Source: Caldilineaceae bacterium
Lineage (GTDB): Bacteria > Chloroflexota > Anaerolineae > Caldilineales > Caldilineaceae
DNA length: 64,000 bases
Direction: 5' to 3'
Assembly: GCA_026989655.1 (NCBI GenBank)
Contig: JALSIX010000114.1
Coordinates: 1 to 64,000, forward strand
The notes beneath the pieces are model-generated. The model ran no database searches and was not told the origin of the DNA. It was given only the letters and a program-made list of their open reading frames with translations. The position numbers and the translations under genes are program-made. This document shows, piece after piece, positions 1 through 64,000 of the stretch. Each line of letters opens with the position of its first letter. The first letter of the stretch is position 1.

Positions 1-59
1 GCGTGGGCGCGATGGAGTTCCTGGAGATGACCGAGGACGCGCAGCTGCTGTTCATCTGA
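1..59 (+). CDS. C-terminal end of an unidentified protein (partial)
   Basis: Only the last 18 codons are inside the window, read in the frame that ends at the TGA at 57-59. The visible tail is acidic and ends in leucine, phenylalanine and isoleucine. A strong intrinsic terminator follows 50 nt downstream, which supports this being the true 3' end of a plus-strand gene. The tail is too short to assign to a family. Confidence 0.5.
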   Translation, partial: VGAMEFLEMTEDAQLLFI

Positions 60-110
60 GCGGGGTGAGGCTCTCTGCCCCATTCCCAGAGAACAACCGA
101 GGACGACGAA

Positions 111-150
111 GCCGGACGGGGTGGCCCCGTCCGGCTATGTGTTGCTGTGT
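111..150 (+). terminator. Intrinsic terminator after the partial first gene
   Basis: A perfect 11-bp stem (111-121 with 125-135) closes a TGG loop and is followed by a T-rich stretch. It lies between a plus-strand gene end and the 3' end of the minus-strand methyltransferase, so it may act in both directions. The U-tract is interrupted. Confidence 0.75.
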
Positions 151-212
151 TGCTCGCGTGTATCTATGGGCGCGCGGCCATGGGGCCGATGAAAGGCAAG
201 AAAGCCCATGGC

Positions 213-1058
213 CTAGAACGCGCGATAGTGGTGCCAGGGACGGCTGTCCTCATTCACCTTCCGCAGCACACAGAAGTTGCGGGAGAAGAGATCGGCGAAA
301 CCCTGGCTCCAAGGCAGACTCCAGGTGTGGATCTCGGTGGGGCTCTGGAGCAAAGCCCGAAGGGTACTGGTAAACCTCTTCCAAGGAGGGACCGCCCTTA
401 GAAAATACCGGGACTCCAGACGGTAGGTCCCTAGATTGCGCAGGATGAAAGCCAAGAGTTTGCGAACAGAGGGCATCTTGACATCGTGGAGTATGACCAA
501 TCCGCCAGACCTTACCAACCGGTCGGTATAGTAGAAATCGAGTAGCACGTAGTCAAAGAGATGAGCCCCATCGATGAAGACAACGTCGTAGGACTCCTCC
601 GCTTGGAGAAGGCGAGGCAGGACCATGTGAGAGGGTTCCTCAAAGAAACGCACCATGTCCCGATAGCCTGCCCGCTCGAGATTGAGAAGACCGATGTCCT
701 TCCAGTAGCTCTGCTGAAAGGGGTCGATAGCGGTATGGCGACAGGAATCCCGGTCGTCGCGCGCGCCGTGCTCAGCGTGGGCCTGGCAGATGAACAGCGA
801 GGAAAGCCCATAGGCCAGCCCGATCTCCAAAGTACGAGAGGGAGGGAGATCCGAGACGATCCGGTACAGCACTTCCCCCTCTTGGCGATGGATGGAGGTA
901 GGGAATGCAGGAAAGCGGTTGCCCTGTTGGTCCCACACATGGCCGGTACGGTAGATCTCGTCCAAGACCTCGTTCAAGACCATCTGCGATGGCTGGGAGG
1001 CACGAACCAATGCGTCCGCCGACATGTATGTCCTCGCGCCCTTCGTCTTCATCCACAT
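213..1058 (-). CDS. Class I SAM-dependent methyltransferase (Methyltransf_24 type)
   Basis: The 281-residue protein has a Rossmann methyltransferase core: a motif I-like LEIGLAYG around residue 97, then FIDGAHLFDYVLLD near the middle, where acidic residues close the nucleotide pocket, and an LHDVK strand after it. This DGAH pattern is typical of Methyltransf_24 enzymes, which are common in surface-polysaccharide clusters; the acceptor is unknown. It is transcribed away from the LamG/glycosyltransferase genes at 1234. The ATG has GGAGCTG about 11 nt upstream and a weak TATACC -10-like sequence further up. Confidence 0.8.
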   Translation of the reverse strand: MWMKTKGARTYMSADALVRASQPSQMVLNEVLDEIYRTGHVWDQQGNRFPAFPTSIHRQEGEVLYRIVSDLPPSRTLEIGLAYGLSSLFICQAHAEHGARDDRDSCRHTAIDPFQQSYWKDIGLLNLERAGYRDMVRFFEEPSHMVLPRLLQAEESYDVVFIDGAHLFDYVLLDFYYTDRLVRSGGLVILHDVKMPSVRKLLAFILRNLGTYRLESRYFLRAVPPWKRFTSTLRALLQSPTEIHTWSLPWSQGFADLFSRNFCVLRKVNEDSRPWHHYRAF

Positions 1059-1233
1059 TTCAGCTCCGAGAATGTGCCCAGGTATACTGTAGATGGAACA
1101 GGGGAGATTGGGTACGCCCGTTGCTCAGGCCGACCCGCTTGGCACGCGGTTCTCGATGCACCGCCCATTGGTGTCAGGCAGCGTGCATGCCCAACAAGCG
1201 ACACCTTGAGAAACCTCTCGGGAGGAGCCGGCC

Positions 1234-3432
1234 ATGGCGACACGTTCGATCCTCGTCCCCGTCGCCCTCCTGGCGATCGTCCTGGGCCTTGGGAGCAGGG
1301 AAACCCCACCCAAAACAGCCACAGCAGCCCTCCCCTGGCTCAAAGCCCATGGATCCAACGGCCTGGGTGGGGCCCATACCCTTGTCTTTCTCCCGCTCGT
1401 CGTACGACAGGACCATATTCCCGTCGTCGATGCACAGAAAATCGCCCACTTTGCCTTCAATGAACCGCCAGGCACCACTGTGTTCACCGACTCCACTGGG
1501 CTTGAACTCTATGGTACCTGCAAGCTCCAGGATTGTCCAATGGCAGGGATATGGGGCCGTTCAGGAACGGCCCTGCGCTTCGGTGGCCCGCAAAACGGCA
1601 TTGCCATCTCCGTTCGAGAGGAGGTGGCCGCGGAGTTCGCCGATACGGGTTTCTCGCTCGGCTTCTGGTTTTATCCGACCACTGCCCGGTGTGGCTTCTG
1701 CCGAATCGTCAACCGCTTCGATCCAAGCACTGGACGGGGGTGGGCGCTCGACCTGGCAGATGGGCAGGAGGACAGCCGGCTCACCTTCTATGCCAGCAAC
1801 GGCGCCGAGTCGATGCTCCTGCGAACAGAGGCCCGCGTGCTCCTGAACGAGTGGCACCATGTTGTGGTTGCCGTGGACGGCCCCACAGGACAGGTCCAGC
1901 TCTTTGTGGACGGGACCCTGTGGGGCGAGGCCCAAGCAGCCTTTCTCCGGAAAGATGCGTTCTCTCTGACACGCCAAAGCCCGCTTCGTGTTGGCTCTCT
2001 GGAGGGCGAATCGGACAACATGCTCGGTATGTTCGACGAGCTGTCCCTGTACAGAGGCCCGCTCTCTGCCCCCGCTGTAGCCGCTCTTTACACCCGTGCA
2101 GACCGGCCCAACACCCCCGGATTCTCCCTGTGGAACGCCTGGCAGGTGCTGACCTTGTTCCGAGGATTTGGCCTGGACGTACTCGACCCCATCCCCGTCT
2201 CCACGTCTGGCATGGAGGGCATTGAGGCGCGGGGAAACGAAGGGGCCATCTTCAGGCCCGGCGCTCCATGCGAACCGTGTCTCATCTGGGTCTTCACATT
2301 TTCAGATCCCGGGGAGGTCAAGGCGCTACGGGACGAACTTACCCAGGTGACCAAGGCCGCACGGGAAGATCTCTTCATCCACGAAAACGTGCTGCTCCGA
2401 TTTGAGCAGGTGCCCATGGCGATCCGTCCACCATACCAGGAGGCTCTGTCGTTGGGGATGCTGGGCTCGGTGCTGGATGCGCCGAACAACTTGACCGACG
2501 CGGATTTCGAATCCTGGCGAGCATACTACCCCATCGACCGAGGCCAACAGAGCGACCTCCAAAGGGGTCGCTCCCAGAGGACATACGACCGTTGGGAGGG
2601 CCCGAACCGCTGGCTGTTTGGCCAATCGACCTGGCTCTACATGGATCCCGATGAACCGGGTGCCCCCCCTCCAGGCCTTCCAACCACCTATCGGGGCAGG
2701 CCACTGACCTACTACTACCATTATCACTGTGAACCCCAGACCAACCCGGACACCTACACGGACTGTACCAACTGGCAGATCTACATCGAACTGCTCTCCA
2801 TGGGGAAGGACGAGACCGAACTGTACAACTGGGCACGAGGAGGGTGGGGATCTCTGTCACCCAAACCTGTACACTGGGAGGCCTACTATCCCCCTGCGGT
2901 GTTCGACGAAAGATGTGAGACCAACGACATCCGCCAGAATTTCTCCTCGGCTACCCTTCAAAATCCTCAATTGCGAGCACCGCTCGCATTTCGTCTGCCC
3001 AGCCAGCCCGGGCTCTGGAACATCAGCCCCGAGGTCTGCGCCCTGACCTTCAACAACTACCTGTATACCGTCGAAAACCTACGCCAGGCCAAACGATGGC
3101 GGGTCTTCACCCGAATGCTCGCGAAAGAGTTCGACACGGCCACGCAGCGATTCGTCGTCAAAGCCGAAAACCAATATTACGAGCGCATCCAGGATGTGGA
3201 TGGAGAAGCCATATACCGCAAATGGGCCCACGAGATCTACTGGTCCCGCGAGGTAAAACCCGACACGCCTAGGCTGTACGGCCTGGAGGCGTTCTGGTGG
3301 TGGACCTGGGAACGGCCTCCTGAGCGATATCGGGACTATAACCTCGATCCCACATGGTCGGAGCTACAGTGGTGTTATGTCGATCCCAGCCGGGGGCCTA
3401 AAGGACTGGGAACCCTGGTCTGTGAACCTTGA
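1234..3432 (+). CDS. Secreted LamG/concanavalin-fold protein
   Basis: This 732-residue protein starts with a hydrophobic export segment (residues 5-20). A laminin-G-like jelly roll follows at roughly 70-290, recognisable by the central GFWFYP strand, EWHHVVVAVDG, QLFVDG and a final DELSLYRGPLSAPAVAALY, the usual LamG_3 ending. The remaining 430 residues are rich in Trp, Tyr and Pro and match nothing I recognise. LamG domains usually bind glycans or proteins outside the cell, so I infer an extracellular carbohydrate-associated role; no catalytic motif is visible. GGGAGGAG lies 8 nt before the ATG. Two glycosyltransferase genes follow closely, suggesting one transcription unit. Confidence 0.75.
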   Translation: MATRSILVPVALLAIVLGLGSRETPPKTATAALPWLKAHGSNGLGGAHTLVFLPLVVRQDHIPVVDAQKIAHFAFNEPPGTTVFTDSTGLELYGTCKLQDCPMAGIWGRSGTALRFGGPQNGIAISVREEVAAEFADTGFSLGFWFYPTTARCGFCRIVNRFDPSTGRGWALDLADGQEDSRLTFYASNGAESMLLRTEARVLLNEWHHVVVAVDGPTGQVQLFVDGTLWGEAQAAFLRKDAFSLTRQSPLRVGSLEGESDNMLGMFDELSLYRGPLSAPAVAALYTRADRPNTPGFSLWNAWQVLTLFRGFGLDVLDPIPVSTSGMEGIEARGNEGAIFRPGAPCEPCLIWVFTFSDPGEVKALRDELTQVTKAAREDLFIHENVLLRFEQVPMAIRPPYQEALSLGMLGSVLDAPNNLTDADFESWRAYYPIDRGQQSDLQRGRSQRTYDRWEGPNRWLFGQSTWLYMDPDEPGAPPPGLPTTYRGRPLTYYYHYHCEPQTNPDTYTDCTNWQIYIELLSMGKDETELYNWARGGWGSLSPKPVHWEAYYPPAVFDERCETNDIRQNFSSATLQNPQLRAPLAFRLPSQPGLWNISPEVCALTFNNYLYTVENLRQAKRWRVFTRMLAKEFDTATQRFVVKAENQYYERIQDVDGEAIYRKWAHEIYWSREVKPDTPRLYGLEAFWWWTWERPPERYRDYNLDPTWSELQWCYVDPSRGPKGLGTLVCEP

Positions 3433-3448
3433 GAATGCCGAGCACCCC

Positions 3449-4378
3449 ATGGGCACCGTCTCGATCGTGATCCCCACCTATCATGCCACCTCGCTGGAGG
3501 CCACCGTGGATGGGCTCATGGCCCAGAGTTCCTGGCCTTCCATTGCCGAGATCGTAGTGGTGGGCCGTCAACCTCCCGGGCCGTGGCGTACACGTCCCAA
3601 AGTCCGCTACATCGAAGTCATGGATCGGCCTTCTCCGGCCCACAACAGGAACGTAGGGGCCCAGTTGAGCTCGGCGCCATGGCTGTGTTTCCTCGACTCT
3701 GACTGCCTGCCCATGCCGGACTGGCTAGAACGGTTGATGGAACATGCCGAGAGATATGGGGCCCGTGCCCTCTGTGGCAGTGTGACGGTGCCAGAAGATA
3801 CCTCTTACTGGGCATTGTGCGACCATCTCCTGGCCTTTCGTGAACTGACCCGCACTCGCGGTGTGCCCCAGTGGGTTCCCTACGGTGCCTCGCTCAACCT
3901 CTGCATGCGACGCGATCTCTTCCATGCCCTGGGCGGGTTCGACACGGCCTTTGCCCAAGCGGCTGGGGAGGATTGGGACCTCTGTGAACGTTTGAGCGAG
4001 CGGGGTGAAGGGCTCCTGTTTGTGCCCACAGCAACTGTGATCCATTGCCATAGCCGTCGAGATCTCCGTTCCGCCTGGGAACATCTGTATCGATACGGCA
4101 CTGCCGTGGCCACAAGACGGGCGCTCCGCGGGCCGGACTGGCGCCTACAGTGGGGATATCGTCTGGCGCGCGTGCCCTTCCTTTTGGAGCTCTACGGTCT
4201 TGCTCGGGTGTTGGTCCGAGCTCCCCTTCACTTTGCCTGGAGAGATACGGCTTCGCCCCGAAAGGACTGGCGGATCCCCTGGGGCATGATCGTATTGGAT
4301 CTGGCCCTTTCCCATGGGATTGTCCACGGTGTCCGTCGTCGTGCCCTTGCTGACCACGGAGTGCCCCAGCCCCCGTAA
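3449..4378 (+). CDS. Glycosyltransferase family 2
   Basis: The 309-residue GT-A enzyme opens with VSIVIPTYHATSLEATVDGLM, the GT2 nucleotide-binding strand. It has a DSDCLPMPDWLERL segment as the metal-binding DXD-like motif and GGFDTAFAQAAGEDWDLCERL, the conserved GGF...ED-W-L element after it. It probably transfers a nucleotide-activated sugar to a surface glycan; donor and acceptor are unknown. I chose the ATG at 3449, 17 nt after the LamG stop, because the GT2 fold begins immediately there. An in-frame ATG at 3377 would add 24 atypical residues and overlap the upstream gene. Confidence 0.85.
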   Translation: MGTVSIVIPTYHATSLEATVDGLMAQSSWPSIAEIVVVGRQPPGPWRTRPKVRYIEVMDRPSPAHNRNVGAQLSSAPWLCFLDSDCLPMPDWLERLMEHAERYGARALCGSVTVPEDTSYWALCDHLLAFRELTRTRGVPQWVPYGASLNLCMRRDLFHALGGFDTAFAQAAGEDWDLCERLSERGEGLLFVPTATVIHCHSRRDLRSAWEHLYRYGTAVATRRALRGPDWRLQWGYRLARVPFLLELYGLARVLVRAPLHFAWRDTASPRKDWRIPWGMIVLDLALSHGIVHGVRRRALADHGVPQPP

Positions 4379-4545
4379 AGTTGTCCACGGGCCTCTCCGA
4401 CTGCGGCCTCCATCCCCCCTCCAGACAAGGGATATCCCGGATGGAACCTGGAGGGCCGAGCCCAATGGATGCCTTGCCGGAGTATGCCGACCGCTGCAGC
4501 TCCAGAACATCCACGTACGGCCAGGGCAACGAACAGGCAGGGACC

Positions 4546-5511
4546 ATGGATAAACTTGGTGTGGTGCTGCTCAACTGGAACAATTCGACCGATACCATCC
4601 AATGTGTCTCTCAACTGCGTCCAATCCTTGCACAGATACCTGGAAGCCAGGTGGTGGTAGTGGATAACGGCTCACAGGATGGATCAGTGGCCCGGTTACA
4701 GGAGGAGCCGGACATTCACCTGATCGTCCACCCGCGCAATAGGGGGTTTGCCGCGGGTGTCAATGCGGGCATCCAGTGGCTGTTGGAAGAAGGGCATCCA
4801 GCCATCTTGGTGCTGAACAGCGATGTAGTACTGCCCCCGGGGTTTCTTGACCCGATGGTCGACTTACTGGCCCGGGTCCCTACAGCGGGGATCGTCTCTC
4901 CCAAGATCCGCTATCTAGATCCCCCCAACCGCTTGTGGTATGCTGGTGGGCGCTTCCGCTATCCGAGGCTCTTGGGAGGGATGGAGGGATTGGGTGAGGA
5001 GGACCGAGGCCAATACGATCGGACACGCTCCGTGGACTTCGTCACAGGCTGCTGCATGTTGGTCCGTCGTGAGGTCTTTGAGACCATCGGTCTCTTCGAC
5101 GAGGACTTCTTCTTCTATCAGGAGGACATCGATTTCTGCATCCGAGCCCGGGCAGCCGGATTTGAGAGCTGGTTCTGCCCGGCGTCGCTCATCTGGCATC
5201 GGGTCTCCAGTTCTACAGAGACCACGCCAGCATTGCGGACCTATCTCTACGCGCACAGCCGGTTCATCTTCTTCTCCAAACACATCCGTGGCCTGCGATG
5301 GTTTCCCGTTCTAGCTCTCGAGGCGGCCCGCTGGGCCCGAACGATAGCCGTCGCGCTGGCTCAAGGACAGGCACAACACGGGATGGCCTATACCCGAGGG
5401 CTGTTCGGAGGAATACTCTGGAGCCTGGGTTGGACGCGCGATCGCAGAGGCCAGGATCCTCCACAGCGCCTTGGGGACCCTGGAAGTGCTGGAGGGGCTC
5501 CACGAACTTGA
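4546..5511 (+). CDS. Glycosyltransferase family 2, rhamnosyltransferase-like
   Basis: The 321-residue protein starts with LGVVLLNWNNSTDT and VVVVDNGSQDGS, followed by NRGFAAGVNAGI, the pattern of WbbL/RfbF-type rhamnosyltransferases. LVLNSDVVLPPGFLDPM supplies the DXD-equivalent NSD, and GLFDEDFFFYQEDIDFCIRARAAGF is the catalytic ED(I/V)D block. It likely adds rhamnose or a similar sugar to a lipid-linked or surface glycan. The chosen ATG sits directly before the GT fold; the frame stays open for 55 codons upstream but with non-family sequence. It precedes the flippase-like gene at 5539 by 27 nt. Confidence 0.87.
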   Translation: MDKLGVVLLNWNNSTDTIQCVSQLRPILAQIPGSQVVVVDNGSQDGSVARLQEEPDIHLIVHPRNRGFAAGVNAGIQWLLEEGHPAILVLNSDVVLPPGFLDPMVDLLARVPTAGIVSPKIRYLDPPNRLWYAGGRFRYPRLLGGMEGLGEEDRGQYDRTRSVDFVTGCCMLVRREVFETIGLFDEDFFFYQEDIDFCIRARAAGFESWFCPASLIWHRVSSSTETTPALRTYLYAHSRFIFFSKHIRGLRWFPVLALEAARWARTIAVALAQGQAQHGMAYTRGLFGGILWSLGWTRDRRGQDPPQRLGDPGSAGGAPRT

Positions 5512-5538
5512 GAAGCGGAAACGGGGACATGGAGCAAA

Positions 5539-6492
5539 GTGGCGCATAAACTTCGCCTGGGGTTGGCTGCGGGTCTTGCCCTGGCCGTTCTCGGATTTCT
5601 CACCATCCGGGCCTATGAGGGGTTGCTCCAATTGTGGCTCGATCCACCACGGTTGGCTTGGGGATACATCGGCCTGGCTGTCGGGTTCCAGGTCACCGGG
5701 ATGGCCATCGCAGCCCAGGTATGGCACCGCATCCTGGCCCATTTGGGCATCCAGTCCACCTATTCCTTCGATTTCCGAGTCTTTGTCCTGTCCGCCATCG
5801 CTCGGAAACTTCCCGGCACCGCTTGGTATGCCGTGGGCCGTATCGTTCTCTACCACCGTGCGGGATTCGTCCGACAGAAGATCGTGCGGGGTCTTTTCTG
5901 GGAGCTGGTTGCATTGACGTTGGCTGGGCTGCTCAGTTTCGGCTTTGGCCTGTTGGCCGGTATCGATCGCTCCGTCTCCGGGCTCTCCTGGCTCCCGCAC
6001 ATTCCACTGGCGGAGATTGCCTGGGCAGTGTCCGGGATCATGGCGCTCGGCCTTGGGCTCGTCCTGCTGGGGAGATCGCATCGGTCCCTCATCCCTTGGC
6101 TGAACAGACCCGGTACCGACAACCGGCCCTCATGGGGTATCCTGTTGAGCTGGACTGTGGGCGAGATGATCGTCATCGGATGTGCGACGGGGGTGGTGTT
6201 TGCCTTGCTGAAGGCACTGGACCCTTCCATAGCCAATGGACTGTTTGTCCCTCTGATGGCTGCATTCGGCCTATCGATCGCCCTGGGCCCTCTCCTGGTA
6301 TGGCTGCCTGCCGACCTGGGACTCAAGGATGGGGTGGTCTATCTGGTTCTCAGCCAGGCCATCTCCCCTCCGATGGCCGCTCTCCTGGTCCTAGTGTGGC
6401 GCATCACAGTGACCGGGATAGAGCTCCTGGTTGGAGGAGCCGCCGGCGTAAGTCTCAGCCCATGGAGAAAGGCCTCGAACCTAAAAGGCTAA
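5539..6492 (+). CDS. Polytopic membrane protein of the LPG synthase TM / UPF0104 type
   Basis: This 317-residue protein has about eight hydrophobic segments. It resembles the membrane half of lysylphosphatidylglycerol synthase (COG0392), with conserved positions around ARKLPGTAWYAVGR (near residue 85) and a C-terminal DLGLKDGVVYLVL segment. Members next to glycosyltransferases are usually regarded as putative lipid or glycan flippases. There is no soluble aminoacyl-transferase domain, so lysyl-PG synthesis is unlikely. It starts with GTG behind a GGAG box and belongs to the preceding glycosyltransferase unit. Confidence 0.8.
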   Translation: MAHKLRLGLAAGLALAVLGFLTIRAYEGLLQLWLDPPRLAWGYIGLAVGFQVTGMAIAAQVWHRILAHLGIQSTYSFDFRVFVLSAIARKLPGTAWYAVGRIVLYHRAGFVRQKIVRGLFWELVALTLAGLLSFGFGLLAGIDRSVSGLSWLPHIPLAEIAWAVSGIMALGLGLVLLGRSHRSLIPWLNRPGTDNRPSWGILLSWTVGEMIVIGCATGVVFALLKALDPSIANGLFVPLMAAFGLSIALGPLLVWLPADLGLKDGVVYLVLSQAISPPMAALLVLVWRITVTGIELLVGGAAGVSLSPWRKASNLKG

Positions 6493-6562
6493 GGCGTAGC
6501 TCCTCCAGCCACACGCGCCGTCCACCGCCGAGACAGAATGCACGTTCTAACGAGCCATGGGC

Positions 6563-6568
6563 TATAAT
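6563..6568 (+). promoter_or_regulatory. Probable -10 element for the methyltransferase at 6742
   Basis: A consensus TATAAT occurs about 175 nt before the methyltransferase start, in the only AT-rich stretch of the gap. No good -35 is visible, so an activator may be needed. A near-match to a LexA box (AGAATGCACGTTCT, one mismatch to AGAAC-N4-GTTCT) lies at 6535-6548, where the -35 would be. Confidence 0.45.
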
Positions 6569-6741
6569 TGAACAATCGAAATGGATATACCCTGGGACGA
6601 TCCGAGAGCATCCCCGGGGGTACAGGGGACTTCCCTGCGATCCCCTGAGGTTGATGACAGACGCTCCGCCCCGTGCCGAACCAGACAGGTCGTTGGCCAT
6701 GGCGCGACGACAACATCGAGGAACTCCGCAGAGAAGGAACG

Positions 6742-7458
6742 ATGATCGAGATCAGACACACCTCCGAGACCCAGCCTGTCTATGATGCGATATACCGGGG
6801 AACCGCGATCCGCCAGATGGACTCGTTCTTCCTGTGGATCCAGGAGCTGTTGAGGATCGCCCCTGGCGAACGACTGTTGGACGTATCTACCGGCCGGGGT
6901 CAGATGGTACAATTGGCACTCGAGCGCGGTATCCAGGCCTACGGTCTTGACTTCTCGGGCGTTGCGTGCCGGCTCGCATCTGGAAGAAGCCCCGGGCATA
7001 TCGTATGTGCCGACGCCCATGCCCTCCCCTTTCCCGATAACTCCTTCGATGCGGTAACCAATCTAGGTAGCCTGGAACATCTCCAGGACATGGCCCAAGG
7101 AGTCCGGGAGATGGCCAGGGTGTTGCGCCCCTCGGGACGCGCGTGCATCACGGTTCCCAATACCTTTGGGCTGTTCTGGAACGTCCAGGTTGCCTGGCGC
7201 ACGGGCGATGTGGACGACGATGGTCAGCCACTGCAGCGCTACGGGACCCGGAGGCAATGGGAGCAGCTTCTCGAGTCCAATGGCCTCCAGGTGGTGGAAG
7301 TGCGGGGATACGAGCACGAACATGCCTTTCCAAGAACCTGGCAAGATGTCAGACGTTATTGGTTTCGGCCCATTCGAACCACACGCATGTTGCTGTCCCC
7401 TCTGTTGCCGGTGAACCTCGCCGGGCAGTTTGTGTTCCTCTGTGTTCCAAAGCCCTGA
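6742..7458 (+). CDS. SAM-dependent methyltransferase (Methyltransf_11 type)
   Basis: The 238-residue class I methyltransferase shows motif I as RLLDVSTGRGQMVQLALERG, the acidic YGLDFSG after strand 2, CADAHALPFPDNSFDAVTNLGSLEHL (motif II and post-II) and the EMARVLRPSGRACITVPN motif III region. This is the Ubie/Methyltransf_11 arrangement often found in glycan and lipid clusters. AAGGA lies 6 nt before the ATG at 6742. A longer in-frame reading from 6673 lacks a ribosome-binding site. The substrate cannot be read from sequence. Confidence 0.85.
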   Translation: MIEIRHTSETQPVYDAIYRGTAIRQMDSFFLWIQELLRIAPGERLLDVSTGRGQMVQLALERGIQAYGLDFSGVACRLASGRSPGHIVCADAHALPFPDNSFDAVTNLGSLEHLQDMAQGVREMARVLRPSGRACITVPNTFGLFWNVQVAWRTGDVDDDGQPLQRYGTRRQWEQLLESNGLQVVEVRGYEHEHAFPRTWQDVRRYWFRPIRTTRMLLSPLLPVNLAGQFVFLCVPKP

Positions 7459-7547
7459 TGTTTCCCGAACCACAGCCGCTACATTGTCCTTCACACCCTG
7501 TTCTCAAGAGAGGAGCAGGCCAAGGAACCCACAAGGGGGAACTGGAG

Positions 7548-8435
7548 ATGATACCCAAACTCGGCGGAAGAACTGTCCAACGCGCGCTGTTGCTCGTCAC
7601 CCTGGCGGCGGCAGCCCTGATGTTGACATATTGTGGGGGACGCGATCAACCGCCCGACGAACCCCCTGTCAACCAGACAACGTCCCCCACGGCTCCAGAT
7701 ACCCCCACCGTATCCCCTCTGAGCCCTCTGAGTGCATCGGTGGGGATCCGCTCCGAGGATGTGGATACCGGCCTTGGCCTGTACCAGGAGGGGCGGTACG
7801 AGGAGGCCATGGCTCTGTTTGACCGAGCGATCGCCCAAGGCGTCGACCTCGCCCGAGCACATGGAGGCCGAGCGGCTGTCTATGTGGCCTGGCGTCGATA
7901 TGAGGAGGCCGTCCAGGAATATACCACGGCCTTGATGTACGGCTCATCGCCCGAACTCCTGGTCGGCCGCTGCAATGCACTTCGCTATCTCCTCAAACAC
8001 CAACAGGCACTTGACGACTGCCGCACAGCCATCGAGATGGACCCCGACAACCCAGAGGTTCACCTCGTATTGGCCAGCCTGTACCTGGAACAGGGGGACA
8101 CCGCCGAGGCACAGCTCCACGCGACAAAAGTGCTTGAGGAGCTCGATCCGGGGAGCTCCCGGGCGGCCTTTCTGATGGGGATGATCGCCCTTCAACAGGG
8201 CAACGCGGAGGAGGCCATGGCCTACCTGACCCAGGCCATCGAACTGGATCCGGAGGAACCACAGTACTACTGGGAACGTGGCTTTCTGGCATTGGGGTTG
8301 GGACAGGTGGAGCAGGCCCGAGCCGACATGGAGGCCATCCTCCGGGTGGGCAACCCGCGCCAACACGGTGAACTCATGTTGCGCGCCAGCTCCCAGCTCA
8401 ATTTCCTGGGCGGAGCGACCCCGGAAAGCGATTGA
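7548..8435 (+). CDS. TPR-repeat lipoprotein
   Basis: The 295-residue protein begins with a lipoprotein signal: basic start, hydrophobic residues 13-26 and a lipobox-like LTYC with Cys29. A Pro/Thr linker follows, then about five tetratricopeptide repeats from residue 75 onward, e.g. GLYQEGRYEEAMALFDRAI, and later AYLTQAIELDPEEPQYYWERG. TPR lipoproteins act as assembly scaffolds at the cell surface. The partner is unknown; the upstream methyltransferase and downstream secreted repeat protein are candidates. The start follows a GGGGGA sequence. Confidence 0.85.
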   Translation: MIPKLGGRTVQRALLLVTLAAAALMLTYCGGRDQPPDEPPVNQTTSPTAPDTPTVSPLSPLSASVGIRSEDVDTGLGLYQEGRYEEAMALFDRAIAQGVDLARAHGGRAAVYVAWRRYEEAVQEYTTALMYGSSPELLVGRCNALRYLLKHQQALDDCRTAIEMDPDNPEVHLVLASLYLEQGDTAEAQLHATKVLEELDPGSSRAAFLMGMIALQQGNAEEAMAYLTQAIELDPEEPQYYWERGFLALGLGQVEQARADMEAILRVGNPRQHGELMLRASSQLNFLGGATPESD

Positions 8436-8635
8436 GCTCGATCGGATCGCATCGAAGTGACCGCCTTGTCCGGACGCACAGGGAGATCTCGTTCAGTACT
8501 TCCCAGGAGGTAGAGCTACGGAGCCGTTGAAATACCTCCGATGGAGTATCGACATCCCGGCCGATCTGGGTAACATGGGTATGGCGGAACTACCGACGCG
8601 GGTTCCATCCAGACAACAGGAAAGGAGATGGAATT

Positions 8636-10150
8636 GTGACTGTTCGAGCAGGGAAAAACAAATGGGTGCTGATGGCAGCTCTTCTGGTGGCCGTGCTGGC
8701 AGCCTCACCCGTGCTGGCAGGCATCCAAGGCGGAGGTGTATCCGGCGTCCAGGTACAGAACCTGTCGACGAGCGCCAACACGATCACGGTACAGCTCTAT
8801 CCCCAGAGCGGGGGCGCTCCGATTGCCCTGGCGCCTGTGACGATCGATCCCGAGAGCGCCACGAACTTCTATCTGCCCAGTTTGAACAACGTGGGGGCGG
8901 GCTCCTACTCCATGGTCGTGAGCGCACAGCAGCCCGTGGCGGCCATTGCCCGCACCGACTGGGCGGATACCGGCGGAGCCGGCATCTACAGCAATGCGTC
9001 GCCGGGGCGCTCGGTGCTCATCGCGCTGGCCCTCCAGAACTTCGCCGGCCAGACGAGCCAGTTCTCCATCCAGAACGCGGGCGGAACAGACGCCAACGAT
9101 ATCAAGATCGAGGTCATCGCCCGGGGCACCGGCAACGTGGTGAAGACCCTCACCAACCAATCGCTTCCTGCAGGAGCATCCAAGACCTATGATCTGGGAG
9201 ATACAGGGACCTTCGGCACCCTGCCGAACACAGGGACCGACCTGGGCGTTCCCACAGGGTTTGTGGGCCTGATCCGTATCAGCTCAGCCACGGTCGACCT
9301 GGTCGCCCAGTCCTTCATCGACATTGCCGGGACCCCAGGGGTGACAGCCTTCAGCGGCGTAGCCTCCACAGCGGCGGACACCACGCTCTACTGCCCCCTG
9401 GTGCGGGCCAATTTCTACGGTGATACAGGCATCCAGATCGTGAATACCAACAACCAGGATGCCAATGTCACCATCACCTTCTATGCCGATCCGGCCAGCC
9501 CCAATTCCGGCACCTATACCCAGAACATGACCATCAAGGCCAACTCGTCGGACATCGCCTTCCAGGGGCCGGGTGGCAACTCGCGGCAAGCTCCCACAAA
9601 CTTGCCCGGAGGCACCCAGACACCCTCGAACACCGCTCTGACGAACGACGGCTTCTTCGGCAGCGCCAAGATCACCTCGAACATCCCGGTGCTTGCCGTG
9701 GTCAACGATACCGAGTTCGGTGCCAACTACAGCGTGAAAGGGCAGAGCACGTACAACTGCGTGCCCTCCAGCGCTGTGGGCAAGAAGCACTTCCTGCCCC
9801 TCGTGCGGCGTTACCACCTGAGCGACACCAGACTGACCACCGGTGTCCAGGTGATGAACGTGACCAATCAGTCGAACACCATCTCCCTCAACCTGACCAA
9901 CTGGGACGGCACCGACGCTCCCGATCCATCTCCGAAGACGGCAGGGCCTAACGGCGCAGTCAACTTCTTCGGTGGTAGCTGGACTGGCCTGCCCACCGTG
10001 CCTGCCAACCTGGGTGGCTCAGGGTGGTTCGGCTCCGGGGTGATCACCTGCTCACAGGACTGTGTGGTACTCGTCAGCGATGAGGGCTTCGGAACCAAAC
10101 GGGTGGACCGAGCGAACTATATCGGAATCACCCAGACGCAAACACCGTAA
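8636..10150 (+). CDS. Secreted cell-surface protein with internal beta-sandwich-like repeats
   Basis: This 504-residue protein has a clear signal peptide (basic start, hydrophobic 11-25, ASPVLA-G cleavage). The mature part is rich in Thr, Asn, Gly and Ser. Its core motif recurs: GVSGVQVQNLSTSANTITVQ near residue 34, DTGIQIVNTNNQDANVTITF near 263 and TTGVQVMNVTNQSNTISLNL near 402. The last two copies are preceded by a C/L-PLVR element. This suggests three related beta-sandwich units. I recognise no enzyme motif; a structural or S-layer-like role is inference. The GTG start has AGGAGATGG 6 nt upstream, and a strong terminator follows the stop. Confidence 0.8.
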   Translation: MTVRAGKNKWVLMAALLVAVLAASPVLAGIQGGGVSGVQVQNLSTSANTITVQLYPQSGGAPIALAPVTIDPESATNFYLPSLNNVGAGSYSMVVSAQQPVAAIARTDWADTGGAGIYSNASPGRSVLIALALQNFAGQTSQFSIQNAGGTDANDIKIEVIARGTGNVVKTLTNQSLPAGASKTYDLGDTGTFGTLPNTGTDLGVPTGFVGLIRISSATVDLVAQSFIDIAGTPGVTAFSGVASTAADTTLYCPLVRANFYGDTGIQIVNTNNQDANVTITFYADPASPNSGTYTQNMTIKANSSDIAFQGPGGNSRQAPTNLPGGTQTPSNTALTNDGFFGSAKITSNIPVLAVVNDTEFGANYSVKGQSTYNCVPSSAVGKKHFLPLVRRYHLSDTRLTTGVQVMNVTNQSNTISLNLTNWDGTDAPDPSPKTAGPNGAVNFFGGSWTGLPTVPANLGGSGWFGSGVITCSQDCVVLVSDEGFGTKRVDRANYIGITQTQTP

Positions 10151-10180
10151 GGGGCAGTTGTTCTGACAACCGCCGTCAAA

Positions 10181-10217
10181 GCCCGTGGCCATCCAGGCCA
10201 CGGGCTTTTCTTTCTTT
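10181..10217 (+). terminator. Strong intrinsic terminator after the secreted repeat protein
   Basis: A perfect 10-bp GC-rich stem (10181-10190 with 10196-10205) with loop ATCCA is followed by TTTTCTTTCTTT. It lies 31 nt after the TAA at 10150. Confidence 0.95.
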
Positions 10218-10294
10218 CGAGGCCTTACCAGTACGCCGCGGCAGATCCTGTCACAAGGGCTTCATCCACGATCAGCAGTTCACGAATTCATAGC

Positions 10295-10322
10295 GGAGTC
10301 GGCATCTGAGGATGCCGACTCC
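10295..10322. repeat. Perfect inverted repeat, 12-bp arms, in a convergent gap
   Basis: GGAGTCGGCATC (10295-10306) and its exact complement (10311-10322) flank a TGAG loop. The next 40 bases repeat related words (GATGCCGCATCGGAGGATGC, 10331-10350). It lies between two converging genes without a U-run, so it could be a processed terminator for the minus-strand glycosyltransferase or a REP-like element. Confidence 0.7.
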
Positions 10323-10379
10323 AGAGAGGCGATGCCGCATCGGAGGATGCTCACTCCTCCGTTTGGCTAAAATCGTGAA

Positions 10380-11597
10380 CTACCGAAGATAGAAGGCCGC
10401 CAACCGTTCGGCCAGGATCCCGGCATGAAAACGGGAAACAGCAGAATCCTGGATGACTTGGGCCCAACCCGGCACAGCACGCCGCCGCTCCAGGGTCTCC
10501 AGGATACCTGCTGCCAAGGCCTGGGGATCGCCGGGGCGGACCAGTGTGCCGCCGGTATCTCCCTGGAGTATCTCCCGTCGGTCGCCCACATCCCCCGTGA
10601 CGACCGGAACCCCCATCCCCAGGCTCTCCACGATCTTCAGAGGCCAACGTGCCCGATCGACCGGGGTATCGCGCACGGGATCCACAGAAACGAGCGCATC
10701 TCGGAGGATCCGCGGAACCTGCCCATGGGGAACTCTTCCCATAAAACAGACACGGGAGTCGATCCCCATGGCACGAACCTGTTCCCTGGCCTGCTCCAGA
10801 TCGGCCCCGCCCCCCACAAACACGAAAAATGCCCGCTTCTCTCGGGAGAGCACTCGAGGAATGGCCTCGAAAAGGATCTCCAGTGCATGGCTGGTGAAGG
10901 CGATCGTCCCTACATACAGGACAGGAAGATCGCCATCGGCCCAACGAGGAAAGCCATATCCACGCCACGAGGTGGACGGAATGGGTCCTGTTGCCCTGCC
11001 CCACTCTGGATCGAAGCCAGAGGGCAGGCGCAGGAGCCGTGTCTCGGGGACGCCATTTTGCAGCAGTCGCCGATGGAGGAAGGTGGTGTGGGTCGTGACG
11101 CCGTGGACATATCGAGGGCTCCGGTTCTCGAACAGCCGGATCACCCAACGCTCGAAAGAGGTGTTGAAACGGTTGATCCCGCTTTCGTAGTCGTCGTAGT
11201 CCAGGAAGACCTTGGAACCCCGGAGCACGGATCCAGCAATGAGGCCCGCCAGGGTATTCTGTGGATGGGGTTTGCCGATATGTATGATGTGCGGACGTAG
11301 GGCCAAGACCGTGCGCGTCATCGCCCCAAAGCTCCGAGCCACCGTCCAGAGCAACCGGGAGAACGAGAAGTACTGGGTCACGTCTCCGAGCTTCCGGACG
11401 TGCATCTGGCCGATCTGATGGATGTGGACGCCTTCATGCCGGAAATGCCGGGGGACATCGGATGTCCAGTGGTGGTGCAGGGTAACGATATGGACCTGAT
11501 GCCCCTGGCGGTGGAGGTACTTGGCCCAGGGAAGACAACGCCCCCCGCTGTAGGGACTTTCGAGACTGGCAGTGGCCAGAAACGCGATCTTCGCCAT
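10380..11597 (-). CDS. Glycosyltransferase family 4
   Basis: The 405-residue GT-B enzyme begins with the N-terminal Rossmann strand IAFLATASLESPYSGG and has HVHTVT-like HQVHIVTLHH. The C-terminal donor domain contains FVFVGGGADLEQAREQVRAMG, then CFMGRVPHGQVPRILRDALVSVDPV and PLKIVESLGMGVPVVTGDVGDRREIL, the conserved E-x7-E region of GT4 retaining enzymes. It likely builds a surface polysaccharide. It is downstream of another GT4 gene on the same strand, with a 205-nt gap containing no convincing gene. Confidence 0.88.
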   Translation of the reverse strand: MAKIAFLATASLESPYSGGRCLPWAKYLHRQGHQVHIVTLHHHWTSDVPRHFRHEGVHIHQIGQMHVRKLGDVTQYFSFSRLLWTVARSFGAMTRTVLALRPHIIHIGKPHPQNTLAGLIAGSVLRGSKVFLDYDDYESGINRFNTSFERWVIRLFENRSPRYVHGVTTHTTFLHRRLLQNGVPETRLLRLPSGFDPEWGRATGPIPSTSWRGYGFPRWADGDLPVLYVGTIAFTSHALEILFEAIPRVLSREKRAFFVFVGGGADLEQAREQVRAMGIDSRVCFMGRVPHGQVPRILRDALVSVDPVRDTPVDRARWPLKIVESLGMGVPVVTGDVGDRREILQGDTGGTLVRPGDPQALAAGILETLERRRAVPGWAQVIQDSAVSRFHAGILAERLAAFYLR

Positions 11598-11802
11598 GGA
11601 ACTCGAAAATGGACTCGGGCAGCCCGTTGGGCGTCGATCCGTTCGCTCTCATACGATCGAGCGCAAGGAGAGAAAACTGGATCGCCCAAGGGTATGGATA
11701 CGGGGCCCCGATGCGGGGGAGCCACCACATTCCGTACTGACGAGCTACCCCAACCCCTGACAACAACGCATGAATGCCTAGAGAACGCCTTCCGCGACCA
11801 GA

Positions 11803-12972
11803 TCATCGGGGAATACACGCGAGCACGGCCTGAAGCAGGTTTCGGTAGCGAAGACCTATACGACGGGTTGTGTAATGGAGACCGAACTCCCGATACCCTT
11901 CCGTCCCCAGCCGATCCCGCAGTGCAGGCCCCTCACATAGCCGTTCGATGGCCTCAGCAAGCGCGGCCGGATCCGCCCGAGGAACCAGCCACAGATGCTC
12001 ACCATGGCGAAAGGCCCGACGGACTGCAGGGCCATCTCCGGTGATCACCGGCCGGGCCATGGCGAGGCACTCGTAGACCTTGTTCTGCACCGTCATCAGG
12101 GACTGCCGGGTGGTCCCAAAGGCCCCGAGACAGATATGGGCCTGGGCAATCCGCTCCCGCAGCGCCTGACGGTCCAGCCAGTCCGTGAACCGAACGTTCG
12201 CCAACCCGGCCTGCCGCACCCGGAACTCGGCTTCGGCCCGCTGAGGGCCTTCGCCCACCAGCTCAAACCGGATGTCCCCACGGTGAGCCAGACGTCGGGC
12301 CGCCTCTATGATGGTCAACACGCCGTGGTTGGGGATGAAGGTCCCGTAGTACAGCACCCGAAACGGTGGCTCGGTAGGCTCTGCCGGTCCAGGCACGGGC
12401 CGAAAGACCGTGTCGTCCGCGCCCGTAGGGATCCAAGCAAACCGTTCAATAGGAATCCCATGGACCTCCTGAAACCAGCGAGCAAACTCCTCTGTCTCGA
12501 TGACCAACCGGTCGGGCAGGCGGATGGCCACTCTCTCCAGGACCCGGAGCAGGGCCACACCGATCCGACTGGACCGATCCAATCCTCGTTCCAGCGAGAT
12601 CAGGTAGATGGACATGAAGACGTCCCAGACCAGAGGCCTGCGTCGCCACCAGCTCAACAGCCGGGCCAGGAAAACGTCCAGATGACCGGGATAGCCCACC
12701 ACCATGACATCGTAGTCGCCCACCCGCCGATACCGTGCCAACAGCCGGGCGTACGTTCGAACGACACGCCACCAGAAGCCCGGACGCCGCCATCCACCGG
12801 ACACCACCTGTACCCGGTCATCGATGCCCCGCCAGAGCGGCTCCTGACATTCGATGACCTCCACACCGTTGGCCCGCAACCCCTGGACCAGGATCCGGTT
12901 CCGGCTATAGCCGGCCCGATAGGTGCCGAAGTAGCAGACCCGCAGAGGGGATGAGGGAGCTGACATGGACAA
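11803..12972 (-). CDS. Glycosyltransferase family 4
   Basis: This 389-residue GT-B enzyme starts with LRVCYFGTYRAGYSRNRILVQGLRANGVEV. The donor-binding half has FRVLYYGTFIPNHGVLTIIEAARRL, FELVGEGPQRAEAE, HICLGAFGTT and NKVYECLAMARPVITGDGPAVRRAF, the E-x7-E-like catalytic region. Its substrate is unknown. It ends the run of minus-strand genes that begins near 18254; the gap to tyrA is 63 nt, so co-transcription with tyrA is possible but not shown. Confidence 0.88.
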   Translation of the reverse strand: MSMSAPSSPLRVCYFGTYRAGYSRNRILVQGLRANGVEVIECQEPLWRGIDDRVQVVSGGWRRPGFWWRVVRTYARLLARYRRVGDYDVMVVGYPGHLDVFLARLLSWWRRRPLVWDVFMSIYLISLERGLDRSSRIGVALLRVLERVAIRLPDRLVIETEEFARWFQEVHGIPIERFAWIPTGADDTVFRPVPGPAEPTEPPFRVLYYGTFIPNHGVLTIIEAARRLAHRGDIRFELVGEGPQRAEAEFRVRQAGLANVRFTDWLDRQALRERIAQAHICLGAFGTTRQSLMTVQNKVYECLAMARPVITGDGPAVRRAFRHGEHLWLVPRADPAALAEAIERLCEGPALRDRLGTEGYREFGLHYTTRRIGLRYRNLLQAVLACIPR

Positions 12973-13035
12973 CAGACCTGGAGGACGACCAGAACCAGCG
13001 GCAACAAGCCGCTCGGGACGCGGACGGCGAGACGT

Positions 13036-14019
13036 TCATTCTCCATCCGATGGCCGGGAAGGGCGCCGTCCCCGGAACAGATCGCCGAAGAACATCTGGC
13101 GCAGCAGGCCGGGCTGTTCCACCTCCTCGGTCCGGGGGATCCCGTCCCCCCATTCCTGGCGGCGGACCTCCTCCTCCCAGCGCGCCCGGTCCGCCACCGC
13201 GTGGGTGAGGGCCGCGCGCAGGGCCTCCTCGTCGGCCTCCTCCAGCCAACCGCGCCACTCCGCCAACACGGCCAGGAACTGGTCCAGCCGCTCCAACAGA
13301 TGGGCCCGATTGCCGTGGAGCGCGCCCACCAGCCGCTCCGGGCTGTCGCCGATGTCCGTGCTGCGGGCAAAGGTGGCCCCGGCCAGCTTGCGGCCATCCG
13401 CCCATCCCGGGGACTGGCTGCTCAGGCGCACGAGCGCGGCCCCCAGCAACTGGGGCAGATGTTCCACCAGGGCCATCAGGCCGTCGTGTTCGGCCGGATC
13501 CATGTAGAGCGGCGTCGCGCCCATGCGCTCCACCAGGTTGTTCACCACCTCCAACGCCTCGGGAGGAGTGTCCACGCTGGCCGCCACACAGAAGGGCTGC
13601 CCGGCCAGCCGACGGGCAGGGGGGGTTCGGTCCTCCTCGAACCCAGACAGGATAGGGTGGCCCGCGACCAGATACGCCCGCCGGTCCAGGGCCTGGGGCC
13701 CCAGGGCCAGGGTCGGGACCATGGCCTGGGTGATGGCCAGGACCACGGCCCCGGCCAACAGGTCCTCGCGAATCTGGTCCAGGAGCTCGGGGAGTTCGGG
13801 CAGGGGAACGGCCAGGATCGCCAGGCCCGCGCCCTCGGCAGCCGCGTGGAGGTTCCACTCGGTGCGGTCCACCGCGCCCAACTTCCGAGCGGCCGCGGCC
13901 CTCTCCGGCTCTCGGTCGTGGCCCACGATCTGGAAGTTGCCAGGCTCCCGGCGGAGAGCAGCCCCGATGCTGGCCCCGATGGTGCCCAGACCGATGAGAG
14001 TGATCTTGGATCTCGCCAT
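13036..14019 (-). CDS. tyrA: Prephenate dehydrogenase family protein
   Basis: The 327-residue protein starts with ITLIGLGTIGASIGAAL, a dinucleotide-binding GxGxxG at residues 10-15, then VGHDREPE at the second strand. VILAVPLPELPELLDQI-like and GHPILSGFEEDR match the TyrA family; the latter is the GxHP(M/I)xG substrate-side motif. TyrA oxidatively decarboxylates prephenate to 4-hydroxyphenylpyruvate in tyrosine synthesis. The C-terminal helical half (residues 170-290) is of family type, and the last 40 residues are an acidic/basic extension. The ATG at 14019 has a GAGGA box. No chorismate mutase domain is present. Confidence 0.85.
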   Translation of the reverse strand: MARSKITLIGLGTIGASIGAALRREPGNFQIVGHDREPERAAAARKLGAVDRTEWNLHAAAEGAGLAILAVPLPELPELLDQIREDLLAGAVVLAITQAMVPTLALGPQALDRRAYLVAGHPILSGFEEDRTPPARRLAGQPFCVAASVDTPPEALEVVNNLVERMGATPLYMDPAEHDGLMALVEHLPQLLGAALVRLSSQSPGWADGRKLAGATFARSTDIGDSPERLVGALHGNRAHLLERLDQFLAVLAEWRGWLEEADEEALRAALTHAVADRARWEEEVRRQEWGDGIPRTEEVEQPGLLRQMFFGDLFRGRRPSRPSDGE

Positions 14020-14072
14020 GGCGGTCGTCCTCGTGGTGTGTCCCGGAATGGTATGGCCCCGGAACCCCGGGA

Positions 14073-14708
14073 TCAGTGGCGCTGGTCCGCCCACTGGAGC
14101 GCGGCCAACAGCACCTCCTGGGAGGTGCGTGGGGCCCGGGTCAAGGGCGTCTGATGGTGTTGGATGAGCCAACAGGCCAGCTCCGAACAGCGATCCGCCC
14201 GGGCCATGGCCGCCCCCAGGCGGGGATGTTCCCGATGTACCCACAGCAGATAACGCCATCCCCGGTGGGGATCCGGCGCAGCCCACCGGTCCACCCCCTC
14301 CGGCCACAGGGCAGAGGCGATGACCAGGGGCCCCCGGAGCCAGAGGCCGTAGTGGATCCCGGCCTCTGCCGCGGCCAGCTTGCCCACATCGTGGAGGAGA
14401 GCCGCAACGGCCAGATCCGGGTCCGTGTAGCCGGCTTTCTGCAGGGCGTAGAGCACATCCAGGCTGTGACGCTGGGCGTCCAGGGGCATCTGGCAGAAAC
14501 GGGCCACCGCCGGTCGGGGCAGGATCTGGGCGACGACCAACATCTCGTCCGGGGAAACCGTCGCAGCGAGCCCCCGGAGGAACTGGCGCAGCCGATACCG
14601 GACTCGGGGCAGACGCCGAGACGGGACCGGGTGTGGCATCAGGAGCGGTGGCCGTCTGGTGGACGATCGGCCCATGGCCCAGGGCGGCACCGGTGCATGG
14701 AGACTCAT
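14073..14708 (-). CDS. HD-domain phosphohydrolase-like protein
   Basis: The 211-residue protein carries HD-superfamily metal residues: the His in DAQRHSLDVLYAL (residue 82), the His-Asp pair in AALLHDVGK, a third His in the HREHPR segment and an Asp near the C-terminus (QWADQRH). HD proteins hydrolyse nucleotides or phosphoesters; the substrate is not predictable. A promoter (TTGATG-N17-TATGAT) places transcription start about 3 nt before the ATG at 14708, suggesting a nearly leaderless message. The first 40 residues are Arg/Pro-rich, so a later in-frame ATG is possible. Confidence 0.75.
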   Translation of the reverse strand: MSLHAPVPPWAMGRSSTRRPPLLMPHPVPSRRLPRVRYRLRQFLRGLAATVSPDEMLVVAQILPRPAVARFCQMPLDAQRHSLDVLYALQKAGYTDPDLAVAALLHDVGKLAAAEAGIHYGLWLRGPLVIASALWPEGVDRWAAPDPHRGWRYLLWVHREHPRLGAAMARADRCSELACWLIQHHQTPLTRAPRTSQEVLLAALQWADQRH

Positions 14709-14717
14709 GGCAGGGAG

Positions 14718-14746
14718 ATCATACCGGAAAACGGACCGGCCATCAA
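14718..14746 (-). promoter_or_regulatory. Sigma-70 promoter of the HD-domain gene, near-leaderless
   Basis: On the minus strand the -35 TTGATG (14741-14746) and -10 TATGAT (14718-14723) are separated by 17 nt. The expected start of transcription is about 14711, three bases before the ATG at 14708. No Shine-Dalgarno sequence precedes that ATG. Confidence 0.6.
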
Positions 14747-14768
14747 ATCCCCCGGATCTCCAGGGCCC

Positions 14769-15539
14769 TCACAGCAGCAGCCCATACAGCCCCCGCATCA
14801 CCCAGGACGTGATCCCCACCAGAACGGAGCCCCCCAGGAAGATGAACAGGATCAGGAGGAAGAGGCCATACTGGGCCAGAAAGGCCTGGAGCTCTCGAGT
14901 GCTGGCCGGGAGCAGGGCAAAGAGGATGTGGGATCCGTCCAGAGGGGGGATCGGGAGCAGGTTGAAGACGAACAGCAGGGTGTTGATGAAGACGAAGAAC
15001 TGGAGGAAATCGAAGAGAAAGCCCCCGGGAAAGAAAAGCAGACCGAGAGGACCCGATACCACCCGCCCGATCTCGGGGAGGAACGGGAGCAGGAAGACCG
15101 TGATCCCGGCCAGGACCAGGTTGCTGGCCGGACCGGCCAGGGCCACCAGGGCCATGCCCAGTCGACGGTCCACCTCCAGGTTCCGTGGGTTCCACTCCAC
15201 AGGGCGCGCCCATCCAAACCCGGTGAGGAAGAGCAACACCGCCCCCATCGGGTCGATGTGGGCCATGGGGTTGAGGGTGAAGCGCCCCTGCCAACGGGGC
15301 GTCGGGTCCCCCAGAGCCACCGCGGCGGCCGCATGGGCCATCTCGTGGACCGGGAAGGCCACCAGCACGATGGCCGCGGCCGCCAGGATCCAGCTCGGGT
15401 CCCCCAGGCGCCCCAGGAAACCACTGCCGCCGGCACCGCTGAAGAACGCGTAGAGGACCAGGATCCCCACCACCACAACCCCGATCTTCTGGTTCGGGGT
15501 CAGGGCCCCCCAGCCGTAGCCTGTGGGTCGCCGGTACAT
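14769..15539 (-). CDS. Site-2 protease family (peptidase M50) membrane protein
   Basis: The 256-residue integral membrane protein has the zinc-binding HEMAH at residues 65-69 inside a hydrophobic segment, and the second metal element NLLPIPPLDGSH in the C-terminal half, where NPxDG is usual. It belongs to the short M50 group without PDZ domains. Such proteases cleave within membranes, often releasing anti-sigma factors or signal-peptide remnants; the target is unknown. A GGGAGG box precedes the ATG by 4 nt. It follows the GT39-like gene after 16 nt, so the two are likely co-transcribed. Confidence 0.9.
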   Translation of the reverse strand: MYRRPTGYGWGALTPNQKIGVVVVGILVLYAFFSGAGGSGFLGRLGDPSWILAAAAIVLVAFPVHEMAHAAAAVALGDPTPRWQGRFTLNPMAHIDPMGAVLLFLTGFGWARPVEWNPRNLEVDRRLGMALVALAGPASNLVLAGITVFLLPFLPEIGRVVSGPLGLLFFPGGFLFDFLQFFVFINTLLFVFNLLPIPPLDGSHILFALLPASTRELQAFLAQYGLFLLILFIFLGGSVLVGITSWVMRGLYGLLL

Positions 15540-15555
15540 GGAACCTCCCTTCCGC

Positions 15556-17139
15556 TCAGCGCCCTTGCAACCGATAGCGCCGGACCTCCACCTGGTGGAA
15601 GCGTTGGCGGTCTACCAGGCGGCCATGTGCATCCAGCCATTCTACCATGAGACCTCGTGGATCCCACATTTTCGCCTCGGTCAAGACCACCCAGAGGGTA
15701 CCGTACCCTCGGGTCCGTTCCCGCAACACCCGATCCACCTCGGCACGGGCCCGCTCATCGGGCAGGCCGTTCTGGGTCCACAGCCCCTCCATCCAGGGAG
15801 CCAGGCGTGCTTCGCTGCCCCGGTAGGGATCCGGCCCGAAATCACTGGTGTAGTAGCGGTAGGCCCAGTGGGTGTGGGGGATCTGGAGGACGAGCAGCTC
15901 GTCGGCCTTCCGCTGGCCGGCCACATAGGCCACGGCCTCCCGAAGCTGCGTCTTCAGGGGCACCCGGTTCTGCTGCCAGCCTATCCACAGCCAGAGGAGG
16001 ACCACCAGGCACACCAGGCCGCCGGCCAGGAGAGCGCCCAGCCGGCCTGCATTGCGGCGGACGGCCTCCACACCCAAGGCCATGAGCATGGCCGCCGCAG
16101 GTCCGATCCAGATCACGTACCGGTCCACGAAGAGGGGTTTCACCAGGCTCACCCCGTGCAGGAGAAGCACGGGCAGGGCCAGCCAGGTGACCAGGATGCC
16201 CCAGCGGACCCAACCGGCCACGGGCAGGAGCGGTCCCCCGTTCCGGATCCCAGGGGTTTGGAGCTCGACCAGGCCCACCACCAAGCCGGCCAGGGCCAGG
16301 AAGAACAGGGGCACCAGCCACAGGGTCGGCACGGTGGGGAGCACCCCCCGGGTGTGGTCCAACAGCAGGATCCGGACCACCTGGGCGAAAGGTGTGAAGG
16401 GATAGCCGGTCTGGTAGTCCAGGCTGGTCAGATAGTGCCACTGCCACCCGATAAGGGGCAGGTAGGGCAGCACGAACCCCAGGAGCGCCAGCAGGTAGCC
16501 CCGCCAGCGCACCCGATTCAGCGGCCGGCTCAACAGAAACCAGATCCCGTGCACGGGGATCAGCAACGCTGCGAGCAGATGGGTGTAGATGGCCACGGTG
16601 GTGGCCAGCAGGTAGCCCCCCCACCGAAGGAGCCCTCCTCGGTGCATCGCGTTCAGCCAGCTCCACCCAGAGAGCAGGGCCAGGGCCACCACCAGGGCAT
16701 ACATCTTGCCTTCCTGGCTGTACCACACCTGGTAGGGATGGAGGGCCAGAAAGACCACCGCCCACAGGGGCATGTTGCCCAGATCCTTCCGGCGCCAGCC
16801 CGGCAGCAGCTTCCGGGCCACCTGCCACATGAGGGCCAAGGCCAAGGTGCCGAAGAGGACCGAGGTGTAGCGGAGCGCGAACTCGCTGGTGCCCACCAGC
16901 CGAAACCAAGGACGCATCAGCAGGAGGTACAGGACCCCGTTCTGGGCCGGCGACACGAACATGGCCAACACCTGCTCCAGAGGGCGGGTGGCCAGAAAGA
17001 CCACATCGACCTCATCCCGCCAGAGGCTCTGGGCCGTCAGCCCCACCATGCGCCAGGCAAAGCCCAGCCACAGAAGCGCGGCCACTGCGCCGCGGACTCC
17101 AGGGACAGAGAAGGTGGCCGACCTCGCGGGAATGGACAT
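15556..17139 (-). CDS. GT39-type membrane glycosyltransferase (PMT_2 family)
   Basis: The 527-residue protein has about eleven membrane spans and the GT-C signature SLWRDE (Asp42-Glu43) in the first extracellular loop, the catalytic element of dolichyl-phosphate-mannose-type transferases. Further family features are HPYQVWYSQEGKMYAL, where the family has (S/A)R-YSLEGRxY, and a soluble C-terminal region after residue 400. It probably moves a sugar from a polyprenyl-phosphate donor to a protein or glycan outside the membrane. A candidate donor synthase is encoded at 30040-30819. The ATG at 17139 is 12 nt after the upstream gene. Confidence 0.88.
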   Translation of the reverse strand: MSIPARSATFSVPGVRGAVAALLWLGFAWRMVGLTAQSLWRDEVDVVFLATRPLEQVLAMFVSPAQNGVLYLLLMRPWFRLVGTSEFALRYTSVLFGTLALALMWQVARKLLPGWRRKDLGNMPLWAVVFLALHPYQVWYSQEGKMYALVVALALLSGWSWLNAMHRGGLLRWGGYLLATTVAIYTHLLAALLIPVHGIWFLLSRPLNRVRWRGYLLALLGFVLPYLPLIGWQWHYLTSLDYQTGYPFTPFAQVVRILLLDHTRGVLPTVPTLWLVPLFFLALAGLVVGLVELQTPGIRNGGPLLPVAGWVRWGILVTWLALPVLLLHGVSLVKPLFVDRYVIWIGPAAAMLMALGVEAVRRNAGRLGALLAGGLVCLVVLLWLWIGWQQNRVPLKTQLREAVAYVAGQRKADELLVLQIPHTHWAYRYYTSDFGPDPYRGSEARLAPWMEGLWTQNGLPDERARAEVDRVLRERTRGYGTLWVVLTEAKMWDPRGLMVEWLDAHGRLVDRQRFHQVEVRRYRLQGR

Positions 17140-17150
17140 GGGCCGTCCCC

Positions 17151-17852
17151 TCAGGGCAGGGAAGGGGGCCAGCGGTCCGGGCGCTCCACCGGGTCCGGGC
17201 GCGGCTCGGAGGGCCCCTCCTCTGGGCTCTCCTCCGCCAACGGGATCACCCGGTACACCTGGTAGCGGTGGCCCTCGGCCCAGGCAAAGCTCAGCCCGGC
17301 CACGATCCCGGCAGTGACGAAGAAGATCAGGGAGCCCACCAGGAACCAGACCCAGGCACCGGCCTGGGCCAGTCGGCCACCCAGGAGTGCGAGGAAGGTC
17401 CACAGATCGGGCGTGGGCGCAGGCGTGGGGGAAGAGGCCGGCCGCTCCACCGGAGGCAACAGCAACAGGGGATCGGGGGTAGGGGTCGCGGTGGCCGTGG
17501 CCGGGACCGAGAGTGCCTCCGGGGTCGGGGAGACCGGGGGCTCCGGTGTGGGGATCTCCCCAGACGTGGGCGTCTGGGCCTCGGTAGGAGCAGGAGTTGT
17601 AGCGGGGGCTGTCGTCGGGCTCGGTGTGGGCGGCACCGGTGTGGAGGTGGCGGTCGGCGGCGGGGTGACGGCGGGGGTGTCGGTGGCCGTCGGCGCAGCG
17701 GTCTCCACAGGCGAGAGGGGAGATCCCTGGGCAAAGCCCGTGGAGCCACCGCCCCCACCCAGCCACAGGGTCAGGAGCAGGGCCAGGAACAGGGCACCGC
17801 CCAAGAGGATCGTAGGAGCCCTCCGCGCCCTGTCCACGCCCGGTGCACCCAT
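17151..17852 (-). CDS. Pro/Thr-rich membrane protein of unknown function
   Basis: The 233-residue protein has an N-terminal hydrophobic segment (14-32). A long low-complexity stretch of Pro, Thr, Ala and Ser follows (about 45-150, with TPTP and TPAP repeats), then a second membrane segment (about 165-195) and a charged Pro/Glu-rich tail. It looks like an exported spacer anchored at both ends. The motif SPLSP after the first segment recurs in the gene immediately upstream. Thr/Pro-rich regions like this are typical targets of O-glycosylation, and a GT39-type transferase is encoded next door; that link is inference. Confidence 0.7.
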   Translation of the reverse strand: MGAPGVDRARRAPTILLGGALFLALLLTLWLGGGGGSTGFAQGSPLSPVETAAPTATDTPAVTPPPTATSTPVPPTPSPTTAPATTPAPTEAQTPTSGEIPTPEPPVSPTPEALSVPATATATPTPDPLLLLPPVERPASSPTPAPTPDLWTFLALLGGRLAQAGAWVWFLVGSLIFFVTAGIVAGLSFAWAEGHRYQVYRVIPLAEESPEEGPSEPRPDPVERPDRWPPSLP

Positions 17853-17861
17853 GGGGACCCT

Positions 17862-18254
17862 CTAGCCCTGGCGGGACCGCGTCCGGGTGCGCCAGAGCAC
17901 CACGACCACCAGGAACACCAGGCCCAGAAGCACCGCCCCCACGAGGACCATGCTGGGGCTGGTACGCCGGGGGACGCCCTCTGGGATCGCCGGTCCCTCC
18001 GCCGGGGTCTCCGCGACGGGCCCCTCCGCGGCCCCGGGGGCAGGTGGGGTCGGTTCCGTGCCCGAGGCCGGCGCCGGGGGGGCCGCAGGGGCAACCGTGG
18101 CCAGGGGCGAGGCAGGGGCCAGCGGAGAGAGTGGGGAGTCCTGGGCCTGGCTGGACACGGGAAGGGGGTTCAGGGTCCACGCCAGGAGAAAGGCCAGCCC
18201 CACCAGCAACAGGAGAGGCACAGGGCTCGGATGGCGCTTCAATGGTTGGATCAT
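17862..18254 (-). CDS. Small Pro/Ala-rich protein with two membrane segments
   Basis: The 130-residue protein has an N-terminal hydrophobic segment (11-30) that may be a signal or anchor, an Ala/Pro-rich spacer starting with DSPLSPLAPASPLAT, and a C-terminal membrane span (about 101-120) followed by Arg/Thr-rich residues. It shares overall design and the SPLSP motif with the downstream protein at 17151-17852, so they may be paralogues acting together. I chose the ATG at 18254 because the hydrophobic segment starts there and a promoter lies 70 nt upstream. Function unknown. Confidence 0.6.
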   Translation of the reverse strand: MIQPLKRHPSPVPLLLLVGLAFLLAWTLNPLPVSSQAQDSPLSPLAPASPLATVAPAAPPAPASGTEPTPPAPGAAEGPVAETPAEGPAIPEGVPRRTSPSMVLVGAVLLGLVFLVVVVLWRTRTRSRQG

Positions 18255-18323
18255 GGGTCTTCCTGGGAGGTTGGAGACATGGATTCGGACACGGCCGACC
18301 GGCCGTGGGCTGTACGGTCCACC

Positions 18324-18329
18324 ATTATA
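18324..18329 (-). promoter_or_regulatory. Extended -10 promoter for the operon starting at 18254
   Basis: On the minus strand the sequence reads CCTGGTATAATGG, a consensus -10 with the TGn extension. It overlaps the last codons of birA. The same TGGTATAATGG appears before the flavoprotein gene (23038-23043). No clear -35 is present in either. Confidence 0.65.
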
Positions 18330-19224
18330 CCAGGTGTTCGGGGACCTCCCAATCCACCCTGACCTCTCCCGCGTGGACCACCCATCGCTCGCCATCCGGG
18401 GCCAGCACCACCAACCCGCCCGAGAGCGTGGTGTCCACCGCACGCCCGCGGAGGGGAGGGCCCGGAGAGCCCTCCGACCACTCCACCTGGACCGGTCGGC
18501 CCAGGTGGATCAGGGCCGCATGCCATTCCCGATGGAGGGCCTGGGGATCGGGGCGGGTGGCCGGGGCCAGCAGGCGGCCGAGCTCGCGACACAGACGGAT
18601 GAACAGATCGGTGCGGTCCCCAGGCCCGGCGTCGCCCAGCATCAGGGCCAGGCTGGTAGGCGAGAGGCCGCCCGGACGAGGCGGGGGGAGCTCGTGGGGT
18701 TCCTGGTGGACGTTGAGGCCAATCCCCAGGACCGCGTGGCGGATCCTCTCGCCGTCTCCGGCAGACTCCACCAGGACGCCGGCCAGCTTGCGCCATGGCC
18801 GGTCAGGCCCCCGCCCCACCACGTCGTTGGGCCACTTCAACCCCAGGGCAGGTGCCAGCTCCGGATAGGCGCCCCGCAGCGTCCGGACCACGGCCAGCCC
18901 GCCGATCAGGGGAAGCTGTTCGGGGAGGGGGGGCAACAGGGATCCGGCCACGATGACGCTGAACAGGATGGCCCGCTCCCGAGGGGCTTCCCATCCCCGT
19001 CCCAGGCGCCCGCGGCCCGCGGTCTGCTCCTCGGCCACCACGGCCCAGCCGGCCCGGGTCCCGGGCTCCGCGGCAGAGGCGGCCAGGGCATGGGCCACAG
19101 ACATGGTGCTGGTCACCTGGCCATGGTAGCGCACCGTGTGGCCCACTGGGCAGCCACGCAGGGCCTGGCGGATACGTGCCAGGTGGAGAGGGCCGGAGCA
19201 AGGGGTGGGGGCAGAAGGGCTCAT
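18325..19224 (-). CDS. birA: Biotin--[acetyl-CoA-carboxylase] ligase (no repressor domain)
   Basis: The 299-residue protein has the biotinyl-AMP loop EEQTAGRGRLGRGWEAPRE, the STMSVAHAL substrate strand near residue 40, GLKWPNDVVG as the catalytic KWPND motif, KLAGVLVES and GIGLNVHQ. It activates biotin with ATP and attaches it to the carboxyl-carrier protein. The N-terminal winged helix of bifunctional BirA is absent, so it should be catalytic only; the short C-terminal cap is present (VDTTLSGGLVVL). It starts 4 nt after the sensor-kinase stop. Confidence 0.92.
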   Translation of the reverse strand: MSPSAPTPCSGPLHLARIRQALRGCPVGHTVRYHGQVTSTMSVAHALAASAAEPGTRAGWAVVAEEQTAGRGRLGRGWEAPRERAILFSVIVAGSLLPPLPEQLPLIGGLAVVRTLRGAYPELAPALGLKWPNDVVGRGPDRPWRKLAGVLVESAGDGERIRHAVLGIGLNVHQEPHELPPPRPGGLSPTSLALMLGDAGPGDRTDLFIRLCRELGRLLAPATRPDPQALHREWHAALIHLGRPVQVEWSEGSPGPPLRGRAVDTTLSGGLVVLAPDGERWVVHAGEVRVDWEVPEHLV

Positions 19225-19228
19225 GGGC

Positions 19229-21031
19229 TCAGCAGGCCACGGCCCGGTGGCGATAGGGCTGGGGCAGGCGGACGCGCAGGATGGTGCCCTGCCCTGGGTG
19301 GCTTTCCACGTCCACCTGGCCGCCCAGGGCCTTGGCCCGTTCGCGGATGCCCTCCAGGCCCAGGCCGGGAAGCAGGTTGGCATGGACCGGATCGAAGCCG
19401 GTGCCGTTGTCCACCACAGTGAGCAGGATGTGCTGGCTGTCGTCCTGGAGGCTCACCTGGACATGGGTGGCCTGGGCATGTCGGGCCGCGTTGACCACAC
19501 ACTCGTGGGCCATGAGGAGGAGCTGCTGTCGGAGCTCCAGGGGCCAACGGTTGAAACGGGGCGACACCTCCACCTCAAAGCGGACCGGCTGGTTCAGGGT
19601 CAGGGCCTGGAACTGTTTTCGCAGGGTACGCACGAACCGCTCCCGGCTCAGGTCACCGGGCAGGATGTCCAGGATCACCCGGCGCACCTGTTGCAGGGCA
19701 TCCAGCACCATGGGCTGCAGGTTCTGGAGATGCCGCTTCACCAGGGCCACCGATTCGGGCTCGTCCGGCAGCATGTCCGTGCACGCGCTCAGGCCGTAGG
19801 CCAACCCGAAGAGGCTCTGGCTCACCGTATCGTGGATGTCGGAGGCGATGCGGCTCCGCTCGGCCTCCACCGCGGTCTGGCGCGTGCGCCCGACGCACAG
19901 CCGCAGGCTGCCCAGGCTGATGCTCGCGTGCAGGGCGAGCTGCTCCAGCAGAGAGCGCTCCTCCGGGCTCAGGGGCTCGCGGCACGACAGATCCACCACC
20001 AGGATGCCCACCGGCTGGCCCCGCAGGAAGAGGGGCAACACCATGTAGCATTCGGCCAGGCCCAACATGGCGTCGATCTCCGGGTCGCCCGACGGGGACC
20101 GACCGTCGTCCACCACCACGGGCACCTGACGTCGCATGGCCTGGGCCAGGACGCCCTTCCCCCTGGCCCCCTGGGCCTCCCCCCCCAGGTCCATGGGGAG
20201 CTGGAGGGCGTGGCCGTTGTGGACCGCGCCGTCCCCCCCTCGGGCCAGCCAACCGGTCAGGGTGTCCGTCTCCATGTCGTAGAGGGCGGCCACCGCGCGC
20301 CGGAAGTCCAGGGTGTCCACCAACCCCTCCACCAGCCGCTCCAGGAGCTCCACCGGATCCGTGGCCGACTCCAGCCCCAGGGCCAGGCTGCGCAGGAGGT
20401 GTAGCTGATCGTGGGCCCGCTGGAGTTCCCGGTTGCTCTCGCTCAGGGCCCGGGTCACCGCGGCCAGCCGACGGGCCTGGGCCTGGGTCCGCCGCAACAG
20501 GGCCGACACGTAGCCCACCAACAGCCCCACCAACGTGACGCCCAGACCGTAGGTGACCAGCGCGGCCAAGTCGGGGACGCGGTCCCGATTGGCCGCCGCC
20601 CAGACACCGGCCCCTGCCAGGAGCAGCGCGTACAGGGTTGCGGTGACCGCGGCCCCCCGCAGCCGGAAGAAGAGGGCCGCGGCGAACACCGGCGAGAAGC
20701 TGTGGAGGATGTAGGGGCTCTGCTCCCCTCCGGTGAGGGCCAGGACCCCGGCCATGAACCCCAGGTCCACGCCCAGGAGCCAGGGACGCTGTCGGACCGC
20801 CCGGTCCAGCCACCGATGGCCCAGGCTCAGGACCAGGTTGATGCCCAGGGTCAACCCCAACAGGAGGAGATGGCTGGTACTGAAGTTCGGATGCAGCCGC
20901 AGGGCGAAGAGCTGAACCAGGGGCACGGCCAGGCTGGCCCACCGGTAGGCCAGAAGAAGCCGGACCAGAGCCCGGTAGGTGGTGGGATCGCCCACGTTGT
21001 CCGGCCGTGCCGCTGGTTCCTGTCCCCGCAT
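19229..21031 (-). CDS. NarL-class sensor histidine kinase with MASE-like membrane region and GAF domain
   Basis: The 600-residue protein has about six N-terminal membrane segments (20-190), a short coiled coil, a GAF domain (about 205-370) and a HisKA_3 module. The phosphoacceptor is in ERSRIASDIHDTVSQSLFGL. The ATPase domain has the N-box HECVVNAARHA, G1 DNGTGFD and GLGLEGIRERAKALGG. HisKA_3 kinases normally phosphorylate LuxR-type response regulators, but none is encoded in the window. It starts 3 nt after the rhodanese lipoprotein, so translation is probably coupled and the signal could relate to sulfur or redox state (inference). Confidence 0.88.
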   Translation of the reverse strand: MRGQEPAARPDNVGDPTTYRALVRLLLAYRWASLAVPLVQLFALRLHPNFSTSHLLLLGLTLGINLVLSLGHRWLDRAVRQRPWLLGVDLGFMAGVLALTGGEQSPYILHSFSPVFAAALFFRLRGAAVTATLYALLLAGAGVWAAANRDRVPDLAALVTYGLGVTLVGLLVGYVSALLRRTQAQARRLAAVTRALSESNRELQRAHDQLHLLRSLALGLESATDPVELLERLVEGLVDTLDFRRAVAALYDMETDTLTGWLARGGDGAVHNGHALQLPMDLGGEAQGARGKGVLAQAMRRQVPVVVDDGRSPSGDPEIDAMLGLAECYMVLPLFLRGQPVGILVVDLSCREPLSPEERSLLEQLALHASISLGSLRLCVGRTRQTAVEAERSRIASDIHDTVSQSLFGLAYGLSACTDMLPDEPESVALVKRHLQNLQPMVLDALQQVRRVILDILPGDLSRERFVRTLRKQFQALTLNQPVRFEVEVSPRFNRWPLELRQQLLLMAHECVVNAARHAQATHVQVSLQDDSQHILLTVVDNGTGFDPVHANLLPGLGLEGIRERAKALGGQVDVESHPGQGTILRVRLPQPYRHRAVAC

Positions 21032-21033
21032 GG

Positions 21034-21492
21034 CTAGGGCTCTGTGGAGTAACCGGCCCGGCTCCAGGCCAGAATGCCGCCGGCCATGTTGTGGACGTTG
21101 GTGAAGCCCTGTTGGCGCAGGAACTGCACCACCCGGGAGCTGCGGTTGCCGCTGCGGCACATGACCACCACGGTCTTGTCCCGGGGGATCTCATCCAGCC
21201 GCTGAGGCACACTGTTCATGGGCATGAGGATCACGCCGGGAATACGGCTCTCCTGGTACTCGTAGGGCTCCCGGACATCGATGATCACCACGTCTGGGCG
21301 TCCCCGAAGCTGGGCCACCGTGTGGACATCCAGGTCCACCGGGAGCTCCGCCTGGGTCGGGACCTCCTGGACGGCTGTGGGGGATGGAGCCTGCTCCGCG
21401 GTGGAAGCCGGGCCGGTGGATCCACAGCCCGCGATGCCCAGGGCGAACACCGTACACAGCAGGAAGCGGACAATGCGTTCGATACGATCCAT
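21034..21492 (-). CDS. Rhodanese-domain lipoprotein
   Basis: This 152-residue protein has a lipoprotein signal with lipobox GIAGC (Cys about residue 23), a Thr/Ala/Gln-rich linker and one rhodanese domain. The active loop is VVMCRSGNRSS, with the catalytic cysteine that forms a persulfide; VIIDVREPYEYQESRIPGVI and the terminal GFTNVHNMAGGILAW are family hallmarks. It should bind or transfer sulfane sulfur outside the cytoplasmic membrane. I chose the ATG at 21492 because the signal peptide starts there. It sits at the end of the sulfur block and directly before the sensor kinase. Confidence 0.9.
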   Translation of the reverse strand: MDRIERIVRFLLCTVFALGIAGCGSTGPASTAEQAPSPTAVQEVPTQAELPVDLDVHTVAQLRGRPDVVIIDVREPYEYQESRIPGVILMPMNSVPQRLDEIPRDKTVVVMCRSGNRSSRVVQFLRQQGFTNVHNMAGGILAWSRAGYSTEP

Positions 21493-21598
21493 GGTCTCTC
21501 TATCGAGTGGGTTCAACGTGCAGTCGGACAACGAAGCGCTCCCGAAAAAGATCCCCCAGGGGACGGGAGAGCGGACCGAGGCCGGGTACCCGGGGCCC

Positions 21599-22966
21599 TC
21601 ACCGGCCGCGCCCAGCCCGACGGGCCGCCTGGAACAGGACCTCCCCCAGGGTGGGATGGGATGGGAAGAGCCCGGCCAACCGGTGGACGGCCATCCCCTG
21701 CTCCAGGGCCACGGCCAGGGGCGTCAACAGCTCCGCGGCGTGGGGCCCCACGGCCAGCCCGCCCAGGACAACGCCGGAGTCCGGCCTGTAGACCAGTTTC
21801 ACGAACCCGTCCCCATGGGGCAGCAGATGGGCCCGCAGCCCCTCCGCCAGCGGCAGGGTGATGGAGGCCGCATCCGGCGAGTCGTCCACCCGCCCCACCT
21901 GGGCGATCTGGGGCTCGGTGTACACGGCTGCCACCACAGTCTCTGGGCGGAACGGAGGGACAGGGGCTCCGGCCGCGTGGCGGCCCGCGATCCAGCCCTG
22001 GTGCATGGCCCGGTTGGCCACCATGGGCATGCCCGTCGCATCGCCCACGAAGTAGAGGCTGGGGGCCACCGTGCTGCGGCCGTACTCGTCCAGACAGAGC
22101 CCGGATCGCCCGTCGGAGATCCCCGCGTTGGCCAGGTCCAGGTCGTCCAGATCCGGGATCCGGCCGATGGCCACGAAGGCCTGTTCCGCGTGGAGCTCCT
22201 GGCCGTCCATCAGGCGGACCACCACACCGCCGGGGCCGGGCTGGGCCGAGACGGCCCGCTGCCCCTCTACGGTGCGGACTCCCCGACGCACCAGCTCCTG
22301 TTTCAGGAACTCGCCGGCCTCGGGGGCGAAGGTGGGCAGCACGCCGAACTCGTCGATCACCCAGGTCACCTGAACCCCCAGGGCACTGAAGAGGTAGGCG
22401 AACTCGCTGCCCGTGACGCCAGCGCCCACAACGATGGTGCTCTGGGGAAGCCGCCTCATGTGGCGGGCGAACCGGGGGGCGAGGATCCGTTCCCCGTCGG
22501 GTCGCATCTCTGGCGGAAAGATGGGGATCGAGCCGGTGGCCACTATGATCGCATCCCCCTCCATCCGGGCCACCTCCTCCCCCTCCGGATCCAGCACCTG
22601 GATCTCCGTGGCCGAGACCAGGCTGGCCCGCCCCTGGACCAGGCACACGCCTGCGTTCGCCAGACGCCGGTGCTGGGCGGTGTTCCAGCTCTCGGCCACC
22701 CGCTGCAGGCGGGCCAACAGGCCCGGCGGGTCCACCACAGGGGGAGCCGCTACCTGGAACCCCAGGTCCGGGGCGCCATGGAAGAGGTCCGCGGCCTCGG
22801 CCGCGGTGAGCCAGACCTTGCTGGGCAGGAGGCTGTGCCAGCCTGCCCGTCCGCCGATGGGGGTCTGGTGGACCAGGGTGGTCCGAGCCCCGGCCAGGGC
22901 CGCGGCCAGGGCTGCCTGGATGCCGGCCGGCCCTCCGCCGATGACGATGACGTGGGGTGGGTTCAT
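21599..22966 (-). CDS. Lpd/mercuric-reductase-fold flavoprotein lacking the redox cysteine pair
   Basis: The 455-residue protein has FAD-binding GGGPAG (10-15), a second nucleotide site VVGAGVTGSEFAYLF, an FAD-contacting YFVGDATG and the dimer-interface SHPTLGEVLFQAA, which keeps the His-Pro...Glu pair. Disulfide reductases have CxxxxC in GGTC...GCxPSK; here that segment reads GGRAGWHSLLPSK, with Ala41 and Leu46 replacing the cysteines. It therefore cannot do dithiol-disulfide exchange like Lpd or MerA. It may be an NAD(P)H oxidoreductase of another kind, perhaps acting on a sulfur compound given its YeeE and rhodanese neighbours. It has its own extended -10 promoter. Confidence 0.85.
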   Translation of the reverse strand: MNPPHVIVIGGGPAGIQAALAAALAGARTTLVHQTPIGGRAGWHSLLPSKVWLTAAEAADLFHGAPDLGFQVAAPPVVDPPGLLARLQRVAESWNTAQHRRLANAGVCLVQGRASLVSATEIQVLDPEGEEVARMEGDAIIVATGSIPIFPPEMRPDGERILAPRFARHMRRLPQSTIVVGAGVTGSEFAYLFSALGVQVTWVIDEFGVLPTFAPEAGEFLKQELVRRGVRTVEGQRAVSAQPGPGGVVVRLMDGQELHAEQAFVAIGRIPDLDDLDLANAGISDGRSGLCLDEYGRSTVAPSLYFVGDATGMPMVANRAMHQGWIAGRHAAGAPVPPFRPETVVAAVYTEPQIAQVGRVDDSPDAASITLPLAEGLRAHLLPHGDGFVKLVYRPDSGVVLGGLAVGPHAAELLTPLAVALEQGMAVHRLAGLFPSHPTLGEVLFQAARRAGRGR

Positions 22967-23037
22967 CGGGTACTTCCTCGCATTCCGCGGTGGATGGACA
23001 TGGTGAACGGGCCCGGAGGGCTCTGCCCCCCCGGACC

Positions 23038-23043
23038 ATTATA
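23038..23043 (-). promoter_or_regulatory. Extended -10 promoter for the flavoprotein gene
   Basis: Minus strand TGGTATAATGG, a consensus -10 with TGn extension, lies 72 nt before the ATG at 22966. No -35 is evident. A GC-rich stretch that can fold lies between the promoter and the start. Confidence 0.6.
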
Positions 23044-23070
23044 CCATCCCCGGTCCTCCCAGGGAGAGGG

Positions 23071-23565
23071 TCACTGGCGGGCCATCGCGCTCTGGGCCTG
23101 GGGCGACCCGCCCCCGGGGGTGGTCTCTGCCCGAGAACGGAGATATCCGAACAGAAACGCGCCCAGGAACATGCCCCCGATGGCCAGGAGGATGGGGTAG
23201 TTGCCCACTCCCAGGCTCGCGTAGGCCGCGCCCGGGCAGATCCCCGAGAGGCCCCATCCCACTCCGAAGATGGCACCGCCCACCACCACATCCCGATCGA
23301 AGGGCATGAGCCGCCGCTGATAGGAGGTCTGGGTGAGAGGGGCCCGCCCCCCTCGGTAGCTGGCCCAGAAGAAGGCCACACCGCTGACCACCGCAGCGCC
23401 GCCCATGACGAAGAGCAGGCCCAGGTCGTCCAGTTGGAGGAAGTCCAACACCACCTCGGGCCGGACCATCCGGCTCAGCCCTAGGCCGAAGCCGAAGATC
23501 AGGCCGCCCAGGAAGATCACCGGCATGAAGAGCGGATGGCGACGGGTCATGGTCTGTGTGGTCAT
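23071..23565 (-). CDS. YeeE/YedE half-transporter, second subunit
   Basis: The 164-residue membrane protein has four to five spans and the conserved FGVGWGLSGICPGAAYASLG loop, whose cysteine is characteristic of the second half of split YeeE/YedE (TsuA-type) transporters. This family moves thiosulfate or other sulfur compounds into the cell through conserved cysteines. Its ATG overlaps the stop of the first subunit by 4 nt (ATGA), so the pair is translationally coupled and probably forms one transporter. Confidence 0.88.
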   Translation of the reverse strand: MTTQTMTRRHPLFMPVIFLGGLIFGFGLGLSRMVRPEVVLDFLQLDDLGLLFVMGGAAVVSGVAFFWASYRGGRAPLTQTSYQRRLMPFDRDVVVGGAIFGVGWGLSGICPGAAYASLGVGNYPILLAIGGMFLGAFLFGYLRSRAETTPGGGSPQAQSAMARQ

Positions 23566-24029
23566 GGTGTCACCCCCAGAGCTTCCACGATGTGTGCCGT
23601 GCCGATGGCGATGAGCACGAAGGTGGCCACGTTGACCAGGGAAGTGGTGGACAGGGAGCCCAGGCCACAGATCCCGTGGCCCGAGGTGCACCCCCGGCCC
23701 ATCCGGGTGCCGAAGCCCACCAGGATGCCGCCGAAGAGCAGCCGCCACCACTGGACCTGGGTCACCCAGATGCCCTGTTGGACCGTCACCGCGTAGACCG
23801 CGGCGCCGGCCACGATGCCCAGGGTGAAGACCAGGCGCCAGTCCCGGGAATCCACGTAGCGACGGAACTGGGCGTAGTCGCAGACGTAGGACAGGGTGGA
23901 CTCCAGGAAGGTGCTGGCTCCGGTGATGAGGCCCGTGGTCAGGTAGATGAGCGCGGTGGCCAGGCCCAGCAGGATGCCTCCGGCCAGGTAGGGCCACACG
24001 CCGTTGGGAAAGAACTCGGCAAAGGGCAT
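23562..24029 (-). CDS. YeeE/YedE half-transporter, first subunit
   Basis: The 155-residue membrane protein contains the hallmark GRGCTSGHGICGLG around residue 115, with the two conserved cysteines of the YeeE/YedE sulfur-transport family, and spans typical of the N-terminal half. It is followed with a 4-nt overlap by the second half. A near-ideal AAGGAGGTGA precedes the ATG. With the SulP permease, the MBL-rhodanese protein and the rhodanese lipoprotein, it points to uptake and oxidation or mobilisation of reduced sulfur compounds. Confidence 0.92.
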   Translation of the reverse strand: MPFAEFFPNGVWPYLAGGILLGLATALIYLTTGLITGASTFLESTLSYVCDYAQFRRYVDSRDWRLVFTLGIVAGAAVYAVTVQQGIWVTQVQWWRLLFGGILVGFGTRMGRGCTSGHGICGLGSLSTTSLVNVATFVLIAIGTAHIVEALGVTP

Positions 24030-24276
24030 GGTTCACCTCCTTTCGTGGCGAAGTTCTCGTGACAAAGGTCCCACCGCTGCAGTTCGGGTTCCCTCCGTGG
24101 TCGTCTGGACAGGTGCACGTCGGACCGATGTGGTTCGGCGGTCCATGTCAGGATGACGCCGGGCAGGCCAGGAGAGTAGGTCAACGGGACAACGGGCCGA
24201 GGCCCGGAAGCGCCCCCGGCCCCGGGAAGGGCCACAGCGCCCGAACCCCAGGCCGTAGGGCCGTCCCCGTCCTCGG

Positions 24277-26184
24277 CTAGGCTGCGGAGAGGCGGTCATG
24301 GGCCTGGCCGGGTCCGCGGACGGCCCGGCGGACGTCCAGGAGCGGGGGGTCCAGATGGGCCTCGCGGGCGGCCTCGGCCGGGCTGCGGGTGTCCCGGTCC
24401 TTGGGATCCACAAAGCCCAGGGCGATGAGGGCGTCGTGGGTGCTGAAGTGGAACCGCTCGGGGCCCAGGAGGTCCACAAAGCCCACGGCCACCAGGCGAT
24501 CCAACACCGGACCTTTCATCGCGGCCAGGTGGAGCTCCACCCCGGCTGCCTCCAGTTCGTGGTGGAGGGACTCCAGGGTCTCCAGCGCGCTGGCATCGAT
24601 GAAGTTGACCGCCGTCCCGATGAGGACCAGATAGCGGAGCTCGGGGTTGTCGGCCACCAGGGCCAACACCCTGTCCTCCAGATATTTGGTGTTGGCGAAG
24701 TAGAGGCTCTCGTCCACCCGGATGAGGAGGACCTGGGGCCAGGTCTGCACCCGATAGCGGAGCACGTTGCGGTACATCTCGCTCTTGCCGATCCGGCCCA
24801 CAATGGCCATGTGGGGCTTGCTGGTGCGCCAGATGTAGATGGCCAGGGAGGTGAGCACCCCCACCACGATGCCCATCTCCACGCTGATGGCCAGCACCGC
24901 CAGGAAGGTGACCGCCATGGCCATTCCATCTCCCTTGTTGTACTGCCAGATATGGCGGATGGCATGGCGGTCCACCAGGCCGGCCACCGCCACCAGGATG
25001 ATGGAGGCCAGGACGGCCTTGGGCAGGTAGTAGAACAGCGGAGTGAGCAGGAGGACCGTCAGCGCGATGAGGCCGGCCGTGATGATGGAGGCCAGGCCGG
25101 TGTTGGCGCCGGCCTCGAAGTTCACCACCGAGCGGCTGAAGCCACCGGTCACCGGGTAGCCGCCGGTCAAGGCCGCGCCCAGGTTGGCCACCCCCAGGGC
25201 CCGGAGCTCCTGGTCCGCATCCACTTTCTGGCGGCGCCGGCTGGCCAGGGACTTGGCCACCGAGATGCTCTCCATGTAGCCCACGAAGCTGATGGCCAGC
25301 GCGGTGGGCAGGAGCAGCTCCCACCAGGCCAGGTCGAACAGGGGCAGGGTCAGCCGAGGCAGGCCGGCAGGAACCTCCCCCACCACCGCGACACCGGCCC
25401 GCTGATCCAGGCGGAGGGTGGCCACCAACACCGTACCCGCCAACACCACCAGCAGGGGCGCCCCCTTGGCCAGAGGGATCCGCCAGCCCTGGGGCACCCC
25501 CAGACGATCCAGCCAACCAGGCACCCAACGCTTGAAGACCACCAGCACCGCCACACTGCCCAGGCCGATGGCCAGGGTGACGGGGTTGGACTCGCCCAGG
25601 TGCTGGGCCGTGTAGAGGACCTTCTGGTAGAAGTGCTCCAGGCGGGGCATGGAGATGCCCAACACGTGCTTCACCTGGCTGAAGCCGATGACGATGGCCG
25701 CAGCACCGGTGAAACCCACCAGGACCGGGTGGCTCAGGAAGTTCACCAGGAAGCCGAGACGCAACAGCCCCATGCCGGCCTGGAGGATGCCCACCAGGAG
25801 GGCCAGGGTCAGAGCCAGCCGGGTGTACAGGGCCACATCGCCCTCGGGCACCAGGGGCCCGACCCCCGCGGCCACCAGAAGGGAGACGATGGCCACCGGG
25901 CCCACGGCCAGGGTGCGGCTGCTGCCCAGCAGGCCGTAGAGGACCACCGGAACGATGCTCGCGTACAGGCCCACCTCGGGGGGCAGGCCGGCCAGCAGGG
26001 CGTAGGCCATGCTCTGGGGCACCAGCATGATGGCCACGATGATGCCGGCCATGAGATCGCCCGCCAAGTACTCGCCCCGGTAGTGGAGGAGCCAGTCCAG
26101 GAAGGGCAACAGCCGTTGAAGCCGGGATGAGGGCCGGAGATCCCCGGCCGGACCCAGGGGTGAAGCAACCATTGGTTTCGACAT
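24277..26184 (-). CDS. SulP-family anion permease with STAS domain
   Basis: The protein (about 635 residues) shows the SulP signature DLMAGIIVAIMLVPQSMAYALLAGLPP near residue 40, about twelve to fourteen membrane segments and a C-terminal STAS domain (about 440-560, with VNFIDASALETL). SulP/SLC26A proteins carry sulfate, bicarbonate or other anions; sulfur neighbours favour sulfate or a related oxyanion. I chose the ATG at 26184. A GTG at 26223 is also in frame but directly abuts a 28-nt perfect palindrome, making it a poor start; neither has a good ribosome-binding site. Confidence 0.88.
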   Translation of the reverse strand: MSKPMVASPLGPAGDLRPSSRLQRLLPFLDWLLHYRGEYLAGDLMAGIIVAIMLVPQSMAYALLAGLPPEVGLYASIVPVVLYGLLGSSRTLAVGPVAIVSLLVAAGVGPLVPEGDVALYTRLALTLALLVGILQAGMGLLRLGFLVNFLSHPVLVGFTGAAAIVIGFSQVKHVLGISMPRLEHFYQKVLYTAQHLGESNPVTLAIGLGSVAVLVVFKRWVPGWLDRLGVPQGWRIPLAKGAPLLVVLAGTVLVATLRLDQRAGVAVVGEVPAGLPRLTLPLFDLAWWELLLPTALAISFVGYMESISVAKSLASRRRQKVDADQELRALGVANLGAALTGGYPVTGGFSRSVVNFEAGANTGLASIITAGLIALTVLLLTPLFYYLPKAVLASIILVAVAGLVDRHAIRHIWQYNKGDGMAMAVTFLAVLAISVEMGIVVGVLTSLAIYIWRTSKPHMAIVGRIGKSEMYRNVLRYRVQTWPQVLLIRVDESLYFANTKYLEDRVLALVADNPELRYLVLIGTAVNFIDASALETLESLHHELEAAGVELHLAAMKGPVLDRLVAVGFVDLLGPERFHFSTHDALIALGFVDPKDRDTRSPAEAAREAHLDPPLLDVRRAVRGPGQAHDRLSAA

Positions 26185-26224
26185 GGATGGGTGGTAGGGC
26201 AGGGAACCGGTGCGACAAGACACA

Positions 26225-26252
26225 GGGGGCCTTGCCGGCCGGCAAGGCCCCC
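26225..26252 (-). terminator. 28-nt perfect palindrome between the MBL-rhodanese and SulP genes
   Basis: The two 14-nt halves are exact complements. It lies 49 nt after the stop of the MBL-rhodanese gene and 40 nt before the SulP ATG. On the minus strand it is followed by TGTGTCTTGT rather than a clean U-run, so it may be a partial terminator or RNA-processing hairpin that lowers expression of the downstream genes. A second small stem (26254-26259 with 26275-26280) flanks it. Confidence 0.55.
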
Positions 26253-26301
26253 TTCGGGAGGCCGACCGACAAGGCCCGAAACGGCCTGCTGGGGATGAGG
26301 A

Positions 26302-27717
26302 CTATCCGCGCTCCACCGGCAGGCCCACGTGCTCCCAGCGGAGGATACCGCCGGCCAGGTTGATCACCTTCTTGGCCCCTTTGGCCTGGAGCAGGCTGGC
26401 CGCGATGGCCGAACGCCCACCCGTGCGACACTGGACCACGATGGGCTTGCTGTCGATGAGCTGTTCGGCCCGGTCCGGCAGATAGCCCAACATGGTGTGG
26501 ATGGCGCCGGGGATCCGCCCCTCGGCCCATTCGGACTCGTTGCGGACATCCACCAGGAGGACCTCCTGCTCCCGGATCGCGTCCGCGATCTCCTCTGGGG
26601 TGGCCACCTCGTAGCACTCCAGGTCGAAGCCCGCGTCCACCAGCACCTCCAGGGCCTGGGGCTCGAAGTAGCCGGCCGCCTGGTCCAGCCCGATGTAGAC
26701 CAGGTCGCCCAGGGCCTCGGCCAGGTGCTCCGAGTCCACGATCAGGTAATAGGGCCGATCGTAGTCCACCAACCAGCCGGCCCAGGCAGCCAGGTAGTTC
26801 AGAGGAATGTTGATGGTGCCGGGGAAGTGACCCTCCGCGAACTCGCCCGGCGGCCGGGTGTCGATGACCTGGGCCCCCTGCTGGACCAGCTCGGGCAACC
26901 GGTTGGCCCCCAGCAGGGGAGCTACCGGCAGCCCGCCCAGCACCGCGGGCCCCTCCTTGTTCACCCGCTTCATCACCGCGAAATACTTGGGCGACTCCGG
27001 CTGCCCCTCCAACAGGGCTCGGACAAACGCCTCCTCGTCCTCGATCTGGAGCATGGGGTTGAACATCTTCTCGTACCCCACCGTGGAGGAGGGCACCGCG
27101 CCCAGCCCCTTGCCACAGGCACTTCCGGCACCATGCCCCGGCCATACCTGCAGATAGTCGGGAAGCTGCTTGAAGCGCTGCACCGAGCGGAACATCTGAC
27201 GGGCCCCCGCCTCGGCCGTGCCCATGATGCCCGCGGCCTTCTCCAGCAGGTCCGGCCGCCCGATGGAGCCCACGAAGACGAAGTCGCCGGTGAAGATGCC
27301 CATGGGCTTGTCGCCGGCCGCGCCGTCGGTGAGCAGGAAGGAGATGTGCTCCGGCGTGTGGCCCGGGGTATGCATCACCTGGAAGTGGATGTTGCCGATG
27401 GAGAAGCGGCTGCCGTCGTAGACCAGCTCATGGTCGTAGCCGTCCAGGTACCGGTACTTCCAGTTCTCGTCACCCTCGTCCGAGAGGTAGAGCCTGGCCC
27501 CCGTGCGCTCGGCCAGTTCCCGGGCACCCGAGACGAAGTCCGCGTGGATGTGGGTCTCGGTGACGGCCACGATGCGCATGTCGTTGGCCTCGGCCGCCTC
27601 CAGGTAGAGCTCCACGTTGCGGCCCGGATCGATGATGATGGCCTCGCCAGTGGCCTGGCACCCCACCAGATAGGACGCGTGGGCGAGCTTGTCGTTGTAG
27701 AAGTACTTGAGCAGCAT
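26302..27717 (-). CDS. MBL-fold metallohydrolase fused to two rhodanese domains
   Basis: The 471-residue protein has an N-terminal metallo-beta-lactamase domain of the persulfide dioxygenase (ETHE1) group: TETHIHADFVSGA (His56, His58, Asp60), HTPGHTPEHIS and FTGDFVFVGSIGRPDLL. Two rhodanese domains follow. The first (about 270-365) lacks the active cysteine; the second (about 380-470) has VVQCRTGGRSA and the terminal INLAGGILRWE. It likely oxidises glutathione- or protein-bound persulfide, coupled to sulfur transfer. GGAGAAC precedes the ATG at 27717. It is the first gene of the minus-strand sulfur block. Confidence 0.9.
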   Translation of the reverse strand: MLLKYFYNDKLAHASYLVGCQATGEAIIIDPGRNVELYLEAAEANDMRIVAVTETHIHADFVSGARELAERTGARLYLSDEGDENWKYRYLDGYDHELVYDGSRFSIGNIHFQVMHTPGHTPEHISFLLTDGAAGDKPMGIFTGDFVFVGSIGRPDLLEKAAGIMGTAEAGARQMFRSVQRFKQLPDYLQVWPGHGAGSACGKGLGAVPSSTVGYEKMFNPMLQIEDEEAFVRALLEGQPESPKYFAVMKRVNKEGPAVLGGLPVAPLLGANRLPELVQQGAQVIDTRPPGEFAEGHFPGTINIPLNYLAAWAGWLVDYDRPYYLIVDSEHLAEALGDLVYIGLDQAAGYFEPQALEVLVDAGFDLECYEVATPEEIADAIREQEVLLVDVRNESEWAEGRIPGAIHTMLGYLPDRAEQLIDSKPIVVQCRTGGRSAIAASLLQAKGAKKVINLAGGILRWEHVGLPVERG

Positions 27718-27847
27718 AGTCGGTTCTCCTCTTCTCCTGGTTCGGTTCTCGGAAGGGCAGGGACGGCAGGGCTGGGCGGTGGCACCAACGCCATGGCACA
27801 CAGCACCAGACCGAACGCACTGCAACGGCAGAAAGTCAACTACGAAA

Positions 27848-27876
27848 AGTATAGTACCAGGCCTACATCCTGTCTT
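27848..27876 (-). promoter_or_regulatory. Promoter of the MBL-rhodanese gene
   Basis: Minus strand: -35 AAGACA (27871-27876), 17-nt spacer, -10 TATACT (27848-27853), giving a leader of about 125 nt. The -35 overlaps the first bases of the inverted repeat at 27875-27892. Confidence 0.6.
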
Positions 27877-27892
27877 CACCCAGTTGGGTGAA
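27875..27892. promoter_or_regulatory. Candidate operator TTCACCCAGTTGGGTGAA
   Basis: Two 8-nt arms, TTCACCCA and TGGGTGAA, are exact complements around a 2-nt centre. The site overlaps the upstream edge of the minus-strand -35 and lies in a gap shared by divergent genes. Its geometry fits a dimeric transcription factor rather than an RNA hairpin. The regulator is unknown. Confidence 0.55.
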
Positions 27893-28062
27893 TGCGGTCG
27901 CCCGGGAGATCCCCCAGCAGACACCCGGCGGATCGACGCGGACGGGGAAGCAGAGCCCCCACGGCAGGGAACGGAGGCCCGGTCGCCCTGCTGGCGCGCG
28001 GCGACACCCCCGGGAATCGCACCGAATCCTCGGTGTCCCAAGGGTTCCGGGGGCACAAAAGC

Positions 28063-28091
28063 TTGCAAACCTAAGAAAAACGATGTATAGT
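28063..28091 (+). promoter_or_regulatory. Strong sigma-70 promoter with leaderless start for the PucC-like gene
   Basis: -35 TTGCAA (28063-28068), 17-nt spacer and -10 TATAGT (28086-28091). The ATG begins at 28098, seven bases after the -10, exactly where transcription should start. There is no room for a Shine-Dalgarno sequence, so the mRNA is predicted to be leaderless. Confidence 0.75.
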
Positions 28092-28097
28092 TAGGCC

Positions 28098-29408
28098 ATG
28101 AACTGGCGAACGGCGGCCAAGCTGGCACTGGTCCACGTGGGAGTGTCCATCACCGTGGTCCCTGTGACCAGCACCCTGAACCGTATCCTCATCGCGGACC
28201 TGGGCATGTCCGCGCTGTGGGTCTCCTTTCTGGTGGCGCTGCCCTACCTGCTCTCGCCCCTGCAGGTGCCCCTGGGCCACTGGGCAGACCGCCACCCCCT
28301 GGGGGGCTACCACCGCATGCCCTGGATGGTCCTGGGCGGCCTGATGGCTTCCTTCGGCAGCTACTGGACCGCGCATGCCGCCTACTGGATGGCGGAGAAC
28401 CCGATCCTGGGGGGGCCCGCGGCCGTGCTGACCTTTCTCCTCTGGGGGGTGGGGGTGAACGTGGCATCGGTGAGCTACCTCTCCCTGGTCAGCGAACTGG
28501 CCCAGGGCGAGTGGCGGACCCGGGTGGTGAGCCTGATGTGGACGGCCATGATCCTATCCACCATCCTGGTCGCGGCCGGGCTCTCGATCCTGTTGGCCGA
28601 CTACTCGCCGGAGGCCCTCTACACCGCCTTCGGCGCGGTCTGGCTGGCGGCCTCTGTGCTGGTGGTGGTGGGCAGCGCGGGCGTGGAGCCCCACGCCTCG
28701 GCCCGGGCGGCGCCGGCCCAGCACCGGGCGGAGAACCCCCTGCAGGCCTATCGGGTGTTGGCCCTCAACCCCATGGCGCGGCGCTTCTTCGCCTACCTGG
28801 TCCTGGTGTTGGCCAGCATCCATGCCCAGGACGTGTTGCTGGAGCCCTACGGCGCGGAGGTCTTGGGCATGCCCGTGGCCATGACCACCCGCCTGACCTC
28901 CATCTGGGGCCTGGGGGTGTTGGTCAGCCTGGTGGGAAGCCTGCCCCTGATACGTCGGTGGGGCAAGAAGCGGAGTGCCAACTTGGGCGCGGCCGTGGTG
29001 GCGGTGGCCTTCGCCCTGATCATCCTGGTGGGGCTGGGGGGCACGCCCCAGGGATTGATGGGCGCGGTCCTGTTGCTGGGGCTGGGAGGCGGCCTGATGA
29101 CGGCCAGCAACCTCAGCTTCATGCTGGACATGACGGTGCAGGGAGCCGCCGGCCTCTACATCGGCGCCTGGGGGGTGGCCAACTTCGCGGGGCAGGCCCT
29201 GGGGAACGTGTTCAGCGGTTTCCTGAGGGACGTCTCCTTCGCGCTGACCGGGGACCCCTGGGTGGGCTACAGCGCGGTCTTCGGCATGGAGATCCTGGGC
29301 CTGGTGGCGGCCGTGCTGCTCTTCCGCACCATCTCGGTGGAGGCCTTCCAGGAACAGGCCCAGATCACCCTGGGGGAGGTCCTCGCCCTGCTGGGGCCCG
29401 AGGCGTGA
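28098..29408 (+). CDS. BCD/PucC-family MFS transporter
   Basis: The 436-residue protein has twelve predicted membrane spans and the PucC/LhaA pattern: VTSTLNRILIADLGMSALWVSFLVALPYLLSPLQ near the start, then HWADRHPLGGYHRMPW as the loop 2-3 motif. In phototrophs these proteins help assemble light-harvesting complexes. No photosynthesis gene is visible here and such homologues also occur in non-phototrophs, so the substrate is open; a haem, tetrapyrrole or sulfur-related cargo is possible. It is divergent from the MBL-rhodanese gene and preceded by a strong leaderless promoter. Confidence 0.8.
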   Translation: MNWRTAAKLALVHVGVSITVVPVTSTLNRILIADLGMSALWVSFLVALPYLLSPLQVPLGHWADRHPLGGYHRMPWMVLGGLMASFGSYWTAHAAYWMAENPILGGPAAVLTFLLWGVGVNVASVSYLSLVSELAQGEWRTRVVSLMWTAMILSTILVAAGLSILLADYSPEALYTAFGAVWLAASVLVVVGSAGVEPHASARAAPAQHRAENPLQAYRVLALNPMARRFFAYLVLVLASIHAQDVLLEPYGAEVLGMPVAMTTRLTSIWGLGVLVSLVGSLPLIRRWGKKRSANLGAAVVAVAFALIILVGLGGTPQGLMGAVLLLGLGGGLMTASNLSFMLDMTVQGAAGLYIGAWGVANFAGQALGNVFSGFLRDVSFALTGDPWVGYSAVFGMEILGLVAAVLLFRTISVEAFQEQAQITLGEVLALLGPEA

Positions 29409-29436
29409 TCCCCCTGTTCCTGTCCCCATCCCCGCC

Positions 29437-30003
29437 TCACTGTTGGGAATACCGTTCCCCCGTCACCGGGCGGTAGCCCAGGTTCTCCTCCACGGTCTGG
29501 GGATCCTCGGGATAGGGCGGTTCGGTCCCGTAGTCCGGTGCCGGGGTCTCCACCGGCGAGCTGCGGCGCTGAGCCGTGCCACAGAAGACGCAGATGTCCC
29601 ACTCCTCCCGCACCAGGCCGCCGCACCGGGTACAGGTGTGCTGGAGCTGGACGTGGCAGTGGGGGCAGAAGACCCAGGCCTCCTTCACCGGCACACCACA
29701 GCGGTGGCAGGTCAGGGTCTCCTCCAGCTCCCGCAGGAGGGCCTCCTCCTCCAGGGCCCGGTCGTAGAGCTCCGCCAGGGTCTCCTTGGGCCGCACCATC
29801 AGGTAGACCACGAAGCCCACCACGGGGAAGACGAGCACCAGCAGCGTGGCCAGGCCGATGGCCAGCCAGTCGCGGGTCCGGGCTCGAATGTCGTTGAAGG
29901 TCCAGATGCCCATGCCCATCCACAGGGCAAAGAGGAAGGCACCGAACAGGGCCACCAGGATGGTGATCAGGGTGGCGATGGTGTTGGTCAGGTCGGCCGG
30001 CAT
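29437..30003 (-). CDS. Membrane protein with tandem zinc ribbons
   Basis: The 188-residue protein has two membrane segments (about 10-33 and 45-70). A short helix follows, then two CxxC...CxxC zinc ribbons: TCHRCG...FCPHCHV and TCTRCG...ICVFCG, and a Pro/Glu-rich tail. This is the double-zinc-ribbon (DZR-like) architecture with a PLDc_N-like membrane part (GFVVYLMVRP). Such proteins are usually unassigned; membrane-tethered assembly or regulation is plausible. It converges with the PucC-like gene with 28 nt between the stops and no obvious terminator. Confidence 0.8.
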   Translation of the reverse strand: MPADLTNTIATLITILVALFGAFLFALWMGMGIWTFNDIRARTRDWLAIGLATLLVLVFPVVGFVVYLMVRPKETLAELYDRALEEEALLRELEETLTCHRCGVPVKEAWVFCPHCHVQLQHTCTRCGGLVREEWDICVFCGTAQRRSSPVETPAPDYGTEPPYPEDPQTVEENLGYRPVTGERYSQQ

Positions 30004-30039
30004 GGAAACTCGCTCCTTCGGATCGTTCAGGGGGCTGGT

Positions 30040-30819
30040 CTACTCCACCAGGGCCTCGGTGCCCAGGGGATGCGGGTGGGGCGCGTAGACGCCCAGACGG
30101 TCGTTCCGCCGAATGCGGAGCACATCTCGGACCATGTGGACGGTGTCCCGGACAGGGCTCACCCGGCTATCGGCCTGGAAGTACCAGTCGATGGGGATCT
30201 CCACGATGCGCAGCCCCCGGAGCCGAGCGATGTAGAGCACCTCTGGGTCGAAGCCCCAGCCGCCGATGGTCTGGTAGGGGAAGATGGCCATGGCCGCCTC
30301 CCGGGTGAAGCACTTGAAGCCGCATTGGGTGTCCTCGATCCCGGGAACCACCAGGGTGCGGACCACGAAGTTGAAGACCCGCCCCATGATGTGGCGGTAG
30401 AGGGGCTCGTTGAAACGCCGGGCGCCTGGGATCTCCCGGCTGGCGATGGCCACGTCGTACTCGCCCGGGGGCAGCTGGGGCGGGAGGAACTTGTTCACCT
30501 CGTGGATGGGCATGGAGAGGTCCGCGTCGCAGATGAACAGGTAGTCCCCTTTGCCGGCCAGCATCCCCATCTTCACCGCCGCGCCCTTGCCCTTCTCGCT
30601 GTGGAGCAGCCGCACCCGGAAGGGATCCTCCGGGCGGACCGTGGCCGCGTACCGCTCCACCACCCCGCAGGTGTCGTCCACAGAGCCGTTCTCCACCACG
30701 ATGATCTCGGAACGATAGGGCTGGGCGCGCAGGAAGTCGCCGATCTGCTCCAGGGAATGGGGCAGCCGGCGCTCCTCGTTGTAGGCCGGTATGACGATGC
30801 TCAGGAAGACTCTGTCCAC
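30040..30819 (-). CDS. GT2 polyprenyl-phosphate glycosyltransferase (DPG/DPM-synthase-like)
   Basis: The 259-residue protein begins with VFLSIVIPAYNEERRLPHSLEQI and has EIIVVENGSVDDTCGVV, the metal-binding FICDADLSMP, and GIEDTQCGFKCFTREAA followed by GWGFDPEVLYIA, the pattern of dolichyl-phosphate beta-glucosyltransferase-type enzymes. It lacks the C-terminal membrane helices of DPM synthases. It likely makes a polyprenyl-phosphate sugar on the cytoplasmic face, a donor for GT-C enzymes such as the GT39-type protein at 15556-17139; that pairing is inference. Confidence 0.9.
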   Translation of the reverse strand: MDRVFLSIVIPAYNEERRLPHSLEQIGDFLRAQPYRSEIIVVENGSVDDTCGVVERYAATVRPEDPFRVRLLHSEKGKGAAVKMGMLAGKGDYLFICDADLSMPIHEVNKFLPPQLPPGEYDVAIASREIPGARRFNEPLYRHIMGRVFNFVVRTLVVPGIEDTQCGFKCFTREAAMAIFPYQTIGGWGFDPEVLYIARLRGLRIVEIPIDWYFQADSRVSPVRDTVHMVRDVLRIRRNDRLGVYAPHPHPLGTEALVE

Positions 30820-30853
30820 AGCGTCTCACATCCCCCGATGGGGCAGCCCCGTC

Positions 30854-31753
30854 TCAGGTCACGAAGCGCAGCAGCGCGATCAGGCTCATCCCCTGGACGA
30901 TCAGGGTGCCGGTCCACAGCAGATAGGCGCCCACCCACTGGCGGCGCAGGGCCATCCACAGGCCAAAGGCTCCGTTGAGCAGGTAGGCCACCCAGCCGAT
31001 GGCGGGCAACATGAACAGGGCCTCCTTGGGCCGGATCCGTCGGAGGCTGTCCACGGCCCTCAGGTCCTCCCCCACCGGGGGAAAGCTCATCCGCTCGGGC
31101 AGGGATGGATAGCTTACCATGAGGACGCCCAGGAGGGCCAGCCCGCCCACCAGGCCGGCCCCCAGAAGCCAACGGGCCAGGGGCCGTCGCAGTTCCGTGA
31201 AGGCGGGCCAGAGCCGCTCCCGTCCGGCGGCCAGCCGATGGGCTGGGCCCAGCCGTCGGTGTGCCTCCAGGGCCTTCAGGAAGCGCTGGGGATGTCGGGG
31301 AGAGAGCGCGAAGACCGCCTCTGGGGTCTCGATGAGCAGACACTCCTCCAGGGGCCGCGTCGCGTACCGCTCCAGGCGGAGGATGCCCAGGGCAGTGCCG
31401 CTGCGCACCTGGGGGCTGGGCCAGGCCAACCCGCTCCGAGGATGCAGCTCCTGGCCCCCCTCCCGGATCTCCTGGATACTCTCCAGGGGAATGACCTCCA
31501 GGGTGTCTGCCCAGCGGACGCGCAGGGCGTCCCGGTCGATCCAGTACTCCAGGTTGAACGCGCCCCAGGTCCGATAGGCCAGGTGCCCCAGCAGGGGCAG
31601 GCTGGCCGCCATCACCAGGACCAGCAGATAGCTGGCCCCGTCCACCGGACGGGTCAGGAGCAGGGTCAGGCTGACCAGGTCGATGGCCAGCAGCCAGGTC
31701 AGGGCCAGCAGACCCTCCCAACGGCTACGCTCGGGCGCGGGCTTGAACACCAT
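30854..31753 (-). CDS. Membrane protein with bacterial PH-like domain
   Basis: The 299-residue protein has two N-terminal membrane segments (12-55). A beta-rich stretch follows (about 68-175: YWIDRDALRVRWADTLEVIPLESIQEI, then LLIETPEAVFALSPRHPQRFLKAL), matching the bPH_5 type of bacterial pleckstrin-homology domain. Three more membrane segments lie in the C-terminal half, around a MSFPPVGEDLRAVDSLRRI loop like that of DUF1648 proteins. Function unknown. It starts 4 nt after the surE stop, so it is probably transcribed with surE and the PBP gene. Confidence 0.7.
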   Translation of the reverse strand: MVFKPAPERSRWEGLLALTWLLAIDLVSLTLLLTRPVDGASYLLVLVMAASLPLLGHLAYRTWGAFNLEYWIDRDALRVRWADTLEVIPLESIQEIREGGQELHPRSGLAWPSPQVRSGTALGILRLERYATRPLEECLLIETPEAVFALSPRHPQRFLKALEAHRRLGPAHRLAAGRERLWPAFTELRRPLARWLLGAGLVGGLALLGVLMVSYPSLPERMSFPPVGEDLRAVDSLRRIRPKEALFMLPAIGWVAYLLNGAFGLWMALRRQWVGAYLLWTGTLIVQGMSLIALLRFVT

Positions 31754-31756
31754 GGC

Positions 31757-32530
31757 TCACAGCTCCCAGCTCCGCAACACGTCCAGGCAGGGATAGCAGG
31801 TCAGGTCCACGCCCACGGGCGTCACGCTGACCCGGCCCCGCTCCACCGCGCCCACGTCGCTGCCGTCCTCGGGGATCCCCGTGGGCACCTGGCCCCCGAT
31901 CCAGTAGTAGGGGCGTCCCCAGGGATCCTCCCGGGCCACCACCACATCGCGGTAGATGCGCCTGCCCAGCCGCGTGACCTCGATGCCCTGGAAGTCGGTG
32001 GCCGACGAGGCCGGCACATTCACGTTGAGCAGGGCCTGCTGGGGCAGGCCGTCGTCCAACACTCGGCCGGCCAACCGGGCCCCGATCTGGGCCGCGTGGG
32101 CCAACAGCTCCTCGAAGACCTCGTCGTCATCGAGCCAGGCCACGCTGATCGCGATGGCCGCCACCCCGTTGATGATGGCCTCCATCGCGCCGGCCACCGT
32201 GCCGCTGTAGATCACGTCCGTGCCCAGGTTGTAGCCCTGGTTGATGCCGCTGACCACCAGCTCGAAGGGGCCGTGGTCCACCGCGCCCAGGAGCCCCAGG
32301 GCCACGCAGTCGGAGGGCGCGCCGCTGCACGCGTGGACCACCCGCCCGTCCGGCCAGGTGACCTCCTTGATGCGCAGGGGCTTGTGCATGGTCTTAGGGT
32401 GGCCGGCCGCGCTCCAGTTCCGCTCCGGGGCCAGGACGGTGACCGGGCCCACCGCGTCCAGGGCCCGGGCCAGGGCCTGGATGCCCCGGGAGAACACACC
32501 GTCGTCGTTGGTGACCAGGATCCGGGCCAT
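31757..32530 (-). CDS. surE: 5'/3'-nucleotidase SurE
   Basis: The 257-residue protein starts with ILVTNDDGVFSRGIQAL, the Asp-Asp metal site of SurE. It continues with VTVLAPERNWSAAGHPKTM, VVSGINQGYNLGTDVIYSGTVAGAMEA and AIAISVAW, all diagnostic. SurE dephosphorylates nucleoside monophosphates and is linked to stationary-phase survival. Its ATG overlaps the stop of the upstream class A PBP gene by one base (TGATG), so translation is likely coupled. Confidence 0.96.
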   Translation of the reverse strand: MARILVTNDDGVFSRGIQALARALDAVGPVTVLAPERNWSAAGHPKTMHKPLRIKEVTWPDGRVVHACSGAPSDCVALGLLGAVDHGPFELVVSGINQGYNLGTDVIYSGTVAGAMEAIINGVAAIAISVAWLDDDEVFEELLAHAAQIGARLAGRVLDDGLPQQALLNVNVPASSATDFQGIEVTRLGRRIYRDVVVAREDPWGRPYYWIGGQVPTGIPEDGSDVGAVERGRVSVTPVGVDLTCYPCLDVLRSWEL

Positions 32531-35500
32531 CAGCGCTCGTCCGGCTTCCGGTGGCGCACGTAGATGCGCACCTCTTCGCTCTCGGTCTCGTTGCCCGCCC
32601 GATCGAAGGCCTTCACCCGGAAGACGTGGGTCTCCCAGTAGACGCCGTTGCGGGTCAGGATCGCGCCGAAGCCCCCGTCGAAGATGCGAATGCGGCCGGG
32701 CTGGATGTCCGGGTCGTCGCTCTCAAAGGCCAGCCAGTTCTCGGTGCGCTCCGCGATGTAGGTCTCCTGGCCGATGACCTGGCCGGTGGTCTCGTCGGTG
32801 ATGGGACGGGTGGCCTCGATGGTGGGGCCCTCCACCGTGGGCAGATCCCGCATCTCGATCTGCCAGCGCTGGTTGAAGGGGGCCACGGTGCTGGTGGCAA
32901 AGAGCTCGCCGTCGATGTAGAACTCCACCCGGTCCATGGACCAGTTGTCCGTGGCGATGGCGTGGACGTTCACCTGCTCGTCCTCCTCCATGACGTAGGT
33001 CTGGTTGGGCTTGGGCTCGCCGATGACCACCGTGGGCGGCGTGTTGTCGATGGTCACCTGGGTGTCCCATCGTCGGACCCGCCCATCCTGGTAGAGGACG
33101 GTCAGGCGCAGGGTGTAGAGCCCCTCGGCCAGCGCGGTGGTGTCCAGGAACTCCAGGGGGCCGTTCTCGATGGGGTTGCCGTGCTCTGGGCCGATCTGGG
33201 TCCACTCGGTGGGCTCCAGGCCGGGGCCGATCTCCACCCGGTAGCTGCGGAAGTTCCCGCCCCGGGCATTGCCCCGGATCTCCACCTGGCCCCGGATGTA
33301 GGCCCCGGGGACCGGGGAGAGGATGGAGACCTCGGGATCGAAGGCCACGCTCTGGTCCACGGGCGCGGCCGGGGGCTGATCGATGCCGCTCTCCCGGACC
33401 CAGTCCTCGGCCTCTGGGGGCAGGATCAGGTAGACCCGGGTCTCCCGGAACTCCGGGGGCGTGTCCGCGGTGGCCAGCAGGCCGGTGCGGGTGTCGATCT
33501 CGAAGGGCTGCCACAGGTTGTCCTCCACCTTGGGCTCCGTGCCCGCGATGAAGAGCTCCTGGCGCTGACGCTGACACCATGCCGAGGGCAACAGCCCGCT
33601 GGGCACGCAGATCGTCTGGGTGACGATGTTGGGCGGCCGTTCGTACCACCGGGGCGGGCGGCCCTCGTGGTATTTGCGCATGATCGCGTTCCAGATGGGC
33701 GCCGCGCCGGTGGCCCCGGTGACGTTGTTCATGGAGCTGTTGTCCGTGTTGCCGATCCAGACACCCACGGCCAGGTCTGGGGTGTAGCCCACGGTCCAGG
33801 CATCCTTCCACCCGTTGGTAGTGCCCGTCTTGGCCGCGACCCGACGGTCGGGCAGGGTCAGGGCCGTGCCCGCGCCAAAGGCGGGGGCACGGGCCACGTC
33901 GTCGCTGAGGATGTCCGAGATCAGGTACTGGAGGTCCGTGCTGAGGACCCGCTCCACCGCGGGGCGCTCGTACTTCTTGAGGATGTTGCCCTCCGCGTCC
34001 CGCACCTGGAGGACGGCCACGGGATCCAGGTTGCGGAAGCCCGTCCGCCGCCGTTCCGGGGGCACGGGCTCCCCGGCCATGACCCCGCCATTGGCCAACA
34101 CGCTGTAGGCGTAGGTGTGGTCCAGCAGGGTCACCTCGCCCCCGCCCAAGACCAGGCTCAGGCCGTAGTAGTTCACGCCCCGGTCCAGGCCGTTGATGCC
34201 CAGCCGATGGGCCGTGCGCAGGGCGTCCGCGACCCCCACCTGCTCCATGACCTTGATCGCGGGGATGTTGTAGGAACGGGCCAGGGCCTCCCGCAGGCTC
34301 ACCGGGCCGTGGTAGCGACGGTCGTAGTTCTCGGGCACGTAGACGCTGCCGTCGGGCTGGACGAACGCGGTGCGCACGTCCAGGATCATGGTGGCCGCGG
34401 TCATGCCCTCCATGAGCCCGGTGAGGTAGACGTAGGGCTTGAAGCTGGAGCCGGGCTGGCGCTCGGCCAGGGCCACGTTGACCTGGCCGTCGATCTCCTC
34501 GTTGTTGTAGTCCAGGGAGCCCACCATGGCCAGGATCTCCCCGGTCTCCGGGCGGATGACCACCACCGCGGCGTTGTTCACGTTCTTGCCCGCGGCCTGG
34601 AGCCGGGCGATCTGTTCCCGGGCTGCCTGCTCCGCGAACCGCTGCAGCTCCACGTCCAGGGTGGTGTAGATGGTCACCCCCCGACGCCAGATGAAGTAGG
34701 GATCATCCGGGGTGTTGAACTCCTCCTTCACCCGCTCCAGGGCGTAGAGGGCAAAGTGGGGCGCGGTCAGGATGTCGAAACGTTCGGCCGCGGAACGGCG
34801 GATCTCCAGCTCTCGGGCATAGGCCTCCTGGGCCTCTTGGGGGGTCAGATAGCCGGCCTCCACCATGGCCCGCAGCGCGATGCCCTGGCGGCGCTTGGCC
34901 TCCGCGGGGTTGTCGATGGGGTTCAGCGCGGGAAGGTTGGGGATCGCGGCCAGCATCGCGGCCTCGGCCACGTCCAGATCCTTGGCCGACTTGCCGAAGT
35001 AGACCTGGCTGGCCGCCTCGATGCCGTAGGCCAGGTTGCCGTAGAAGTTGTTGTTCAGGTACCACTCCAGGATCTTCTCCTTGGGGTACCGACGGGTCAC
35101 CTCCAGGGCCAGGATCACCTCCTTGACCTTGCGGGCATAGGACTGCTGGGCCCGCTCCTCCGGCGGGATGACCACGTTCTTGATGAGCTGCTGGGTGATG
35201 GAGGACCCGCCCTGGACACTGCCCCCCCGGAGGTTGGAGACGAAGGCCCGGATCAGGCCCCGGACATTGATGCCCGGATTCTCCCAGAAACTCCGGTCCT
35301 CCAGGGCGATGGCGGCCTTGATGGCCCAGGGAGAGATCTCCTCCAGGGGCACGTAGGCCCGATCGCCCCGGAAGGGGCGCGGGTCGACGCTCTCGTAGAG
35401 GAGGTGCTTCCCCGTGCGGTCGTAGATGCGCACGGTCTGAAACTGGTTCTGCTGCACCTCGATGACGCTGGCGTCGGGGAGCTGGCGGGCGTAGAAGGTG

Positions 35501-35682
35501 TAGATCCCCACGGCCGTGGCCACCCCGGCCGTGCCCAGGGCCAGGACCGCCGTGGCCAGCACCACCCCCAGGGCCAGGACGCCCTGACCCACCCACAGCC
35601 ACGGCCGGGGACGGTGGACCCGGGCCCGTTTTCGCCGGCGACGCCAGATCAGCACCGCATCGTGTCGGTCCAGTCGTTGCAT
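32530..35682 (-). CDS. Class A penicillin-binding protein (GT51 plus transpeptidase) with Ig-like C-terminus
   Basis: The 1050-residue protein has a basic cytoplasmic tail and a membrane span (31-62). The GT51 transglycosylase has catalytic Glu128 in ALEDRSFWENPG, and GGSSITQQLIKN at 158-169. The transpeptidase has SxxK at 412-415 (GSSFKPY), SYN at 470-472 and KTGT at 618-621. It polymerises and cross-links peptidoglycan. From about 790 onward come beta-rich modules (DNTPPTVVIGEPKPNQTYV and an F-RVKAFDRAGNE ending) of bacterial Ig-like type, an unusual extension that may bind wall or surface polymers. The ATG at 35682 gives a normal N-terminus. Confidence 0.93.
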   Translation of the reverse strand: MQRLDRHDAVLIWRRRRKRARVHRPRPWLWVGQGVLALGVVLATAVLALGTAGVATAVGIYTFYARQLPDASVIEVQQNQFQTVRIYDRTGKHLLYESVDPRPFRGDRAYVPLEEISPWAIKAAIALEDRSFWENPGINVRGLIRAFVSNLRGGSVQGGSSITQQLIKNVVIPPEERAQQSYARKVKEVILALEVTRRYPKEKILEWYLNNNFYGNLAYGIEAASQVYFGKSAKDLDVAEAAMLAAIPNLPALNPIDNPAEAKRRQGIALRAMVEAGYLTPQEAQEAYARELEIRRSAAERFDILTAPHFALYALERVKEEFNTPDDPYFIWRRGVTIYTTLDVELQRFAEQAAREQIARLQAAGKNVNNAAVVVIRPETGEILAMVGSLDYNNEEIDGQVNVALAERQPGSSFKPYVYLTGLMEGMTAATMILDVRTAFVQPDGSVYVPENYDRRYHGPVSLREALARSYNIPAIKVMEQVGVADALRTAHRLGINGLDRGVNYYGLSLVLGGGEVTLLDHTYAYSVLANGGVMAGEPVPPERRRTGFRNLDPVAVLQVRDAEGNILKKYERPAVERVLSTDLQYLISDILSDDVARAPAFGAGTALTLPDRRVAAKTGTTNGWKDAWTVGYTPDLAVGVWIGNTDNSSMNNVTGATGAAPIWNAIMRKYHEGRPPRWYERPPNIVTQTICVPSGLLPSAWCQRQRQELFIAGTEPKVEDNLWQPFEIDTRTGLLATADTPPEFRETRVYLILPPEAEDWVRESGIDQPPAAPVDQSVAFDPEVSILSPVPGAYIRGQVEIRGNARGGNFRSYRVEIGPGLEPTEWTQIGPEHGNPIENGPLEFLDTTALAEGLYTLRLTVLYQDGRVRRWDTQVTIDNTPPTVVIGEPKPNQTYVMEEDEQVNVHAIATDNWSMDRVEFYIDGELFATSTVAPFNQRWQIEMRDLPTVEGPTIEATRPITDETTGQVIGQETYIAERTENWLAFESDDPDIQPGRIRIFDGGFGAILTRNGVYWETHVFRVKAFDRAGNETESEEVRIYVRHRKPDER

Positions 35683-35775
35683 GGCTCCCCATCGGCTTTG
35701 GAGCCGGCCCGGGCACGGCGGCTGCCCTCTAGTGCACCCGGGACCGGAGATCGAGCGCCCCCCAGGCGCTCCTGG

Positions 35776-35798
35776 CCAGGGCCTTCCGAAGGCCCTGG
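35776..35798. repeat. Inverted repeat at the PBP transcription start
   Basis: Ten-base arms (CCAGGGCCTT and its complement) flank a CCG centre. The repeat covers the expected +1 of the PBP promoter, so it could be an operator or the first hairpin of the leader. Confidence 0.55.
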
Positions 35799-35802
35799 GG
35801 CT

Positions 35803-35832
35803 ATTGTAGCACCCTGCCAGGAGGGGAACCAA
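35803..35832 (-). promoter_or_regulatory. Promoter of the PBP-surE operon
   Basis: Minus strand -35 TTGGTT (35827-35832), 18-nt spacer, -10 TACAAT (35803-35808). Transcription would begin near 35796 and give a leader of about 114 nt. Confidence 0.6.
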
Positions 35833-36007
35833 AAACCTCCCCGGTGACGCGGGGGATCCACGGCCGGCACCCTCTCGGGCGGAGGCCGGCCGAGAGCCCT
35901 CGAACCGGAGTGCACCGGGATCCGGGGACCGAGGACCTCCATCGCCCAGGGCCATGCCGGAACCGTCCGCTCGAAGTGGGCCCAACCCGACCGCATGAAT
36001 CAAAAAC

Positions 36008-36049
36008 GTCAACAGATAAATTGACAAACTGAAGCAGTCGTGTTAGGCT
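36008..36049 (+). promoter_or_regulatory. Consensus promoter of the DUF2089 gene with overlapping inverted repeat
   Basis: -35 TTGACA (36021-36026), exactly 17 nt, -10 TAGGCT (36044-36049). The -35 is also one arm of GTCAA-N8-TTGAC (36008-36025). A repressor bound there would block polymerase; the DUF2089 product itself is a candidate (inference). Confidence 0.7.
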
Positions 36050-36110
36050 ACCGGTGTAATTCACCTGGCGTTCGCGTTTCCTGCCCTGCCACCACACATC
36101 GAGGTGAACC

Positions 36111-36422
36111 ATGGCCGAACTCCCGACTCGCTGCCCTTTCTGCCAGAGCGCTCTGGTGGCAACCGAGCTCCACTGCACCGGCTGTGAGACCGTGTTCCGC
36201 GGCGACTTCGACCTGGGCCCCTTTGCTCCCTTCCATCCAGAGCAGTTGCCCGTGCTGCAACGGCTGGCCCGGTTGACCCCGGAGCAGCTCCAGTTCGTGG
36301 AGACCTTCCTCCTCAGCGAAGGCAAACTGCGTCGGGTCGAGGAGAAGATGGGGCTCTCCTATCCCTCGGTCCGGGCCCGCCTGAACCAGGTGCTGGAGCG
36401 GTTGACCGGAGAGGAGCAGTAG
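36111..36422 (+). CDS. DUF2089-family zinc-ribbon and helix-turn-helix protein
   Basis: The 103-residue protein has a four-cysteine zinc ribbon (Cys8, Cys11, Cys22, Cys25). A helical region follows in which LTPEQLQFVETFLLSEGKLRRVEEKMGLSYPSVRARLNQVLERL forms a sigma-region-4-like helix-turn-helix. This is the DUF2089 family, presumed transcription factors. GAGGTG precedes the ATG. The strong promoter with an overlapping inverted repeat suggests autoregulation, and the membrane protein 78 nt downstream may be its partner or target. Confidence 0.9.
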   Translation: MAELPTRCPFCQSALVATELHCTGCETVFRGDFDLGPFAPFHPEQLPVLQRLARLTPEQLQFVETFLLSEGKLRRVEEKMGLSYPSVRARLNQVLERLTGEEQ

Positions 36423-36500
36423 CCTGTTCGGGCCGATAAGCCCCGCTGCCCAGGGACGTCGGACGGTGCGGTAGCATCCCGGCATCCCCTGTCATCTCCC

Positions 36501-37442
36501 ATGGACCGCTCCCCTTCCCTGTTGTCCCGGCCCCCATCCGACCGGGAGACACCTCTGTGGCAGGAGCATCTGCCCCTCTTCAGCGGGCTGGCCGGGCTCT
36601 TCCTGGCCCTGGGCCACTACCTGCTCCTCCTCTGCACACCCGGCCAGGGGAGATGCTCCCTGGGCCTGGTTCCGCTCCTGGGGATCTGGAACGGTTGGGT
36701 GGGCACTCTGTGGGGGATCCTCCTCCTGCACCGACCGGGGCGCCGAGGCACCCTGGCCCTGACGAGCGGGCTGGTCTTCTGGCTGATCTGGATGGCCTGG
36801 GGCGCTCTGTGGTCGGTGGCCCAGGGTCTCCTCGGCGAAGCCGCGCCCCCGCTCCTGGAGCGGGGATGGCTTCTCTCTCGCCTGTGGTCTGGGGCCCTGG
36901 GGGGCTCGTTCCTAGGCCTGGCCGTCCTGGCCCAGGTGTGGACAGGGGCCCTGTTCGCCCTGGCCTACCACCGCCTGGTGGACCGGGAGCTGGGCCTGGG
37001 AGAGGGTCTGCTCCTGTGGGGCATCGGCCTGGTGGCCGTGGGGCTGGTGGACGGCGTGGCCGGGCTCCTCCAGTGGGAGGGGGTCGAGGCGTCCTGGTGG
37101 TGGATCGGCCTGGCCGTCCTCGGTGGGCTTCTGCTGACCCTGGTGGGAGCTGCGACCCTGGCCCAACACCGCTGGTGGCTACCGCCCCTGATCTATCTGG
37201 CCCACCTGACCCTGGTCTTCCTCGTCGGCCTGGGCGAGATGTGGACCATGTTGACGGCCTGGGCCCTGAGGGAGGCTCAGCAGACCAGCCTGCCGGAGGC
37301 CGGCGGTTTCGCCCTGCTGGGGCTGTTCGTCGTGGGCAGCCTGGCCCTGGTGGTGTGGCTGGTGACCATCCTGGTCGACCTGGTGCTCACCGCCGCGGCC
37401 ATGGCGGTGGGCACGTTCATGGGGGCCATGTTGCGAGGGTAG
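36501..37442 (+). CDS. Polytopic membrane protein of unknown function
   Basis: The 313-residue protein is very rich in Leu, Trp and Gly, with about eight predicted membrane spans separated by short loops and an N-terminal cytoplasmic stretch of about 25 residues. I recognise no family or catalytic motif. It follows the DUF2089 gene on the same strand, and DUF2089 genes are often next to small membrane-protein genes, so a regulatory pair is possible. The start is uncertain because no clear ribosome-binding site precedes the ATG. Confidence 0.6.
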   Translation: MDRSPSLLSRPPSDRETPLWQEHLPLFSGLAGLFLALGHYLLLLCTPGQGRCSLGLVPLLGIWNGWVGTLWGILLLHRPGRRGTLALTSGLVFWLIWMAWGALWSVAQGLLGEAAPPLLERGWLLSRLWSGALGGSFLGLAVLAQVWTGALFALAYHRLVDRELGLGEGLLLWGIGLVAVGLVDGVAGLLQWEGVEASWWWIGLAVLGGLLLTLVGAATLAQHRWWLPPLIYLAHLTLVFLVGLGEMWTMLTAWALREAQQTSLPEAGGFALLGLFVVGSLALVVWLVTILVDLVLTAAAMAVGTFMGAMLRG

Positions 37443-37457
37443 GCCGATTCCCCGGCC

Positions 37458-37889
37458 TCACGAGGTCTCGCCACTGCCCGGATCCAACACGAACTCGCCC
37501 TCGTTCACCGGCAGGAGCGCGTACTGGCCGCCGCCGGTGGCCCCCCACGGGGGTGTGGGCTCGGCCGGCGATGGCAGGGCCGGCCCCGGGGGACCGTAGC
37601 CGGCCATGGATGCCGGCCCGCCCCCCACCACGTAGGGCGGATCGGCCTCCCGTCGCGGGCGGACCCCCGCGCTCAGGCGGATGTAGAGCCCCGCGCCCAT
37701 CAGCGCGGCCACGATCACGATGCCCCCCCCGCAGATCGCGGTGAACGCGCCCAACACCTGTTCGGTGTAGCCGGCCTGCCAGGTGTCCGCGACCCGAACC
37801 GCCAGGATCCCGGCAGGCACCACGAACATCCCCAGCACCCCCAGGAAGATCCCCCACACAATACCCCGCTGCAGATCCCGCATCGCCAT
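37458..37889 (-). CDS. Small two-span membrane protein downstream of the FtsK-like gene
   Basis: The 143-residue protein has two membrane segments (about 8-30 and 48-71), a basic stretch and a Pro/Gly-rich cytoplasmic-type tail ending in NEGEFVLDPGSGETS. No family is recognised. It starts 6 nt after the stop of the SOS-box-controlled FtsK-like ATPase, so it is almost certainly co-transcribed and DNA-damage-induced too. It could tether that ATPase, which lacks its own membrane domain, to the membrane (inference). Confidence 0.65.
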   Translation of the reverse strand: MAMRDLQRGIVWGIFLGVLGMFVVPAGILAVRVADTWQAGYTEQVLGAFTAICGGGIVIVAALMGAGLYIRLSAGVRPRREADPPYVVGGGPASMAGYGPPGPALPSPAEPTPPWGATGGGQYALLPVNEGEFVLDPGSGETS

Positions 37890-37895
37890 CGCCTC

Positions 37896-39131
37896 CTATC
37901 GGGCCTCGGCCAGGGCCTCCTCGAGCCAGGCCCAGACGTCGCCGTTCTTGTATCCCCAAACGATCATGCAGGTCTCGGTCTTGTTGCCACCGGTGCGCTC
38001 GTAGACGGCCCGGATGTAGGCCCGCTCCTCCGGGGTCAGGGCCCGTCGCCCCCCCTGGGGGACGAGGGCTCCGAGGCCGGAGCCATGGCCGTCGTGGCCG
38101 TTGCGGTGGGGCACCGCGCCCCCCGCCAACTGGGCCAGGTCCCGGTCGCTCACCGGCGAGATGGCCAGGCGCTGCACGCTGCCGTGGGCCACCAACAGCG
38201 CGTCGCCGGGGTAGCGGCCCAGCCCCTCCGCGCCGCTGCCTCCCCGGCCGGTGAAGGCCGCTGCATCCCGGGAGTCCGCGGTGCCAAAGACCAGGCGCAC
38301 GGGCATGTTCCCGGTGACCGCGGCATCCCCCGCGCCCCGCTTGCCCAGGCGCTGGGTGCCCACCACCAGGTGGAGCCCGGCCCCCCGCCCCAGGCTGGCG
38401 ATCTCCGCCAGCGCGTCCGCGGCCTTCACCAGGGCCAGGAGGTTGAGCAGATCGTCCAGCACGAGGAAGAGATGGGGCTCCTGCACCCCCTGGGCGGCCC
38501 GGCGTTGCATCTCCTGGCGGGCCCAGTCCAGCATCTTCCGGGCCTCCTGGGGCTCCCGCACCAGCCCCAGGGTGTGGCCCAACCGGCCCGCAGCCTGCCA
38601 GTCCCCGGGCTTGAAGGTGACCAGGACGAACTGGACCCGCTCCCGCGGGTTCTGCCGGGCCAGATGGTAGACGATGGACCGGGCTGCAGTGGTCTTGCCC
38701 CGGCCCGTGGGCCCCACGATGAGCAGGTGCGGATCCCGCGCGAAGTCCACGCCAGCCACGGCCTGCCGAGCGGTGAGGCCCAGGGGCACGGCCAGCCCCT
38801 TGCCCCGGAGCTTGGATCCGGGCACGTTCACCGGCCAGGGCGAAGGCACTTCCACCCAGACCACGCCCCGCTCCGTGTAGATCCGCACCGGGCCGTCGCC
38901 GATGGCCGCCTCGATGGCCGGGGCCAGACGGCTGGCCTTGGACAGGTTGCGGGCGGTGGGTCGGTACAGGCGCAGCCCAAAGCTCAGGGTGTGGGGACCC
39001 TGGACGCCGCCCAACAGGTGGACGGGCAGGCTGTGGTCCACGAAGGTACCGGCGATGGCCTGCTCCATCATGGCCATGTGCTGGCGCAAGGCCTGGGAAT
39101 CGGGGATGGACTCGCGGATGCCAACCATCAT
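37896..39131 (-). CDS. FtsK/SpoIIIE-type DNA-translocase ATPase without membrane domain, SOS-box controlled
   Basis: The 411-residue protein has an FtsK alpha/beta-like front part (about 40-105, including GPVRIYTERGVVWVEVPSP), then the RecA-fold motor: Walker A GPTGRGKT (140-147), Walker B LFLVLDD (221-227) and GLHLVVGTQRLGK. The N-terminal membrane domain of FtsK is missing. The FtsK gamma domain is replaced by a different helical ending (LTPEERAYIRAVYERTGGNKTETCMIVWG) that resembles a winged helix. It should pump or load double-stranded DNA. The ATG at 39131 (or 39128) follows a GAGG box, and the promoter spacer is a perfect LexA box. Confidence 0.85.
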   Translation of the reverse strand: MMVGIRESIPDSQALRQHMAMMEQAIAGTFVDHSLPVHLLGGVQGPHTLSFGLRLYRPTARNLSKASRLAPAIEAAIGDGPVRIYTERGVVWVEVPSPWPVNVPGSKLRGKGLAVPLGLTARQAVAGVDFARDPHLLIVGPTGRGKTTAARSIVYHLARQNPRERVQFVLVTFKPGDWQAAGRLGHTLGLVREPQEARKMLDWARQEMQRRAAQGVQEPHLFLVLDDLLNLLALVKAADALAEIASLGRGAGLHLVVGTQRLGKRGAGDAAVTGNMPVRLVFGTADSRDAAAFTGRGGSGAEGLGRYPGDALLVAHGSVQRLAISPVSDRDLAQLAGGAVPHRNGHDGHGSGLGALVPQGGRRALTPEERAYIRAVYERTGGNKTETCMIVWGYKNGDVWAWLEEALAEAR

Positions 39132-39235
39132 GCGCCTCGCTCGTGGTACAATGGGCTGGGATAGGACCGAGAATGGCGGCCATGGGTTCGGATCCCCGGC
39201 TCGGAGGAGGGCCGAAGATCCGGTCCGACGATCCA

Positions 39236-39264
39236 ATATTAGAACACATGTTCTGCATTGTCAA
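39236..39264 (-). promoter_or_regulatory. Promoter of the FtsK-like operon
   Basis: Minus strand: perfect -35 TTGACA (39259-39264), 17-nt spacer, -10 TAATAT (39236-39241). Transcription would begin near 39229, about 98 nt before the start codon. The spacer is occupied by a LexA box. Confidence 0.75.
39241..39254. promoter_or_regulatory. LexA (SOS) box AGAACACATGTTCT
   Basis: AGAAC-ACAT-GTTCT is a fully symmetric match to the Gram-positive type LexA box (GAAC-N4-GTTC), the type reported for Chloroflexota. It lies exactly between the -35 and -10 of the minus-strand promoter, so LexA would block that promoter. It is also 28 nt upstream of the plus-strand gene start and may affect it. Confidence 0.8.
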
Positions 39265-39281
39265 GGGGTGGACAATCGGCC

Positions 39282-40265
39282 ATGCGGGTGATGCGCCTGC
39301 CGTTGGAGGAGGCCCAGGGCCATCTCCTGTTGCATAACGTGGTGGACGCGGACGGACGCCACCTGTTGCGCAAGGGGATCCGCCTGGGACCGGATACCCT
39401 GGAACGGCTCCGGGAGCTGGGCCACACCCACGTGGAGGTGGCCATCCTGGAGCCCCAGGACATCTGGGAGGACGAAGCGGCCCGGGAGCTGGCCCAGGCC
39501 CTGGAGAGGCCGGAGCTGGCCCTCTCCAGGGGTGTGGGCGGCCGGGTCAACCTGTACACCGTGGTCCACGGCGTCCTCTACGTGGACGCCGAGCGGCTGG
39601 AGGCCCTGAACCGGCTGCCGGGGATCACCCTGGCCACCGCGCCCCAGCACGCCATCGTCCACCCCGAGCGGGGGGAGAACCGGATCGCCACCCTGAAGAT
39701 CATCCCCTACGCCATCCCCCGGCCCCGGCTGCAGCAGGCCCTGGCCCTGGTCCAGGAGCCGCGCCCCCTCCTGGAGGTGCGCCCCCTGACCCCCCAGCGC
39801 TGGGCCCTGCTGGTGACCGGCGATCCCGCCGCGCACGTGCGGCTGCGGCGCCAGTTCGAGCCCCCCACCCGGGAACGGCTCCTGCGGCTGAACAGCGAGC
39901 TGAGCACGGTGGTCGCCGTCCCCCTGGACGAGGGCAGCGTGGCCCAGGCCGCGGCAGAGCTCCTGCGGGCCCACCACGGCCTGATCCTGGTGGGCCAGAC
40001 CTCCATCATGGATCCCGCGGACCTGCCCCTACGAGGGCTGCAGGCCATCGGTGCCCAGGTAGCCGTCTACGGCGCGCCCGTGGACCCGGGCAACCTCCTC
40101 GCGGTGGCCTACCTGGGCGATACCCCCATCCTGTGCGCTCCGGGCTGTGCCCGCAGCCCTGGCCACAACGTGGTGGACCTGGTGCTGCCCCGGCTGCTCA
40201 CCGGCGACCGGCTGGACCAGGCCCAGATCGCAGCCCTGGGGTTGGGCGGCCTCCTGCGGCGATGA
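39282..40265 (+). CDS. MoeA/molybdopterin-binding-like protein
   Basis: The 327-residue protein has an N-terminal beta/coil domain (1-130) and a C-terminal MoCF-biosynthesis-like domain: WALLVTGDP, LLRAHHGLILVGQTSIMDPADLPLRGLQAIGAQV and GAPVDPGNLLAVAYLGDTPILCAPGCARSPGHNVVDLVLPRLL. It resembles MoeA-like or molybdopterin-binding domains seen with molybdenum hydroxylases. A molybdopterin role is likely but unproven; no other Mo-cofactor gene is present. It diverges from the SOS-box-controlled gene. The ATG at 39282 follows GGTGGA; a TTG at 39258 is an alternative. Confidence 0.7.
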   Translation: MRVMRLPLEEAQGHLLLHNVVDADGRHLLRKGIRLGPDTLERLRELGHTHVEVAILEPQDIWEDEAARELAQALERPELALSRGVGGRVNLYTVVHGVLYVDAERLEALNRLPGITLATAPQHAIVHPERGENRIATLKIIPYAIPRPRLQQALALVQEPRPLLEVRPLTPQRWALLVTGDPAAHVRLRRQFEPPTRERLLRLNSELSTVVAVPLDEGSVAQAAAELLRAHHGLILVGQTSIMDPADLPLRGLQAIGAQVAVYGAPVDPGNLLAVAYLGDTPILCAPGCARSPGHNVVDLVLPRLLTGDRLDQAQIAALGLGGLLRR

Positions 40266-40408
40266 GGAGCCTCCACCTCCTCCGGACCCCATCCCGGAGG
40301 GCATGCCTCCCCCTCAGCGCTCCAGCCGTGGTGCCCGGCCTCCACCGGCTCTGGCTCCGATGGCTCCTCCCGGCCCCTGGCGAGGAGCGGGGGGAATCCG
40401 GGCTCGCT

Positions 40409-40438
40409 TTGACCGGAACCCGCCACGGCTGCTATAAT
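40409..40438 (+). promoter_or_regulatory. Consensus promoter of the metA-metY operon
   Basis: -35 TTGACC (40409-40414), 18-nt spacer, -10 TATAAT (40433-40438). Transcription should begin near 40445, leaving a leader of about 114 nt before metA. Confidence 0.8.
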
Positions 40439-40444
40439 CGACCT

Positions 40445-40558
40445 GCACGCCATCGGGAAACTTGAGAGTGGCGCCTGCAACGGCAGCACGCCTTCGGACC
40501 TCGGTGAGGCGGACCGGCGCTGCTGCCGTTCTGCATATCTACGAGGAGGTTGCCTTCC
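40445..40558 (+). promoter_or_regulatory. Structured 5' leader of metA (candidate cis-regulatory RNA)
   Basis: The leader can form a 5-bp stem closing a loop (CGCCA with TGGCG, near 40449-40477) and a long hairpin with perfect 10-bp arms, AACGGCAGCA (about 40487-40496) and TGCTGCCGTT (about 40520-40531), enclosing smaller CGCCT/AGGCG pairing. The GAGGAGG ribosome-binding site follows closely. I tried to match SAM-I, SAM-II, SAM-IV, SAH, cobalamin and T-box signatures by eye and none fits. Confidence 0.45.
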
Positions 40559-41647
40559 ATGCCCCTGGTCGCCCACTCGGCTCTGCCCACCTTCGAGCGT
40601 CTGAGACAGCGCGGGCAGGATGTGCTCCCCCTGGAACACGCCCTGCAGCAGGACATCCGCGAGCTCCACATCGGCCTCCTCAACATGATGCCCGACGCGG
40701 CCCTCCAGGTCACCGAGCAGCAGTTCATGCGGCTGGTGGGCAGCTCCAACAAGATCGTCCAGATCTTCGTCCACCCCTTCACCGTGCCCGGCCTCTCCCG
40801 GAGCCCCGAGACCCAGGAGTACATCCACCGCTACTACGAGCGCTTCGAGGCACTCCAGGAGGAGGGGCTGGACGCGCTGATCATCACCGGTGCCAACGTG
40901 GCCAATCCCTCCCTGGAGCAGGAGCCCTTCTGGGATCCCCTGAGCGAGATCATCTCCTGGGCCATCGAGAACGTGACCTCCATCCTCTGCTCCTGCCTGG
41001 CCACCCATGCCCTGGTCAAGTACTTCTACGGCCTGGAGCGGCGTCGGCTGCCCCGGAAGCGCTGGGGCGTCTACACCCACCGGATCACCCAGGACCACCC
41101 CCTCCTGGCCGACATCAACACCCGCTTCGACGTGCCCCATTCCCGCTGGAACGAGATCGCCCGAGACCAGTTCGAGTCTGCCGGCCTGGCCATCCTGGTG
41201 GAGAGCCCCACGGCCGGGGTCCACATGGCCGTCAGCCCCGACCAGCTCCGTTTCATCTACTTCCAGGGCCATCCGGAGTACAGCATCCACAGCCTGCTCA
41301 AGGAGTACAAGCGGGAGGTGCGGCGCTACATCCGGGGAGAGCGGGAGGACTATCCGCCCCATCCCGAGAACTACTTCAGCCCCGAGGCCACGGCCATCGC
41401 CGACAGCTACCGGGAGGCCGTCCTCATTGCCCAACGGCGGGGCACCATGCCGCCCCCTTTCCCCGAGACCGCCATCCTGCCCTACCTGGACAACACCTGG
41501 GGCGATACGGCCAAGGCCATCTTCAACAACTGGCTGGGCCTGGTCTACCGGGTCACCGACATCGACCGTCGTCGCCCCTTCAAGCCCGACATCGACCCCG
41601 AGGACCCTCTGGGCATCCGCCACGAGCGGTCGGCCGTGCTGGTCTGA
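40559..41647 (+). CDS. metA: Homoserine O-acyltransferase, MetA family
   Basis: The 362-residue protein belongs to the MetA (HTS) family: HIGLLNMMPDAALQVTEQQFMRLVG, the catalytic cysteine in ILCSCLATHALVKYFYG, KRWGVYTHR, DVPHSRWNEI and the His-Glu pair in FQGHPEYSIHSLLKEYKRE. It activates homoserine by acylation, the entry step of methionine synthesis. The TGANVANPSLEQEP segment contains the position reported to set acetyl versus succinyl choice and has neither the usual Glu nor Gly, so the acyl donor is uncertain. The ATG at 40559 follows GAGGAGG. metY follows after 84 nt. Confidence 0.9.
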   Translation: MPLVAHSALPTFERLRQRGQDVLPLEHALQQDIRELHIGLLNMMPDAALQVTEQQFMRLVGSSNKIVQIFVHPFTVPGLSRSPETQEYIHRYYERFEALQEEGLDALIITGANVANPSLEQEPFWDPLSEIISWAIENVTSILCSCLATHALVKYFYGLERRRLPRKRWGVYTHRITQDHPLLADINTRFDVPHSRWNEIARDQFESAGLAILVESPTAGVHMAVSPDQLRFIYFQGHPEYSIHSLLKEYKREVRRYIRGEREDYPPHPENYFSPEATAIADSYREAVLIAQRRGTMPPPFPETAILPYLDNTWGDTAKAIFNNWLGLVYRVTDIDRRRPFKPDIDPEDPLGIRHERSAVLV

Positions 41648-41731
41648 GGGCGGGCCCTTGGCAGGGGCCGAAGAGGCTCTCAGTGCCCCCCCGATCATCC
41701 ATCCACACCATCCATCCGAGGAGTCCACGCC

Positions 41732-43009
41732 ATGCGCGACGAGACCCTGTCCATCCACGCCGGCTGGAGCCACGATCCCACCACCAAGTCCATCGCGGTG
41801 CCCATCTACCAGACCGTGGCCTACGAGTTCGAGAATGCCCAACACGGCGCGGACCTGTTCAACCTGGCCGTGCCCGGCAACATCTACACCCGGATCATGA
41901 ACCCCACCAACGCCGTGCTGGAGGAACGGGTGGCCGCGCTGGAGCGCGGGGTGGCCGGCCTGGCCCTCAGCGCGGGCAGCGCGGCCATCCACTACGCCCT
42001 CCTCACCCTGGCGGAGGAGGGCAGCAACGTGGTCTCCGTGCCCCTGCTCTACGGCGGCACCTACACCCTCTTTGCCCACATGCTGCCCAAACAGGGGATC
42101 CAGGTACGCTTCGCGGAGGACGACCGGCCCGAGAGCCTGGAGCGCCTCATGGACGACAGGACCGTGGCCGTCTTCTGCGAGAGCATCGGCAACCCGGCCG
42201 GCAACATCGCGGACATCCAGGCCATCGCGGAGATGGCCCACAGCCACGGTGTGCCGGTGGTGGTGGACAACACCGTGGCCACCCCGGTGCTCATCAAGCC
42301 CATCGAGTACGGCGTGGACATCGTGGTCCACTCCCTGACCAAGTACATGGGAGGCCACGGCAACTCCCTGGGCGGCATCATCGTGGACTCCGGCCAGTTC
42401 CCCTGGAGCGACTATCCGGAGAAGTTTCCCATGCTGGTGAACCCCGAGCCGGCCTACCATGGGGTGGTCTACACCGAGGCCTTCGGCCCCGCAGCCTACA
42501 TCGCCCGGGTCCGCACCGTGCCCCTGCGCAACACCGGCTCGGCCATGAGCCCCTTCAACGCCTTTCTCATCCTCCAGGGCATCGAGACCCTGCCCCTGCG
42601 CATGGAGCGCCACTGCGCGAACGCCCTGGCCGTGGCCCGCTACCTCCAGGACGACCCCCGGGTCTCCTGGGTCCACTACGCGGGGCTCCCAGACTCGCCC
42701 TACTACGAACTGGCCCAGAAGTACACGGGCGGCCGTCCCTCGGCTCTCCTCAGCTTCGGGGTGCAGGGCGGGTACGAGGCCGGGGTCAAGTTCTACGACG
42801 CCCTGAAGCTCTTCAAGCGCCTGGTGAACATCGGCGACGTCCGCAGCCTGGCCGCGCATCCCGCCTCCACCACCCATCGCCAGCTCACCGAGGAGGAGCA
42901 GCGCAGCGCCGGCGTCACCCCGGACATGATCCGGCTCTGTGTGGGCATCGAGCACATCGACGACCTCCTGGAGGACCTGGACCAGGCCCTGACCGCGTCC
43001 CAACGGTGA
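41732..43009 (+). CDS. metY: O-acylhomoserine sulfhydrylase (PLP-dependent)
   Basis: The 425-residue protein is a Cys/Met-metabolism PLP enzyme of the MetY group: ETLSIHAGWSHDPTTKSIAVPIYQTVAYEF at the start, NIYTRIMNPTNAVLEERVAALE, VDNTVATP, and SLTKYMGGHG with the PLP-binding lysine. It condenses O-acylhomoserine with sulfide to form homocysteine, so this organism can use direct sulfhydrylation. Together with metA and the sulfur-uptake block it links reduced sulfur to methionine. GAGGAG lies about 11 nt upstream of the ATG. Confidence 0.95.
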   Translation: MRDETLSIHAGWSHDPTTKSIAVPIYQTVAYEFENAQHGADLFNLAVPGNIYTRIMNPTNAVLEERVAALERGVAGLALSAGSAAIHYALLTLAEEGSNVVSVPLLYGGTYTLFAHMLPKQGIQVRFAEDDRPESLERLMDDRTVAVFCESIGNPAGNIADIQAIAEMAHSHGVPVVVDNTVATPVLIKPIEYGVDIVVHSLTKYMGGHGNSLGGIIVDSGQFPWSDYPEKFPMLVNPEPAYHGVVYTEAFGPAAYIARVRTVPLRNTGSAMSPFNAFLILQGIETLPLRMERHCANALAVARYLQDDPRVSWVHYAGLPDSPYYELAQKYTGGRPSALLSFGVQGGYEAGVKFYDALKLFKRLVNIGDVRSLAAHPASTTHRQLTEEEQRSAGVTPDMIRLCVGIEHIDDLLEDLDQALTASQR

Positions 43010-43068
43010 GCCCCAAGCCCGGACAGGAGGACGAAGCGGCCAACCGGCCACCACAGAGGAGGGCTGCC

Positions 43069-43926
43069 ATGGACCGAAGAGCCTACTGGCGACAGAAGCT
43101 GGCCGAATCCCGGGCCACCCTGCTGGCTGCCCTGGAGGGCCTCCGGCCCGAGGACTGGGACACCCCGGTCTACGACCAGGGCGACCTGTGGACCGTCCGC
43201 ACGGTGGTGGGCCATCTGGCGGACAGCGAACGGGGCATGAGCATCCACGTGCACAAGATCCGCAAGGGGCAGCCCACCCTGCCGGAGCACTTCGACCTGG
43301 AACACTGGAATGCCGGGGTCCAGGAACGGATCGGCCACCGCTCCCCCGAGGAGCTCCTGGAGATGCTGGAGAGCGTTCGGGCCCGGACCCTCCAGGTGAT
43401 GGACTCCCTCCAGGAAGAGGAGTGGACCCTCACCGGACGACATCCCTCCCGGGGTCTCATCACCGTGGAACAGTACTACGAAACCATCCACGGCCATGAG
43501 ATGGCCCACGCAGAGGACATCCGCCGGGCCCTGGAAGCGGCCGGAAAGAGGGCCGCGGAGGAGAAGAACCCCATGCAGCTCTCCCACTGCATCCTGTTCG
43601 TCCCCGACATGGAGGCCGCCCTGGCCTTCTACCGGGATCGCCTGGGCCTGCCGGTCCGCTTCCAGTCGGAGGCCTGGGTGGAGTTCGACCTCCGGCCCAC
43701 CGCCCTGGCCCTGCACCGGGCCGAGACCGCGGCAGAGGCCACCCGGGGCGCGGGCCTGTTCTTCACGGTGGAGGACGTGGACGCGATCCATCGGCAGCTC
43801 CAGGAACAAGGCCTGGAGCCGTCCACGCCTCCCACAGACCAGGACTTCGGCTTCCGCACCGTGGTCTACACCGACCCCTTCGGCAACCAGGTCGAACTGG
43901 GAAGCCCGATCGGTCCCCCTGGATAG
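43069..43926 (+). CDS. DinB-like four-helix protein fused to a VOC/glyoxalase domain
   Basis: The 285-residue protein has an N-terminal DinB/MDMPI-type bundle (1-150). Potential metal histidines are in VVGHLADSERG and the HGHEMAHAEDI segment. A vicinal-oxygen-chelate domain follows (about 168-280: LSHCILFVPDMEAALAFYRDRLGLPVRF, LFFTVEDVDAIHRQL, VVYTDPFGNQVEL). DinB proteins are often thiol-dependent transferases, and VOC enzymes include glyoxalases and thiol-transferases, so a detoxification enzyme using a low-molecular-weight thiol is plausible but unproven. GGAGGG precedes the ATG. Confidence 0.8.
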   Translation: MDRRAYWRQKLAESRATLLAALEGLRPEDWDTPVYDQGDLWTVRTVVGHLADSERGMSIHVHKIRKGQPTLPEHFDLEHWNAGVQERIGHRSPEELLEMLESVRARTLQVMDSLQEEEWTLTGRHPSRGLITVEQYYETIHGHEMAHAEDIRRALEAAGKRAAEEKNPMQLSHCILFVPDMEAALAFYRDRLGLPVRFQSEAWVEFDLRPTALALHRAETAAEATRGAGLFFTVEDVDAIHRQLQEQGLEPSTPPTDQDFGFRTVVYTDPFGNQVELGSPIGPPG

Positions 43927-44029
43927 CGGGTCTCCATCCCCTCCCGGCCGATCGACCACAGGGCCGCCCCAGAGGCGGGACCGGGCGTTCTGGGGCGGGG
44001 GAAAGCCCAGCGGATCGGGGATGGGCATG

Positions 44030-44050
44030 GACCGCGGTCTGGGGTATAAT
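44030..44050 (+). promoter_or_regulatory. -10 of the Crp/Fnr gene with adjacent palindrome
   Basis: A consensus TATAAT lies at 44045-44050, 85 nt before the regulator start. No -35 is apparent. Instead the 10-nt palindrome GACCGCGGTC occupies 44030-44039, just upstream of the -10, and could bind a regulator. It does not match the TGnGAC-N4-GTCGCA motif. Confidence 0.5.
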
Positions 44051-44135
44051 AGGGGCACGACCAAGGGCCGGGCGTCCAGAGCCGCCGCCACCGGCCCTTG
44101 AGCCCTGCGGTTTGAAACGGGACCCAGAACCGGCC

Positions 44136-44849
44136 ATGCCCACATCGAAATCCGGTCAGGCGACGCGCTGGACCGAATCCATGGCACTGCTGGACCTGCT
44201 GCAGCAGGTCCCCTATTGGCAGGGCATCCCCGACGAGGCGCTGCTGGCTCTGGCCCAGGCGGCCCAGCCCATCCATGCACCGGCCGGGAAGACCCTCTTC
44301 GTGGAGGGGGAGCCCTGTGCCGGCTGGTACGTGGTGGAATCCGGGGTCGTCAAGATCTGCCGATACTCCCGGGAAGGTCGGGAACACATCCTGGCCCTGA
44401 TGCACCCCGCGGACAGCTTCAACGAGGTCTCCGTGTTGGACGGTGGGGGCAACCCGGCCACCGCGGTGACCCACACGGATGCGGTGGTATGGCGGGTACC
44501 CCGGGAGGACTTTCGTGTCCTCTCCTGCCGATACCCCTGCCTGGTGTGGGGCCTGGCCCAGAGCATGGCCGAACGTACCCGCTACCTGGTCCGGCTGGTG
44601 GAGGACCTGGTGATGCGGAGCGTGAAGGGCCGGCTGGCCCGTCTGCTGTTGGACCAGGCCCGGATGAACCAGGAGACCCAGGTGCCCCGGCTGATGACCC
44701 AGGAGGAGATGGCCGCATACCTGGGCACCGTCCGGGAGATGGTGGGGCGGGCCCTGCGGAGCCTGGCCGCCGCAGGGCTCATCGAGTTCGACCGCCACCG
44801 CATCGTCATCCTGGACCCCGAGGGCCTGGAGCGGGAGGCCACCTCCTGA
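44136..44849 (+). CDS. Crp/Fnr-family transcription regulator
   Basis: The 237-residue protein has a cyclic-nucleotide-binding-type beta-roll (about 20-130: GKTLFVEGEPCAGWYVVESGVVKI and HPADSFNEVSVLDGG), a long dimerisation helix and a C-terminal winged helix: MTQEEMAAYLGTVREMVGRALRSLAAAGLI. The recognition helix VREMVGR keeps the Arg-Glu...Arg arrangement that lets CRP read TGTGA-type half-sites. There is no N-terminal Fnr cysteine cluster, so direct O2 sensing by Fe-S is unlikely; haem or NO sensing as in DNR is possible. The matching site lies 2 bp beyond its stop codon. Confidence 0.88.
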   Translation: MPTSKSGQATRWTESMALLDLLQQVPYWQGIPDEALLALAQAAQPIHAPAGKTLFVEGEPCAGWYVVESGVVKICRYSREGREHILALMHPADSFNEVSVLDGGGNPATAVTHTDAVVWRVPREDFRVLSCRYPCLVWGLAQSMAERTRYLVRLVEDLVMRSVKGRLARLLLDQARMNQETQVPRLMTQEEMAAYLGTVREMVGRALRSLAAAGLIEFDRHRIVILDPEGLEREATS

Positions 44850-44850
44850 G

Positions 44851-44893
44851 CGTGACTTTTGTCGCAGCCTGCCCCCCGGCACCTCTCTATACT
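44851..44893 (+). promoter_or_regulatory. Class II Crp/Fnr-type promoter of the ferredoxin operon
   Basis: Palindrome CGTGAC-TTTT-GTCGCA (44851-44866), then exactly 21 nt, then -10 TATACT (44888-44893). This puts the site centre at about -41.5. There is no -35 hexamer, as expected for an activator-dependent promoter. The same arrangement occurs at 53767 and 57660. Confidence 0.8.
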
Positions 44894-44939
44894 GAGGGCG
44901 TACCCGTCCTGGGTCGCGCCTGTCAGGAGAGAAGCCGCC

Positions 44940-45179
44940 ATGGGGCAGTCCTCTTCCCTGCCTCTGCCCATCATCGATCCGGACCGCTGTACAGGCTGTC
45001 ATGCCTGTGTGGACGCGTGTCCCACCCAGGCCCTCCTCCAGATCCGGGGAAAGGCCTTCCTGGCCTTTCCAGAACGGTGCACCTTCTGCACCGTGTGCGA
45101 GGACCTGTGCCCCGAGGACGCGATCGCGCTGCCCTTCCTGATCGTCTTCGACCGCTCGGCAGAGAGGGAGGACCCATGA
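44940..45179 (+). CDS. Small 2x[4Fe-4S] ferredoxin
   Basis: The 79-residue protein has two C-x2-C-x2-C-x3-CP clusters: Cys17/20/23/27 and Cys47/50/53/57, so it should bind two [4Fe-4S] clusters and carry low-potential electrons. It resembles NapF- or NosR-side ferredoxin modules but has no other domain. CAGGAGAGAAG precedes the ATG. It is the first gene after the Crp/Fnr-type promoter and probably starts a seven-gene operon running to 48558. Confidence 0.92.
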   Translation: MGQSSSLPLPIIDPDRCTGCHACVDACPTQALLQIRGKAFLAFPERCTFCTVCEDLCPEDAIALPFLIVFDRSAEREDP

Positions 45180-45222
45180 CCGGGTCGGGCCCGGTGTGGC
45201 CCCTGGAGGGAGATCCACGGTG

Positions 45223-45690
45223 ATGGAGGCAACCGGCCGGGTGATCCCCGGGGCCTTGACCCTGGTGGACATCCACGGACAACGCCATACCCTGCAACGG
45301 ATGGGCCAGGGACGGCACCGGCTTCTCCTGTGGCTGCCCCGACCGAGCCCCGCCACCCTCCCCCCTTGGCTGATGGCCCTGGAACAGAGCGCTCCCGAGC
45401 TGCTCCAACGGGAAGCCCAGGCCCTGGTCCTGGTGCCCCTGGAGGGCCTGGCCTCCGTGGCCGTGTCCATGGGGGGAATGCCCTGGCCCGTCTACGGGCT
45501 CCCACCCCAGGAGCGGGAGCGGCTCCAGGCCGCGCTGGGCCGCCCCCTTCCGGATGTGGAGCCCGTGCTCCTGGTGGTCGATCGGTACGGGGAGCTCTTC
45601 GCGGCGTTGGATGCCGACGCTGAGCCGGGTGCCCTGCTGGCCCAGGCCCTCTCCTGGCTGGACTTCATCGGCCTGCAGTGTCCCGAGTGA
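45223..45690 (+). CDS. Redoxin-like protein without a CxxC motif
   Basis: The 155-residue protein has a thioredoxin-like fold pattern: an N-terminal strand GALTLVDIHGQRHTL, HRLLLWLPRPSP where the active-site loop would be, and VLLVVDRYGELFAALD before a terminal helix ending LDFIGLQCPE. The usual redox cysteines at the loop are missing and the only cysteine is near the C-terminus, so a carrier or chaperone role fits better than disulfide exchange. I chose the ATG at 45223 behind GGAGGGAGAT; a GTG lies one codon earlier. Confidence 0.65.
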   Translation: MEATGRVIPGALTLVDIHGQRHTLQRMGQGRHRLLLWLPRPSPATLPPWLMALEQSAPELLQREAQALVLVPLEGLASVAVSMGGMPWPVYGLPPQERERLQAALGRPLPDVEPVLLVVDRYGELFAALDADAEPGALLAQALSWLDFIGLQCPE

Positions 45691-45790
45691 GGGGTGGCCG
45701 AGTGGCCCGGGTAGGCCACCGTGCCCTTTCGGGGGCCGGGCATCGCCCCCCGGAAGGCTCCCTGCCCCTCCATCCCGAAGCGGTTCGTGT

Positions 45791-46297
45791 ATGCGTGTGC
45801 TCTACCTGCTCTCCGTGTGGCTGCACATCCTGGCCGCGGTCCTCTGGCTCGGTGGGATCCTCTTTCTGACCCTGGTGCTGGTGCCCGCGATCCGAGGCTC
45901 CGAGTACCGGCGTCACTCCAGTGGCCTGTTCCACCACATCGGGGTGCGCTTCCGTTGGATCGGGTGGCTCTGCTACGGGCTGCTGATGGCCAGCGGCACC
46001 CTCAACCTGGTCTACCGGGGGGTGACGTGGGAGACTGTGACCTCCTGGGCCTTCTGGACCGGCCCTTGGGGGAGACTGCTGGGCATCAAGCTCCTGCTGG
46101 TGGCCGTCATCCTGTTGGCCAGCGCGTACCACGACTTCGTCATTGGCCCCCGCTCCACCGCGGCCGCTCGGGCCCATCCCGGGTCTCCCCAGAGCCAACG
46201 TCTCCGACGGCAGGCCAGTTGGGTGGGGCGCTTCAACCTGGCCCTGGGCCTGGTGGTGGTCCTGTTGGCCGTCATGTTGGTCCGTGGAGGTGTGTGA
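45791..46297 (+). CDS. CopD/DUF4149-like four-span membrane protein
   Basis: The 168-residue membrane protein has four predicted spans, with conserved-looking histidines in WLHILAAVLWLGG (first span), GLFHHIGVRFRWIGW and ASAYHDFVIGP. This is the pattern of CopD-type and related proteins that bind copper or haem in the membrane. In an operon with other nitrogen-oxide-linked genes, a role in copper or haem handling is plausible. No good ribosome-binding site is seen; the start is set by the hydrophobic segment. Confidence 0.7.
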   Translation: MRVLYLLSVWLHILAAVLWLGGILFLTLVLVPAIRGSEYRRHSSGLFHHIGVRFRWIGWLCYGLLMASGTLNLVYRGVTWETVTSWAFWTGPWGRLLGIKLLLVAVILLASAYHDFVIGPRSTAAARAHPGSPQSQRLRRQASWVGRFNLALGLVVVLLAVMLVRGGV

Positions 46298-46626
46298 TCG
46301 TGTCCCTTCCGGTGGTCCATCCCGATCTGACTGTCCTGACAGGCCAGGTGGCCGCGGACAGCATCGTCAGCCGTACCCTGGTGAACGAGGGCGGTCTGCG
46401 CTGTGTGCTCTTCGACTTCGCGGCCGGCCAGGAGCTCACGGAACATACCAACCCCATGGCCGCCACCGTCCAGGTGTTGGCCGGCACGGGCACCATGACC
46501 TTGGGGGACCAGGAGCATGGGCTCCAGGCCGGGACCTGGGTCTACATCCCGCCCCACCTCCCCCACTCGGTCCGGGCCCAGGAACGGCTGGTCTTCCTCC
46601 TCACCCTGGCCCGGACGACCCCATAG
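46294..46626 (+). CDS. Small cupin-domain protein
   Basis: The 110-residue single-domain cupin has motif 1 as ELTEHTNPMAATVQVLAGTGTMTLG and motif 2 as AGTWVYIPPHLPHSVRA. Potential metal ligands are the first-motif histidine and glutamates and His in PHLPH. Such proteins may bind a metal and a small molecule. The GTG start overlaps the stop of the CopD-like gene (GTGA), so translation is coupled. A GTG two codons later is a possible alternative. Confidence 0.8.
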   Translation: MIVSLPVVHPDLTVLTGQVAADSIVSRTLVNEGGLRCVLFDFAAGQELTEHTNPMAATVQVLAGTGTMTLGDQEHGLQAGTWVYIPPHLPHSVRAQERLVFLLTLARTTP

Positions 46627-46628
46627 CC

Positions 46629-47723
46629 ATGCGGCCCGGCAGTGCTCCTCCCGTCCGCTGGCGCTTCCTGCTCCTGGCCCTGGGAGGCATGGCCATGGTG
46701 GCGGCCCTGTGGGGCGGCCTGGCGCGGATGGGAGTGCTGGGGTCGGTTCCCCGGCCCACCTGGGGCGCGGACCACGGCCCTCTGATGGTGGGCGCCTTCC
46801 TGGGCACGGTCATCGGCCTGGAACGGGCAGTGGCCCTGGGCCGGCCCTGGACCTACCTGGGGCCGGCCAGCACGGGCCTGGCCGGGGTGCTGGTCCTGGC
46901 CGGTGGGCCTCCCCTGCTGGCCCAAGCCCTGCTCCTCCTGGGCAGCCTGGTGCTGCTGGCGGTCTTCCGACAGATCCTGGCCCTCCATTCAGCCCTTCAC
47001 ACCTGGACCATGGCCGGCGGTGCCCTGTTCTGGGCCGTGGGCAACGGCCTGTGGCTGGGCGGCCTCCCCACGGCCCGGGTGGTGTGGTGGTGGGTCGGCT
47101 TCCTGGTCCTCACCATCGCGGGGGAACGGCTGGAGCTCAGCCGGCTGTTGCGGCTGCCCCCCTGGGCCCGCTGGACCTTTGCCGCGGCCATGGGCTGGAT
47201 GGCCCTGGGCACCTTCGCGGTGACCCTGGAACCAACCGGAGGGGGCCGGGCCGTGGGCCTGGGCCTGGTGGCCGTGGCCCTGTGGCTCCTGCGCTACGAC
47301 ATCGCCTGGCGTCGGCTGGGCGCAGGGGAACCGGCCCGCTTCGCGGCCCTCTGTCTGCTGGGGGGTTACATCTGGTTGCTGGTGGGGGGTCTGTTGGCCC
47401 TGGGGTACGGCAGCCCGGCCGGCGGCCCGCGGTACGATGCCATGCTCCACGCGGTCTTCGTGGGCTTCGTGTTCGCCATGATCCTCGCCCACGCGCCCAT
47501 CATCCTGCCCGGGGTGGTGGGGATCGCCGTGCCTTTCCGGTCGACCGCCTATCTTCCCCTGGCCCTGCTCCACCTCTCCCTGGCCCTGCGGGTGGTCGGG
47601 GACCTGGGTGGGGGCCCCAGGCTCCGGGCATGGGGCGGGATTCTCAACACGCTGGCCCTCCTGCTCTTCGTGCTCCACACGGCCTGGGCCGCCCAGGGGC
47701 ACCGCGACGCTGTGTTCCGGTGA
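46629..47723 (+). CDS. NnrS-like/haem-copper-oxidase-related polytopic membrane protein
   Basis: The 364-residue protein has about eleven membrane spans. Intramembrane histidines sit in GADHGPLMVGAFLG, LHSALHTWTMAGG and the long LHAVFVGFVFAMILAHAPIILPGVVG, a pattern like NnrS-type and related membrane proteins found with denitrification genes. NnrS proteins carry haem and copper and protect against nitrosative stress. Identity to NnrS is not certain by eye. It starts 2 nt after the cupin stop and precedes two small proteins that look like haem-copper-oxidase subunit I fragments. Confidence 0.6.
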   Translation: MRPGSAPPVRWRFLLLALGGMAMVAALWGGLARMGVLGSVPRPTWGADHGPLMVGAFLGTVIGLERAVALGRPWTYLGPASTGLAGVLVLAGGPPLLAQALLLLGSLVLLAVFRQILALHSALHTWTMAGGALFWAVGNGLWLGGLPTARVVWWWVGFLVLTIAGERLELSRLLRLPPWARWTFAAAMGWMALGTFAVTLEPTGGGRAVGLGLVAVALWLLRYDIAWRRLGAGEPARFAALCLLGGYIWLLVGGLLALGYGSPAGGPRYDAMLHAVFVGFVFAMILAHAPIILPGVVGIAVPFRSTAYLPLALLHLSLALRVVGDLGGGPRLRAWGGILNTLALLLFVLHTAWAAQGHRDAVFR

Positions 47724-47732
47724 GGGGATCCC

Positions 47733-48152
47733 ATGCCTCCCATTACCCGTCGCTTCATCAAGACCGGCCTGGTCTACTTCGTGCTGGCCATGATCGCGGG
47801 GATCCTGGTCGCGGCCAGGCCCGTCTTCCACCTGCCGACCCCGGCGGGCGCGCTCACGCCCATCTACTTCCACCTGTTCATGGTGGGGTGGGTGCTCCAG
47901 CTCATCATGGGCATCGCCTACTGGATGTTCCCCAAGTACAGCCGCGAGCGCCCCAGGGGCTACAACGGGCTCATGTGGACCGCGTACGGGCTGTTGAACC
48001 TAGGGCTGGTGCTGCGGGTGATCGCGGAGCCCATGGCTACCCTCCAGGAACGGCCGCTGTGGGGGTGGCTCCTGGTCGTCTCCGCGGTGAGCCAGTGGCT
48101 GGCGGCCCTGGCCTTCACCGCGAACATGTGGCCCCGGGTGAAGGAGAAGTGA
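47733..48152 (+). CDS. Four-span protein resembling part of cbb3/NorB-type oxidase subunit I, copy 1
   Basis: The 139-residue membrane protein has four spans. The second contains TPIYFHLFMVGWVLQLIMGIAYWMFPKYS, where the H-x5-GW-xxQ-xxxGxAYWxxP pattern resembles a helix of cbb3- or NorB-type subunit I that carries a haem ligand. A full subunit I has twelve or more spans, so this cannot be a complete oxidase. It may bind haem as a small dimer or with its paralogue immediately downstream (2-nt gap). Confidence 0.7.
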   Translation: MPPITRRFIKTGLVYFVLAMIAGILVAARPVFHLPTPAGALTPIYFHLFMVGWVLQLIMGIAYWMFPKYSRERPRGYNGLMWTAYGLLNLGLVLRVIAEPMATLQERPLWGWLLVVSAVSQWLAALAFTANMWPRVKEK

Positions 48153-48153
48153 G

Positions 48154-48558
48154 ATGCCCCGCCTGAGCGTCTGGTTCATCCGCGCGTCCTTCGTCTACCT
48201 GCTCATCGGGGTGACCCTGGGCATGCTCATGCTGTGGAACAAGGGCGTTCCCCTACACCCCGCGGTCTGGCGGCTGTTACCGGCCCACATGGACTTCCTC
48301 CTCCTGGGGTGGACCCTGCAGTTGGCCCTAGGCGTGGCCTTCTGGATCCTGCCCCGGTTCATGACCTCTCGGGGGAACGTGAAGCCGGCCTGGGCCGCCT
48401 TCTTCCTGCTCAACGTGGGGGTATGGCTGGTGGGGGTAGGGGGCGCGCTGGGCCGGCCGGGCTATGTCCTGGCCGGCCGGGTGGCCGAGGCGATGGCCGC
48501 GGCCGCCTTCGCGCTCCATGCCTGGCCCCGGGTCAAGCCTCCCCTGGGGATGGAGTAG
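48154..48558 (+). CDS. Four-span protein resembling part of cbb3/NorB-type oxidase subunit I, copy 2
   Basis: The 134-residue protein is a divergent paralogue of the gene just upstream: LPAHMDFLLLGWTLQLALGVAFWILPRF aligns with that protein's YFHLFMVGWVLQLIMGIAYWMFPKY, and overall span spacing is the same. The histidine is shifted within the helix (AHMDF instead of YFHLF), so haem ligation may differ. The pair ends the operon; the terminator at 48586-48612 follows. Confidence 0.7.
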   Translation: MPRLSVWFIRASFVYLLIGVTLGMLMLWNKGVPLHPAVWRLLPAHMDFLLLGWTLQLALGVAFWILPRFMTSRGNVKPAWAAFFLLNVGVWLVGVGGALGRPGYVLAGRVAEAMAAAAFALHAWPRVKPPLGME

Positions 48559-48574
48559 CCGGGGAGGAGGCCCC

Positions 48575-48612
48575 GAAAAAACGGTGCCGCCTCCCCTGCG
48601 AGGGGAGGCGGC
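48575..48612 (-). terminator. Intrinsic terminator for the cytochrome c gene (bidirectional)
   Basis: A perfect 12-bp stem (48586-48597 with 48601-48612) closes a GCG loop. On the minus strand it is followed by a T6 run (48576-48581), which terminates the cytochrome gene. The hairpin is also 28 nt after the plus-strand operon and may stop it too. Confidence 0.9.
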
Positions 48613-48635
48613 CATCCACGCCGGGGAGGCGGGGG

Positions 48636-49070
48636 CTATTCCAGTGTGCGGATGAAGGCCACCACGTCGTAGAGGTCCTGGTCGGTCAGGGCCGGGTTGC
48701 CGCCCTTGGGCGGCATGGCCACCCCGGTGGTGTTGAGCGGATCGTCGGTGCTGCGCCCCTGCTTGATGAACTCCACCAGCTCGTCGTCCGTCTTGCCCCG
48801 GATGAACTCGCTGTCCGCGGGATACAGGCTCTTGCCCAGGCCCTGGATGCCCTTGGCGTCCGGGCCGTGGCAGGCCGCGCAGCTCTGCCGGTAGATCTGC
48901 TTGCCCCGTTCCGGGTCTCCCACCATCTGGGGAGCCGCAGCAGCCTGTTCCTGGGCGGCCGGAGCTTCGGCGGCCGGTTCCTCCTCGCCGCCGCCACCGC
49001 ATCCGGCCAGGCCGAAGGCCAGCAACGCAACCAACATCAGTACGAGAGAATGCCGCCATACGCGGTCCAT
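48636..49070 (-). CDS. Lipoprotein c-type cytochrome (mono-haem)
   Basis: The 144-residue protein has a lipoprotein signal with lipobox LAGC (Cys24), an Ala/Glu-rich linker and one class I cytochrome c domain with CAACH (Cys64, Cys67, His68) and the axial-Met candidate in GVAMPPKGGN. It should be anchored outside the membrane and pass electrons, probably to NosZ or another terminal reductase, because it lies directly downstream of nosL. AAGGAGG precedes the ATG. The 149-nt gap to nosL leaves open whether it has its own promoter. Confidence 0.9.
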   Translation of the reverse strand: MDRVWRHSLVLMLVALLAFGLAGCGGGGEEEPAAEAPAAQEQAAAAPQMVGDPERGKQIYRQSCAACHGPDAKGIQGLGKSLYPADSEFIRGKTDDELVEFIKQGRSTDDPLNTTGVAMPPKGGNPALTDQDLYDVVAFIRTLE

Positions 49071-49219
49071 GGAACGGTACCTCCTTTGGGTAGACAGGAG
49101 CACACGAAGCGATGTCGCCAACATCCAGAGGACACGGCCGCCGCTCCCCAGGGAAGCCCCGGGGCAGGGCGAGGCCGTGCCCTCTGGTGTATGGTGGCCG
49201 ATTCGGTACGGTGGCCGAT

Positions 49220-49720
49220 CTATCGGTAGCGATCCACGAAGTACTGCTGCAGCTCCTCCCAGGTGAGCACCTGGCCGTCTGGAAACCTCTGGGCAAAGGC
49301 GACAGCCGCCTCCGGGGTGGCAAAGGCGGCGAAGCCGTAGGCCATGGGGCTGCGGATCTCCACGGCCACCACGTAGGCGGCGGTGGCCGCGTCCAGCCAC
49401 TCCCGGGTATTGTAGTCGTGGACCCACAGAGTCACAAAGTCCAGATCCGGGTGCTCCTCCCGGTAGGCCAACATGTCGCCGATGTCGTCGAAGAGACGGT
49501 ACGCGTAGTCCCCAGGGGCCTCCTCCACCACCGCCGCGGCCGCGAAGCGGTCGTCGCTGATGATCATGTTGCACTGGTCGCAGACGTCCTCGCCGTAGAC
49601 GATCTCCGGCGGCTCGTTGGGGGCCACCCGGGAGCCGCATCCGGCCGCCAGAAGCCCCAGAAGCGGGAGCACCAGCCACAGCCATCGGCGGCCGGCCATC
49701 TGGATGGTCTTGCGCCTCAC
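49220..49720 (-). CDS. nosL: NosL copper chaperone lipoprotein
   Basis: The 166-residue protein has a lipobox LLAAGC (Cys28) and the NosL copper motif CDQCNM (Cys47, Cys50, Met52) within GEDVCDQCNMIISDDRFAA. It continues with the family pattern YRLFDDIGDMLAY and AAFATPEAAVAFAQRFPDGQVLTWEEL. NosL delivers Cu(I) to NosD for the CuZ site of nitrous oxide reductase. The GTG at 49720 overlaps the nosY stop (GTGA) and is preceded by GGAGGGAGAC, which fixes the start. Confidence 0.95.
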   Translation of the reverse strand: MRRKTIQMAGRRWLWLVLPLLGLLAAGCGSRVAPNEPPEIVYGEDVCDQCNMIISDDRFAAAAVVEEAPGDYAYRLFDDIGDMLAYREEHPDLDFVTLWVHDYNTREWLDAATAAYVVAVEIRSPMAYGFAAFATPEAAVAFAQRFPDGQVLTWEELQQYFVDRYR

Positions 49721-50541
49721 ACGTCTCCCTCCCGAACGAAGATCAGGTGTGCCACCCCCAGGGGCACCCACACCCACAGGAGCAGCACCCCCAACAACAG
49801 GGGCATGAGCCCCTCACCGAAGGTGCGGGTGGCGTAGAGCCCGGCCGGGCCCAACACCTCCAGGCTGGCCTGCAGGGCCTGGACCGCGGCGATCTTGAAG
49901 ACCTGGAGCGGGTTGAGCAGAGCCAGGGTCAACAGCGCACCCACGTCCAGCCTCATGGCCACCGCGGTGCCCATGAGGCCCAGATCCGCCAGGAAGACCA
50001 GCAGAAGCCAGACAAAGAGCCCCACCCCCACGGCCAGGGAGCCCCGCCGGCTGGCCACGGAGATCACCAGCCCCAGGCTCAGGCTGGCCAGGGCCAGGAG
50101 CAGGGAGATGCCCGCCAGGGCCAGGTAGCGATCGGCCTCCACGGTGCTGCTCTGCCGGGCGATGAGGATCCCGGCCAGCCCGAACCCCAACAGGAGGGTG
50201 GTGGCCAGGGCCAGCCCCAGCCCCAGGAACTTGCCCAGCAACACCTCGCCCCGGCCGATGGGCTGCGCCAGGAGGTAGGACAGGGTGCTCTGCTCCCGCT
50301 CGCCAGCCACACTCATAGCCCCCACGGTGAGCCCCATCAGGGGCACGATGAGCAACACCAGGTTGATCAGGCTGGCCGCGGTGCGCCCGAAGCCCGCGAA
50401 CCCGAAGAGACCGGCCCCGCTCAGGGAGAGATAGCTCAGCCCGGAGGCCAGAAGGGTGAAGGTGAGGGTGTAGAGCACGAACCAGCGGTTGCGTACCGAC
50501 GCCCGGAGCTCGTAGATGGCCAGCGTCGCGATCTTGTCCAT
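49717..50541 (-). CDS. nosY: NosY, ABC transporter permease of the NosDFY complex
   Basis: The 274-residue protein has six membrane spans and the ABC-2-type pattern IYELRASVRNRWFVLYTLTF at the start and GAMSVAGEREQSTLSYLLAQPIGRGEVLLGKFLGLG, the coupling-helix region of NosY. With NosF it forms the transporter that drives NosD in CuZ maturation. The ATG at 50541 begins the conserved N-terminus. It is 142 nt after the NosD-NosF fusion and overlaps nosL by 4 nt. Confidence 0.93.
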   Translation of the reverse strand: MDKIATLAIYELRASVRNRWFVLYTLTFTLLASGLSYLSLSGAGLFGFAGFGRTAASLINLVLLIVPLMGLTVGAMSVAGEREQSTLSYLLAQPIGRGEVLLGKFLGLGLALATTLLLGFGLAGILIARQSSTVEADRYLALAGISLLLALASLSLGLVISVASRRGSLAVGVGLFVWLLLVFLADLGLMGTAVAMRLDVGALLTLALLNPLQVFKIAAVQALQASLEVLGPAGLYATRTFGEGLMPLLLGVLLLWVWVPLGVAHLIFVREGDV

Positions 50542-50682
50542 GGCTGCGACCTCGGATGAACTCGGACACACTCATGGCCGTGGCCCGGCGGTGGGCCAGG
50601 GCAAGGACGAAACCCGGATGGGCCCCCGACCCCTGTCCGGAGCTCCCCGGGAGAACGGCCTCGAGGGGGCCGGAGCCCTCCA

Positions 50683-52980
50683 TCAACCGGCCTGGAACAC
50701 CTCCTGGGGCCGCGGCCCGGTGCCGTCCGGCTGTTCGGGCTCGCCCGGCCCTGGGGCTCCCCCTGAAGCTCCTTGGAGGGAGGCCATCACCGTTCGGGGC
50801 GGCCCCTCGGCCACGATCCGCCCCTCGGCCATCACCAACACCCGATCGGCCAGATCGGTGACCTCGGCCAGGTGGTGGCTGCTGTAGAGCAGGCTCTTGC
50901 CCCGATCCCGGAGACGCTTCAACAGGTCGATGAACTCCTGGCGGGCGTTCACGTCCAGGTTGCTGGTGGGCTCGTCCAACAGGAGCACCGGCGGATCCGA
51001 GAGCAAGGCCAGGGCCAGGGCCAGGCGCTGCTTCATGCCGCCGGAGAGCGCGCCCACCTCCTTCCGCTCCTGGCCAGCGAGCCCCACCAGGGCCAACACC
51101 TGGGGAATACGGGCCGGGGAAACCTCCTTCAGTCGGGCGTAGAGGCGGCAGGTGTCCGCCACGGTCAGCTCGTTGTGGAAAGCCAGCTCCTGGGGCACAT
51201 AGCCCAGGAAACGGCGGGCCTGTTTGCCCTGGCGTCGCAGGTCCAGGCCGTTCAGCCGCAGCTCTCCCTCGTAGTGGAGCAGCCCCAGGATGCACTTGAG
51301 CACCGTGGTCTTGCCCGCGCCGTTGGCCCCCCACAGGGCCAGGGATTCCCCGGGGAAGAGCTGAAAGCTCACATCCTCCACCGCGGTGATGGTGGCATCG
51401 CTCCACCAGGGGCGTCCAGGCTGGGGGTAGCGTTTGACCAGACGGCGGGCGACCAATACGGGTTCATCAGGGGACAGGGTCGGCGCAGGGGGCGGGGTCG
51501 GGTGCATGGGTTCCTCCGTTGCATCGGCCGCGGATCGCGGACGCCCGCCCACATCGGCAGGCCGGGCCGGGTGCCCGGCTCGAAGGGCCACGGCAGGGAG
51601 CACCGCCAGGGCCAGAAGCGCGGCCGTGGCCCATCCCATGGCGCTCTCCATCGGGGCGCCCAGAGGGGCCGTGGGCGGAAGCAGGGGGTCCATCCGCGGG
51701 CTGGGGTCTGTCAGCTTGGGCTGGGGCTTGAACACCGGAAACGCCCGAGCCGCCATCTCGATGGTCTGCTGGACAGGGCTGAAGCGGAAGAGGCGGAGCT
51801 CCGGATATCGGTCGATCAGGTTCTCGAAAAGGCTCTCGGACCGGTAGGGCAGATCGCCCACCCCATCGCCGTCCGCGTCGTAGCCCACGTAGTCGCTCCA
51901 GTAGTTGCCCTCCCAGGTGTTGGCGCCCAGGATATCCCCCTGGCGGCTGCCGCCCCCCTTCGCGGCCACCTGTTCCAGGTTGTCCAGGAAGGTGTTCTCC
52001 GCGAAGCGGTTGCGGGCCACCGCGGGCATGAGGAGCACGCCCATGTCGTTGTAGGCCAGGACGTTGCGCCGGATCTCCTGGTAGATGTTCACACTGGCCG
52101 GGGAGTTGTCGAAGAAGAGCCCCACCCGGTTCTCGAAGAAGTAGTTGTCCCGGACGGTGACCGCATCCATGTCCTTGAGACCCAGGCCGTAGCCGCTGGG
52201 CCCCCGGTTCTGGCGGAAGGTGTTGCCCTCGATGAGGACGTTGACGCTGTACATCAGGTAGATCCCCACCGAGTTGCCCTCGGTGAGGTTCTCCCGGACG
52301 ACCATGCCGTCGGTGTACATCATGTGGACGCCGTAGCGGTTGCCCCGGAAGACGTTGCGGCGCACGGTGGTGTCGTCGCTGAACCAGAAGATCGCGTCCC
52401 GCACGCCCTCCACCACGTTGTCCTCCACCAGGCAGTTCTCGCTCTGCCAGAGGCGGATGCCATCGCCCCGACGGGCCACGGGCAGCGCCTTGCCCCGGAT
52501 GACGTTGCCCCGGAGCACCAATCGGTGGGCCTCAATGCCCCGGATCCCGTACAGGGTGTCCTCGATCCGGTTGTCGGCCAGGACCACGTCCACGGCCTTG
52601 TCCACGGTGATGCCGCCGTCCTCGTTGTCCACGTCGATGCCGCTGTTGCGGACCAGGAAGCCCTGGAACACGGTGCCGTCCGCGGCGATGGTCACCACGG
52701 TACCCTGACCGCCCCCGTCGATGATGGGCCGCTCCCCATTGGGCCCCTGACGGCCCACGATGCGGAGGGGGCGGTCCACCACGATAGGCCCCCGGTAGAG
52801 CCCCGGGGGCACCTCCACCGTGCTGCCCGGCGGGGCCTGGGCGATCGCGGCCTGCAGGTCGAAGGGCGGCTCTGGCTGCGCGGCCGCGTCCCCGGCCAGG
52901 AAGGCCCCCAACAGGCCGGCCAGGGCAAGGCAGCCCACCAGGAGATGGCGGATCCCCAGTCCACGACGTTCCGCGTTCAT
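50683..52980 (-). CDS. nosDF: Fused NosD-NosF: extracytoplasmic beta-helix protein joined to ABC ATPase
   Basis: The 765-residue protein has a signal peptide (1-33) and a NosD right-handed beta-helix with carbohydrate-binding CASH-type repeats (about 35-430; many NxI/V..N rungs such as NVLIEGNTFRQN). A membrane span follows (448-469), a basic Pro-rich linker, then a complete NosF ATPase: Walker A GANGAGKT (551-558), signature LSGGMKQ (645-651), Walker B VLLLDEP (665-671). The two are normally separate genes. Topology is consistent: NosD outside, NosF inside. Met492 (position 51507) has GGAGG 5 nt upstream, so free NosF of 274 residues may also be made. Confidence 0.92.
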   Translation of the reverse strand: MNAERRGLGIRHLLVGCLALAGLLGAFLAGDAAAQPEPPFDLQAAIAQAPPGSTVEVPPGLYRGPIVVDRPLRIVGRQGPNGERPIIDGGGQGTVVTIAADGTVFQGFLVRNSGIDVDNEDGGITVDKAVDVVLADNRIEDTLYGIRGIEAHRLVLRGNVIRGKALPVARRGDGIRLWQSENCLVEDNVVEGVRDAIFWFSDDTTVRRNVFRGNRYGVHMMYTDGMVVRENLTEGNSVGIYLMYSVNVLIEGNTFRQNRGPSGYGLGLKDMDAVTVRDNYFFENRVGLFFDNSPASVNIYQEIRRNVLAYNDMGVLLMPAVARNRFAENTFLDNLEQVAAKGGGSRQGDILGANTWEGNYWSDYVGYDADGDGVGDLPYRSESLFENLIDRYPELRLFRFSPVQQTIEMAARAFPVFKPQPKLTDPSPRMDPLLPPTAPLGAPMESAMGWATAALLALAVLPAVALRAGHPARPADVGGRPRSAADATEEPMHPTPPPAPTLSPDEPVLVARRLVKRYPQPGRPWWSDATITAVEDVSFQLFPGESLALWGANGAGKTTVLKCILGLLHYEGELRLNGLDLRRQGKQARRFLGYVPQELAFHNELTVADTCRLYARLKEVSPARIPQVLALVGLAGQERKEVGALSGGMKQRLALALALLSDPPVLLLDEPTSNLDVNARQEFIDLLKRLRDRGKSLLYSSHHLAEVTDLADRVLVMAEGRIVAEGPPRTVMASLQGASGGAPGPGEPEQPDGTGPRPQEVFQAG
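51505..51517 (-). promoter_or_regulatory. Internal ribosome-binding site and ATG for free NosF
   Basis: Minus strand GGAGG-AACCC-ATG lies inside the fused reading frame, at the exact boundary between linker and ATPase domain. Spacing and sequence are optimal, better than for the gene's own start at 52980. Confidence 0.6.
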
Positions 52981-53011
52981 GGCGCTCCGTCCCCCTTCCT
53001 GGACCATCCGG

Positions 53012-53716
53012 TCATCCGTTGTCGGTCCCCTGGGCCTGCCGCTCCGCGGCCAGGCGGGCCGCTCGGCGGTAGTGGAGGCCGATGGCCGTCAGGATGGCCG
53101 CGGCCAGGGCCATGTACCAGCCCACCTGGAGGGTGGCTGTGGTGCTGAACTGGCCCACGGTGCCGGTACCCAAGACCGGCGGGGTGAAGGGCTGGATGGA
53201 CGAGGAGAGGGGGGCCCGAGGATCCAGGCTGTGGCCGTAGTAGTACAGCCACACGAACATGTCCAGCAGGAAGATGACGGGGAAGAGCATCACCGGAATG
53301 GCCAGGACCGCGAACCATTTGCTGTGGATGAAGGCCACGCCGACGATGAAGAGGGCCATCACCGCGATGGCGATGGGGGCCAGGGTCCGTTCGAGCTGGG
53401 CGGCCTCCTCCAGGGGTTTCATCCCGATGTAGTGGTTCAGCCCATCGATCTCCCGGATGTCCCCCTCCATCCGATCCACGTAGACGACGATGTAGAGCCC
53501 TTGGGGATATTGGGGGGCATTCAGCCGCATCTTCCAGTAGGGGAAGAAGGTCGAGGTGACCAGGAGCGCGGCGGCCAACACGAACAGAAGGGTGCTGACT
53601 CGAAAGCTCGGCTGCCGGGAGACCCGGGCGATGTGGCCCATCTCCGCCGCCTCCCGGTGGGCCACGGCCGTCTGCCCCTCCTGGCCCGGGGTTTTGGTCT
53701 GGACCTCCGTGGTCAT
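53012..53716 (-). CDS. Nos-cluster membrane protein of unknown function
   Basis: The 234-residue protein has a Thr/Gln-rich N-terminal tail, a membrane span (about 42-62), an extracytoplasmic stretch with FFPYWKMRLNAPQYPQGLYIVVYVDRMEG and LNHYIGMKPL, and three further spans. I recall this type beside nosD in clade II nos clusters, but cannot name it with certainty. The YWKMRL...YP segment, with Trp, Met and Tyr, would suit a copper or cytochrome partner. It is the first gene after the Crp/Fnr-type promoter, and the NosD-NosF fusion starts 31 nt after it. Confidence 0.75.
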   Translation of the reverse strand: MTTEVQTKTPGQEGQTAVAHREAAEMGHIARVSRQPSFRVSTLLFVLAAALLVTSTFFPYWKMRLNAPQYPQGLYIVVYVDRMEGDIREIDGLNHYIGMKPLEEAAQLERTLAPIAIAVMALFIVGVAFIHSKWFAVLAIPVMLFPVIFLLDMFVWLYYYGHSLDPRAPLSSSIQPFTPPVLGTGTVGQFSTTATLQVGWYMALAAAILTAIGLHYRRAARLAAERQAQGTDNG

Positions 53717-53766
53717 GGTACACTCCTAGTCGATTGCCAGGGGCCAATCGTCGCTCTGCTACAGAA

Positions 53767-53809
53767 ATTATATGGGCCTCTCGGGTTCCGGGCTGCGACT
53801 TTTGTCTCA
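53767..53809 (-). promoter_or_regulatory. Class II Crp/Fnr-type promoter of the nosDFYL operon
   Basis: Minus strand: TGAGAC-AAAA-GTCGCA (53794-53809), exactly 21 nt, then consensus -10 TATAAT (53767-53772). The GGCTGCGACTTTTGTCTCA segment (53791-53809, plus strand) is identical to the one before nosZ. Confidence 0.85.
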
Positions 53810-53870
53810 GCCCGGCGATCTCGTCCCCCTCGCCGGGCGGTTGCCGGCCCAGGGATCGGACGGAGGCGCT

Positions 53871-55457
53871 ATGTCCCCCATCCAGGGCCTCCTGCCCCCT
53901 TCTCCAGAACGAGAACACCCACGCCACCTGCTCCGTGCCATCCTGGTGGTCATGGGCTTCTTCGGCCTGGACAAGGTGACCGGGTTCGGGAAGCTGCTCC
54001 TGATGACCCGGGCCTTTGGCACGGGCCCGGAGGCGGATGCCTTCACCGCGGCCAACCAGCTTCCCGAGCTGATGTTGGCCATGATGGCCGGCGGCGCCAT
54101 CACCATGGCCTTCATCCCCGTCTACTCCGCCTCTCGGCTGCGCCATCCAGGCCAGGCCACCTCCTTGGCCAACACCCTCTTCACCCTGACCCTGCTCGGG
54201 GTGGGGGTTGCCTGTGCCCTGTTGGCCTGGGGAGCGCCCTGGATCGCCCGGGTGTTCCTGGTCCCCGACTTCCCACCCGAGCAGCAGCGCCTCACCGGGG
54301 AGCTCATGCGGGTGGTGCTGTTCTCCGCCTTCCTGCTGGCCGTCGGGGGCGTCTTCACCGGCCTGCTCCACGCCCACCAGCACTTCTGGACGCCGGCCCT
54401 GGGGCGAGTCCTCATCGACCTGGGCCAGCTCGGGGGGCTGGCCTTCCTGGCCCCGGTCTGGGGCATCCACGGGGTGGCCTGGGGAAGCGTCCTGGGCGCG
54501 GCCTTGGTGGTCTTGGCCCAGCTCCTCGCGCTCTGGCACCATCGGCTCCGGCTGCGGCTCGAGCTGGCCCTCCGCCTCCGAGAGCTGCGGGAGATGTTCC
54601 GGCTCATTGGACCTCGGGTGGTGACCATGGGTGCGTTCCAGGCGGTGGACCTGGTGACCATTCGCCTGGGCTCCAGGCTGCCCGAGGGCGCGATCGCGGC
54701 CCTCTTCTACGCGCTCCTGGCCATGGTCTACATGCCCCGGTCCCTGTTCGCCACCGCGGTGATCCAGGTGCTCTTCCCCACCCTCGCGGAGCAGTACAAC
54801 CGGGGCGACCTCCCGGGTCTACGCCGGACCACCACCTGGGGGCTCCGGACGGTGATGGTGCTGATCAGCGGGGCCGCGGTGGGGCTGGTGGCCCTGGGGC
54901 CGCCCGCGGTGGCCCTCTTCTTCCAACGGGGGGCCTTCGGGCCGGAGTCCACGGCCCTGGTCTACTCCCTGATGGTGATCCTGTCCATCCGTCTGGTCAG
55001 CGAAGCCCTGGCCGATGTGCTGTCCCTCCCCTTCTACGCCCGGCACGACACCGCCACGCCCATGTGGGTGACCTTGGGGTGGATGGGGGTGCAGGTGGGG
55101 CTGAGCTACCTGCTGGTGGATCGGTGGGGAGTCCAGGGGCTGGCCTGGGCCGCCTCCCTGTCCATGGCGACCATGGCCGGCGTCATGGCCTGGCTCTGCC
55201 AGAGCCGTCTGCGTGGGCTGGAGATGGGGACGTTGGTCCGCACCGGGGGCCGGCTGCTGGTGGCCTGTGGGGCCATGGGGATGACGGTCCAGGCGGTGCA
55301 GGGCCGGGGATGGCCCCCCCTCCTCGCGGTGCCCATGGCCGTGGCCCTGGGGGCTGGGGTCTTCTGGGGCGGATACACGCTGTTGGGGGGCGAGGAGCTG
55401 CGCGGGGTGTGGCTGCGGATGGTCCGCCGGCCGGCAACGCCCCCGGAGGACCGATAG
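53871..55457 (+). CDS. murJ: Lipid II flippase MurJ family protein
   Basis: The 528-residue protein has fourteen predicted spans and the MurJ pattern: GFFGLDKVTGFGKLLLMTRAFGTGPEADAFTAANQLPELMLAMMAGGAITMAFIPVYS at the start, then RLTGELMRVVLFSAFLLAVGGVFTGLLHAHQHF. It moves lipid II or a related polyprenyl-linked precursor across the membrane. GGAGG is 7 nt before the ATG at 53871. It sits alone between the two nos transcription units and is read in the opposite direction, converging with nosZ. Confidence 0.9.
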   Translation: MSPIQGLLPPSPEREHPRHLLRAILVVMGFFGLDKVTGFGKLLLMTRAFGTGPEADAFTAANQLPELMLAMMAGGAITMAFIPVYSASRLRHPGQATSLANTLFTLTLLGVGVACALLAWGAPWIARVFLVPDFPPEQQRLTGELMRVVLFSAFLLAVGGVFTGLLHAHQHFWTPALGRVLIDLGQLGGLAFLAPVWGIHGVAWGSVLGAALVVLAQLLALWHHRLRLRLELALRLRELREMFRLIGPRVVTMGAFQAVDLVTIRLGSRLPEGAIAALFYALLAMVYMPRSLFATAVIQVLFPTLAEQYNRGDLPGLRRTTTWGLRTVMVLISGAAVGLVALGPPAVALFFQRGAFGPESTALVYSLMVILSIRLVSEALADVLSLPFYARHDTATPMWVTLGWMGVQVGLSYLLVDRWGVQGLAWAASLSMATMAGVMAWLCQSRLRGLEMGTLVRTGGRLLVACGAMGMTVQAVQGRGWPPLLAVPMAVALGAGVFWGGYTLLGGEELRGVWLRMVRRPATPPEDR

Positions 55458-55477
55458 CCTGCCCGGGGCCCACATCC

Positions 55478-55506
55478 GGGGTGGGGGGCTGGCAGCCCCC
55501 CACCCC
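55478..55506. terminator. Bidirectional terminator between murJ and nosZ
   Basis: A perfect 13-bp stem (55478-55490 with 55494-55506) closes a GGC loop in the 84-nt convergent gap. There is no U-run on either side. Confidence 0.75.
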
Positions 55507-55541
55507 TGGGGCCTGTGTCCCGGTGGCCGCGGCACAGGCCG

Positions 55542-57563
55542 CTACGGCTGGACCAGGAGGTATCCGGTCATCTCCAGGTGCAGCGCGGAGCAGAACTCCG
55601 TGCAGTAGTAGCTGAAGACACCGTCCTTCACGGCCTCGAACTCCACGGTGACCGTCTCGCCCGGCTCGATGCTCAGGTTGATGTTGTAGCCGGGCAGGGC
55701 AAAGCCGTGGGTGGCGTCCACCGCCTGCTCCACGTTGGTGATGTGCCAGATCACCCGGTCGCCCTTCTTGATCTCGATCCGCTCGGGCGTGAAGTGGCTG
55801 CGGACCGCGGTCATCCAGATCTCCACCGTGTTCCCCCGGCGCTCCACCCGCTCCTGGCCGATCTCGGTGGCGTTGGGGTCCTTGGACCAGGTGCGGGGGT
55901 TCCAGCCGATCTCGGGGTAGACCTGGATGGGGTTCAGCCGGTCCGCGCGGATGATCTGCGCGTAGTGGGGCTCGCCCCAGCCGATGGGCATGTCGTAGAG
56001 GAGCTGCATGCTCTCGCCCTGGCCGCTGATGTCGATGAGCTGGAAGTTCTGGGGCAGGAGCGGCCCCACGTTGGCGAAGCGGTCCACGGACCACTTGTTC
56101 AGGCTGACCAGGAACTGGCCGGCCGGCTCCGCGGTGTCGCCCTCCGCGGCCGCGATGTGGCCCACGTTGTAGTGGATGGACTCCTTCTCCACCAACTGCC
56201 AGCCCTCGTCCGCCCGGGGGTAGTCGCCGCCCAGGGTCCACCGGGCCACCGCGCTGTCCAGGAAGAGGCTGGTGTACGCGTAGCCCTGGTTGTCGAACTG
56301 GGTGTGCAGGGGCCCCAGACCCAGCTCCACCTGGGCCTCCACCACCGAGTCGAAGTTCAGCACCGGCACCCCGTAGGGATCCACCTCCCAGTCCTCGTTG
56401 GCGATGGCCTGCTGGATCTTCTCGAAGCTGTAGATGGTCACGTGGGGATCCAGCTTGCCACTGATCACGATGAAGTCGCCCTTGGGGGCGATGTCCACCC
56501 CGTGGGGGCTCTTGGGCTCGGGGATGAAGTAGAGCACCCGCTCGTCGATGAGCTTCTGGAGAGGCACGTAGTTGAAGCCGTTGAGCCGCAGCTCGTTCTC
56601 CTGGGCCACCTGGATGGCCTTGTTCAGGTCGATGACGTGCAGATAGTCCATGTCGGCCTGGCTGGCCCCGGACTCGAAGGGGACTGCGTCCTCCTCCACC
56701 CCGGCACCGCCCACGGCCATCTCGGTGTTGAAGCTGTTGCAGAAGACCCACCCCTCGCTGACCAGCTTGCCCGCGTCACACAGGTCCTGCCAGTAGGGGG
56801 GCAGCTCCAGGGCGAAGGACTCCTCCGGGATGATGCGGCCCTTCTCCCGGTCGAACTTCCAGAAGGTGACCATGCCCCGCCACTCCTCCTCGTAGGTATC
56901 GATGGGCGCGTACTCCGCGCCGGGCGGGGCCGCGTACTGGCCACCCTCGATGACCCACTCGGTGTTGGGGGTGACGAAGGTGCCGCCGTGGTCGTTCATC
57001 GCGGTGGGGTTCTTGACCAACTGCTTGGTCTCGAAGTCCCGGAGGTCGATGACCGCAACCCGGGCCTGGGCCTTGTCGTTGACGAAGAGCCACTGGCCGT
57101 CGTAGACCGCGTTGGTCTCACTCAGGGCCGGGTGGTGGGTATCTCCCCAGCGGACGTTCTCCCCGAAGGGGTCCGCTTCCTTGAACATGGCCTCCTGCTC
57201 CACGTCGCCGTAGCCGTAGCCCTGCCATGGCTCCGGCGTGAACACGCCGATGGTGCGCAGCAGCCGCATGGAGGGCACGCCGATCACGTGGACCTGGCCG
57301 CTGTGCCCACCGGACGAGAACATGATGAACGGGTCGTGCTGGCCGCTGGGCATGAAGGTCTTCAACGCGGCCACCACGTTCTCCGGAGTGAGCCCCCGCT
57401 CCGCGATGATCGCGGCCGCGTCCTGGCCCACCCCGGCCTCCTGGGGTACGGGGGTGGCTGCCTCGCCACCGCCGCCGCCACCCCGGCTGACCAGCATGGC
57501 CCCCAGGGCCACCACCAGGATGGCCAGGACGGCGATGACGCCGTAGAGCACGGATTTCTTCAT
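55542..57563 (-). CDS. nosZ: Nitrous oxide reductase, clade II (Sec-dependent)
   Basis: The 673-residue enzyme reduces N2O to N2. The N-terminus is a plain hydrophobic Sec-type segment (MKKSVLYGVIAVLAIL) with no twin arginine, which marks clade II. All seven CuZ histidine motifs are visible: DTHHP (His143, His144), MNDHGG (His192), SPHGVD, PLHTQF, VGHIAAAEGDT and GEPHYAQ. The C-terminal CuA domain has C-x3-C-x3-H-x2-M (Cys654, Cys658, His662, Met665). GGGAGG precedes the ATG. Because the N-terminal segment may not be cleaved, the enzyme could be membrane-anchored. Confidence 0.97.
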   Translation of the reverse strand: MKKSVLYGVIAVLAILVVALGAMLVSRGGGGGGEAATPVPQEAGVGQDAAAIIAERGLTPENVVAALKTFMPSGQHDPFIMFSSGGHSGQVHVIGVPSMRLLRTIGVFTPEPWQGYGYGDVEQEAMFKEADPFGENVRWGDTHHPALSETNAVYDGQWLFVNDKAQARVAVIDLRDFETKQLVKNPTAMNDHGGTFVTPNTEWVIEGGQYAAPPGAEYAPIDTYEEEWRGMVTFWKFDREKGRIIPEESFALELPPYWQDLCDAGKLVSEGWVFCNSFNTEMAVGGAGVEEDAVPFESGASQADMDYLHVIDLNKAIQVAQENELRLNGFNYVPLQKLIDERVLYFIPEPKSPHGVDIAPKGDFIVISGKLDPHVTIYSFEKIQQAIANEDWEVDPYGVPVLNFDSVVEAQVELGLGPLHTQFDNQGYAYTSLFLDSAVARWTLGGDYPRADEGWQLVEKESIHYNVGHIAAAEGDTAEPAGQFLVSLNKWSVDRFANVGPLLPQNFQLIDISGQGESMQLLYDMPIGWGEPHYAQIIRADRLNPIQVYPEIGWNPRTWSKDPNATEIGQERVERRGNTVEIWMTAVRSHFTPERIEIKKGDRVIWHITNVEQAVDATHGFALPGYNINLSIEPGETVTVEFEAVKDGVFSYYCTEFCSALHLEMTGYLLVQP

Positions 57564-57659
57564 AGGAAACCTCCCTGTGGAAAGACCAAGGCGAATGGGA
57601 AGACCCGATGGAGACACTCTGGTCAGGGGTCGTTCAGGCCCCATCGCTGGACCACCTCC

Positions 57660-57702
57660 AATGTAGAGGATGGGGGGTTTCCCGGCTGCGACTTTTGTCT
57701 CA
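57660..57702 (-). promoter_or_regulatory. Class II Crp/Fnr-type promoter of nosZ
   Basis: Minus strand: TGAGAC-AAAA-GTCGCA (57687-57702), exactly 21 nt, then -10 TACATT (57660-57665), about 97 nt before the nosZ ATG. No -35 hexamer is present. Confidence 0.82.
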
Positions 57703-57780
57703 TCCAGCGGGAGGGGATGGAGCAGGCCTTGGTAAGGGGATGGCTGGAGACCGGGGAGGGGCTGTCGTGGTGGGGAACGC

Positions 57781-57794
57781 CCCCTGCAGGGGCC
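57781..57794 (-). terminator. Possible terminator after the glycan operon
   Basis: The self-complementary CCCCTGCAGGGG (57783-57794) lies about 40 nt after the GT4 stop on the minus strand. It has no loop and no U-run, so it is a weak candidate. Confidence 0.3.
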
Positions 57795-57831
57795 GATCCC
57801 GGTGGCCTGGGGTGCCCCCGGGCCCAACGGC

Positions 57832-58974
57832 TCAGACGGCCCGGGGATGTCGGCGTCGAATGGCCAGGAGCTCCGAGTAGAAGGCCCGGGTGCGCTCGGC
57901 CAGGGCGGCCTGGCTGTACTCCTGGGCCCTGGCCAACCCCCGACGACGCAGGTCGTTCCACAGCCGTCGATCCTGGAGCAGCAGGGCCAGGCTGTCGGCC
58001 AAGGCCTCGGCATCTCCCTCTGGGAAGAGCAGCCCCGCGTCGCCGATGACCTCGGGAATGGCCCCCGAATCCGAGCCGATGACCGGCACGCCACTGGCCA
58101 TGGCCTCCAGGAGCACCCGGCCCAACTGCTCCTTCCAGACCGGGGTGGTGCGGCTGGGCAGGACCAGCACGTGGAGACCGCACAACACCTGGGCCACCCA
58201 CTCCGGTGTCATCCCGCCCAGGAACTGGATCCGGGGCTGGAGATGGACCCGGGCCGCGCGCTCTCGGAGCGCGGGCTCGTAGGGGCCCGAGCCCACGATG
58301 GTGAGGGAGACCGGCGCGGAGGGCCTCTGGCGCAGCAACAGAGCCACCGCGTCCAGCAGGGTGTCCACCCCTTTCTCCGGGACCAACCGTCCCACGTAGC
58401 CGATGTGGAAGCCACTGGACGGCGGCGTGCAGGGGCGGAAGGTCTCGGTGTCCACCCCCATGGCGGGGATGAGGGGGGTGGGGCGGGTGTAGCCCCAGCG
58501 CTGGAGCAGCTCCACGGCCTCCTGGTTGGCACAGCAGACCGCGTCCGCCGCGGCCAGGGAGATCCGGATCACCGCCCGGACCGCCTGGCGCTTGACCCGG
58601 TCCAGGTTCTGCCAGGTGTGGAGGACCAACGCGGCCCGGGGCGCGAAGAGCTGCCGGGCCAGGGCCACCTGGAGGGCGGCCAGGCTGTCGGGCTCCTCCT
58701 CCGCGTGGACGATGTGGGGCCGAAAGGCCCGCATGCCGAAGGTCAAGGTCCGGTAGATGCCCCGGTGGGGATCGGTGAGCGGCCCCCACATGGGCAGGGC
58801 GATCCGCTCGTCCCGGGGATAGCGGGCATCCATCTGGTGGGCGGTGAGGAAGGCATCCTTCCAGCGGGCCGGGGCGATGGTACGGATCTGGATGTCCGGG
58901 TACGCGGCCATGGCCTCCACCTTGCGCCACATGGTGGGGTGCCGGTATCGGGCGATGAGGAGGACACGGATCAC
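57832..58974 (-). CDS. Glycosyltransferase family 4
   Basis: The 380-residue GT-B enzyme begins [22 protein letters not shown]. Its donor domain has [56 protein letters not shown] and [40 protein letters not shown], the E-x7-E of retaining GT4 enzymes. The GTG start at 58974 overlaps the upstream stop by 4 nt (GTGA), fixing the start and indicating coupled translation. It is the last gene of the 57832-64000 glycan operon. Confidence 0.9.
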
Positions 58975-60047
58975 AGGAGCAACCTCCGGGCCAGGCAGGG
59001 AAGGATGTGCCACAGGCGTCTCAGAGGATTGTACCCGGCATCTCGGGTTTGGTCCAGTAGGGCATCCAGCATGTGGAGATGGGTGTAGACCACCCGTCGG
59101 GCAGCCCGACGTTCCCGGGCCGAGGCCCGGCGCATGGCCGCGGCCCCGCGGAAGTCCGGGGCCGTGACCACCTCCAGGATGCGCTGGGCCCGGTGGGCGT
59201 AGGTGTGCTCGGCCAAGGTCCGACGTTGCCCGGCCGCGGCCAGGGTGGCTCGGGCCTCCTCGTGGGCCAGGTAGTGGTCGATGAGCTGCAACAGCTCTGC
59301 ATCGTCCCGGTAGACCAGGATCTCCCGACCCACGTGGAACAACGCCTCCAATCCGTTGGCCGTTCCGTCGGTGAGCACCAGAGCCCCACAGGCCGTGCCC
59401 TCGAAGAGCCGCATGGTCACGTCCCCCGCGATGCTGGTGTTGAAGACGATCCGGCTCTGGCTGTAGATCCGGCCCACCTCCTCCGGGGTGTACGGGCGGC
59501 CGAAGTCGTTGGTGCGATAGCGTTCCGCCAACATCCTCAGGCGACGGGCCCGGGCGGTGCCCCGGTGGGCCCGGGCCAGGTTGCCCACGAAGCCCACGTC
59601 GTAGATCCGGGGCAGGCCATGGTCCCGGTGGACGTCCGGGGCCGCGGCCAGGGGCAGCCAGTGGACCTGGTCGTGGCCCAGGGCCTGGCGGAAGATCTCC
59701 ACGTAGTCCCGCTGGGCCAGGAAGACCGCGTCGAAGAACCGGGCCGCGACCGGACGCCAATGGCCCAGGTGCACGTCGATGAGGTAGCCGGCCGTGGGGA
59801 CGGAGAGGTCCTCCAGGCCCGGGGGAAAGTAGCGTCCCATGGGGTCCACCCAGAGGTAGAGATCCGCCGGGGGATCCAGCCCGGCCAGGATCCGGTCCAC
59901 CGGGGCCGTCTCCGCGTAGCCGGGCTGGCCGGGAGCGCCCAGGCCCACATAGGTGACCCGATGGCCCAGCTCCCGGAAGGCCCGTTCCAGGTGGTAGCCC
60001 ACCGCGGTGGGGAAATAGCGGTAGCCGATGGCGATGTGCATGGTCAT
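58971..60047 (-). CDS. CgeB-like glycosyltransferase (Glyco_trans_1_2 type)
   Basis: The 358-residue protein begins [33 protein letters not shown]. It has a central [30 protein letters not shown], and a C-terminal [43 protein letters not shown] followed by [13 protein letters not shown], the pattern of CgeB/Glyco_trans_1_2 glycosyltransferases from spore and surface glycan loci. Donor and acceptor are unknown. Its ATG overlaps the stop of the upstream GT2 gene (ATGA), and its stop overlaps the downstream GT4 start. Confidence 0.8.
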
Positions 60048-60946
60048 CGCACCCTCAGACGACGGAGGGTGTTGCGCAGCCCCTGCTCCAGCACCTTCAG
60101 GCCGTAGGGCAACTGCCGGGGATCCGTGGCCAGGGCTTGGAGGAAGTAGCCCAGAGCCTGCTGTCGGGGTTCCGTGTACCAGGCCGTGGCGAAGCGGTAG
60201 TAGAGCAGCTTGGCCCGGAAGTGGGCCGGATACTCGGAGAAATAGGGTGCAGCCACCACCTGGGCCACCGCGTAGCGGTTCCCCCGGTGGATGCGCTCCA
60301 CGTTCTGGGTGGCGTTCCGGTCGTGGACCCGATAGCGGACCAGAGGACGATCGATGTAGGCCATGTCGTAGCAACGGGCGATCTGGACCCACATGAGCCA
60401 GTCCTCGGCCGCGTTCTTCAGGTGTTCGTCGAACAGACCCACCCGGTCGAAGACCTCCCGGCGCACCAAGGTGGTGCTGGGGGTGGCACAGTACTCCACG
60501 GTCTCCCACCGGAAATTGGCCGGATTCCGAGGACGGCCGGACCACTGGGACTTCCGGCCGAAATCCTCCTGGCCGTCGAAGAGCCAGGCGTCGCTGCACA
60601 CCAGGCCCACGTTCGCATGGGTGGCCAGAAAGGTGCTCAAGGTGGTCAGGGCCTCGGCCAGGTAGATGTCGTCGCTGTCCAGGAAGGCGATGTAGCGGCC
60701 CCGGGCCGCGCGGATGCCCCGGTTGCGCGCGGCGCTCAGGCCCCGGTTCTCCTGCTCGATGTAGACGATGCGATCCCCGAACCGGGCCGCCACCTCCCGG
60801 GTGTGGTCCGGCGAGCCGTCGTTGACCACGATCACCTCCACGGCCGGGTAGTCCTGGTCCAACGCGCTCTGGATGGCCTGGGCCAGGAAATGGGCCTGGT
60901 TGTAGCAGGGGATGATGACAGAGACGAGGGCTGGAGACGTGTCCAT
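60044..60946 (-). CDS. Glycosyltransferase family 2
   Basis: The 300-residue GT-A enzyme starts [22 protein letters not shown], with [50 protein letters not shown] (DXD-type SDD), and the [27 protein letters not shown] acceptor-side ED motif. It likely extends a lipid-linked oligosaccharide. It is the middle gene of a tightly packed minus-strand operon, with ATGA overlap to the next gene. Confidence 0.92.
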
Positions 60947-60964
60947 GATCTCGGCAGCAACCGC

Positions 60965-62227
60965 TCAGTGGCGGATACAGGCGAACAGCATGCGGCCGTA
61001 GTTGGCCTGGAAGGGCGGCACCGCGTCCTCATCGGGCCCCAAGGGCACGATCTCGTCGAACGAGGTCTGTTCTGCCAGCCAACGCTGGACGAAGTCCGCG
61101 TCCCATTCCGGCAGGTGCTCTCGGAACCAGGCCTCGTGGCTCTGGCCCGTGTCCAGGAAGAGAACCCGGCCGGTGAGGGCATCCACCCGGCGGATCAGGG
61201 CCTCGCCCGAGAGCCCTCCCCGCCCCAGGACGAAGTGGTGGAGCACGCTGAAGAGGGAGACCACGTCGTAGCGGGGCAGCGGTGGGGCTTCCAGAAAGCG
61301 GACCAGATTGGCCCGGATGAGCTGTTCCGGTCGCAGCCCATAGACCACCTGGCCGATCCGCAGCGCAGTGGGCTCCCGCTCCACGCCCCAGGCCCGGAAG
61401 CCCAGCTCGGCCATCTGGGCCACGAACCAGCCATAGCTGGCCCCCAGGTCCAGATAGGTCTGGGCATTGGGGGGCATCAGATCCCGGGCCTGGAGAAAGG
61501 CCCGCATCTTCGCCAGACGATCGGTGCAACGGCGGACCAGGGTCCACGACTGGACCTCGGGCGCCGGAACGGGCTGATAGAGCTCCCGACGTCCCTGCTG
61601 CCAGAGGACCTTCAACAACATGGACTGGAGCGGAGTGTGGACGGGCTGCCTGTACACGAACACCGGCACGCTCTGCTCTCCCCGCAGGTGGAGGATGGCC
61701 AGACGATGATGGCCGTCGATGACCTGGAAGTGGTCGGAATCTCGGACGGGCCGCACGTGCACCGGAGCCCGGGGGTGGCTCTGGGAGGGGTGGACGTAGC
61801 GGGCCTGCCCCTGGTACGCGTCGATGAACCGGCGGGCCACCTGCAGCAGTCCCGCGTCGTCCCGGGCCTCGAAATAGGCCCCCACTGTGTCCAGGCACCG
61901 GGCCGCGAACCGATAGTAGTCGGTCTCGCGGAACCGGGCGGGTTCCAGGATGGCCTCACCCAGCTCCTGATAGGCCTGGAGAAAGCGGACATGGGGGGAA
62001 CGGATCACCGGCGTGGAGGGGTACAGCGGATCCTCGAAGAGCTCCGAGAGCAGGAAGGCCTCGATGCCACACTGATCTCCCATCAGGAGACGATCCAGGG
62101 GCACCCTGCGGGTCTGCAGCCGCTGCAGCGAGTATCGAGCCCCCGTGTAGAGGGGCCGCAGCCGGACCTGCACCCTCCGGGGCAGTCGCTGCCACATCCA
62201 CGCCAGTCCACGATACGTCCACGCCAT
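60965..62227 (-). CDS. ParB-like domain fused to a SAM-dependent methyltransferase
   Basis: The 420-residue protein has an N-terminal 130-residue region of unknown type. A ParB/Srx-like nuclease-fold segment follows (about 130-190, [26 protein letters not shown]), then a class I methyltransferase (about 235-400: [46 protein letters not shown]). ParB-like DGHHR motifs bind nucleotides such as CTP or ATP; in a glycan operon the module could bind a nucleotide-sugar or act as a phosphotransferase. The ATG at 62227 is chosen by conserved start context; an ATG at 62275 is also in frame. Confidence 0.75.
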
Positions 62228-62299
62228 GGTTCGCCCGCCTGGGAGAGAGGGATGGAGAGAGCGAGCAGTCCACATCTGGGCCCGGATGGTCTCGCCCCG

Positions 62300-63856
62300 C
62301 TACGGGCCCTGCCGGGCCACCAGTCGCCACACGTGGCCCAACCGTTCCCGGGTGCTCCTGGGCTCCAGGAGGAGGACCAAGCCCCAGAAGCCGCCCATCG
62401 CGTAGAGCCCCTTCACCCCCACCCGCAGGGCCAGGGGGAGCTGGGTCAACCCCGTGTGCCGGTTGATCCACCAGTAGCCCGCCAGCAGGATCCCCCCGGC
62501 CAGGGCGGGGATGAACAGGAAACGCAACAGGTTCACGCCGATCTCCTGGGCCATGCGCCGGTAGCTCAGGACCACGCCCACCGCCAACATGAGCCCCACG
62601 GCCAGGGACATGCCCAGGGCGCCCCAACGGACGGTCAAGGGGTAGCCGGCCAGGGCCAGAACGGCCAACTGGACCAGGTTGTAGCGCATGGTCCAGCCGG
62701 GCTGGCCGATGGCGATGAAGAAGGTGTTCGCGTTCATCATCAACGGCCGGGCCAGCGCGAAGAGCACCAGGATCCGCAGGAACACCGTGCTGGGCAGCCA
62801 CCGGGCCGTGTAGAGCAGGGTCAACAGGTCCGGCGCGGCGATGACCAGGGCCAGGAAGACGGGCATGGAGACCGCGATCACCAGCCAGAGGACCATCTCC
62901 ACGGTACGCCGCAGCCGGGCCGGGTCGTCCTGCAGCCGGGCATACGTGAAGAAAGCGGCCCGGGCCAGGAGCGCGTTCACCAACAGGGCCGGCCACTGGA
63001 CCAGCCGATAGGCCCGGTCGTAGAAGCCCAGCTCCCGGGCATCCACCAGGGTGCCGATGTAGAAGCTGTCCAACTGGGTCAACAGCATGCCCAGGAACGT
63101 CACCGCTCCCACGGTGACGCCAAACCCCAGATACCTTCGAGCCAGGGCCCGATCGAAACGCCAGGTGAAGGGCCGGGGCATCTCCGGCCTGCGGGCCAAC
63201 ACCCACCAGACCCCCAGCGCGGACAGGCCGTTGAAGGTCAGCGACTGGGCCACCAGGCTCCAGGGGCCGGCCCCCTCCAGGGCCAGCCAGAAGGCCGGCA
63301 CGTAGGAGAGGGGAAACGCGATCCCCTGGACCAGGCTGGACTGGGCAAAGCGCAGCTCCTTGTCCAGCACGGTGCTGCCCACCCCGGCGAAGCTCTCCAG
63401 GATCCCGCTGACCACCAGGGCCAGGCTCACCCAGGCCACCGCCTGCCCGTAGTTGAGCCAGAGGAGCACCGGCACGGCCAGCACCCCCAGGGCCAGGCTG
63501 AGCCCGGCGGCTGCCCCCTCCAGGGCCAGGTAGGTGCCCAGGCTGCGGCCATCCGTCTCCCGGTGCTGGGCAAAGGCCCGACCCAGGCCCAGCCGCGGTT
63601 GAAGACGGAGCAGTTGGGCAAAGAAGGCAGCCAGGGCCACCGAGCCGAAGGCCTCGGGAAAGAGGACCCGGGTCAGGAAGATGTTGGCCCCGAAGCCCAC
63701 GGCCATCTGCCAGTAGGAGGTGGCCGCGACCCACAGCCCCCCGCGCACCGCCCGGTAGGCCAGGGGCGTCTCCACGTCTGGAGCCGACCCCGGCTCCGGA
63801 GGCCCTCCCCGTGGACGATGGCCCTGCCCCCTGTCGTGCCCAGACCCCACGGCCAC
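62300..63856 (-). CDS. Wzx-type oligosaccharide flippase
   Basis: The 518-residue protein has about fourteen membrane spans and the polysaccharide-biosynthesis (RfbX/MviN-like) pattern: RGGLWVAATSYWQMAVGFGANIFLTRVLFPEAFGSVALAAFF at residues 39-80, then LLTQLDSFYIGTLVDARELGFYDRAYRLVQWP. It should flip lipid-linked glycan repeat units to the outer face. The GTG start at 63856 directly follows the stop of the upstream gene (TAGGTG). About 30 Gly/Pro-rich residues precede the fold, so a later start is possible. Confidence 0.88.
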   Translation of the reverse strand: MAVGSGHDRGQGHRPRGGPPEPGSAPDVETPLAYRAVRGGLWVAATSYWQMAVGFGANIFLTRVLFPEAFGSVALAAFFAQLLRLQPRLGLGRAFAQHRETDGRSLGTYLALEGAAAGLSLALGVLAVPVLLWLNYGQAVAWVSLALVVSGILESFAGVGSTVLDKELRFAQSSLVQGIAFPLSYVPAFWLALEGAGPWSLVAQSLTFNGLSALGVWWVLARRPEMPRPFTWRFDRALARRYLGFGVTVGAVTFLGMLLTQLDSFYIGTLVDARELGFYDRAYRLVQWPALLVNALLARAAFFTYARLQDDPARLRRTVEMVLWLVIAVSMPVFLALVIAAPDLLTLLYTARWLPSTVFLRILVLFALARPLMMNANTFFIAIGQPGWTMRYNLVQLAVLALAGYPLTVRWGALGMSLAVGLMLAVGVVLSYRRMAQEIGVNLLRFLFIPALAGGILLAGYWWINRHTGLTQLPLALRVGVKGLYAMGGFWGLVLLLEPRSTRERLGHVWRLVARQGP

Positions 63857-64000
63857 CTACTTGCGCCGGATCCGCCGGCCCCGTCCCCGGGTGCTGCGTC
63901 GGTTGCGACGTGGCCTTCGGGATGCCGAGGGCTCGGAGAGGGGTTCCAACGCCGCCACCGGAACCACGAGCCGGTTCGGGCGCCCCAGCAGCTCCAACAG
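63857..64000 (-). CDS. C-terminal end of an unidentified protein with Arg-rich tail (partial)
   Basis: The last 47 codons of a minus-strand gene are visible, ending at the TAG at 63857-63859. The sequence LLELLGRPNRLVVPVAALEPL leads into a strongly basic tail of Arg, Ser, Thr and Gly with RGRGRRIRRK at the very end. Such tails bind nucleic acids or acidic polymers. The family cannot be told from this fragment. The flippase gene begins at the next base, so the two are in one operon. Confidence 0.55.
   Translation of the reverse strand: MLELLGRPNRLVVPVAALEPLSEPSASRRPRRNRRSTRGRGRRIRRK

Follow-up and report, generated by a model that had tools for sequence, protein, structure and literature searches.

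Nitrous oxide (N2O) is a greenhouse gas, and to our knowledge it is removed biologically solely through N2O reductase, whose copper loading depends on the NosDFY complex. NosD and NosF are normally separate proteins that lie on opposite sides of the membrane. In the 64,000-nucleotide stretch of DNA from a Caldilineaceae bacterium analyzed here (hereafter the window), the two are encoded by one gene, nosDF (50683..52980, minus strand; 765 codons followed by TGA), which raises the questions of whether this fusion is genuine and how a single gene could supply a complex that appears to hold two NosF subunits per NosD.

Read from 52980 to 50683 on the minus strand, the frame has no stop within its 765 codons before TGA, and a Shine-Dalgarno (SD)-like GGAG precedes its start codon. 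The product begins with a predicted signal peptide (residues 1-34; 52879..52980, minus strand), recognized in the sequence by a hydrophobic core at residues 10-30 and ending at AAA-QP, which leads into the NosD domain (residues 42-430; 51691..52857, minus strand), a right-handed beta-helix that matches NCBIfam model TIGR04247 over its full length (profile positions 1-376 of 377) with 403.7 bits (cut-off 300 bits). Considering the N-terminal hydrophobic segment up to AAA-QP and the positive-inside rule, this half is predicted to be exported and extracytoplasmic. A single transmembrane helix with N-out/C-in orientation (residues 446-468; 51577..51645, minus strand) is supported by AlphaFold2, by KD hydrophobicity (2.02 at residues 448-466) and by the positive-inside rule. 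It is followed by a predicted cytoplasmic linker (residues 469-508; 51457..51576, minus strand), whose residues 469-497 are predicted to be disordered (AlphaFold2 pLDDT < 50), and by the NosF ATP-binding domain (residues 509-738; 50767..51456, minus strand), which was delimited by a Pfam ABC_tran match at residues 535-673, its motifs and the AlphaFold2 model. This model, computed from an alignment of 47 fused proteins, has a mean pLDDT of 86 and is confident in the beta-helix (pLDDT ~97) and mostly above 90 in the ATPase domain (509-738). In Foldseek comparisons, one half of the model matched NosD and the other NosF in the solved NosDFY structures (7o0y and 7osf), the NosD match being 7o0y_A/7osf_A. 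An earlier note on this DNA, made from its letters and open reading frames, had described a signal peptide, NosD and one membrane span in a single 765-codon frame, and the open frame, the TIGR04247 match and the AlphaFold2 helix bear this out.

The same note had also called the NosF half complete, which holds for the nucleotide-binding domain with all of its catalytic motifs (Walker A at residues 551-557, LSGGM at 645-649, Walker B at 666-670 and the H-loop His702), but not for the C-terminal accessory domain, which is absent and replaced by a short disordered tail (residues 740-765). Since the best PDB matches of this half in phmmer searches are two-domain ABCA proteins, its assignment as NosF rests on sequence identity (approximately 47-71% with NosF from other nos clusters, whereas the next-ranking ABC ATPases in those genomes reach no more than 41%) and on gene context, with nosD and nosY adjacent. 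The window protein thus carries the NosF ATPase domain minus the usual tail, although this tail may not be a strictly defining trait of NosF. NosF proteins of the window clade share the insertion PxPGRxWWSD close to residue 520 and lack the C-terminal accessory domain.

Genes for nosY, an ABC-2 type permease (49717..50571, minus strand; Pfam ABC2_membrane_2), and nosL, a copper chaperone (49220..49777, minus strand; Pfam NosL), lie downstream of nosDF, and a gene for the membrane protein NosB (53012..53716, minus strand) lies upstream. The nosB product has no Pfam or NCBIfam match and was assigned through the motifs LNHYIGM (residues 93-99) and YGHS (residues 160-163), the latter close to the YGHN of NosB (NosB motifs as given in PMC9697520); LNHYIGM was detected upstream of nosD in 56 of 73 class-level loci. 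Further upstream, nosZ (55542..57563, minus strand) encodes a clade II, Sec-dependent N2O reductase of 673 residues (TIGR04246, 827 bits; cut-off 625). A MurJ-like gene occupies the opposite strand between nosZ and nosB-nosDF (53772-55457, plus strand), and two tandem membrane proteins of about 135 residues are encoded beside the cluster (47733-48152 and 48154-48558, plus strand), each of which weakly resembles the first part of COX1 (PF00115), with a score below the cut-off. Aside from the fusion, the nos cluster of this Chloroflexota bacterium is an ordinary clade II one, and the nearest named relatives in the tree place the bacterium in Caldilineaceae.

As the window genome is a 150-contig assembly, the joined frame might be a sequencing or binning artefact in which a stop or frameshift between two genes had been missed, and one relative with a fusion-type gene (L015, genome G034) does have a frame break in the linker. 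However, by searching the family, class, phylum and named genomes and testing each locus for one continuous NosD-NosF frame, we found in-frame fusions at 81 non-redundant loci, some of them in single-contig genomes (L078, L141) and one in a record of Sphaerobacter, and the window itself falls in a clade of nine fused loci with a support of 100 (two of the nine being repeat copies of the same genomes). A missed frameshift is therefore excluded as a general explanation, the artefact reading is refuted for the fusion family, and for the window gene it is extremely improbable. The break in L015, where the NosF frame still has an ATG of its own at the ancestral position, may be either a natural split or a sequencing error.

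The fusion reported in the earlier note is thus conserved in relatives and recurs widely. Both domains were found at 80 class-level loci, 51 of which are fused, and within Chloroflexota fusions are present in Caldilineaceae, Ardenticatenia, Anaerolineae, Thermoflexus and Thermomicrobia, including Sphaerobacter; judged by record names, they also occur in Planctomycetota/Phycisphaeraceae, Gemmatimonadetes, Bipolaricaulota, KSB1, Calditrichaeota and Tectomicrobia. Phylogenetic analysis of 143 loci implies at least 13 switches between the fused and separate states. Other genera of the window's own family have separate nosD and nosF genes, and separate states are nested within fused groups (L129, L241), suggesting that splitting may occur too; the direction of these changes cannot be fixed by parsimony. 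Because relatives show both states, the separate genes seen in some of them do not refute the fusion, as the earlier note had held they might. Two loci have unusual layouts. A single 1258-codon frame with NosB, NosD, NosF and NosY in L100 (genome G075) may be an artefact and was set aside, as Ns occur in the sequence and genome completeness is low, at 77%. In L114 (genome G278), the fusion has no transmembrane helix between its halves, a layout that would place NosF on the wrong side of the membrane unless export has been lost.

The arrangement of separate loci suggests how such a fusion might arise. A C-terminal hydrophobic helix is present in NosD of 81 of 83 separate loci, as has been reported for Bacillus azotoformans NosD (a putative C-terminal transmembrane helix; PMC3475470), and nosF starts close behind nosD or overlaps its end. 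In the fused proteins, the 20 residues that follow the helix carry a net charge of +2.7, compared with +0.4 before it (80 fusions), and the tail of NosD is therefore predicted to be cytoplasmic, on the side of NosF. Since separate NosD is already anchored in the membrane, fusion merely joins its cytoplasmic tail to NosF and keeps the topology; the fused gene would have originated when this tail was joined to the adjacent downstream nosF. The view that the fusion ties the outside NosD directly to the inside ATPase is thus supported as regards topology, by the N-out/C-in helix and the positive-inside charge. Linkers vary in length from 21 to 77 residues across fusions and are not conserved in sequence. 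Those of L133-L138, L098 and L102 contain translated intergenic-type repeats, CCAATCTCCC-like and GTCATTGCGAGC-like, which are still in frame.

A fused gene poses a problem of stoichiometry. PDB entries of NosDFY contain 16 NosD chains in 16 entries and 30 NosF chains in 15 entries, and these chain counts indirectly support a ratio of one NosD to two NosF, the premise from which the earlier note had started. No second NosF-like gene was detected in the 19 fused genomes examined, where the best other ABC ATPase scored 141 bits, against 193-512 for the fused genes (151 against 205-455 in a second comparison). If the complex stays 1:2, the extra NosF must therefore come from the fused gene. It could instead be strictly 1:1, the full-length protein alone forming a NosDF2-NosY2 complex in which one of the two NosD domains may be idle or displaced, or both may serve two NosZ subunits. 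Linkers of 21-77 residues would leave slack for a spare NosD in such an assembly, but the solved complexes, by their chain counts, hold a single NosD per two NosF.

A candidate source of the extra NosF lies within the linker. Met492 (51505..51507, minus strand) is encoded by an ATG that is preceded by an SD-like GGAGG (51513..51517, minus strand) at a spacing of 5 nt (...CAACGGAGGAACCC-ATG), exactly as the earlier note had described, and initiation there would give a predicted NosF product of 274 residues. This codon is located within the disordered linker, 17 codons before the predicted NosF domain, and its SD is among the strongest: the hybridization energy of -9.5 kcal/mol has a rank of 0.005, that is, within the best 0.5% of equal-length windows of the same gene, with p = 0.03 against shuffling of the linker codon order. 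RNA structure around this start shows nothing unusual (z = 0.09). The ancestral NosF-start ATG has been lost in the window gene, and the earlier note's suggestion that the internal GGAGG-ATG might be conserved did not hold for its position, which has no match in the sister genera (g12, g6), where an ATG is found at the ancestral NosF start instead; our data set contains no second sequenced species of the window genus.

Across the 81 fusions, an ATG is located exactly at the start of stand-alone NosF in 30 and elsewhere in the linker in 32 more, including the window, while 19 linkers lack ATG and five of the fusions (L094, L097, L110, L167 and L218) lack ATG, GTG and TTG alike. For each in-frame ATG we computed the free energy of the match to the anti-SD sequence. 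The median SD at the 30 ancestral-position ATGs (-5.1 kcal/mol) is close to that at 72 stand-alone NosF starts (-5.2 kcal/mol), compared with -2.5 kcal/mol at 338 in-frame control ATGs of the same genes (p = 2e-5 against the ancestral-position ATGs). A correctly placed SD 4-mer accompanies 70% of ancestral-position ATGs but 16% of controls (Fisher's test, 8e-10), and a purine peak is found at -13 to -8 upstream of the ancestral-position ATGs. Relatedness among loci is a caveat on these per-locus p-values, and once the loci are collapsed into 12 clades, the excess in SD strength is borderline (p = 0.057). The retention of the ancestral ATG could partly reflect ancestry rather than selection. 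In the Thermoflexus group, some species have the ATG without an SD and in others it has been changed to ATC or GTT. Sphaerobacter belongs to the fusions that lack a good internal start, and Litorilinea-type Caldilineaceae to those that have one.

It looks from these sequences as if internal initiation is used in many lineages and has been abandoned in others. The 19 fusions without ATG, and the five without any of the three start codons, imply that free NosF is not a general requirement. The earlier proposal that the internal start supplies the second NosF thus gains from the signal found here and in many relatives, but cannot be extended to all fusions, about a quarter of which offer no linker ATG; an internal start is plausible, though not in every fusion. 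Fusions with neither the usual linker start codon nor a second NosF must cope with a 1:1 ratio or use processing, which speaks for the strict 1:1 complex in those lineages; as a general account, however, it does not account for the linker SD-ATG that roughly one fusion in three possesses, and we regard it as unlikely. Alternatively, the fused chain might be partly cut by proteolysis in the linker, freeing NosF domains, with the internal SD-like sequence being a relic or a chance occurrence. The predicted disorder of residues 469-497 and the free evolution of the linkers, translated repeats included, are compatible with such cleavage, which would also work where fusions have no start codon, but the linkers contain no conserved cleavage motif and SD-like sites are more frequent than at control ATGs, so that proteolysis seems still less probable than a strict 1:1 assembly.

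Taking these data together, we lean towards dual translation. The fusion is seen directly in the gene; the second product is a prediction, if a likely one. NosD would be exported by the Sec route and stay outside, anchored by the helix at residues 446-468, with the flexible linker next to it in the cytoplasm. By homology, the NosF domain would dock on NosY and power the assembly of the NosZ copper site as in ordinary NosDFY, whereas the internal GGAGG-ATG at codon 492 of the same mRNA would yield free NosF. For the window gene we consider it somewhat probable that a membrane-spanning NosDF chain and a free 274-residue NosF from codon 492 together, as one long and one short product, provide the NosY dimer with two NosF for each NosD. 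Many lineages may have retained the ribosome-binding site and start codon that nosF had before the genes were joined. A wider generalization, in which one fused gene with two products sets the 1:2 ratio of NosD to NosF in an asymmetric ABC complex, while a symmetric or processed complex took over wherever the internal start was lost, is possible but more tentative. The lineages without an internal start indicate that the fused system does not always need one, and the 1:1 and proteolysis alternatives therefore stay alive.

The NosD-NosF fusion is apparently an undescribed, recurrent variant of the known NosDFY system: no description of it was found in the open full-text literature, the scope of our search. 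Since the NosD model is what passes the naming cut-off, the NosF half can stay hidden, and nosF may be scored as absent in gene surveys. A covalent link between outside and inside that recurs across phyla also provides a natural test of the coupling between ATP hydrolysis and NosD, and of whether the 1:2:2 architecture of NosDFY is obligatory. The closest known system is NosDFY of Pseudomonas stutzeri (7o0y, 7osf), which resembles the window protein in sequence (NosD, E = 2e-34; NosF, E = 7e-37), in both folds and in the operon partners NosY, NosL and NosZ. In P. stutzeri, however, NosD and NosF are separate chains, NosF has the C-terminal region missing in the window, and NosD (436 residues, with the match stopping at 421) leaves no room for a transmembrane helix, unlike the NosD of the window. 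B. azotoformans NosD (PMC3475470) shares the putative C-terminal helix but is not joined to NosF. In Flavobacterium and Dyadobacter, NosB is fused to NosL (PMC9697520), which likewise unites two clade II nos accessory proteins, although the partners are different and no NosD-ATPase link crosses the membrane. With regard to the proposed second product, the SctQ family is an unrelated protein in which an internal product is proven, whereas that of nosDF is predicted; in these type III secretion proteins (YscQ, SpaO), a full-length form and a C-terminal fragment made from an in-frame internal start together set the domain stoichiometry (PMC4443714).
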